A stretch of DNA of 34,734 bases from Treponema sp. (GTDB lineage Bacteria; Spirochaetota; Spirochaetia; Treponematales; Treponemataceae). The stretch lies in contig JAEELR010000153.1 in NCBI GenBank assembly GCA_016282835.1, forward strand, positions 1-34,734, in the 5' to 3' direction. The notes below the pieces were generated by a model. The model made no database searches. It saw only the letters and a program-made list of their open reading frames with translations, and was not told the origin of the DNA. Positions within the stretch are counted from its first letter, which is position 1, and each line of letters opens with the position of its first letter. Positions 1 to 34,734 of the stretch are shown piece by piece. Made by a program: the position numbers and the translations under genes.

Positions 1-68
1 TGAGCGCTGAAGAAGCAAAAAAATACGGTCTTGTTGATTGCATTATGGAACCAAAAGGAGACAAATAA
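1..68 (+). CDS. clpP: ATP-dependent Clp protease proteolytic subunit, C-terminal end (partial)
   Basis: Only the last 22 codons are in the window. They read as a typical ClpP tail, with the family's '[12 protein letters not shown]' stretch (the lysine-tyrosine-glycine-leucine-valine-aspartate element near the end of ClpP), ending in TAA at 66-68. The last base of the stop codon is the first base of the clpX ATG, so the two genes are almost certainly translationally coupled. ClpP is the serine peptidase barrel that ClpX feeds. The catalytic Ser, His and Asp lie upstream of the window and cannot be checked. The call rests on the short tail plus the clpX neighbour. Confidence 0.85.
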
Positions 69-1327
69 TGGGAATGTTTACAAAATCACATCCTGCAATC
101 TGTGCTTTCTGCGGAAGACCTGCAGATAATAACAGACGTGTTGTGCGTTCACCAAATGATGATATATGTATTTGTGAGCATTGTATTGCTACATGCCAGA
201 CAATCTTAAACGATGAAACTCATAATCTTGCTCCAATCAATATGGATAACATCCCTACTCCAAAAGAATTTAAAGAGTATCTGGATCAGTATGTAATTGG
301 TCAGGACTATGCAAAAAAAGTTTTATCTGTAGCAGTTTATAATCACTATAAAAAGCTTTCGATTCCTTTAGAGCAGCAGTTAAAGAGTGAAATTACAATT
401 GAAAAATCAAATATTTTATTCTTAGGACCTACTGGAAGCGGAAAAACTTTACTTGCAAGAACTCTGGCACAAAAGTTAAAGGTACCATTTGCAATTGCAG
501 ACGCTACAACCTTAACAGAAGCTGGTTATGTAGGTGAAGACGTAGAAAATGTACTTCTTAAGCTTATAAATGCAGCTGACGGCGATGTTGCAGCCGCTGA
601 AAGAGGAATTATCTTTATTGATGAAATAGATAAAATTGCCAGAAAAAGCGAAAACACTTCAATAACCCGCGATGTTTCGGGCGAAGGTGTTCAGCAGGCA
701 CTTCTTAAAATTCTTGAAGGTACAAAAGCTTCTGTTCCACCACAGGGCGGAAGAAAACATCCTAACCAGGAAATGATTGAAATCGATACTTCAAATATCC
801 TTTTCATTTGTGGAGGAGCATTTGTAGGTCTTGAAAAGATAATTGAACAGCGTTTATCTTCTTCTTCAATTGGTTTTGGTGCAACTGGCGTAAAAAGAAC
901 TGATGAAGAAAGAATGGAACTTTTAAATCAGGTAACTTCTGATGACCTTGTAAAATTCGGCTTGATTCCTGAATTAATTGGCCGTTTACCAGTTACCTGT
1001 GCATTAAAGGAATTAAATAAGGAAGACTTAAAGCGCGTTTTAGTAGAGCCTAAAAACTCTATTGTAAAGCAGTATCAGGCAAATTTTGCAATTGATGATG
1101 TTGATCTTGATTTCGATGATGATTCATTAAATGAAATTGTTGAGATTGCAATAAAGAATAAAACTGGAGCCCGCGGACTTCGTGCAATTGTAGAAAAGAT
1201 TTTGCTTGATGTAATGTACGAAATTCCAAGCATAAAGGGCAAAAAGCATTTAACGATTACAAAAGAAATTGTTGATACAAAAAAAGTTGCTAATCTGGAA
1301 AATCTTTTAATCGATAAAACAGCTTAA
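68..1327 (+). CDS. clpX: ATP-dependent Clp protease ATP-binding subunit ClpX
   Basis: AAA+ unfoldase that recognises, unfolds and threads substrates into ClpP in the cytoplasm. The N-terminal zinc-binding domain has two CxxC pairs (CAFC and CEHC). The AAA+ domain carries Walker A GPTGSGKT (residues 120-127), the GYVGED pore loop, Walker B IIFIDEID, and an LIGRLPV arginine-finger/sensor segment. The C-terminal small domain contains the sensor-2 GARGLR motif. The length of 419 aa is normal for ClpX. An in-frame ATG at 38 lies inside clpP. I chose ATG 68 because AAAGGAG at 54-60 sits about 7 bp before it and the product then begins MGMFTKS as expected. The gene overlaps the clpP stop codon by one base and is followed by a terminator at 1342, so clpP-clpX is the end of an operon. 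Confidence 0.97.
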
Positions 1328-1341
1328 AGCCAGACTGAATA

Positions 1342-1370
1342 AGGGGGATGCAAATATCCCTCTTTTTTTT
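1342..1370 (+). terminator. Rho-independent terminator after clpX
   Basis: An 8-bp stem (AGGGGGAT against ATCCCTCT, one G-U pair) with a 6-nt loop is followed by eight T residues. It ends 9 bp before the stop codon of the convergent glycosyltransferase gene. The reverse direction has no comparable T run, so it should act mainly on clpPX. Confidence 0.85.
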
Positions 1371-1379
1371 GCATGTGAT

Positions 1380-2525
1380 TTAATTTAAACTTTCTTCTTC
1401 TGTGTTGAGTTCATCAAGTAATTTAAAAATGTTTTCAACTGTTTTTTCCCAGGTAAAGTTTTTAGTCCATTCGATTCCACTTTTAATTACTTTTTCACGC
1501 CAGTCTTTATCATTTACAACTTTATCAATTGCAGCACTTATATCTTCTACTTTAGAACTGTCAAAATAACATGCAAGATTTCCCGTAATTTCAGGGAGTG
1601 CTCCAGATGAAGAACACGCAACAGGAATTCCAGAAGCCATTGCCTCTAAAACAGGAAGTGCAACACCCTCGTTTATTGCTGGGAAAATACACGCTTCTGC
1701 ATTTCTATATAATTTTGAAAAATTCTCTGGTGAAAAATATCCTGTAATAAAAATATCAGATGAATACTCTGAAATATAGGCAGCTTTATGAACTTCATCA
1801 CTATAAGGGCCTTCTGCACCCGCTATAACTAATCGCAGGGAACTTCCGGTGCGTTTTTTGAAACTGTTAAAGGCTTTTATCAATTCAAGATGCTTTTTCT
1901 GGTTATTCTGCATTTTAGAGCCATAAACAATGTATTTCTTTTTAATCGCAAAAGGCTTTATATTTACAATCTGAGAATCATTTTCGATGTGTTCCAGATC
2001 AGCAGGGAAAAAGATTGCCTGGTTTATGCCTGAATAGATTACTTTTATGAGGGATGAATTAACTCCTATCTTAACCAAATCTTTTTTTATGTATTCGCTT
2101 GAAGCAATAACTGCAACACAGGAGTTCAGGAGTTTTTTTATTTTCTTTTCGCCCAAAAAGATTCTGTTGTTTTTTATTGAAGCAGAAACAACTTCATTTA
2201 CAATAACTATCGAAGGAAGAGTGATGCTGTCCGGTAAAAAGCGAGGGCCTCCGGCATAAATTACCATGTCAAAATTATTTTTTTTATAGAATTTATTTAT
2301 TGAAAACTTATGAAAGAATCTGTCCAGAATGATATTATCCAAAGAATTTACGCTGATGTATTCTAAGTGATTATCATTAAAATAGGTAAATCTATCTGTT
2401 TCATTTCCAAATAAAACGAAATTATATTTATCATTTGATGTAAGATGCTGAATAACAGAATATAAATACGTTCCTAATCCAGACTTCCCGTGCTCACAAC
2501 CAAATGTACTGATTCCCACTCTCAT
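1380..2525 (-). CDS. Glycosyltransferase family 4 (GT-B fold)
   Basis: Probable cytoplasmic retaining glycosyltransferase that moves a sugar from an activated donor to a glycan or lipid acceptor; donor and acceptor cannot be named from sequence. The N-terminal Rossmann half starts with a glycine-rich loop (GKSGLGTY, residues 13-20) typical of GT4 acceptor domains. The C-terminal half has the GT4 E-x7-E signature (E286 and E294 in NEGVALPVLE) and the following SGIPVACSSSGALPEI donor-site segment. The length of 381 aa is normal. It stands alone, not in a polysaccharide cluster, and converges on clpX. No Shine-Dalgarno precedes the ATG. A TATAGT hexamer (minus strand, 2534-2539) ends 8 bp before it, so a leaderless message is possible. 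Confidence 0.85.
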   Translation of the reverse strand: MRVGISTFGCEHGKSGLGTYLYSVIQHLTSNDKYNFVLFGNETDRFTYFNDNHLEYISVNSLDNIILDRFFHKFSINKFYKKNNFDMVIYAGGPRFLPDSITLPSIVIVNEVVSASIKNNRIFLGEKKIKKLLNSCVAVIASSEYIKKDLVKIGVNSSLIKVIYSGINQAIFFPADLEHIENDSQIVNIKPFAIKKKYIVYGSKMQNNQKKHLELIKAFNSFKKRTGSSLRLVIAGAEGPYSDEVHKAAYISEYSSDIFITGYFSPENFSKLYRNAEACIFPAINEGVALPVLEAMASGIPVACSSSGALPEITGNLACYFDSSKVEDISAAIDKVVNDKDWREKVIKSGIEWTKNFTWEKTVENIFKLLDELNTEEESLN

Positions 2526-2533
2526 AGAATCAT

Positions 2534-2567
2534 ACTATATCACAAAACAAACAAATTATGCTATATT
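2534..2567. promoter_or_regulatory. Divergent promoter region between glycosyltransferase and helicase
   Basis: Only 49 bp separate the two start codons. On the minus strand TATAGT (2534-2539) lies 8 bp before the glycosyltransferase ATG. On the plus strand TATATT (2562-2567) lies 7 bp before the helicase ATG. I see no convincing -35 elements and no Shine-Dalgarno for either gene. The -10 calls rest on hexamer match and position only. Confidence 0.3.
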
Positions 2568-2574
2568 TACGACT

Positions 2575-3771
2575 ATGACATTTTCAGAATTAAATATAAA
2601 TAATGAACTCATAGAAAAGCTTTCCAAAATAAATATTGTTGAACCGACTGCTGTACAGAAAAAGATAATTCCTCTCATAAATGAAGACAAAAACCTCATG
2701 TTTCAAAGCGAAACCGGGACCGGAAAAACTTATGCTTATCTTTTACCGCTTATATCCAAACTTTTAAGGGAAGATGCAAATGGTAAAGAAATAAAAATCC
2801 TTATTATTGCACCAACTTATGAACTGGCTTCTCAGATAAAGATTCAGATTCAGGCAGTTTCAAATATAAAATCCGTACTTTGCATCGGCGGCTCCCCTAT
2901 TACACGGCAAATTGAAATGCTTAAGGAAAAACCTAGAATTGTAATTGGTGGGGCTGCAAGAATCCTGGAATTAATCCATTTAAAGAAAATCAAAACTAAC
3001 TCAGTTGAAACTTTGGTTTTAGATGAAGCAGACAGACTTTTAAGCGTTGAGTTACGAAGCGAAACAGAAAAACTTTTGGAAAGGCTCCCCCGCTCAGTGC
3101 AGTTAATCGGTAACTCTGCAACCGTAAGTGAAACAACGAAAAAAATTCTTCAGAAAGCAAGGGAAGATGTTTCTAAGAATGATGAAGATGTACAAGGCAA
3201 CGAACCAAATCAAAAGGTGCAGAAATCAATTGAATTTGTAAGCCTTCCAATGGAAAATGTTCTGCAAAAAAGAATTACACACTGGGCAATTTACAGTGAA
3301 AAAAGAAGCAAAATAGACACTTTAAGAAGCTTTATTCATGCAGAAAATCCTGAAAAGCTGATTGTATTTACCTGTAAAGCAGATCAGGTTTCAATAATTA
3401 CAAATAAATTGCGCTATAAAAAGATTGAATGTGAAGGCTTGAGCCGCAATACAGAAAAGAAGGAAAGAAAAATAATTATAGACCGATTTAAAAGCGGAAA
3501 AATTAAAGTATTGATTACAACAGATTTAACTTCGAGAGGAATTGATATTCCGGATGTAAGTCATGTTGTCCAGTTAGATTTACCTGAATCAGAAGATTTT
3601 TTTATACACAGAGCCGGACGAACTGCAAGAGCGGGCAAAATGGGCATAAACTGTGTAATTGGTGATGAAGTAGAATTACGCCGTTATGCAGCTTTAGAGA
3701 AAAAACTGAAACTCACTGTATACCCGAAAGAAATCCGCGGCGGAAAAATTGATGCTCCAAAAATGGAATAA
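2575..3771 (+). CDS. DEAD-box RNA helicase
   Basis: ATP-dependent RNA helicase, probably acting in ribosome assembly or RNA turnover. All core motifs are visible: Q motif (PTAVQ, 24-28), motif I SETGTGKT (45-52), Ia PTYELASQ, Ib region with GG, motif II DEAD (150-153), motif III SAT (181-183), motif IV LIVFTC, motif V TDLTSRGIDIPDV, and motif VI HRAGRTAR (345-352). The protein is short (398 aa) and stops soon after the RecA2 domain, so it lacks the basic or RNA-binding C-terminal extensions of DbpA or CsdA. I therefore give no symbol. The linker between the two RecA domains (about 193-215) is acidic and polar. No Shine-Dalgarno is seen upstream. Confidence 0.92.
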   Translation: MTFSELNINNELIEKLSKINIVEPTAVQKKIIPLINEDKNLMFQSETGTGKTYAYLLPLISKLLREDANGKEIKILIIAPTYELASQIKIQIQAVSNIKSVLCIGGSPITRQIEMLKEKPRIVIGGAARILELIHLKKIKTNSVETLVLDEADRLLSVELRSETEKLLERLPRSVQLIGNSATVSETTKKILQKAREDVSKNDEDVQGNEPNQKVQKSIEFVSLPMENVLQKRITHWAIYSEKRSKIDTLRSFIHAENPEKLIVFTCKADQVSIITNKLRYKKIECEGLSRNTEKKERKIIIDRFKSGKIKVLITTDLTSRGIDIPDVSHVVQLDLPESEDFFIHRAGRTARAGKMGINCVIGDEVELRRYAALEKKLKLTVYPKEIRGGKIDAPKME

Positions 3772-3778
3772 ATTCTGC

Positions 3779-3872
3779 ATGGTATAATCAAATGTAAAAC
3801 TTTAGACTCACTCTACCCCAAATTTTACTGACAGCTATTAGTATTGTTAAGAGTTTTTATTCTTGGTATAAT
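3779..3872 (+). promoter_or_regulatory. smc promoter region with repeated extended -10 elements
   Basis: A strong sigma-70-type promoter is formed by TTGTTA (3844-3849), a 17-bp spacer and TATAAT (3867-3872), preceded by TGG (extended -10). An upstream copy of the same 11-mer GGTATAATCAA lies at 3781-3791 and again at 3865-3875. The upstream copy also has TGG before TATAAT but no -35 match. Transcription from the downstream promoter would start near 3879, giving a leader of about 30 nt with AAGGA at 3896-3900 before the smc ATG. Confidence 0.65.
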
Positions 3873-3909
3873 CAATTTACTTTAAATAACGGGATAAGGA
3901 AATAGATTC

Positions 3910-6900
3910 ATGTTCTTAAAAAGTTTGGAAATCTTCGGTTTTAAATCATTTGCAGACCGAACTCATATAAATTTTGCTGATGGAATTACTGCGCTCCTGG
4001 GTCCAAACGGTTGTGGAAAAAGTAATGTTGTAGATGCAATAAAATGGGTACTTGCAGAAAACAAATCTAAAAACCTTCGTGCTGAATCTATGGAAGACGT
4101 TATTTTTAATGGAACAGAAAAGCGTGCAGCCCTTTCCATGGCAGAAGTTACATTAACTATTGCAAACGATAAAGGCCTTTTACCACTGGCTGATTCAGAA
4201 ATTTCTATCCGAAGAAGATTGTACCGTTCAGGCGAAAATGAATACTACATAAACAATAATCAAGTTGGTGCAACAAGCATTAGAAAACTGTTTATGGACA
4301 CTGGTGTCGGTAAAGCCGCTTACTCTGTAATGGAACAGGGAAAAATTGACCAGATACTTTCTTCAAAGCCGGAAGACAGAAGATACCTTTTTGAAGAAGC
4401 AGCTGGAATTAGCCGCAGTAAAGCAGAAGTTGCCGAAGCAGAGCGTGATATTGAAAAAACAAAAATAAATCTTTCGCAAATAGAAATTGGTCTTGCTGAA
4501 ACTAAACGCAATTACGAAAGCCTTAAAATCCAGTCAGAGAAAACACAGAAAAGCAGAAAACTTCAGGAAGAAAAATTTAATTACGAACTTGATATCCAGC
4601 TTTTAAAACTAAAGGATTTTATCCAGAATAAAGCACGCCAGGAAAACGCAAGAAATGAAGCTGAACAGAAACGCGATAATGCAATAAAAGAAATAGAAGA
4701 AATCTACAGCACAATCAATGAAAATACAGATAAAGTAAAAGCCCTGCAGGAAGAAGTTACTGAAAACCAGAAGATAATCATTCAGTTAAACTCTGAGCAG
4801 GCAGGATTAAAAACTGTATTAAATCAATTGCATTCAAATCAAAGTGACATAAAAGAGAAAATAGGACAAATTGAAAACCGAATCAAAAATGTTTCTGAAA
4901 GAATTGATGAATATAACGAAGAAATTGATACACAGAATGCTGAACTTTATGAACAGAATAAACAGTTGAATGACATTTCAAAAAATATAGAAAGTTTTAC
5001 ACTCAACATTACTCAGTCAGCAGGTCAGGTTGATGAAAACCAGAAAACAATCGGTACAAACTCCGGTAAAATAATGAACCTGGATAATGAAAGAGCCAAT
5101 TTACAGAAGCAGCTTGAAGCAATTACAGAAGATATTGTTACAGAGCTTGATGCAAAACTAAAAGATGCAGGCTATTCTTCTTCATCAAATAAAAAGGCAC
5201 AGGAAGATTTGGAGCTGAATCTCAAAAAGATTAAAATATTTACGAGCGGAAAATTAAATATCTTTAGAGACTGGGCATCCCTTACTACACACTCAGAAAC
5301 TGATGTAAAAAAATTCAGTACTGAATCAGTTCAAATTTTTGAAGAACTCGAAAGAATGTTTACTGAATTAAATAAAGCAATTGATGAATACACAAAAACA
5401 ACTCCTCAGTTCATAGACGAATTCCTTTCTCCAGAAGGTATTATTACCAAGAAAAGAGCAATTGATTCTGAAATACAGAAAAATCTTTCTACAATCGACG
5501 GAATAAAAGAACAGAATAAAGAACTGGAAAAAATCAACACTGAATTAAATAAAAAAATAAATGAATACAAAGAAACTCTTGAAAAGCTTAGAATCAATCA
5601 GGCAAAGATGATTCAAAACATCACTTTCTGCCAGCAGCAGATTTCAAGATTAAAGTTAAGCATTTCAACAGAAAAAGAGTCTCTGGTTGAACTTGAAAAT
5701 GAACTGACTCAGGAAAATCAAAGACGCGACGATAACAGCGAAAAAATTGAAGAGTATGAAGAGCAGCTTGCAGAACTCCAGAAAAAAGGCGGTGAAATCG
5801 CTGACAAGCTTATACAGCTCGACAACCTTATAAAAGAATGCAACAGCAAAGTTTCCGGCAAAGAATCTGCATTACAGAAGAAACAGGACGAAAGAAACCG
5901 ATATCAGGCTCAGTACGAAAAGTTCAGCATGGATATTGTACAGACTGACACTGAAATCAGGAACGTAAAGCAAAACTTCCAGGATAATAATTCAAGGGAT
6001 TTAATGGAATTCGAAGAAAAGATGTACACAATAAAAGCATCTCCTCTCGAATTAAAATCAAAGCTTGCAGAGGTAAAACAGAAGATTCAGGAGCTTGGTT
6101 CAGTAAACCACATGGCTGTTGAACTGTTTGCAGAAGAAAAAGAAAGATACGAAAGACAGCAGGCAAACTTTAATGACACGAAAAAAACTCTGGAAAATCT
6201 TGTGCGTGTCAGCGAAGAAATCAGAACAAAATCTTCTGAGATGTTCCTTGAAACTTATAACATCATCAGAAAGAATTTCCATAACCGCTTCAGACGACTG
6301 TTCAATGGTGGAAAGGCTGAACTCAGGCTTAGTGATCCGACAAATGTTTTAACAAGCGGTATTGATATTTATGCACAGCCGCCAGGAAAAAAACTTGAAA
6401 ACATTTCTTTGCTTTCCGGTGGTGAAAAAACAATGACTGCAGTAGCTTTACTGTTTGCAACTTATCAGGTAAGACCTAGTCCGTTCTGTTTACTTGATGA
6501 AATTGATGCAGCTTTAGACGATAAAAATGTTTCAAGCTTTGTAAGCACTTTGCACGACTTTGCTAATGTCAGCCAGTATATTGTAATTACTCACAACAGG
6601 AAAACTGTAGTTGCAGCTTCAAGTCTTTTGGGTGTTACCATGGAAGAAAGCGGAATTACAAAAGTTGTTCAAATCAGACTTGATGAAGACATGAAAAACG
6701 GAAAAGCAGTCTTTGAAGAAGATGATAATTTTGTTGAAGAAGATGTTGCTCCTGAAGAAGGAATTGTAATTCCCCCTCGCCCGCCAAGACGTGAACATAA
6801 TCCTGACGGAAGTGTTAAGATTAAAGTTAAGGATGAAAGTACTGGCGACGAAAATACAGAAGCTTTAGAAACAGATAATGATGCAGAAGTAAATAATGCT

Positions 6901-6978
6901 GAAGCTGAAGTTGAAGCTGAAAATGAAGAAAGTTCTAACGAGACGACAGAGACAGAAGCTTCATCACAAGCAGAATAA
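3910..6978 (+). CDS. smc: SMC-type chromosome segregation ATPase, short form with no recognisable hinge
   Basis: Chromosome condensation/segregation ATPase of the SMC family. The N-terminal head starts with the diagnostic MFLKSLEIFGFKSFAD, then Walker A GPNGCGKS (31-38), an IKWVLAE segment, and a head that ends near residue 170. Long coiled coil follows (about 175-395 and 515-790). The C-terminal head has the ABC signature LLSGGEKT (834-841) and Walker B PFCLLDEIDAALD (858-870), then an H-loop (ITHN). Bacterial SMCs are usually about 1150-1200 aa; this one is 1022 aa, and about 110 of those form a Glu/Asp-rich tail after the head. The region expected to hold the hinge (about 395-515) lacks the usual glycine-rich hinge motifs and the AIEAALG-like segment. 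No scpA or scpB is adjacent. It is followed by 16996-type envelope genes in the same direction, beginning 17 bp after the stop codon. Confidence 0.9.
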   Translation: MFLKSLEIFGFKSFADRTHINFADGITALLGPNGCGKSNVVDAIKWVLAENKSKNLRAESMEDVIFNGTEKRAALSMAEVTLTIANDKGLLPLADSEISIRRRLYRSGENEYYINNNQVGATSIRKLFMDTGVGKAAYSVMEQGKIDQILSSKPEDRRYLFEEAAGISRSKAEVAEAERDIEKTKINLSQIEIGLAETKRNYESLKIQSEKTQKSRKLQEEKFNYELDIQLLKLKDFIQNKARQENARNEAEQKRDNAIKEIEEIYSTINENTDKVKALQEEVTENQKIIIQLNSEQAGLKTVLNQLHSNQSDIKEKIGQIENRIKNVSERIDEYNEEIDTQNAELYEQNKQLNDISKNIESFTLNITQSAGQVDENQKTIGTNSGKIMNLDNERANLQKQLEAITEDIVTELDAKLKDAGYSSSSNKKAQEDLELNLKKIKIFTSGKLNIFRDWASLTTHSETDVKKFSTESVQIFEELERMFTELNKAIDEYTKTTPQFIDEFLSPEGIITKKRAIDSEIQKNLSTIDGIKEQNKELEKINTELNKKINEYKETLEKLRINQAKMIQNITFCQQQISRLKLSISTEKESLVELENELTQENQRRDDNSEKIEEYEEQLAELQKKGGEIADKLIQLDNLIKECNSKVSGKESALQKKQDERNRYQAQYEKFSMDIVQTDTEIRNVKQNFQDNNSRDLMEFEEKMYTIKASPLELKSKLAEVKQKIQELGSVNHMAVELFAEEKERYERQQANFNDTKKTLENLVRVSEEIRTKSSEMFLETYNIIRKNFHNRFRRLFNGGKAELRLSDPTNVLTSGIDIYAQPPGKKLENISLLSGGEKTMTAVALLFATYQVRPSPFCLLDEIDAALDDKNVSSFVSTLHDFANVSQYIVITHNRKTVVAASSLLGVTMEESGITKVVQIRLDEDMKNGKAVFEEDDNFVEEDVAPEEGIVIPPRPPRREHNPDGSVKIKVKDESTGDENTEALETDNDAEVNNAEAEVEAENEESSNETTETEASSQAE

Positions 6979-6995
6979 TAAAATAAAATAAGGTT

Positions 6996-7382
6996 ATGGA
7001 GTTGATAAAAGATTTTATAGAAAGAATAAAAACTTTTATTCTAGAAAGTTCAAAACTTGTAAAAGCTCTGCTCATAATTTTATGCACATTGATTTTGTCT
7101 TCAATAATTATTTTACTGGTAACGCTGCCAAAAAGACCTGCTAAAAGACACAAAAAAGCTAATCCAATTGCAGAACAGGAACAGAAAGTAAATGAAGAAG
7201 AGTTTTTTAAGCCGGAAGAATTAAAACTTACTGATGATTATTATTATTTAAATGAAAAAAAGTTAATATGGAATGAAGATGATGTAAAGGAATATTTTAC
7301 ACTTCCTACAGAAGAAAACATAAAACCTTTAAGTGAAGCGAATGAAAAAATTGTAGATGAGATTTTAGGAGTTGCACCGTGA
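6996..7382 (+). CDS. Single-pass membrane protein, function unknown
   Basis: I do not recognise this 128-aa protein. It has an amphipathic N-terminus (residues 1-20), one strongly hydrophobic segment (about 23-45, ALLIILCTLILSSIIILLVT), a basic patch right after it (KRPAKRHKK), then an acidic, mostly hydrophilic C-terminal part. The basic patch beside the membrane segment suggests that side stays in the cytoplasm, but orientation is uncertain. The Shine-Dalgarno (AAGG) is only 2-3 bp from the ATG, which is tight, yet no better start exists. Its stop TGA overlaps the GTG start of the next lipoprotein gene, so the two are coupled and probably act together at the envelope. Confidence 0.6.
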   Translation: MELIKDFIERIKTFILESSKLVKALLIILCTLILSSIIILLVTLPKRPAKRHKKANPIAEQEQKVNEEEFFKPEELKLTDDYYYLNEKKLIWNEDDVKEYFTLPTEENIKPLSEANEKIVDEILGVAP

Positions 7383-8761
7383 AAATATATATATATTTAT
7401 TTTTTATCTTAATAAGCCTTTTGTTTATTACAGCGTGTTCAAGTACAAAAAATATTGAAACCGATAAACCTCTCCAGGAATTAGAAGAAAATGAACTGGC
7501 AGAAGAAAATGAATCAAGCGAAACTCCAGACTCAGCAGAAGAAATAAAGCCGATTGAAGAACCGGAAGTTTTTGAAAATGAAGAAAATGAAACTGAAGAC
7601 ACAGAAACTTTATACGAAGAAATAAATGATGAAGATGCGTACTTTGAAAGTGATGTAACAGTGCTTATTCCTTCAAATGACAAAAGCTTAAATGATAAAT
7701 CAATTGAAAATGAAAGCGTAAATGAAATTATAGAAGCTGAAACTGAACTGATAAGAACTGAAGAAAATAATGAAATCACTGAAATTGATAATTTGAATAA
7801 TAAAAATAGTTTAAATGATACAGAAGCATCTGAAGTAAATTTAGTTTCAAGTGATGAAAATGAAGTTGGACTTGATATAAGCGAAGAGAATTCAATTGAT
7901 ATAGAAAATATGGATTCTGTCGATTCAAATGAAAATATTGCCGCAACTGAAAATGAAAATAAAACGAAAAAAGCGAATGAAGAAGTTATAATTTCCAGAA
8001 GTGTTAAATTGATGAAGAATCAGTATCTGGATGTTCTGTACCCTGGAAGCGGCTGGGTTTATTTAGGTGAAGTAAATGACACTGAAAAACTCAGGTACTT
8101 TGGAAGAAAAATTACTGAAAAGGATATGCTCTTTTCTTTAAGAACTAAAGACGAAGGAAAAGCAATTCTTCACTTTTATAAAGTTGATAAATTAAACGGT
8201 CAGAATATAAACGATTACCTTGAAGTTATAATTTCTGGAGTAAACACAACACAGGACAGAGTAAGGGCTCCTGATTATGCAGAAAAAGTGCCTCCGAAAA
8301 ATCCAGTTGAAAACATTAAACCTAAAAATACCGAAGAGAAAAAAATAAACGATGAACCAAAAGCTATAGAAACTAAAAAAACAAATGAACAAACTGAAAT
8401 TTCGAACACTCAAATTGAAAGCAAAGAAAATTTAACATCAACTGAAGAAAACAAAACTTCCTCTGATGCTTCACTTTCAAATGATGAAGTTCTTAAGCTT
8501 GCAAAAGAAAGTTTTAACAGAAAAGATTATAAAGCTGCCCTTGATTATATAAATCAATATTTAGCAAATTCCGTTTCACTGTATGATGAAGCTTTATTCT
8601 ATAAGGCCCAGATTCTTGAATCCCCTTCAACTTACAAAAATATAAAGCAGGCAATTGAGTGTTACGAAAAAATTGTAAAAGAATATCCAAAAAGTGCTTA
8701 TTGGAAAAAATCAAATGAACGGGCAACATATTTAAAACGATTTTATCTAAATGTGCGTTAA
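7379..8761 (+). CDS. Acidic lipoprotein with C-terminal TPR-like domain
   Basis: Predicted lipoprotein: a hydrophobic signal ends in lipobox FITAC with Cys20. Residues 21-200 are very rich in Glu, Asn, Asp, Ser and Thr with many short ENE/EE runs, so they are likely disordered. About 205-285 forms a compact beta-rich segment (LDVLYPGSGWVYLGEV onward). A second polar linker follows, and the last 90 residues look like TPR/YbgF-type helices (KLAKESFNRKDYKAALDYI; AIECYEKIVKEYPKSAYW). The start is GTG at 7379, supported by AGGAG at 7367-7371 with a 7-bp gap; it overlaps the upstream stop. A role in envelope assembly or peptidoglycan-linked scaffolding is plausible from the TPR part, but the exact function is unknown. 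Confidence 0.7.
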   Translation: MKIYIYLFFILISLLFITACSSTKNIETDKPLQELEENELAEENESSETPDSAEEIKPIEEPEVFENEENETEDTETLYEEINDEDAYFESDVTVLIPSNDKSLNDKSIENESVNEIIEAETELIRTEENNEITEIDNLNNKNSLNDTEASEVNLVSSDENEVGLDISEENSIDIENMDSVDSNENIAATENENKTKKANEEVIISRSVKLMKNQYLDVLYPGSGWVYLGEVNDTEKLRYFGRKITEKDMLFSLRTKDEGKAILHFYKVDKLNGQNINDYLEVIISGVNTTQDRVRAPDYAEKVPPKNPVENIKPKNTEEKKINDEPKAIETKKTNEQTEISNTQIESKENLTSTEENKTSSDASLSNDEVLKLAKESFNRKDYKAALDYINQYLANSVSLYDEALFYKAQILESPSTYKNIKQAIECYEKIVKEYPKSAYWKKSNERATYLKRFYLNVR

Positions 8762-8776
8762 CATAAAGGAGCGTTT

Positions 8777-9490
8777 ATGAAATCAAAAAAGTTAATTTCT
8801 ATACTTTCAGTTTTATTTGTTTTTATTGCTGCAGGCTGTTCAATTCAGCAGACACAAAAGCAGGTTCGGACAATTACTGTTATTGGTGAAGGTGAAGTTT
8901 TGTCTGAAAACGACAGGGCAAAGATTACACTTTCTGTAGTAACAAAAAATTATGATGTTATAAAAGCAACTCAGGAAAACTCTGATAAAATGAGTAGAAT
9001 CTGTTCTGAATTAATTAAAGCAAGTTTGCCGGAAGATAAAATTTCTACTACTCAGTTTTCTATTTATCAGGAACAAATTTATCAGAATGGAAGAAATGTT
9101 CCGGGGCAATACAGAGTCAGCAATGAAATAACTCTTTCTGTAGATGACATTTCTAAAGTTTCAGAGTTTATTTCGCTCTCACTTAAAAACGGTGCGAATG
9201 AACTTTCAAATTTAAGCTACACAACATCAAATAAAGAAGATGCACTAAAGCAGGCACGAATTCTTGCTGTTAAGAATGCAGAAAACAGAGCAACAATTTT
9301 AGCAACTTCAAGCGGAAATACTTTGGGAAAAATACTTTCTATTTCAGAAGAAAATGCTGCTGTGTCACTATCTTCAAAAAGACTGTACGCAAAAAATGCT
9401 GCAAGCGATGAACTTTCAATTCCTGTAATGGCTGGAAGTTCTACATCTCAAGTAAGGATTTGTGTTGTTTACGAAATATTAAATCAATAA
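8777..9490 (+). CDS. SIMPL-domain (DUF541) lipoprotein
   Basis: A signal peptide ends in lipobox IAAGC (Cys21). The mature part matches the SIMPL/DUF541 family: an N-terminal strand TITVIGEGEV, a first lobe with ITLSVVTKN, and a YRVSNEITLSVDD strand in the middle. A helix KQARILAVKNAENRA and a strand with LGKILSISEE complete the pattern. Family members are periplasmic or outer-membrane proteins, some linked to oxidative stress, with no agreed biochemical role. AAGGAG sits 7 bp before the ATG. It follows the TPR lipoprotein by 15 bp and is probably in the smc-led transcription unit. Confidence 0.85.
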   Translation: MKSKKLISILSVLFVFIAAGCSIQQTQKQVRTITVIGEGEVLSENDRAKITLSVVTKNYDVIKATQENSDKMSRICSELIKASLPEDKISTTQFSIYQEQIYQNGRNVPGQYRVSNEITLSVDDISKVSEFISLSLKNGANELSNLSYTTSNKEDALKQARILAVKNAENRATILATSSGNTLGKILSISEENAAVSLSSKRLYAKNAASDELSIPVMAGSSTSQVRICVVYEILNQ

Positions 9491-9580
9491 AGGAAGCAAA
9501 AAGTTTATAACTATATAATTGCAGATAATGAAATAAAGTTATAAGATTACAATAATTTTTAATTTGATATAGAGGATTTT

Positions 9581-10909
9581 ATGTTAGACTTGAAATTTAT
9601 AAAAGAAAATTTAGATGCTGTAAAGAAAAACATTGTTGACAGAAACATGAATGCAGATGCAGACATCGTTGTAGAACTTTATGATAAAAGAACTGCTCTT
9701 GTTACTGAATTACAGAATCTTCAGCAGGCAAGAAATGCAAATGCACAGGCAATGAAACAAAAGCTTGATGCAGAAACAAGACAGAAATATATTGATGAAG
9801 GAAAAGCATTAAAAGATAAAATCGCTGAAAAAGAAGCAGAACTTAATGAAACAGAAGCTAAGCTTGATGAAGCTGCACGCCAGATTCCTAATATGGCAAA
9901 TCCAAATGTTCCTGTTGGAAAAGTTGACACAGAAAATCTTGAGGTTAAAAAAGTTGGAACTGTAAGAAAATTTGACTTTAAGCCAAAGGATCATGTTCAG
10001 CTTGGAGAAGCACTTGATATTGTAGATTTTGAAAGAGGAACAAAAGTTTCAGGCCCTAAATTCTATTATTTGAAGAATGAAGCAGTTTTCCTTGAGCAGG
10101 CACTTATAATGTATGTTCTTAACATTTTAAGAAAGCACAATTTCACTCCATTTATAACACCGGATGTTGCTAAAGAAGAAGTATTAAAGGGAATCGGTTT
10201 TAATCCCCGCGGAAATGAGAGCAATGTTTATGCAATTGAGGATGAAGGAACCTGTTTAGTTGCAACCGCAGAAATAACTCTCGGTGGTTTCCACTCAGGA
10301 GAGATTTTAGACAAGTCAAGACTTCCTCTCTTCTACTGCGGACTTTCACATTGTTTCAGAAGAGAAGCTGGTGCAGCAGGTCACTTTAGTAAAGGTTTGT
10401 ACAGAGTTCATCAGTTTGATAAAGTTGAAATGTTTGTATATTGTCTCCCGGAACAGAGTGATGAGATTCACGAAAAACTCAGACTTATTGAAGAAGAAAT
10501 TTTTTCTTCATTAGGTTTGCCATTCAGAGTTGTTGATACATGTACTGGAGACTTGGGTGCGCCTGCATACAGAAAGTGGGATCTTGAAGCATGGATGCCT
10601 GGCCGCTCTGACGAAAATCATCCTGACGGAGATTGGGGCGAAGTAACATCAACTTCTAACTGTACAGATTATCAGGCACGAAGATTAAATGTAAAATATC
10701 ACGATGATGATGGAAAGAATAAATATGTGCATATGCTGAACGGAACTGCAATTGCTGTTGGTCGCGCTATGCTTGCTATTCTTGAAAATTATCAGAATGA
10801 AGATGGTTCTATTACAGTGCCTGAAGTTTTAGTTCCTTATTGCGGCTTTGATAAGATTGGTCCAAAAAAGGATGTAACTTCTCCTGTATATAAGTCTATA
10901 AAAAAATAA
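9581..10909 (+). CDS. serS: Serine--tRNA ligase
   Basis: Class II aminoacyl-tRNA synthetase that charges tRNA-Ser (and tRNA-Sec where present). Residues 1-110 form the N-terminal antiparallel coiled coil that grips the long variable arm, starting MLDLKFIKENLDAVKKN. The catalytic core shows a TAEITLGGFHSGEIL segment in place of the more common TAEVPL...E, motif 2 FRREAGAAGHFSKGLYRVHQF, and motif 3 LNGTAIAVGRAMLAILENYQ. The length of 442 aa is slightly long for the family (about 425), with a short extension at the C-terminus. AGAGGA sits 7 bp before the ATG. The next gene starts 13 bp downstream, so the two are likely cotranscribed. Confidence 0.97.
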   Translation: MLDLKFIKENLDAVKKNIVDRNMNADADIVVELYDKRTALVTELQNLQQARNANAQAMKQKLDAETRQKYIDEGKALKDKIAEKEAELNETEAKLDEAARQIPNMANPNVPVGKVDTENLEVKKVGTVRKFDFKPKDHVQLGEALDIVDFERGTKVSGPKFYYLKNEAVFLEQALIMYVLNILRKHNFTPFITPDVAKEEVLKGIGFNPRGNESNVYAIEDEGTCLVATAEITLGGFHSGEILDKSRLPLFYCGLSHCFRREAGAAGHFSKGLYRVHQFDKVEMFVYCLPEQSDEIHEKLRLIEEEIFSSLGLPFRVVDTCTGDLGAPAYRKWDLEAWMPGRSDENHPDGDWGEVTSTSNCTDYQARRLNVKYHDDDGKNKYVHMLNGTAIAVGRAMLAILENYQNEDGSITVPEVLVPYCGFDKIGPKKDVTSPVYKSIKK

Positions 10910-10922
10910 ATTATAGGTTGAG

Positions 10923-11999
10923 ATGGAACAAAGAGATTACAGTCATCACATTTTTTTACTCCTGATGATTATAACTTTCATTATAGTTGCAACGGTTTTA
11001 AAATTGACTGCATCTTTTTTTGTTCCGGTTACAATTTCTGTTCTTATAGCCTTTGTATTTTTCCCCTTCCTGAAAAAAATGCATGAATCTAAAATAAAAG
11101 TGCCATGGATTTTAGGAATAATCATCGTTGTACTTATTGCAATTTTCTTCTTCTTCATCTTGGGAAATCTTTTAGTTGCAAGTTTTAAAACGATACTACA
11201 GTCACTTCCGAAATACGAAGCGCGCTTTACTGTAATAACAAATACATTTCTAGAAAAGTTTAAACTTTCAGATTTAGAAAAATCAGAGATTCTGGCAAAA
11301 TTCTTTTCTACTTCAGAAATTAATTCTCTGTTAAAAAATTCTATTCTTTCTATAAGCAACTACATCTTAAACAGTGGAAAAAACATTCTTCTTATTTCAC
11401 TTTTTGTAGTGTTTCTGTTGATTGAAATGAAAAACTTATATCCGAAAGTTTTAAATGCATTTCCAGAAGGAAGAACCAGCAAAAAAATCATTATCATTGC
11501 AACAAAAATTATTTCTCAGGTAACGCACTTTATTTCAATAAAATTCTTAGTTTCATTAATTACAGGCTTTTTAGTTTATTTAGTTTGTGCAATTGTAAAA
11601 ATGGACTTTGCAATTTTATGGGGCTTTTTTGCTTTTATATTGAATTTTATACCAAACTTTGGATCAATTATTTCCTGGGCAATTACATCAGTTTTTGCAA
11701 TTCTGCAGTTTTATCCTCATGCAGCAATTCCTGTAACAGTTTCAGTTCTTGTTCTTGCAATCAATATGATTTTCGGAAACATTGTGGAGCCTCGCTGGGA
11801 AGGAGAAGATTTAGGTCTTTCACCATTCGTTATTTTAGTAAGCCTTTCATTATGGACCTGGCTCTGGGGCTTTGTCGGTGCAATCCTTGCAGTTCCTTTA
11901 ACAGTAATAATAAAAATTATCTGCGAAAATATTGAATTCTTAAAACCTGTTGCAGTTCTGATGGGAACTTCATCAAAAAGAAAAAGAAAGCATCTTTAA
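10923..11999 (+). CDS. AI-2E/PerM-family membrane transporter
   Basis: Integral inner-membrane protein of the AI-2E transporter (PerM/TqsA/YdiK) family. It has seven or eight hydrophobic segments in the family layout: two near the N-terminus (about 10-50), one at 58-85, a soluble loop at about 90-145, then a cluster from 150 to 340. The conserved C-terminal block reads GNIVEPRWEGEDLGLSPFV then LWTWLWGFVGAILAVPLTV. Members have been linked to export of autoinducer-2, other small molecules or Na+/H+ exchange, so substrate cannot be inferred. It ends in a basic tail (KRKRKHL). It follows serS closely and converges on the next minus-strand gene with 6 bp between stop codons and no visible terminator. 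Confidence 0.9.
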   Translation: MEQRDYSHHIFLLLMIITFIIVATVLKLTASFFVPVTISVLIAFVFFPFLKKMHESKIKVPWILGIIIVVLIAIFFFFILGNLLVASFKTILQSLPKYEARFTVITNTFLEKFKLSDLEKSEILAKFFSTSEINSLLKNSILSISNYILNSGKNILLISLFVVFLLIEMKNLYPKVLNAFPEGRTSKKIIIIATKIISQVTHFISIKFLVSLITGFLVYLVCAIVKMDFAILWGFFAFILNFIPNFGSIISWAITSVFAILQFYPHAAIPVTVSVLVLAINMIFGNIVEPRWEGEDLGLSPFVILVSLSLWTWLWGFVGAILAVPLTVIIKIICENIEFLKPVAVLMGTSSKRKRKHL

Positions 12000-12005
12000 C
12001 TTATT

Positions 12006-12968
12006 CTATTCATTAAAAATTTTACCGGTTGCTCTTTCGTATAAAAATCTTTTGTCTTCCTGCTTAACATTTTCAAAGAGAACCAAATAGCATTTTTTGT
12101 CTTCATTAAGATATACATCATCAATCTTAAACGAGAGCATAATAGTGCGCTTAATCAGTTTGTTCCCGGTAAGAGTAAAATTCAGCTGTCCTTCATAAAG
12201 CTGATCTAAAACTAAATCTGTATCTTTATTTGCAGTAACCAGCATTTTTTCATTATCTGCATAAATTATAGTTAACGGATTATTCTGCGATTCAAAGGAT
12301 TCAACAACCGTAAATTCTTTTTGCGTTAAATATCTGACAGCACTTAATAAAAACACACCGTTTGAGATAGGCTTATTTTCCTGCTTTATTTTAATCAAAA
12401 TTTTTTCCAGCAAGTTTTTTGCTTCGACCTGCACTTTAGAATCTATTTCAGCCCACTTTGGCTGGCTAAACATTGTAAACCCTGAAAGCGGTACACATTC
12501 ATAGGAAATTTTTTCGTTGTCAGAAGAAGTAAAACCAATAGCAGCAGAGAAATCATATTCAGGTGCTGTAGATTTTTCTGTAATTCTGAAAATTTGCTGC
12601 GGAACAACAATCGCAAGTCCTTTAGAACATTCTTTCATTACAGTATTAAAATACAATCCGAGTCTGTTAAAATAAAACTGGATTTTTACATTCTTACCCA
12701 AAAACTGTTCTGTAATTCTACTTGTATTTTTTAAAAGGATTATTCCTTCATCATATACTTCAATCTGTTTTGCAGGGATAGCAACCGGGAAAACGGCTGA
12801 CATTGAAACTTTATAATCAGGTATGTCCTGGGTTTTGTTTTCATTTAATTCGATTTCAGCCATTACGGGCTTTTCTTCAAGTGTCACTGTAAGAGGAACA
12901 TTATCATCACGCAAATATTGCAGTACCAATTCACGTTCAATTTTTGTTAATTCGATCTGTTCACTCAT
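12006..12968 (-). CDS. Putative YcgR/PilZ-like protein, c-di-GMP site not evident
   Basis: A soluble 320-aa protein with no signal or membrane segment. The middle (about residues 65-130) resembles the YcgR/PilZN fold: a beta strand run with VKIQFYFNRLGLYFNTVM and then VVPQQIFRIT, where YcgR-like proteins have 'LP..I.R'. The C-terminal end (CYLVLFENVKQEDKRFLYERATGK) resembles the closing strand and helix of PilZ domains. However, I cannot find the c-di-GMP-binding RxxxR or the D/NxSxxG motif, so binding is doubtful. It lies 25 bp after the lipoprotein gene at 12994-13677 and is probably cotranscribed with it. The family assignment is an inference from pattern only; the alternative is an unrelated treponemal protein of unknown function. 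Confidence 0.4.
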   Translation of the reverse strand: MSEQIELTKIERELVLQYLRDDNVPLTVTLEEKPVMAEIELNENKTQDIPDYKVSMSAVFPVAIPAKQIEVYDEGIILLKNTSRITEQFLGKNVKIQFYFNRLGLYFNTVMKECSKGLAIVVPQQIFRITEKSTAPEYDFSAAIGFTSSDNEKISYECVPLSGFTMFSQPKWAEIDSKVQVEAKNLLEKILIKIKQENKPISNGVFLLSAVRYLTQKEFTVVESFESQNNPLTIIYADNEKMLVTANKDTDLVLDQLYEGQLNFTLTGNKLIKRTIMLSFKIDDVYLNEDKKCYLVLFENVKQEDKRFLYERATGKIFNE

Positions 12969-12993
12969 TAAGTTTTACTCCAGTTTTAATCAT

Positions 12994-13677
12994 TCAATCA
13001 ATAAATTCTATTTGATTTATTTTAATTGAATCTGCTGAATTTGTAAAATAAATAATTATCTCAAATGATGGCAAATGGAAATCGCTTGTGTCTAATTTAT
13101 TATATTCATTTGAAACTTCAGTTTTTTTATTTGATTGAGTTTTATCTGTGAGTTCATAAAAGTACTTAACTGGAATTTGAATTATATCTTCACTGACAAA
13201 AGCTTCTCCAATAATATATTTTTTTAATTCAAAGGGCTCTTCTATTTTCTTGTTTAATTTATACTCGAACACTTTATAGACATACAGGTTATTAACATCA
13301 AAATTAGAAGCAAGGTTTTCTTTAGAGATAAAGGAATTGCAGGTGTCTATGATTTTATTCAGCTGCCCTTCACTTAGATTTGATTGATTCAATAAACCGA
13401 TTTTTGAAAGTGACGGATAAACTGCATCAATATTTAATTCTGATTTTGCAAAAACAAGGCTTTCAGTTGTAATTTTCGAACGGCCATTTGAACTATTTTG
13501 TATTTTAGGAGCTGTAAGTAAATCTTTTTCAATTTCATCTGTCCATTCAAAAGTTTCTTCAATCTGATTAGACAAGGATTTTAAAGTATCTGATGATTTA
13601 TCAAGCTTGAAATTTGAACCCTCGCACGAAATAAAGAAGAATAAAACTGTAGAAATCAGATAAAGTGTTTTTTTCAT
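12994..13677 (-). CDS. Lipoprotein of unknown function
   Basis: The signal peptide MKKTLYLISTVLFFFISC has a lipobox-like FISC with Cys18, followed by Glu. The mature 209 residues are polar, with helical stretches (about 25-55 and 95-125) and a beta-rich second half (YVYKVFEYKL onward). The C-terminus contains FEIIIYFTNSADSIKINQIEFID. I recognise no domain. It is the first gene of a two-gene minus-strand unit with the PilZ-like gene. The 141-bp gap to the divergent aconitase gene must hold its promoter, but no clear minus-strand promoter stands out. Confidence 0.6.
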   Translation of the reverse strand: MKKTLYLISTVLFFFISCEGSNFKLDKSSDTLKSLSNQIEETFEWTDEIEKDLLTAPKIQNSSNGRSKITTESLVFAKSELNIDAVYPSLSKIGLLNQSNLSEGQLNKIIDTCNSFISKENLASNFDVNNLYVYKVFEYKLNKKIEEPFELKKYIIGEAFVSEDIIQIPVKYFYELTDKTQSNKKTEVSNEYNKLDTSDFHLPSFEIIIYFTNSADSIKINQIEFID

Positions 13678-13743
13678 ACTATAGTTTTAGCATAAAAAAA
13701 GAATTTAATCACGACATCAAACCATATTATTTTATTTATTTGC

Positions 13744-13772
13744 TTGTAAAAATATCAATGAAAATGTAAGAT
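13744..13772 (+). promoter_or_regulatory. Possible aconitase promoter
   Basis: TTGTAA (13744-13749), a 17-bp spacer and TAAGAT (13767-13772) give a moderate sigma-70 match about 40 bp before the Shine-Dalgarno AGAGGA. A TTACAA hexamer at 13772-13777 is the inverse complement of the -35 hexamer and may be coincidental. Confidence 0.35.
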
Positions 13773-13818
13773 TACAAAACATAAATCGTTAGAAATTATT
13801 TATTTTTAGAGGAAAGAA

Positions 13819-15846
13819 ATGGCTTTAACCTTAGCAGAAAAAATCATCCAGAATCACATTGTTTCTTGTGAAGAAGCTTTTACACCAGGAGTTCCAATTA
13901 AACGCGGTGTAGATATTGCAATGAAAATTGATCAGACTTTAACTCAGGATGCTACCGGAACAATGGCATATTTACAGTTTGAAACTATTGGTGTTCCACG
14001 AGTTAAAACAGAAGTAAGCGTTAGTTATGTAGATCACAATACATTGCAGACAGATTTTAAGAATCACGATGATCACAGATACCTTCAGTCAATTGCAGCA
14101 AAATATGGATTATATTTTTCACGTCCTGGAAACGGTGTTTGCCATCAGGTTCACATTGAGCATTTTGGGAAACCTGGAAAAACTTTACTTGGTTCAGACA
14201 GTCACACTCCAACTGGTGGTGGAATCGGAATGATTGCTATTGGTGCCGGAGGAATTGATGTTGCTGTTGCAATGGGTGGCGGTGCATTTCATCTTGCAAT
14301 GCCCAAAATTTATGGAGTTAAGCTTACTGGACGATTAAGAAAAGGAATCGGTGCCAAAGATATTATCCTTGAAGTTTTGCGCAGAGAATCTGTAAAAGGC
14401 GGAGTTGGTGCAATTTACGAATACTTTGGTGAAGGCGTAAAAAGCCTTACAGTTCCACAGAGAGCAACTGTAACAAACATGGGTGCTGAACTTGGAGCTA
14501 CCTGTTCTGTATTCCCAGCTGATGATACAACAAAATCATTTCTTGAAAGTATGGGCCGCGGTGCTGATTTTACTGAACAGAAAGCAGATGAAGGCGCTGT
14601 ATATGATAAAGTAATTGAGATTGATTTATCATCATTAAATGCTTTAGCTGCATGCCCTCACTCTCCAGATGCTGTAAAAGCTGTAAGTGAATTAAAGGAC
14701 ATAAAGGTAACACAGGTTGCAATTGGAAGCTGTACAAACTCTTCTCTTGATGATTTAGCCAGTGTTGCAGCTATAGTAAAAGGAAAGCATATAGCACCAG
14801 GTGTTGAAGCAGGTATTGCTCCTGGCAGCAGAACAACACTTTTAATGGCAGAAAAAGCCGGAATCTTAGGCGAATTAATAAGGGCAGGTTTTAGAATTCT
14901 TGAAAGTGCCTGTGGTCCTTGTATCGGAATGGGCTTTGCACCAAACAGTGAAGGCGTTTCATTGCGTACCTTCAACAGAAACTTTAAAGGAAGATCCGGA
15001 ACTGCTGATGCTTCAATTTATCTTGTCAGCCCTGAAACAGCTGCAGCAAGTGCAATTACAGGTTACATAACAGATCCTTCTACACTCGATTATTTCGATG
15101 CTTCTTATACTGAAAGCGAAAGAATTTCTTTATTGACAGGAAAAGATTCACGACTTTCTTCAGAAGATGTTTTACAGGATGCACAGGATGAAGGTATGCT
15201 GATTCCTCCTCTACCATTAGAAGAAGCTCAGAAAGTAGAAATTCTTAGAGGTCCAAATATTAAGCCTTGTCCACCATGTAAACCTTGCGAAGACAATTTA
15301 TCTCTCCCGGTTTTACTAAAAGCAAAGGACAATGTTTCTACAGATGATATTATGCCTGCAGGAACAAAAGTTCTTCCATTCAGATCTAACATTCCTGAAA
15401 TCAGTAAATTCACTTATGAAAGACTTGATGAAAATTTCTATAACAAGGCAAAAGCTATTGATATGAGCGGATGTTTTGTTGTTGGCGGTGAAAACTTTGG
15501 CCAGGGTTCAAGCCGTGAACACGCTGCATTGGGACCTATGTACTTAGGTGTTCGTGCAGTCATTACAAAGAGTTTTGCCCGAATCCATAAAGCTAATCTG
15601 ATTAACTACGGAATTATCCCTATTACATTTGAAAATCCAAACGATTACGAAGAAATTTCTGAAGGCGATACACTTGAAATTACAAACATTTTTGATAGCC
15701 TCAAAAACGCAAAACCTTTCGCAATTACAGTAAAAGGTAAAAATGGAACAAAACAGATTTCCGGTGTCAATGATCTGGCAGAACGCTCAAGAAACATTCT
15801 TCTTTCAGGCGGACTTGCTTCTTACACAAGAAATGGCGGTCAGTAA
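13819..15846 (+). CDS. Aconitate hydratase
   Basis: Interconverts citrate and isocitrate using a [4Fe-4S] cluster. The three cluster cysteines are C305 (IGSCTNSS), C365 and C368 (ACGPCIGM). The substrate-binding GSDSHTPTGGGIGM segment lies near residue 131, and the C-terminal swivel domain carries GGENFGQGSSREHAALGP. At 675 aa it is far shorter than AcnA (about 890) or AcnB (about 865) and resembles the compact single-chain aconitases of anaerobes. Homoaconitase or isopropylmalate isomerase is less likely, since those are usually split into large and small subunits. AGAGGAAAG precedes the ATG by 4-5 bp. No citrate synthase or isocitrate dehydrogenase is adjacent; it is a single-gene unit closed by a terminator. 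Confidence 0.9.
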   Translation: MALTLAEKIIQNHIVSCEEAFTPGVPIKRGVDIAMKIDQTLTQDATGTMAYLQFETIGVPRVKTEVSVSYVDHNTLQTDFKNHDDHRYLQSIAAKYGLYFSRPGNGVCHQVHIEHFGKPGKTLLGSDSHTPTGGGIGMIAIGAGGIDVAVAMGGGAFHLAMPKIYGVKLTGRLRKGIGAKDIILEVLRRESVKGGVGAIYEYFGEGVKSLTVPQRATVTNMGAELGATCSVFPADDTTKSFLESMGRGADFTEQKADEGAVYDKVIEIDLSSLNALAACPHSPDAVKAVSELKDIKVTQVAIGSCTNSSLDDLASVAAIVKGKHIAPGVEAGIAPGSRTTLLMAEKAGILGELIRAGFRILESACGPCIGMGFAPNSEGVSLRTFNRNFKGRSGTADASIYLVSPETAAASAITGYITDPSTLDYFDASYTESERISLLTGKDSRLSSEDVLQDAQDEGMLIPPLPLEEAQKVEILRGPNIKPCPPCKPCEDNLSLPVLLKAKDNVSTDDIMPAGTKVLPFRSNIPEISKFTYERLDENFYNKAKAIDMSGCFVVGGENFGQGSSREHAALGPMYLGVRAVITKSFARIHKANLINYGIIPITFENPNDYEEISEGDTLEITNIFDSLKNAKPFAITVKGKNGTKQISGVNDLAERSRNILLSGGLASYTRNGGQ

Positions 15847-15886
15847 TTTTTAGTATAATCTATTTGATTTTTAATCAATAATAATT

Positions 15887-15925
15887 AGGTGTATATGGTT
15901 TTAATAACTGTATGCACCTTTTTTT
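15887..15925 (+). terminator. Rho-independent terminator after aconitase
   Basis: A 14-bp stem (AGGTGTATATGGTT against AACTGTATGCACCT, with three G-U pairs) closes a 5-nt loop and is followed by seven T residues. It lies 40 bp after the aconitase stop codon. Confidence 0.9.
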
Positions 15926-15990
15926 ATGCCTGATTATAATTTGCCGTATAAAAAAAAATCCTAGCAAATTTTATACTTTAGGCTTTATAA

Positions 15991-16026
15991 TATAATGTAT
16001 ATAAAGAATTTGTTTAGAAAACAAAT
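15991..16026 (+). promoter_or_regulatory. Possible promoter and palindrome upstream of the ComFB gene
   Basis: TATAAT lies at 15991-15996 with no good -35. Downstream, ATTTGTTT-AGA-AAACAAAT (16008-16026) is a perfect 8-bp inverted repeat. It could be an operator just after the transcription start or a small 5'-leader hairpin. The gene's Shine-Dalgarno (GAGGT) lies after it. Confidence 0.3.
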
Positions 16027-16061
16027 GTCATGGCAAAAAGATTTTTATATGCGAGGTAAAT

Positions 16062-16766
16062 ATGCTTAAGATACACAATATGCTTGAAGACGTTGTTATA
16101 GAACAAGTTAATCAACTCTATGATCAAGTAAAACAAAAGGAATCTTCATGGCTTACTTGTGATTGTGAGAATTGCCGTCTGGATACTATCTGCTATGTAT
16201 TGAACAGGCTTCCTAATAATTATGTTGTCAGCGGGCGCGGAGTAACTCACAGCTTCTTAAACAATAATACCCAGCTTTCTGTTGATATAAATAAACTTTG
16301 TATTGAAGGCATGAGACTTGTCAGTTCTGCTAAAAGACCTTATCACACGGATTTAAAGAACAGCATAAAAGAAATTCCTGAATCAGAAAATGCAACTTAT
16401 AACTTCCCGACTTTCTTCGGAAACATTTTTGATGGCAATACATTTGAACCGCTTATAAATGCAAGGGTACTTTTAAGGATTGATAATGAAGTTGCTGAAA
16501 TGATGGATGTAACTTGGCCGAATCCCTGTGTAACTTATGAAGCAACAAAAGGAAGCTATACATTCTGGATTGCCCCTATCAGTGCGAAAGAAGAAAAATT
16601 AAAAAGGGAATTTAATTTCAAAATAGAAGTAACAGCCTACGGTTACGAAGACACTCAGTACAGTTTTTCAATTCCTCTGGTAAGTGAAAAAATAAGCCGC
16701 CGGGAAGTTAATTCCTGCTACAGCTATAAAATTCAGGATATTTTCCTGTTTCAGACGAAAGATTAA
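16062..16766 (+). CDS. ComFB-domain protein with C-terminal beta-rich domain
   Basis: Residues 1-95 match the late-competence ComFB family: MLKIHNMLEDVVIEQVNQLYD, then a cysteine cluster C33, C35, C38 and C44 (TCDCENCRLDTICYVLNRLP), and NNYVVSGRG. ComFB domains in other bacteria have been reported as cyclic-dinucleotide receptors; that this one binds such a ligand is an inference. Residues about 120-234 form a second, beta-rich domain (PTFFGNIFDGNTFEPLINARVLL; YTFWIAPISAK) that resembles a carboxypeptidase-regulatory or Ig-like fold, an extension that ComFB-only proteins (about 90-170 aa) lack. No signal peptide or membrane segment is seen. GAGGT precedes the ATG by 6 bp. It lies upstream of DUF4912 and GH57-like genes on the same strand but with a 129-bp gap. 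Confidence 0.75.
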   Translation: MLKIHNMLEDVVIEQVNQLYDQVKQKESSWLTCDCENCRLDTICYVLNRLPNNYVVSGRGVTHSFLNNNTQLSVDINKLCIEGMRLVSSAKRPYHTDLKNSIKEIPESENATYNFPTFFGNIFDGNTFEPLINARVLLRIDNEVAEMMDVTWPNPCVTYEATKGSYTFWIAPISAKEEKLKREFNFKIEVTAYGYEDTQYSFSIPLVSEKISRREVNSCYSYKIQDIFLFQTKD

Positions 16767-16895
16767 ACATTGATTTCGTAAAAAATATATACTCAAAGCG
16801 CCTCAAATTCTGCAAATTCACTTTTTATTTAAAATTTCTTAAAACAGACTCTTTATATTGACAATTGTAGTTATTTAAGGAAAAATTGTTACAAT

Positions 16896-17579
16896 ATGAA
16901 AAAGCAGATTTTGAACAGCCAACAGTTAGAGTCGATGTCAACTCCTGACTTAATTAGCCTTGCAGATGATTATGGAATAGATATTCCGGATGATTTAAAT
17001 AGATGTTTTGTAATAAGTGAATTAATCGATTATTTTGAAGAAATAAAATCAGAAAATAGTAAAAATGATTTAGAAGAACTGAAGGAAGAAGATAATGTTG
17101 ATTTAAATAACGAAAATACAGAATCTCTTCCAAAGTCATATAATGATACCACAATAGATGTGCTGTTAAGAAATCCTTCATGGGCTTTTGTATACTGGGA
17201 TATAAGTGAAGCAGAAATTAAAAGAATGAAAGAAGAAGGAAGCAGTTTATTTTTACAGATTGCATTTTTCGAAAACAGTGAAACAGAAAAACCTCTTGAT
17301 GTAATAGAAACTTCAGTGGCAGCAAATATAAATGAAGAATACATAATGATTCCTTTAGATGTTAAATTTTTCTCAATTAATTTAATCAGTAAAAATGAAT
17401 TAAATGCTGAGAATATTTTAGCTTCGACAGAACGAATTGAAATAGACCAGGAAAGTGATTTAATAAAAAGCTTAAAGCCAGGAATGAAATCTAATTATTC
17501 TGATGCAGTTAAGCTTTCCGGCATGAAAGATTTAATCTATTCGCATTATATAAATCACAGGCAATCATTTTCAAATTAA
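16896..17579 (+). CDS. DUF4912-domain protein
   Basis: A 227-aa cytoplasmic protein. Residues 8-48 resemble a SAP/Rho-N-like helical element (LNSQQLESMSTPDLISLADDYGI). An acidic linker follows, then the DUF4912 domain with its hallmark VLLRNPSWAFVYWDIS (about 88-103), which is thought to be an Ig-like sugar-related fold. The C-terminal 45 residues are polar and end without a further domain. The ATG is preceded by AAGGA at an unusually long 14-bp spacing, and TACAAT abuts the start codon. It sits 26 bp before the GH57-like gene, a pairing that suggests they work together on a glycan or glycan-like ligand. The biochemical role of DUF4912 is unknown. Confidence 0.8.
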   Translation: MKKQILNSQQLESMSTPDLISLADDYGIDIPDDLNRCFVISELIDYFEEIKSENSKNDLEELKEEDNVDLNNENTESLPKSYNDTTIDVLLRNPSWAFVYWDISEAEIKRMKEEGSSLFLQIAFFENSETEKPLDVIETSVAANINEEYIMIPLDVKFFSINLISKNELNAENILASTERIEIDQESDLIKSLKPGMKSNYSDAVKLSGMKDLIYSHYINHRQSFSN

Positions 17580-17605
17580 TTTTTTCTATAGAGAGGAGTA
17601 CATAT

Positions 17606-19234
17606 ATGGACGAAAAAAACTTAGTATTAGTTATAGAAGCAAATCAGCCATACATAAGAAAGATAGATGCTCTTGAAAAGGATCAGTCAGTTTCTGAAAA
17701 TTCACAAGCCGATTTTTCTGCTCAAAATGATATTTTATTTTCTGCAATAACAAATACTTATGTTCCGCTTTTAAATATGCTTTCTTCTCTGGAAGAAAAA
17801 AACATGAAGTTTAAAATCGGATTAGTTTTAACGGCTCCTTTAGTTTCTCTCCTTTCTGATGCACAGATTCAAAAACAGTACATTGATCATTTAGATAAAG
17901 TAATTGCTCTTGGAGAAAATGAATTAAAAAGGGCTCAAAAAAATCAGTCTGAAACCGTTGATAATATTTTGTACAATCTGGAAAACTATAAAAAAATAAA
18001 AACAGACTTTACAGAAAAATATCAGCAGAACTTAATTCCGGCATTCAGAAGTTTTCAAAAGAAAGGCTATGTAGAATTAATTGCTTCTACAGCAACTTAT
18101 GTTTATCTTCCGCATTATAAAAAATTTCCTGAAGTAATTAATGCTCAGATTGAAACAGGCCTTTATTCCCAGCGATATTATTTTGGTGAAACTGGTGAAG
18201 GCTTTTATATTCCTCATATGGGCTGGTTCAAGAATCTTGAAAAACCGTTGCGTTCCTATGGCGTAAATTATTCTATAGTTGATGCACGATCATTTTTATT
18301 TTCAGAAAGCTGCCCTGCCACAGGAATTTTTTCTCCATTAAGATGTGATAATTCACTTGTATTGTTTGGAAATGATCCTTACACAGAAATTGATATTAAT
18401 GGCGATGACGGCTATTTAAAAAATGAAGTATACAGAAATCAGGATAAGGACATTGGCTTTACAATCGAGCAGAAATATCTTTCAAAGTTTTTATCCCCTG
18501 ACGGCAAAAGAATTCAGACTGGCTATAAATATTACAATAATGAATCTGATGAAAGCAGTTATGTTCTATATGATAATTCAGAAGCTGATGAGCAGATAAA
18601 AACAGATGCACTGGACTTTTATGAAAAAAGATTTACCCGTCTTGATGAAGCTTCAAAGAGTTTAAAGAAGCAGGATGTAACTTTAGTTTGTACAATAAAA
18701 GCTGAATACCTTGGACAAAAATGGCATGAAGGAATTAAGTGGCTCGAAGAATTGATTACAATTGCCTGTACAAAAAATGAAATAAATTTGAGAACCTGCA
18801 ATGAACTGATTAATGATCAGTTTAAACTTCCAAAATTTGCTCCCTACCCTTGTTCAAATAATGGCTTAGGATATGGTGAAGATTTACTTGATAACACAAA
18901 CAGTTTCTATACACGATATATTCAAAAAGCTACACAAAGAATGATTGATTTAACAGAGAGATTTCCTTCTGAATCAAGCCTAAAGCAGAGATTACTGAAT
19001 CTTGGTTCAAAAGAAGTTTTGCTTGCTCAAAGCAGTGAATGGCTTTTAATGCTTCATGATAATGTTCTGAATGATTATGTTGAGAATGAACTGAAAGAAA
19101 AGATTTTGAATTTCAGCAAAGTATTTGATGCCCTGGCAAGTAATACAGTAAGTACAGAATGGCTTACTATGATTGAAAAAAATGATGCGATTTTCCCGTG
19201 GTTGAACTACAGAATCTTCAGTAAGAAAAAATAA
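17606..19234 (+). CDS. GH57/DUF1957-like protein, predicted catalytically inactive
   Basis: The overall pattern is that of GH57 1,4-alpha-glucan branching enzymes. An N-terminal strand is followed by a TYVPLLNMLSSLEE helix, then PEVINAQIETGLY. The DUF1957 C-terminal helices include LLAQSSEWLLML (about 472-483) and end FPWLNYRIF. Key residues are missing. The substrate-binding HxH near the N-terminus is E11-A-N13 (IEANQPYIR). The nucleophile Glu of the usual PECGY motif is His204 (YIPHMGW). The acid/base Asp of the usual DAELFGHWW motif is Lys365 (KAEYLGQKW). The length of 542 aa is near the family's usual 520-560. I infer a glycan-binding or regulatory pseudoenzyme rather than a branching enzyme. 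GAGGAG precedes the ATG by 8 bp. It follows DUF4912 closely and is probably cotranscribed. Confidence 0.85.
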   Translation: MDEKNLVLVIEANQPYIRKIDALEKDQSVSENSQADFSAQNDILFSAITNTYVPLLNMLSSLEEKNMKFKIGLVLTAPLVSLLSDAQIQKQYIDHLDKVIALGENELKRAQKNQSETVDNILYNLENYKKIKTDFTEKYQQNLIPAFRSFQKKGYVELIASTATYVYLPHYKKFPEVINAQIETGLYSQRYYFGETGEGFYIPHMGWFKNLEKPLRSYGVNYSIVDARSFLFSESCPATGIFSPLRCDNSLVLFGNDPYTEIDINGDDGYLKNEVYRNQDKDIGFTIEQKYLSKFLSPDGKRIQTGYKYYNNESDESSYVLYDNSEADEQIKTDALDFYEKRFTRLDEASKSLKKQDVTLVCTIKAEYLGQKWHEGIKWLEELITIACTKNEINLRTCNELINDQFKLPKFAPYPCSNNGLGYGEDLLDNTNSFYTRYIQKATQRMIDLTERFPSESSLKQRLLNLGSKEVLLAQSSEWLLMLHDNVLNDYVENELKEKILNFSKVFDALASNTVSTEWLTMIEKNDAIFPWLNYRIFSKKK

Positions 19235-19273
19235 TTACTAAGTTCTTACACACTCACTCAACCACTCGTACAT

Positions 19274-19338
19274 AAAAAAAGGACTGCCCTTTAACAGCCT
19301 CTTCAAACTAATGAGTCGAAAGAAGTCAGGGCAATCCC
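19274..19338 (-). terminator. Rho-independent terminator for rubrerythrin
   Basis: Read on the minus strand, GGATTGCCCT and AGGGCAGTCC form a 10-bp stem with one U-G pair, followed by seven T residues. The loop is about 37 nt and contains a smaller CTTC/GAAG stem. It lies 42 bp after the rubrerythrin stop codon. The plus-strand direction has no T run after the hairpin. Confidence 0.75.
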
Positions 19339-19379
19339 TATAAACTACAATAAGGTTCTGCTTATTTATAAAGCTAGGT

Positions 19380-19940
19380 TTATCTTCCCCAGGTAAGCAT
19401 CATGTCGTAGTTGTCTTCATTTACTTCAAAGTACTGGTTAGATTCTCCGCAGGTCGGACAGAATTCAGGAGCAACAGGACCTGTTACAATGTGACCGCAC
19501 TTAAGGCATTCCCACACCTTTATGCTTCCAGCGTTGATTTTTGCCTTTGTGTCTTCATCTTTAAGAAGTGAGCGGTAGCGTTCTTCGTGACGCTTTTCGA
19601 TTTCTGCAATTGAGCGGAACTTTTTTGCAAGGTCAGCAAATCCTTCTGCTTCAGCAGTTTTTGCAAAGCCTTCGTACATGTCCGTCCATTCATAGTTTTC
19701 GCCATCTGCACTTGCCTTTAAATTTGAAGCTGTATCAGCAAGGCCGCCAAGTTCCTTAAACCAGATTTTTGCATGATTTTCTTCGTTAAGGGCAGTTTTT
19801 TCAAAGACTTTTGCTATCTGCTCATTGCCTTCTTTTCTTGCAATATCAGAAAAATAAATGTACTTGTTTCTTGCCTGTGATTCTCCTGAAAATGCAGCCC
19901 AGAGATTTTTTTCTGTCTGTGTTCCTTCGTATTTGTTCAT
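19380..19940 (-). CDS. rbr: Rubrerythrin
   Basis: Non-haem diiron peroxidase that protects anaerobes against hydrogen peroxide in the cytoplasm. The four-helix ferritin-like domain (1-135) has the iron-ligand glutamates in [10 protein letters not shown] and [11 protein letters not shown], with a second pair in the [27 protein letters not shown] block. The C-terminal rubredoxin-like domain has CLKCG and CPTCGE, giving the four cysteine ligands of a mononuclear iron. The length of 186 aa is normal. GGGAG precedes the ATG by 7 bp. It is a single-gene unit with its own terminator, consistent with independent stress control; no PerR-type site was identified. Confidence 0.96.
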
Positions 19941-20054
19941 AAATTTACTCCCATATTTATATTTGTTTTTATGCTGCTAATTAAATTTGCAAGCCATTTT
20001 CTAAATATTCACAGATTATAACTCACTTTTTAAAACTATGCATTAAGTTTTTAA

Positions 20055-20083
20055 TTGTTATTTTGCGGTTTAGGGTTTAAAAT
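20055..20083 (+). promoter_or_regulatory. Promoter of the binding-protein/cyclase operon
   Basis: TTGTTA (20055-20060), a 17-bp spacer and TAAAAT (20078-20083) match sigma-70 consensus at 4/6 and 5/6. A start at +7 from the -10 would fall at about 20090, within a base or so of the ATG, so the message would be leaderless or nearly so. Confidence 0.55.
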
Positions 20084-20090
20084 TATAAAT

Positions 20091-21173
20091 ATGATGAAAT
20101 TACGCATATATAGTGTTTTTCTACTTTCACTATTCATTATTACAGGCTGTTCTAGAAATCAAAAAAACAACAGTAATAATCAGTTGGTTCCAGAAGATCC
20201 TGAAATGGAAAGCGGAGAATTTCAATTAAAATCCGTACTGGATTCTTATGTTCCTCAAAAAAAGTCCTATAATTTTTATCTGACTTATAAGACTGCTCAT
20301 CCGTGGTGGGATGCTGTTGCCCTCGGTATAGAAGACGCAGTAAAGCAGTTTGAAAGTAATGATGTGTACATTACTTATGACTATCTTGCTCCAGAAAAAA
20401 TGTCTGCCTATGATCAGATAGAACGGATACAAAAGGCAGCAGCAAAAAAAACTTATGATGTAATTGGAGTTGATGTTGCAGATATTTCAATTGTAACGCC
20501 GGTAATAAATAAACTGATTGACCGCGGACAGAAAGTTATGACCTTTTCCAGTTCAGATTCCGGTAAAGAAAATGGCTGTAAAAGAATTGCGTATGTCGGT
20601 AACACACATAACTATGAAGACGGAAAAATTCTTGCAGAATGTCTGTGTCAGAAATTAAATTACAAAGGTAAAATTGCAATGCTTGTCGGTAATCATGGAG
20701 CTCCGTGTCATGAAGACCGTGCACAGGGAGCAAAGGACGTATTTGCCCAATATCCGGACATTTCACTTGTTGATGAACAGTATGATGAAGATCTTGAAGA
20801 AAAAGCCTATGAGTTTACAAAAGGATTTTTTGGAAAATATCCTGATTTGAACGGAATCATCTGCTGCAACATGAGTAATTCAGTCGGAGCAGGACGCGCT
20901 GTAAAAGAAAAAGGAAAAACAGAACAGATTGTAATCACAGGAATGGATCATGACAAAAGGGCTCTGGAATATATGCGTGAAGGAATAATCTATGCCCTTG
21001 CCCTTCAGGATTGCTATGCAATTGGTTTTGATACAATTACTACCGCAGTAAAAATTGCTGATGGACTTCTTCCAGGTTCTGCATATCCGGAAATGACTGA
21101 AGAAAATACTGAAGTGTTTTTTCAAAAGGATGCAGACTCTCTTTTGAGTTCCCTTTACGGCGAAATAGATTAG
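20091..21173 (+). CDS. Periplasmic sugar-type substrate-binding lipoprotein partnered with a diguanylate cyclase
   Basis: Class I (RbsB/LuxP-like, Peripla_BP_4) binding protein anchored by lipidation: the signal ends in lipobox IITGC (Cys20 counted from 20091). The two lobes follow the family pattern. Lobe 1 has FYLTYKTAHPWWDAVALGIEDA and YDVIGVDVADISIVTPVI. Lobe 2 has IAYVGNTHNYEDGKILAECL, GKIAMLVGNHGAPCHEDRAQG, NGIICCNMSNSVGAGRAVKE and IVITGMDHDKRALEYMREG. The ligand is unknown, though sugars or AI-2-like molecules bind this fold. ATG at 20091 or 20094 is the start; a TTG at 20055 in frame would place the promoter inside the gene and is less likely. No Shine-Dalgarno lies at a normal distance. 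The next gene, 10 bp downstream, is a diguanylate cyclase; no permease or ATPase is near, so it likely senses rather than imports. Confidence 0.85.
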   Translation: MMKLRIYSVFLLSLFIITGCSRNQKNNSNNQLVPEDPEMESGEFQLKSVLDSYVPQKKSYNFYLTYKTAHPWWDAVALGIEDAVKQFESNDVYITYDYLAPEKMSAYDQIERIQKAAAKKTYDVIGVDVADISIVTPVINKLIDRGQKVMTFSSSDSGKENGCKRIAYVGNTHNYEDGKILAECLCQKLNYKGKIAMLVGNHGAPCHEDRAQGAKDVFAQYPDISLVDEQYDEDLEEKAYEFTKGFFGKYPDLNGIICCNMSNSVGAGRAVKEKGKTEQIVITGMDHDKRALEYMREGIIYALALQDCYAIGFDTITTAVKIADGLLPGSAYPEMTEENTEVFFQKDADSLLSSLYGEID

Positions 21174-21183
21174 GTGGCACACA

Positions 21184-23094
21184 ATGAAAATTAAAGAGAA
21201 TAAAATTATTTTCATAGGCGGAATTATTGTTCTTTCACTGATTATTACAGGCTATATCTGGAATTACCAGAGTACACAGAAACACACACAGCTTGTTACA
21301 GAAAGTTTAACTGATTTCTATATGGAAGAACTTATTAATCGCCGTGTTTCAATCATTTCTGATACATTAAAACAAAATTTTCAGTATATGGAAAATGCAC
21401 TGGACTCAATTACAAAAGAAGATTTGAGTTCTACAACATCCCTTAGAAATTATCTTGGAAAAATACGACGTCTTTATGGCATTGAAAAATTTTCCTTCGT
21501 GGATCAGGATTGTCTTGTCTACAGTGCACACTCTACAAGCACAGGGAAAACCCGTTATCCTTTTCTTGCCGTTGAACTTTCAAAACCTATTGTAACAACA
21601 GTTACGGACTATGGCGGAGAAAAACATCTTTTTATTGCACTTTCCGTTTCCAGAATTGAATTTCAGGGTAAAAAAATTACTGCCTGCTTTGCTCAGGTAA
21701 ACATAGCCCAGATGTTACATTCCATGACTGTCCGTGCTGACAATATGGAATCATATTTTAACGTTTACCTTAAAAACGGAGAAAGCCTTACAAATGTCCC
21801 TTTTGGAGGAATTGAATCCGGAAGAAATATTCTATCTGTAATTTATGAAAATGATACAACAAAAAAAAGCTATAATAAAATTTCAGAAGATTTTATGAAT
21901 GAAAGAAAAGGCAGCATCCATGTTCCTTACAAAAGAGATAATGCCCACCTTTATTATGCACCCGTAGAAGAAACTGGCTGGATTCTCTCAATTCTTGTTT
22001 ATGATAATGTGATTTCTTCACAGATAAAATCTAACAACCAGAAAATTGAATTTATCAATCATCTTCAAAGTTTAATCACAATCATTTCAGTCATAATTCT
22101 TTTTGTAGTTTTCATCATTATACTCAGAAAAAACTCCGCTCTTAAAATAGAACAGGAGAAGCATATAGCTGAAGAAATAAAAAAAGCATACGACAAACTG
22201 AATAAAGAAACTCAGGGAATGCAGATTATCCACTCAATCATTCATTCTGGCCCGTGGACAATAGAGTTTAACAGTAAAGGCGAAATAGAAAAATGTATCT
22301 GGTCACAGCCTTTCCGTCAGATGCTTGGTTATACATCAAAAGAAGAATTTCCTGACATTTTAGAATCCTGGTCAAAATTACTTCATCCTGATGATACGGA
22401 GCGTGTCATGAATGCTTTCTGGTCTGCTGTAAATGATTATACAGGCAATACTATTTATGATGTTGAATACCGCCTCATGACAAAAAATGCAGGTTACAAA
22501 TGGTATCATGCAGCGGGTAACCTTATCCGTAATAGCGACGGTTCACCTGTAACTTATGTAGGTCTCTTCATTGATATTGATGAAAAAAAGAATTTAAAAA
22601 CTCTTTCTGAAACTGATCAAATGACAGGCCTCTTAAACCGTGTAAGCGGAGAAAAACGGGTTTCGGAAGCAATGCAAGAGGGCTGTGGCGGACTGTTTAT
22701 ACTGCTTGATATTGACCATTTTAAATCCATCAATGATACATACGGACATGGAGTTGGTGACAAAGTTATTATAAATGTTGCACAAACCCTCAAATCAACA
22801 TTCCGCGAAAATGATGTTGTATTCCGTCTTGGCGGTGATGAATTTGCAGCTTATGCAAAATATCTTCGTACAGAGAAAAATGCGAAACGGGTTATAAAAA
22901 GATTTATTGACAGTCTAAAAGAAATTTCTATACCGGAACTGAATGGCAACCCGATTAATGCAAGTATTGGTGCAATTATTCTGAACCGCGGTGAAACAGA
23001 TGATTTTGAGCGATGCTATAAACTTGTAGATGACGGTGTTTATGAAAGCAAAAAGATTGACGGTCGCTCAGCTGTTACTTTTGCAAGAAAATAA
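21184..23094 (+). CDS. Membrane diguanylate cyclase (extracytoplasmic sensor-PAS-GGDEF)
   Basis: Makes c-di-GMP from two GTP. Residues 8-27 form TM1. A periplasmic Cache-like domain spans about 30-285, and TM2 (about 297-317) is followed by a short coiled coil. A PAS domain spans about 350-470 (WTIEFNSKGEIEKC; EYRLMTKNAGYKWYHAAG). The GGDEF domain has TDQMTGLLNR, DIDHFKSINDTYGHGVGD, an intact GGDEF (550-554) and an intact inhibitory RxxD site (R541 to D544, five residues before it). The protein should therefore be active and product-inhibited. TAGGTGG precedes the ATG. Placement 10 bp after the binding-protein gene, without transporter genes, suggests the loaded binding protein docks on the Cache domain, as LuxP does on LuxQ. 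Confidence 0.9.
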   Translation: MKIKENKIIFIGGIIVLSLIITGYIWNYQSTQKHTQLVTESLTDFYMEELINRRVSIISDTLKQNFQYMENALDSITKEDLSSTTSLRNYLGKIRRLYGIEKFSFVDQDCLVYSAHSTSTGKTRYPFLAVELSKPIVTTVTDYGGEKHLFIALSVSRIEFQGKKITACFAQVNIAQMLHSMTVRADNMESYFNVYLKNGESLTNVPFGGIESGRNILSVIYENDTTKKSYNKISEDFMNERKGSIHVPYKRDNAHLYYAPVEETGWILSILVYDNVISSQIKSNNQKIEFINHLQSLITIISVIILFVVFIIILRKNSALKIEQEKHIAEEIKKAYDKLNKETQGMQIIHSIIHSGPWTIEFNSKGEIEKCIWSQPFRQMLGYTSKEEFPDILESWSKLLHPDDTERVMNAFWSAVNDYTGNTIYDVEYRLMTKNAGYKWYHAAGNLIRNSDGSPVTYVGLFIDIDEKKNLKTLSETDQMTGLLNRVSGEKRVSEAMQEGCGGLFILLDIDHFKSINDTYGHGVGDKVIINVAQTLKSTFRENDVVFRLGGDEFAAYAKYLRTEKNAKRVIKRFIDSLKEISIPELNGNPINASIGAIILNRGETDDFERCYKLVDDGVYESKKIDGRSAVTFARK

Positions 23095-23143
23095 ATCCGC
23101 AAAATTTAGAAAACCTCCTGCACACACACTTTCTCGCACTATA

Positions 23144-23171
23144 TTGAATTTTTATTAAAGATGAATATACT
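23144..23171 (+). promoter_or_regulatory. thiB promoter
   Basis: TTGAAT (23144-23149), a 16-bp spacer and TATACT (23166-23171) would start transcription near 23178, exactly where the TPP aptamer begins. Confidence 0.5.
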
Positions 23172-23177
23172 TAGTCA

Positions 23178-23268
23178 TGTACCGGGGTGGCTTTAAGTCT
23201 GAGATTATACCCGAAGTTTCGCACGAAACTTATAACCTGATCTGGATAATACCAGCGGAGGAAGTATG
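23178..23268 (+). promoter_or_regulatory. TPP (THI-box) riboswitch
   Basis: The conserved THI-box core is present: CCGGGGTGG (23182-23190), CTGAGATTATACCCG (23199-23213) and ACCTGATCTGGATAATACCAGCG split across 23235-23257. P2 pairs CGGG with CCCG, P3 is a short stem over GGCTTTAAGTC, and P4/P5 holds the pyrimidine-binding TGATCTGGATAATACCAG. An extra hairpin (AAGTTTCG/CGAAACTT, 23214-23231) sits between the P2 3' strand and P4. P1 would pair TGTAC (23178-23182) with GTATG (23264-23268, two wobbles), which includes the start codon. The Shine-Dalgarno GGAGG (23257-23261) is inside the aptamer. TPP binding should therefore block translation directly. Confidence 0.93.
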
Positions 23269-24300
23269 ATAAAATCTACTTTCAAATTTTTATTTTTATT
23301 CATTTCAATTTTATTTTTTAGTTTTACACTTGGTTGTAAAAAATCATCTTCAACTTCAAAAAATGTTGTCACTTACACTTACGACAGTTTTGCAGCAGAC
23401 TGGGGAAGCGCTCCTCTTCTAAAAGAAGCTTTTGAAAAGAACTTTCCGTACACAGTTGAGTTTGTAGACTGCGGGGATGCAATTGAATGTTTCTACAAGA
23501 TTCAAACAGAAGGTAAAGACTGCCTCTGTGATGTAATTGTGGGAATCGACAACAACTATGCAGGCGAAGTAATTTCTTCTGGAATTCTTGAAAAGTACAA
23601 AGCTAAAAATGCTGATAAGCTTTTATATCCTTTTTTACAGGAACAGCTTTCAAAGGATTACTATTTAACTCCATACGATTTCAGTCATTTTGCATTGATT
23701 TATGATACAAAAAGCTCTGTTGCTGCCCCTGAAAAACTTTCTGATTTAACGAAGGACATTTATTCTAAAAAAATAGTTTTAATGGATCCAAGAACTTCTA
23801 CTCCAGGCTTAGGCTTTGTTGCATGGACAAGTGCAGTTTTTTCAGATTCCGAATTTGATTCATTCTGGAAGAATTTAAAACCAAATATTTTATCTATGAC
23901 TCCAAGCTGGTCTCATGGCTGGGGAATGTTTTTACAGGGAGAAGCTCCTTTAGTAATCAGTTATACAACAAGTCCAGCATATTGTGTTGAAGAAGAAAAC
24001 AATGACAGATATATTGCACTTGAATTTTCTGACGGACATGTCATGCAGGTTGAAGGTGCAGGTCTTTTGAAAACTGCAAGAAATAAAGAAGGTGCAAAAG
24101 CATTTATTGATTTTTTAATTTCTGATGAAGCACAGGTTTTACTGCCTAAAACACAATGGATGTATCCTTCCAACAAAAATATTGAGCTTCCTGAAAGCTA
24201 TAAAAAAGCAGCTCCTTTAGTTCAAAAAACTTTATTTACTGATGAAAAAAAAGTTAAAGAAAAGACACAAAAGGTTATAAAGCTTCTTAATGAAAACTAA
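23266..24300 (+). CDS. thiB: Thiamine ABC transporter substrate-binding lipoprotein
   Basis: Captures thiamine or its phosphates outside the inner membrane for import. A signal peptide ends in lipobox FTLGC (Cys24). The mature protein follows the ThiB/TbpA pattern: VVTYTYDSFAADWG near the N-terminus, CDVIVGIDNNYAGEVISSGI, LTPYDFSHFALIYDTK and PRTSTPGLGFVAWT. SWSHGWGMFLQGEAPLVISYTTSPAYC and TQWMYPSNKN complete it; the tryptophan and tyrosine residues in these last segments resemble the thiamine ring-stacking site of TbpA. The length of 344 aa is normal. The gene starts within the TPP riboswitch and overlaps thiP by 11 bp. Confidence 0.93.
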   Translation: MIKSTFKFLFLFISILFFSFTLGCKKSSSTSKNVVTYTYDSFAADWGSAPLLKEAFEKNFPYTVEFVDCGDAIECFYKIQTEGKDCLCDVIVGIDNNYAGEVISSGILEKYKAKNADKLLYPFLQEQLSKDYYLTPYDFSHFALIYDTKSSVAAPEKLSDLTKDIYSKKIVLMDPRTSTPGLGFVAWTSAVFSDSEFDSFWKNLKPNILSMTPSWSHGWGMFLQGEAPLVISYTTSPAYCVEEENNDRYIALEFSDGHVMQVEGAGLLKTARNKEGAKAFIDFLISDEAQVLLPKTQWMYPSNKNIELPESYKKAAPLVQKTLFTDEKKVKEKTQKVIKLLNEN

Positions 24301-25897
24301 AGTTACTAAAGCATTTCGTAAAGCAATACTTATATTGAGTACAATTTTATTTGTATCAATTTTTACCTGCTTTATGATAATGCTTTTAAATGTTTTTATT
24401 TTTGGGTTAAAGAATTTTTCTCTCTGCAGTTTTGATTTTAAATCATTTATAAAAATCTGTTCATACACTTTGCTGCAGAGTATTCTTTCTACATTAATTT
24501 CTTTGATTCTTGGTTTCTGTGCCGCATACTATATTTCCTTGAAAAAAGTAAGATTTCTGAAGTTTGTAGATTTTTTTTCTGCAGTTCCTTTATGCATAAG
24601 TGCAGTTATTATCTGCCTTGCTTACATTAATATTTTTGGAATCAATGGTTTATTCAATAAACTTCTTGTAAATATTTTGCGCATCAGAAAAGCACCTTTT
24701 ACTTTCCTGTATTCTTTTTTGGGGGTAATTTTTATTCAGGGATTCTATAATTTCCCGCTTGTTACAAAAAATGTTTGCAACGCCATAGACAATAAATCTT
24801 TTATTCAGGAAGATGCTGCAAGAATATTAGGTGCAGGAGAAGCAAAAATATTTTTTAAAATCACCCTGCCTTCTCTGACTTCTTCTATAATCAACAGCTT
24901 GATTCCAATTTTTATTTTCTGTTATTTTTCCTTCATCATTGTTTTAATGTTTGCATCTGTAGGCAACACAACGCTTGAAGTTTCTGTATTTCAGTTTTCG
25001 AGAAAACCTTCTACTTTTAATCTTGCTTCATTTTATGCGTTAACAGAATCTGTAATTGCCCTACTACTATTTTATATTTTAAATAAGATAGATAAAAAAT
25101 ATGACAGCAACAAAGATTTTTATCTGGAAGAAAGAAAAGAAAAATCATTTTATATAAGCCCGTTAAAATTTATTGATTATGTTTTTATAACACTTTTTAT
25201 TTTGCTTTTTATTTTTTGCTTTCTCCTGCCGCTTATCTCGATTCCAGTAAATTCCTTTAACATTAAAACTGTCACTTCTGTTTTTAGATCTTCCGGGTTT
25301 TATACTTGTCTTTTAAACACAATACTTTTGGGAGCTGCTACTTCATTTTTAACAACCCTACTTTCAGTGACTTTCTGTGTTTTTTCAAGAATTAAAAAGA
25401 TTAAGCTTTCACGACTTGTTTCTATTTTGCCAATGTGTGTTTCAAGTATCATTATAGGCTTTGCAATTATTTTTACTGTAAGAAAAGGAAATGTATTCTA
25501 TTTAATTCTGTGCCAGTCACTGCTTTTTTTTCCATTTTCTGCTCGCATTCTGTTTCCGCCATTACAAAAAATCAATGAGGAAATAATAAACTCTTCTCTC
25601 CTACTTTCAGGAAGTTACACAGAAACAATTTTCAGGGTAATAATTCCATACTGTAAAAAAGGAATTTTAACTTCTTTAGGTTTATGTTTTGCATTAAGTG
25701 CAGGAGAGGCATCCCTTCCGCTTGTTCTTTCTATAAGAAATTTTGAAGTTCTTTCACAATACATTTACAGGCTTGCTTCAAACTACAGGCTTTCGCAGGC
25801 AAATTTATGTGCTTTTATCTTGATGATTATCTGCTGTGCTTTTTATTCTGTTGCAAATGATTCGTTTAAAACTTTTGGCAAGGGAGAAATAAAATGA
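24290..25897 (+). CDS. thiP: Thiamine ABC transporter permease
   Basis: Inner-membrane permease with two fused BPD_transp_1 halves in 535 aa, the usual size for ThiP. Each half carries the EAA-type cytoplasmic loop that contacts the ATPase: EDAARILGAGEAKIFFKITLP in the first half and SSLLLSGSYTETIFRVIIP in the second. About 12 hydrophobic segments are visible, with a basic linker (about 270-288, DKKYDSNKDFYLEERKEK) between halves. It overlaps thiB by 11 bp and thiQ by 4 bp (ATGA), indicating one translationally coupled operon under the TPP riboswitch. Confidence 0.93.
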   Translation: MKTKVTKAFRKAILILSTILFVSIFTCFMIMLLNVFIFGLKNFSLCSFDFKSFIKICSYTLLQSILSTLISLILGFCAAYYISLKKVRFLKFVDFFSAVPLCISAVIICLAYINIFGINGLFNKLLVNILRIRKAPFTFLYSFLGVIFIQGFYNFPLVTKNVCNAIDNKSFIQEDAARILGAGEAKIFFKITLPSLTSSIINSLIPIFIFCYFSFIIVLMFASVGNTTLEVSVFQFSRKPSTFNLASFYALTESVIALLLFYILNKIDKKYDSNKDFYLEERKEKSFYISPLKFIDYVFITLFILLFIFCFLLPLISIPVNSFNIKTVTSVFRSSGFYTCLLNTILLGAATSFLTTLLSVTFCVFSRIKKIKLSRLVSILPMCVSSIIIGFAIIFTVRKGNVFYLILCQSLLFFPFSARILFPPLQKINEEIINSSLLLSGSYTETIFRVIIPYCKKGILTSLGLCFALSAGEASLPLVLSIRNFEVLSQYIYRLASNYRLSQANLCAFILMIICCAFYSVANDSFKTFGKGEIK

Positions 25898-26577
25898 GTT
25901 TTTTTGTTGCAAAAAATATTCATAAAACTTATGGCACTTTAACTTTAGATTGTAATCTTGAGGTAGAAGAAAATTCCTTTACATGTATATTGGGACCTTC
26001 TGGCTCTGGAAAATCTACTTTATTAAAAATAATTTCCGGACTTGAAAAAAATGACTCAAAGGATTTGCAGGTATTTTTAGATGGAAAAGACATTACAAAA
26101 ACTGCTGTCGGTAAAAAAAATATCGGGTATATCTTCCAGTCCAACTCGCTGTTCCAGAATATGAATGTAGAAGAAAACATTGCATTCGGTTTAATCTGTA
26201 AAGGCGAAAATAAAAAGACGGCTTTTAATAAAGTTCATTCAATCCTGGAAGAGTTTAATCTTTCGGGCTTTGAAAAAAGAAGTGTTCAAAATTTAAGTGG
26301 CGGAGAAATTCAACGCGTAAGTCTTGCACGCACTTTAATCTGCCACCCGAAACTAATTCTATTTGATGAACCTCTGAGTGCTTTAGATGAATCGCTCAGG
26401 AAAAAGGCAGCAGAAAAAATAAAAGAATATCAAAAAAAATATAACTTTACCGCAATAATGATTACACACAATTTGGATGAAGCCAGGTACTTAAGTGATA
26501 AAGTTTATGTACTAAAGAACGGCAGATTTATCTGGAACGGGAAAATGAATGATTTTTCTGCTTCAATATTAGACTAA
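25894..26577 (+). CDS. thiQ: Thiamine ABC transporter ATP-binding protein
   Basis: Cytoplasmic ABC ATPase that drives ThiP. It shows Walker A GPSGSGKST (34-42), Q-loop at Q82, signature LSGGEIQ (134-140), Walker B LILFDEPLSALD (154-165) and the H-loop in MITHNLDEA. At 227 aa it is a minimal ATPase without a regulatory C-terminal domain, as expected for ThiQ. Its ATG overlaps the thiP stop codon. It converges on the RluA-type gene with only one base between stop codons and no visible terminator. Confidence 0.93.
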   Translation: MSFFVAKNIHKTYGTLTLDCNLEVEENSFTCILGPSGSGKSTLLKIISGLEKNDSKDLQVFLDGKDITKTAVGKKNIGYIFQSNSLFQNMNVEENIAFGLICKGENKKTAFNKVHSILEEFNLSGFEKRSVQNLSGGEIQRVSLARTLICHPKLILFDEPLSALDESLRKKAAEKIKEYQKKYNFTAIMITHNLDEARYLSDKVYVLKNGRFIWNGKMNDFSASILD

Positions 26578-26578
26578 A

Positions 26579-28057
26579 CTAAAATTCACATTCGCTTTTA
26601 AATGTCATTCTGTGTTTTGTAACAGGATGAGTGAAGCTTAAATATGCTGCATGTAGCATCAGACGCTCACCTTCTTCACATTTACCATACAAACTGTCAC
26701 CAATAATCGGAAGACCAAAGCCATGACTGTCACTTGAAGCAAGTCGCAGCTGATGGGTTCTTCCTGTATGAGGCGTAAACAAAACGCGTGTAACTGCTCG
26801 CTTATTATTTGAAGGAGAAATATAGTTTTCTGTATCCATTATTTTCCATTGGGTAACAGCTTTTTTTCCGTTTATTTCATCCCAGATTTGATGCGGCCGG
26901 TTATTTATATCAAGGCGAAAATACAGCTCCATTGTACCCTCATTTGCAATTTTCTTCTTTGCAAGGACACCATCAATTAAGGCGATATATTTTTTTTCAA
27001 CCTCACCATTTTCAAACTGTCTGTGCAATTTTTTATGCGCTTCTTTCGTGAATGCTAAAACCATAAGCCCTGAAGTTTCCATATCAAGCCGATGAACAGC
27101 AGGCTGCTCTATACAAAACGGATACAGTTTCTTTATTCTGTTTACAATACAATCCTGTTTATCTATACCACGCCCTGGAACGCTCAAAAGTCCTGACTGT
27201 TTATTTACAACTATAATATAATCATCCCGATATATAATCCTTAGGCCCAAAATTGCCGGTAAAACAATTGAACACCTTGAATTGCAAGGCTGTATAGTAA
27301 AAATTTGATTTTGATTAAGTGGAACAGAAGCTTCTGACCGTTCGGTAGTTTGAATCGAAGTTACTGTACATTCGGGAGTTTCTTTAGTTTGCAAAGAATT
27401 TGTACTGTAAGCACTCTCGTAAAAAAACTCGCACATACTTTTTACATTTAAATTATTTTTGCAGGTATAGTCCAAAAGCTTTGGCGCACAGCACTCGCCG
27501 GTTCCTGTGGGAGGCAGTTTATTTTTATTGTATAAAGCACAGGCAGCTTTTAGCGAAATTATTTTATTCTGAAACGAATGAAACTTATATAAATCAAATA
27601 CTTTTTTTTGCGATTCAAGACATAAATCATTTCTTTTTTTAGTAAGTACTTTTTTTTCTTCCAGAGATTTTCTATCCTCTCCAAATGAATTTATTTTATC
27701 TGTTAACAGATGAATTTCTTTATCGTTTTCACACAAAGCGTTTTCAATTAAAGAAGGATTTACAATTGGTGAAACAATAATTACTTCATCATTTGCAGAA
27801 AGTCCTAATTCTGATTTTATTTTTGAATCATTATCAATTTCTAAGTCTTTTGAAATTCCTGAGCAGCATAATAAAATTTTTACAGAAGAATCTGCACAGG
27901 CAACACAAAGCCCAATCATTAAACCGTTGTCTTTTCTTTCTTCACTAAGAGAAGATAACTGCTTTATACGAATTTGTTTTTTATCAAGTAAAGCTTTTAT
28001 TTTTCTACAATACTTAAATGCATCTTCTTCCTGAAATGGTGGAAACATGAAATTCAT
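26579..28057 (-). CDS. RluA-family pseudouridine synthase with long N-terminal region
   Basis: Converts uridine to pseudouridine in rRNA or tRNA. The catalytic domain (about 270-492) has AVHRLDMETSGLMV, with HRLD at 322-325 and the catalytic Asp325, then KKYIALIDG and GRTHQLRLA. The long N-terminus (1-265) includes a coiled-coil segment (about 105-170). It also has LPPTGTGECCAPKLLDYTC (about 181-199), a signature of the larger RluA-like proteins of about 500-560 aa found in several Gram-negative groups. A Cys-rich spot (PCNSRCS, 257-263) lies before the catalytic domain, and residues 215-250 are a low-complexity linker. Exact target is unknown. The start may be the ATG at 28048 (M4): TATAAT (minus strand, 28056-28061) ends 7 bp before it and overlaps the first ATG. 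Confidence 0.85.
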   Translation of the reverse strand: MNFMFPPFQEEDAFKYCRKIKALLDKKQIRIKQLSSLSEERKDNGLMIGLCVACADSSVKILLCCSGISKDLEIDNDSKIKSELGLSANDEVIIVSPIVNPSLIENALCENDKEIHLLTDKINSFGEDRKSLEEKKVLTKKRNDLCLESQKKVFDLYKFHSFQNKIISLKAACALYNKNKLPPTGTGECCAPKLLDYTCKNNLNVKSMCEFFYESAYSTNSLQTKETPECTVTSIQTTERSEASVPLNQNQIFTIQPCNSRCSIVLPAILGLRIIYRDDYIIVVNKQSGLLSVPGRGIDKQDCIVNRIKKLYPFCIEQPAVHRLDMETSGLMVLAFTKEAHKKLHRQFENGEVEKKYIALIDGVLAKKKIANEGTMELYFRLDINNRPHQIWDEINGKKAVTQWKIMDTENYISPSNNKRAVTRVLFTPHTGRTHQLRLASSDSHGFGLPIIGDSLYGKCEEGERLMLHAAYLSFTHPVTKHRMTFKSECEF

Positions 28058-28108
28058 TATACTTAAGTTTTTTAAGAATTTGAATGCTTATGAAAAAAAT
28101 GTTATATT
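28056..28108. promoter_or_regulatory. Back-to-back promoters for the RluA-type gene and mrp
   Basis: Plus strand: TTGAAT (28080-28085), 17-bp spacer, TATATT (28103-28108) drives mrp with a leader of about 86 nt. Minus strand: TTCAAA (28084-28079), 17-bp spacer, TATAAT (28061-28056) drives the pseudouridine synthase gene. The two -35 elements overlap at TTTGAAT, so RNA polymerase cannot occupy both at once. Confidence 0.5.
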
Positions 28109-28200
28109 TGTAGTGTTAATAATTTGCATAAAAATTTAATCAATCTAGAATTCAAGGATTCAAAATTAATCGATTAAATAAACGTAAACAGGAGATATTT

Positions 28201-29055
28201 ATGGCAGATAATTGTGGTGGAAAATGTTCTAACTGTAATCAGGATTGTTCTAAACGCGACTTGCATGAAACCTTGCACGAAGGTTCAAGTGTTAAAAGAG
28301 TAATTGGTGTTGTAAGCGGAAAAGGTGGTGTTGGAAAATCACTTGTTACAAGTTTACTTGCATGTAAGGTTAGCAAAGACGGCTATAAAACTGCAATTTT
28401 AGATGCTGACATTACAGGCCCTTCAATTCCTACAGCATTCGGACTCGCAGAAGAAAAAGCAATGAGTGCGACAATGAAGATGAAGGATGGAACTGTAAAA
28501 GAATACATCCAGTCAATTAAAAGTAAAACAGGCATTCAGATTATGTCTATGAATTTTTTACTGCCTGATGAAACAACTCCTGTTATCTGGAGAGGTCCTG
28601 TTATTTCTGGTGCTGTAAAACAATTCTGGACAGATGTGGTTTGGGAAGATGTAGACTTTATGTTTGTAGACTGCCCGCCTGGAACTGGTGATGTCCCTCT
28701 TACAGTATTTCAGTCAATCAGTATAGACGGAATTATTGTTGTAGCATCTCCTCAGCAGCTTGTAAGAGTAATTGTTGAGAAAGCAGTTAATATGGCAAAT
28801 ATGATGAACGTTCCGATTTTAGGACTTGTAGAAAACATGAGCTATGTAAAATGTCCTGATTGCGGAAAGGAAATAAAAATTTTTGGCGAGAACAACATTG
28901 AAGGAATTGCAAAAGATTTTGGCTTAAAAGTTTTAGCAAGAATTCCTATAGAACAAAAAATGTCTGTAACAGTTGATAATGGAGAAATAGAAGATTTAGA
29001 GAACACTTATGTTGATGAAGCAGCTCAGGCAGTAGAGTCTTTAATTTCGAAATGA
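28201..29055 (+). CDS. Mrp/NBP35-type Fe-S cluster carrier ATPase
   Basis: P-loop ATPase that binds and transfers Fe-S clusters in the cytoplasm. The N-terminus has a cysteine cluster (C5, C9, C12, C16). The deviant Walker A is SGKGGVGKS (39-47), followed by ADITGPSIPTAFG and the switch region FVDCPPGTGDVPLT. Near the C-terminus C218-P-D-C221 is the paired CxxC that bridges a cluster at the dimer interface. The length of 284 aa fits the short bacterial/NBP35-like group without a DUF59 domain. AGGAG sits 7 bp before the ATG. The ATGA overlap with the next gene shows coupling to the DUS-family gene. Confidence 0.93.
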   Translation: MADNCGGKCSNCNQDCSKRDLHETLHEGSSVKRVIGVVSGKGGVGKSLVTSLLACKVSKDGYKTAILDADITGPSIPTAFGLAEEKAMSATMKMKDGTVKEYIQSIKSKTGIQIMSMNFLLPDETTPVIWRGPVISGAVKQFWTDVVWEDVDFMFVDCPPGTGDVPLTVFQSISIDGIIVVASPQQLVRVIVEKAVNMANMMNVPILGLVENMSYVKCPDCGKEIKIFGENNIEGIAKDFGLKVLARIPIEQKMSVTVDNGEIEDLENTYVDEAAQAVESLISK

Positions 29056-30041
29056 AAAAATTAATTTTAGGTCCAATGGCAACTTTAAGCCATGAAGCAT
29101 TCAGAAGATGCGTTGAAAGTTTTGGTGGCTGTGATGAATATTTTACTGAAATGATAAATGTTTCATCACTTCTAACCAAAGGACCTTTTGAAAAATACTA
29201 TTTAATAAATGAAACTTCTCCTCAAAAAATTGTCTGGCAATTAACTGGAAATAATGAAGAAGTTATTCCTCTGGCTGTTAAAGAATTAAAACCTTTAGGC
29301 GGCTTAGGAATTGATTTAAATATGGGTTGCAGTGCTCCACAGATTTATAAAACAGGTGCAGGAATTTCCTGGATGACAAAGCCTGTAGAAATCACAAAAA
29401 AACTTGTAAGAAATACAAAAGACGAAATTGAAAAAAATAAATTTGATAACGGAACTTCATTCAGATTAAGTGTAAAATGCAGATTAGGAAAAGATGATTT
29501 TACAGATGAAGATTTTTTTTCGTTTACAGATATGCTTGTTGAAAATGGAGTTGACTTAATTACAATACACCCAAGAACGATGAAAGAAAAAATGAGAGGA
29601 AAACCAAAATATTTATATGCAGAAAAATTATGTGAAAGATATAAAAAACAAAATGTAATGATTTATGTAAATGGCGGGATAAAAGATTCTGGTTCTAAAA
29701 ATGAATGTGAATCCCTCTGCCCTTCAGTTGACGGTTTTATGATTTCACAGCAGGCTGCAATAACTCCATGGATTTTTGCCCAGTTAAATAATTTAAAACA
29801 GACAATTGACAGAAAACAGGTTGCCTTAAAGTTTATAGATGATGTTGTAAAATATCAGCCGGAAGAATTTATTAAAACCAGAATACAAAGATTTTTTTAT
29901 TATTACTGTACGCAATTTAAATTTGGCCATTATTTTCAAACTCAGGTCTTAAATTTTAAATCAGTAGAAGAATGTAAAAATAGAATAAATGAATATTTTG
30001 AAAAACAAAGTGAAGAACAATTTTTACAGATAGGATCGTAA
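29052..30041 (+). CDS. tRNA-dihydrouridine synthase (DUS family)
   Basis: FMN-dependent TIM-barrel enzyme that reduces uridine to dihydrouridine in tRNA. It starts with LILGPMATLSHEAFRRC, has the Q...QLTGNN strand, the catalytic cysteine C93 in LNMGCSAPQIYKTGAGIS (the usual family form is NMGCPVPKV.K.GAG), VKCRLGKDD, ITIHPRTMKEKMRGKP and VNGGIKD for the phosphate of FMN. The second half has a short helical RNA-binding domain. The length of 329 aa is normal. Which of DusA/B/C it matches cannot be said from sequence. It overlaps the Mrp gene by 4 bp and precedes a transporter gene by 14 bp. Confidence 0.88.
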   Translation: MKKLILGPMATLSHEAFRRCVESFGGCDEYFTEMINVSSLLTKGPFEKYYLINETSPQKIVWQLTGNNEEVIPLAVKELKPLGGLGIDLNMGCSAPQIYKTGAGISWMTKPVEITKKLVRNTKDEIEKNKFDNGTSFRLSVKCRLGKDDFTDEDFFSFTDMLVENGVDLITIHPRTMKEKMRGKPKYLYAEKLCERYKKQNVMIYVNGGIKDSGSKNECESLCPSVDGFMISQQAAITPWIFAQLNNLKQTIDRKQVALKFIDDVVKYQPEEFIKTRIQRFFYYYCTQFKFGHYFQTQVLNFKSVEECKNRINEYFEKQSEEQFLQIGS

Positions 30042-30055
30042 TCTAATCAGGAAAT

Positions 30056-31003
30056 ATGATGAAAAGCAATTATATTAAAGGCGTATTCTTTTTAATTCTC
30101 TCTGCATTTTTCTTTGCTTTAATGGCAGCATTTGTTAAACTTTCAGGAGAAGTTCCATTTGTAGAAAAAACAATCTTTAGGAATTCAATTTCATTTTTAA
30201 TTGCTTTATTTTCTATTTTAGTCACAGCAAAAAAGCAGGGATTTAAAACAATAATTCCACAAAAAGAATGTTTTAAATATTTATTCATAAGAGCCTTTGC
30301 CGGTACTGCTGCAATCTTTGGAAACTTTTATGCAATTGATCATTTAATATTAGCAGATGCAGGAATCTTAAATAAACTTTCTCCGTTCTTTGCAATTCTT
30401 TTCAGTCTGATTCTTATTCATGAAAAAATAAAATTTGTTCCGTTATTTTCAATCATCACAGCCTTTGCAGCATCGTTGCTTGTTATTAAGCCTTCTTTTA
30501 ATTTTTCACAAAGCTTACCCTCTTTCGCAGGACTTTTAGGAGGAGTTGGAGCGGGTCTTGCATACGCCTGTGTAAGAAAGCTTGGACTTTTAAAATGCAA
30601 TGGGAATGTTGTTATTTTTTTCTTCAGCGCTTTTTCTGTTTTAGTTTCACTCCCGTTTGTCATTTTTAACTTCCAACCACTAACGCTTAAGCAATTTATA
30701 TTTTTATTTCTTTCAGGCTTATGTGCTGCCGGCGGTCAGTTTTCAATCACAAAAGCTTATTACAATGCTAAAGCCAGTGAAATCTCAATTTACGATTATA
30801 CACAAATCTTTTTTTCTTCTGCATTAGGCTTTATATTTTTCAAAGAAATCCCGGATCTTTTAAGTTTTATAGGATACACAGTCATCATTTCAATGGCTTT
30901 ACTGAATTTCTTTTATGTAAAAAAACAAAATAAAAAAGATTCGGAACCTGCTTCAGTTAATACAAACATAAATGCAAATCCCGAATCTAATCTAAAAGAA
31001 TAA
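30056..31003 (+). CDS. EamA/DMT-superfamily transporter
   Basis: Inner-membrane protein with ten predicted helices arranged as two EamA repeats (about 8-140 and 155-285). The first repeat has FFALMAAFVKLSGE and LNKLSPFFAILFSLILIHEK, and the second has ASEISIYDYTQIFFSSALGFIFFKE. These are the paired motif positions of drug/metabolite exporters. It ends in a polar Asn-rich tail. The substrate is unknown. Two adjacent ATGs compete: 30056 and 30059. The CAGGAAA Shine-Dalgarno suits 30059 better. It converges on asd with 18 bp between stop codons. Confidence 0.88.
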   Translation: MMKSNYIKGVFFLILSAFFFALMAAFVKLSGEVPFVEKTIFRNSISFLIALFSILVTAKKQGFKTIIPQKECFKYLFIRAFAGTAAIFGNFYAIDHLILADAGILNKLSPFFAILFSLILIHEKIKFVPLFSIITAFAASLLVIKPSFNFSQSLPSFAGLLGGVGAGLAYACVRKLGLLKCNGNVVIFFFSAFSVLVSLPFVIFNFQPLTLKQFIFLFLSGLCAAGGQFSITKAYYNAKASEISIYDYTQIFFSSALGFIFFKEIPDLLSFIGYTVIISMALLNFFYVKKQNKKDSEPASVNTNINANPESNLKE

Positions 31004-31021
31004 ATCTTGTTTTTCTAAATA

Positions 31022-32125
31022 TTATAGATTGTCAAAGAATCCTTTTGCCTTAAGAAGTTCAGCATTTAAAATTCCACCAAGTGCTGCGCCTCTTTTTGTA
31101 TTATGACTTAAAGCTACAAACTTAACATCAAATACGTTACAAGGTCTTAATCTTCCAATTACACAAGCCATTCCTTTTTCTGTTTCGCGGTCACGGCGAG
31201 GCTGAGGGCGGTTTTCTTCGTGGCGTACAACAATTGGATGTTCAGGTGCAGATGGTAAATTCAGCTCCTGAGGAATAGATTTATACGAAGTCCATATTTT
31301 TTCTATTTCTTCAAGACTTGGTTTTTTATCTTCAGGTAAATCAAACTCTAATGAAACACAAGCTGTATGTCCGTCAATTACAGGAACACGAGTACAAGTT
31401 GAACTTACTAAAGGTAAACTTGCATTTTCAATCTTTCCGTCTTTTACTGTTCCCAAAATCTTCAGGCATTCTTTTTCAGTTTTTTCTTCTTCACCACCAA
31501 TGAATGGAACAATGTTATCAATCATATCGAATGAAGGAACACCTGGATAACCTGCACCGCTTGTAGCCTGTAGAGTTGTAACAATCATTCTCTTAACAGG
31601 ATAGCCTGCCTGAATAAGTGCATGAAGAGGCATCATATATGTCTGTAATGAACAGTTTGGTTTTACTGCAATAAAGCCTTTATCCCAGCCGTGATGCTTT
31701 TTCTGTTCTGCGATTACGTCTAAGTGAGAATAGTTAATTTCTGGAACAAGCATTGGAACATCTTCTGTCCATCTGTTTGCGCTTGCATTTGAAACTACAG
31801 GAATTCCCTCTTTTGCATAAGCTGCTTCCAGAGCCTTTATTTCATCTTTACCCATTTCAAGAGCACTGAAAACAAATTTACATTTTCCTAAAGCTTTTGT
31901 TTCATCATTTGCATCTTCTACAATCAAGTTGCGAACGCCTTCAGGAATTTCAGCTCCAATAAGCCATCTGTTTTTTACTGCTTCACAATATGGTTTTCCG
32001 GCACTTCTTGGACTTGCTGCAACATAAGAAACTTCAAACCATGGATGATTTTCGAGCAGCTTAATATATCGCTGTCCAACCATTCCAGTTGCTCCAAGAA
32101 CACCAACCTTTATTTTTTCACTCAT
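31022..32125 (-). CDS. asd: Aspartate-semialdehyde dehydrogenase, archaeal/fungal type
   Basis: Reduces aspartyl phosphate to aspartate semialdehyde with NADPH, the branch point for lysine/diaminopimelate, methionine and threonine. The N-terminal Rossmann motif GVLGATGMVGQRYIKLLENHP (8-28), the SNASANRW segment, catalytic Cys158 (VKPNCSLQTY), TTLQATSGAGYPG, and the late GHTACVSLEF histidine are all in place. The motif forms and 367-aa length fit the archaeal/yeast-type group rather than the E. coli Asd group. AGGAGA sits 5-6 bp before the ATG. It lies 32 bp after dapA in the same operon, so its product feeds dapA's enzyme. Confidence 0.93.
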   Translation of the reverse strand: MSEKIKVGVLGATGMVGQRYIKLLENHPWFEVSYVAASPRSAGKPYCEAVKNRWLIGAEIPEGVRNLIVEDANDETKALGKCKFVFSALEMGKDEIKALEAAYAKEGIPVVSNASANRWTEDVPMLVPEINYSHLDVIAEQKKHHGWDKGFIAVKPNCSLQTYMMPLHALIQAGYPVKRMIVTTLQATSGAGYPGVPSFDMIDNIVPFIGGEEEKTEKECLKILGTVKDGKIENASLPLVSSTCTRVPVIDGHTACVSLEFDLPEDKKPSLEEIEKIWTSYKSIPQELNLPSAPEHPIVVRHEENRPQPRRDRETEKGMACVIGRLRPCNVFDVKFVALSHNTKRGAALGGILNAELLKAKGFFDNL

Positions 32126-32157
32126 AATTTTCTCCTAAACGAATTCAAATCAATATA

Positions 32158-33063
32158 TTAAAGAGCACTTTCCTTTATTGCATCTTCAATAACTTTTTTT
32201 GCACTTTCCTTAACTTCAACTAAAGGCAAACGAACGGCACCAGCTTTCATTCCCTTATAATTCATTGCATACTTTATTGATGTTGGATTTCCATCTACAA
32301 AAGCTGCCTTAAAGAATGGCAATAATCTGTAATGGAGTTTTCTTGCGTTTTCAAAATCACCTTTCAAAGCAGTATTTGTAAACTCAGCAATCAATTTTGG
32401 AGCAAGGTTAGAAACTACGCTGATTACACCATCACCACCGCAGGCAACTACTGATAAAGTCAAACTGTCATCACCACTGAATACGGCAAAATCATTTTTC
32501 TTATTCTTAATTCTGGCAATTACTTCCATAATCTGATTGATGTCGCCGCTGGCTTCTTTAACACCGATAATATTTGGAAGTTCACTGATTTTTTCCAGAG
32601 TGTCAGTATTAATGTTTACTCCTGATCTGCCTTTGATGTTATATACGATGATTGGAATGCCAACTTTAGAAACTGCTTCATAGTGCTTGAAAATTCCTTC
32701 CTGAGAAGGCTTGTTATAATAAGGAGCTACAACTAAAGCTGCATCAGCGCCTAATTCTTTTGCTCTTTCAACATAGCGGACAGCATCGCGGGTGTTATTA
32801 CTTCCGGCACCAATTACAACAGGAATTTTTCTTCCGCTAGTTTTTTCAAAAGCTTTTGCTTCTTCAACTGCAATTTTTATAATGTCTACTTCTTCATCTT
32901 CATCAAGTGTTGGAGTTTCAGCAGTTGTTCCTAAAGGCAGTAAACCGTCAATTCCCTGCTCTAACTGAAATTTTACATTTTCTCTAAAACCATAATAATC
33001 GACTGCTCCATCAGGAAGCATTGGTGTGATCATTGCTGTAAATGCACCCTTAAATAAACTCAT
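32158..33063 (-). CDS. dapA: 4-hydroxy-tetrahydrodipicolinate synthase
   Basis: Condenses pyruvate with aspartate semialdehyde, the first committed step to diaminopimelate and lysine. The TIM-barrel shows GTTAETPTL (45-53, usual form GTTGE), PYYNKPSQEG (114-123) with the catalytic-triad tyrosine, VYN with Tyr141, Arg146 (the carboxylate-binding arginine), and the Schiff-base Lys169 in IIGVKEASGD. The catalytic set is complete, so activity is expected; the GTTAE variant is minor. GGAGT precedes the ATG by 5 bp. It leads the dapA-asd pair; no other lysine genes are adjacent. Confidence 0.94.
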   Translation of the reverse strand: MSLFKGAFTAMITPMLPDGAVDYYGFRENVKFQLEQGIDGLLPLGTTAETPTLDEDEEVDIIKIAVEEAKAFEKTSGRKIPVVIGAGSNNTRDAVRYVERAKELGADAALVVAPYYNKPSQEGIFKHYEAVSKVGIPIIVYNIKGRSGVNINTDTLEKISELPNIIGVKEASGDINQIMEVIARIKNKKNDFAVFSGDDSLTLSVVACGGDGVISVVSNLAPKLIAEFTNTALKGDFENARKLHYRLLPFFKAAFVDGNPTSIKYAMNYKGMKAGAVRLPLVEVKESAKKVIEDAIKESAL

Positions 33064-33366
33064 ATTTTACTCCACTCGTAATTTGAAATTGATATTATAG
33101 TATATTTTTTTCAGTCTTATTGCAATTGAGATAATAAATAATTTTTTTTATATGGATTCACAAATTTATCTTTCACAAATACTTATACTACAAAACAAGA
33201 ATTCTTACATCAGCCCGAGAAATGAGTTAACGTAGACTAATTGTTATAGTCGAATTATCAAAAAAAAAATTGTTAAAAATACAAACTGAATGTATAATAT
33301 TTTTTAAGGAAATATTTAGTTGATATTTTTGTATTATTAACAAGTATTTTTAAATGATGAGGTTAT
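33064..33366. promoter_or_regulatory. Divergent intergenic region dapA / GGDEF-EAL gene
   Basis: This 303-bp AT-rich stretch holds no gene. On the plus strand TTGTTA (33270-33275), a 17-bp spacer and TATAAT (33293-33298) form a strong promoter for the GGDEF-EAL gene, with a leader of about 60 nt. On the minus strand TATAAT (33094-33099) or TATACT (33099-33104) lies upstream of dapA, with TTGCAA at 33120-33125 at a poor spacing of 20 or 15 bp. A small GACTA/TAGTC inverted repeat (33235-33251) sits just before the plus-strand -35. No riboswitch-like structure for lysine was recognised. Confidence 0.5.
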
Positions 33367-34734
33367 ATGAACAATATTTTTAAAAGATTTTTTTCCTATC
33401 TCCGTAAGAGATTTACCTATTCTGATTATGTTAAAGATTATTTTTTTAAATCAGATTTACAGTCAAACCTTGTCATGTGCTCGCTTATTATTCCAATTGA
33501 AATCTGGATGATTTTAGGTGCCATTTTTAGAAATATAACTACTGAAAGGCCTTTATCAACTGAATGGGTTATAAAACATACAATCTGTTATTTTGTCTTA
33601 TTAATATCTGCAATCATTACTTTAACCTGTTCAATTCTTTATAGAAAAAAAATCATTAAGAATAAACTGCTTGGATACATTATAAAGCTTTTATTCTCTC
33701 TTTGCTGTCTTTTTTTTGGCATTTATATTTCCTATAAAAGCTATGATAAATCAGGACAGGTATTTGCCTTTGTTACCATGGAAGCTATCATTCTCTGTAT
33801 ATATAACTGGCATCCAATAAATACTGTAATAATTTCTACAGTTAGTTTTGCTGTCTACATTTTCTTTCAAAGCAGAATAATTGATATAAACTACAGTATT
33901 CAGGTTAATACATTTACTACCTGGTTGATTTTAACTGTAGCAAGCATAAATCTTCATCATAAAAACAGGTGCGAAGCTTCATTTGATGAGCATATTGAAA
34001 AACTAACAAAGCATCTTCAGCAAAAAAGTGTAACAGATGAATTAACGTCATTACAGAATATGAATATGTTCTATAAAGTTACCACTGATATTCTGCACAA
34101 TAAAAACACAGATATTTCAGATTACAGATTTGTTTACCTGGATATAGAAAATTTTAAAAACTATAATGATAAATATGGATTTGAAGCTGGAAATAACTTC
34201 TTAAAAAGAATCGCTGCAATAATTAAAAGTAAATTTCCAGATGATAATGTTGCTCATTTTTCTGATGATCATTTCGTTATATTAACAAAGAATGAAGAAT
34301 TAGAAGACAAACTTGAGGAAATTGAAAATAAGATACATGAAATAGAAAAATCAGTTCAGTTAAATTTAAAAGCTGGAATTTACAGACCTTTAGATTATAC
34401 AGTAAATACTCATTTAGCCTGTGATCATGCGCGCTATGCTTGTAAATCAATAAAAAAGCATTTTGAAACAAACATGAAAGAATACGATAATTCAATGCGA
34501 TCACACCTTAGACTAAGGCAATATATTGTAAACAATATAGATCAGGCTATTGAAAATGAACATATAAAGGTTTATTACCAGCCTCAAGTCTGGGCAGAAA
34601 ATAATGAATTAAGCGGGGCTGAAGCTTTAGCCAGATGGGATGATCCTGAATTTGGTTTCTTGTCTCCGGCTGATTTTATACCGATTTTGGAGGAGTATCA
34701 TTTAATTCACAAGCTTGATACATATATGATTAAA
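33367..34734 (+). CDS. Membrane GGDEF-EAL protein, degenerate GGDEF (partial, runs off window)
   Basis: An open frame of 456 codons continues to the end of the window with no stop. The N-terminal part (about 40-205) has six hydrophobic segments, then a cytoplasmic region. The GGDEF-like domain (about 220-350) keeps DELTSLQNMN, YLDIENFKNYNDKYGFEAGN, but the signature reads SDDHF (299-303), so it should not make c-di-GMP. A partial EAL domain follows, with IKVYYQPQVW, and EALARW (E419-A-L) and SPADFIPILEEY. The EAL motif itself is present, so phosphodiesterase activity is possible, but most metal-binding residues lie past the window. ATG at 33367 has GAGG 4 bp upstream. It has its own promoter. 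Confidence 0.85.
   Translation, partial: MNNIFKRFFSYLRKRFTYSDYVKDYFFKSDLQSNLVMCSLIIPIEIWMILGAIFRNITTERPLSTEWVIKHTICYFVLLISAIITLTCSILYRKKIIKNKLLGYIIKLLFSLCCLFFGIYISYKSYDKSGQVFAFVTMEAIILCIYNWHPINTVIISTVSFAVYIFFQSRIIDINYSIQVNTFTTWLILTVASINLHHKNRCEASFDEHIEKLTKHLQQKSVTDELTSLQNMNMFYKVTTDILHNKNTDISDYRFVYLDIENFKNYNDKYGFEAGNNFLKRIAAIIKSKFPDDNVAHFSDDHFVILTKNEELEDKLEEIENKIHEIEKSVQLNLKAGIYRPLDYTVNTHLACDHARYACKSIKKHFETNMKEYDNSMRSHLRLRQYIVNNIDQAIENEHIKVYYQPQVWAENNELSGAEALARWDDPEFGFLSPADFIPILEEYHLIHKLDTYMIK

Follow-up and report, generated by a model that had tools for sequence, protein, structure and literature searches.

The window, a 34,734-nucleotide stretch of DNA from a gut Treponema, carries the gene for a sugar-type binding lipoprotein immediately ahead of the gene for a membrane diguanylate cyclase (Table 1), raising the question of whether this lipoprotein serves a transporter, as others of its family do, or the cyclase encoded beside it.

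Two adjacent genes

The binding lipoprotein (360 amino acids) belongs to the Peripla_BP_4 family of type I sugar-binding proteins, scoring 186.9 bits against PF13407 (curated cut-off 35.1). Its lipobox reads I-T-G-C20, and the Cys and many further positions are invariant across 24 homologues with 49-78% identity to the window protein, bearing out the first-pass annotation of a class I binding lipoprotein with a lipobox at Cys20. The structural model (mean pLDDT 85) is matched most closely by CbpD of Clostridium thermocellum (7x0p; Foldseek TM 0.90), which is the best relative by sequence (6.6e-73) as well as by fold, followed by glucose, galactose, arabinose and ribose binding proteins and XylFII. 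No NCBIfam equivalog model scored above its cut-off for this protein, with the RhaS, allose, LsrB and ribose models falling far below their limits.

The model of the 636-amino-acid cyclase (pTM 0.41) runs from a long first helix through an alpha/beta outer region and another long helix to PAS and GGDEF, and sequence and model together indicate two transmembrane segments enclosing an outer domain some 240 residues long. The GGDEF domain match and intact signature motif place the protein among the diguanylate cyclases, with cyclase activity predicted on this basis; both this motif and the RxxD I-site, previously noted as intact, proved invariant across 24 homologues. Pfam finds no EAL domain, so the cyclase cannot itself switch to hydrolysis. 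The earlier description of its sensor as Cache-like finds support in the predicted fold, which Foldseek matches to the sensor domain of the Mlp24 chemoreceptor (6ior), and in the weak partial dCache_1 matches that 18 of 44 sensors show (E 1.5e-4 at best, below the curated cut-off), but not in a full Pfam match. Alignment of the sensor with the host genome's own dCache domains by hhalign gave no match, and the sensor sequence had no credible match in the PDB. GGDEF dominates whole-protein fold searches, which therefore barely probed the sensor, and a viral library added nothing.

The two open reading frames are separated by 21174-21183, the 10-bp spacing originally reported, and the ribosome-binding-like site of the cyclase gene overlaps the stop codon of the binding-protein gene. 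A scan for promoters and terminators returned no more than chance expectation.

Table 1. Features of the binding-protein and cyclase genes, in window coordinates
Feature	Positions	Strand	Basis
Peripla_BP_4 (type I, CUT2-like) binding lipoprotein gene	20091-21173	+	PF13407 6.4e-55; model best fits CbpD 7x0p, TM 0.90
Lipoprotein signal peptide, lipobox ending at Cys20	20091-20150	+	Sequence; Cys invariant in 24 homologues
Sugar-type ligand-binding domain, residues 65-325	20283-21065	+	Pfam match; conserved cleft-type residues
AGGTGG ribosome-binding-like site over stop codon, with 10-bp intergenic gap	21172-21183	+	Sequence
Membrane diguanylate cyclase, sensor-PAS-GGDEF	21184-23094	+	Pfam; model mean pLDDT 80.5
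Extracytoplasmic dCache-like sensor domain, about residues 30-273	21271-22002	+	Predicted fold; 6ior TM 0.55; weak dCache_1 matches
Candidate docking region, residues 112-148	21517-21627	+	Conservation contrast between sensors with and without binding protein; function inferred
PAS_3 domain	22300-22563	+	Pfam 6.7e-20
GGDEF domain	22609-23055	+	Pfam 2.8e-34
I-site RxxD (R541-D544)	22804-22815	+	Invariant in 24 homologues
GGDEF active-site motif, residues 550-554	22831-22845	+	Invariant in 24 homologues

The first-pass annotation was mistaken in placing no ABC permease or ATPase nearby, as a permease (24290-25897) and an ATPase (25894-26577) lie downstream. Both are part of a thiamine-type ABC set (23266-26577) that includes its own binding protein (TIGR01254, above cut-off) and is headed by a TPP riboswitch match (23173-23280; 51.7 bits against the Rfam threshold of 54.3). 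These genes belong to other families, have their own binding protein and are not conserved beside the pair, and therefore have no bearing on how the pair is read.

Conservation of the pair and its changing outputs

Among 196 genomes of the same genus, the binding protein was found in 30. In 29 of the 30, a count that takes in the genome of the window, it adjoins the cyclase's sensor, giving the conserved co-encoded pair expected of binding-protein-dependent c-di-GMP receptors of the NspS-MbaA kind. The GGDEF motif and the I-site are intact in all 29 pairs, and gene spacing ranges from an overlap to 87 bp, mostly about 10 bp. None of nine other window genes was conserved around these loci, apart from a generic ATPase at four loci and one similarity to pseudouridine synthase. 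The exception, L059, encodes a relative only 39% identical, inside a complete CUT2 sugar ABC operon. The first-pass annotation had named closest relatives that always sit with a permease and an ATPase as evidence against its reading; the closest relatives do not sit this way, and only the distant one in L059 does.

The pair extends well beyond treponemes. The best 80 of 299 binding-protein relatives were taken from a scan of public genomes, many of whose Treponema genomes are shared with the genus search, and they derive from Treponema (T. bryantii B25, XBD1002 and NK4A124 among them), in large part from Lachnospiraceae, and also from other Clostridia, one Atopobiaceae genome and one Lentisphaeria bin. 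At two of these 80 loci the contig stops right after the binding-protein gene; at all 78 readable loci a protein with the same sensor follows, with the binding protein always first. Together with the 29 of 30 genus genomes, this marks the adjacency as more than a product of chance. The sensor is kept while the output domain varies: the 78 outputs comprise 42 hybrid histidine kinases and 32 GGDEF proteins (25 with an I-site, 7 without), the other four being lost at contig ends. Kinase architectures include PAS-HisKA-HATPase-REC-REC (L081) and a version with no PAS and one REC (L106), with the remaining hybrid kinases assigned by their H-box motif. No neighbour family recurred in more than five of the non-Treponema loci among these best 80 relatives. 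At one Clostridia locus (L133), the binding-protein gene (6001-7032) is followed by a 515-amino-acid open reading frame in which AGDQY replaces GGDEF; its product shares the sensor and may be an inactive cyclase.

In a sampling of Spirochaetota the pair's binding protein was present in 1 of 167 genera, and this rarity, together with its frequency in Lachnospiraceae, suggests that the pair spread by horizontal transfer. In a tree of 94 sensors, the starred groups are two of partnered GGDEF proteins, one treponemal (22 rows, 99) and one from the rumen (7 rows, 100), and one of partnerless treponemal kinases (20 rows, 99); the partnered Lachnospiraceae kinases group at 92. The separate groups indicate that the GGDEF fusion probably arose at least twice, with L106, L129 and L210 being long branches of unsure placement. 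Taken as a whole, these distributions tip towards a portable cassette, consisting of the binding protein, the sensor domain and one shared gut ligand, that would move between gut phyla and be plugged into a phosphorelay in Lachnospiraceae but into c-di-GMP synthesis in treponemes and, on at least one further occasion, in Clostridia. They also point to a cassette that has lost its transporter.

The sensor profile matched in 52 of the 196 genus genomes, about 22 of which carry a lower-scoring variant, mostly on hybrid kinases, that adjoins no such binding protein. These partnerless sensors form a separate clade, bar one long branch. The positions separating partnered from partnerless sensors cluster at residues 112-148, in the first part of the modelled outer domain, making this stretch a candidate docking face. 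The mirror-tree correlations of the binding protein with the sensor (0.893) and with GGDEF (0.891) are non-discriminating and carry no information on contact.

The partnerless sensor kinases (L190-L212) have neighbours of their own. Those of L191-L197 adjoin a 564-amino-acid response-regulator-like protein, mostly a 110-amino-acid protein, and a protein of about 796 amino acids. In L210 (2268-6660) a divergent sensor kinase directly follows a 557-amino-acid lipoprotein-like protein with no assigned family, possibly a different partner.

Binding pocket and candidate ligand

Across 73 pair proteins, 100 positions are conserved, of which 69 are identical in CbpD and 71 in the transporter protein of L059. 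The shared residues include Y66, K67, H70, W72, D128, S155, D156, H207, E208, R210, N260, D286, H287, D288 and Q306, and by comparison with the type I family they would line the cleft. These cleft-type residues are invariant or nearly so in the 73 pair proteins and common to CbpD and L059. A further 27 conserved positions differ from both CbpD and L059 (for example P205, C206, Y231, D307 and F313) and may mark a new partner surface.

CbpD, a presumed transporter subunit whose ligand has not been found (PMC9601137), differs from the window protein in that role while sharing its cleft-type residues. Its pocket is small, near-closed and of a size to fit a monosaccharide, and it bound no tested carbohydrate, xylose included (PMC9601137), so that the likeliest ligand for the pair is a sugar- or polyol-like compound that the usual panels do not include. 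Neighbouring genes gave no indication of the ligand, as they differ at each locus, and AI-2 is not favoured because the LsrB model lies far under its cut-off. The CbpD-type operon of L059 (5277-13415), which may reveal the ligand class, encodes a polyol dehydrogenase, a split transketolase and a glycerol-kinase-like kinase, and rhizobial CbpD-type operons encode sugar kinases and dehydrogenases. These contents suggest a sugar or polyol, fixing none; apiose may be among the candidates.

A proposed receptor, its alternatives and its relatives

The two genes probably encode a single receptor, in which the binding protein, descended from a subunit of a CbpD-type sugar transporter, would have kept its pocket, ceased to serve transport and become a co-receptor, and its ligand-bound form would switch the sensor and thereby c-di-GMP. 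Held by its lipid anchor, the binding protein would catch its ligand, resembling a sugar or polyol, on the outer side of the inner membrane, dock on the cyclase's dCache-like outer domain and alter the sensor dimer. The signal would pass through the second transmembrane helix and a coiled coil to PAS and GGDEF, changing c-di-GMP synthesis, with the I-site giving feedback on the cyclase. As to sign, there is a slight preference for activation by the loaded binding protein. The same receptor could possibly work the other way, with the unloaded binding protein activating or the loaded one restraining the cyclase so that ligand lowers c-di-GMP, since the sign of some binding-protein-dependent receptors reverses from the apo to the loaded state; nothing direct speaks against this less favoured arrangement, in which an enzyme lacking EAL would itself be unable to turn to hydrolysis.

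Two other explanations deny the pair this partnership. That the cyclase senses the ligand directly through its dCache-like domain, with the binding protein merely co-transcribed, for example as a scavenger of the same ligand, gains some credit from the many dCache domains that bind ligands directly and from the related treponemal hybrid-kinase sensors that have no adjacent binding protein, which suggest that the sensor might bind a ligand alone. It is nevertheless unlikely, because the partnerless sensors differ at positions 112-148 and because the binding-protein and sensor clades occur together at every readable locus, even with a kinase output in another phylum. It is far less probable still that the binding protein does ordinary transport work for an unlinked CUT2 permease, with the cyclase next to it by accident. 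Its family, and the closest relative with a solved structure, carry transport annotations, and several pair-bearing genomes are rich in BPD_transp_2 permeases; however, adjacency is lost in no close relative with readable context, and no fitting permease was recognised in the draft host genome, leading to the rejection of a transport role. In this draft (93% complete, about 6% contamination) the window protein is the sole Peripla_BP_4 match above cut-off, and the five BPD_transp_2 matches look, from their gene make-up, like branched-chain amino acid permeases (with two ATPases), a Trp-type permease and a BMP-type permease with its own lipoprotein. No monosaccharide-type (CUT2) permease was recognised among them or beside the gene, and in G102 and G159, two further carriers of the pair, a Trp-type system is the only one of this kind. 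Since many such permeases occur in other pair-bearing genomes, the argument against a transporter rests on the host, G102 and G159 and on adjacency. The receptor reading, and with it the original proposal of a two-gene sensory module without a transporter, is thus supported by conservation in 29 of 30 genomes and by the lack of a recognisable CUT2-type transporter in the host genome.

In LuxP-LuxQ and TorT-TorS, a hybrid histidine kinase carries a type I binding protein on its outer domain. This is the layout of the Lachnospiraceae versions, whereas the treponemal version, the window's included, ends in GGDEF. LuxQ-periplasm (PF09308) was absent among the Pfam matches of 44 sensors up to E = 1, a search in which HMMER filters drop weak matches. 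In NspS-MbaA of Vibrio cholerae and Sinorhizobium meliloti, the control that a periplasmic binding protein exerts over a membrane c-di-GMP enzyme does not depend on transport (PMC8967002, PMC9993111). The window likewise combines a binding protein with a membrane c-di-GMP enzyme that it would control, but NspS binds polyamines and MbaA has an EAL domain, whereas in the window the binding protein is a lipoprotein of sugar type and the enzyme has PAS, GGDEF and an I-site but no EAL. In ScrB-ScrC of Vibrio parahaemolyticus a dual c-di-GMP enzyme is switched by a signal-binding periplasmic protein from the same operon (PMC10269520); this system differs in the dual function of its enzyme and in its three-gene operon, which includes a signal-making gene. 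XylFII-LytS and CuaD-CuaS-CuaR resemble the pair in dedicating a sugar-type binding protein to the sensor of an adjacent gene, as with CuaD, which controls the kinase CuaS (PMC10384115), but they have kinase outputs with a response regulator and known sugars as ligands. Binding-protein control of c-di-GMP enzymes and kinases is treated as a general mechanism in recent papers (PMC9602780, PMC11113362).

No report of a pair like the window's was found in open-access papers, in agreement with the initial impression that it was undescribed. A Peripla_BP_4 sugar-type lipoprotein dedicated to a spirochaete cyclase, and above all the same pair on different outputs across phyla, therefore appear to be new, provisionally so because the search covered open-access papers.

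We know of no signal for most cyclases, and here a ligand screen needs just a soluble binding protein. The answer would probably extend to dozens of gut species with the same pocket-type residues, whether their output is c-di-GMP or a kinase, and the pair family offers a natural series for studying how one extracellular sensor is wired to unrelated outputs.

Upstream of the pair, the window also encodes a 234-amino-acid protein with a ComFB domain (16062-16766; Pfam 5.7e-18), a family tied to cyclic dinucleotides in recent work.
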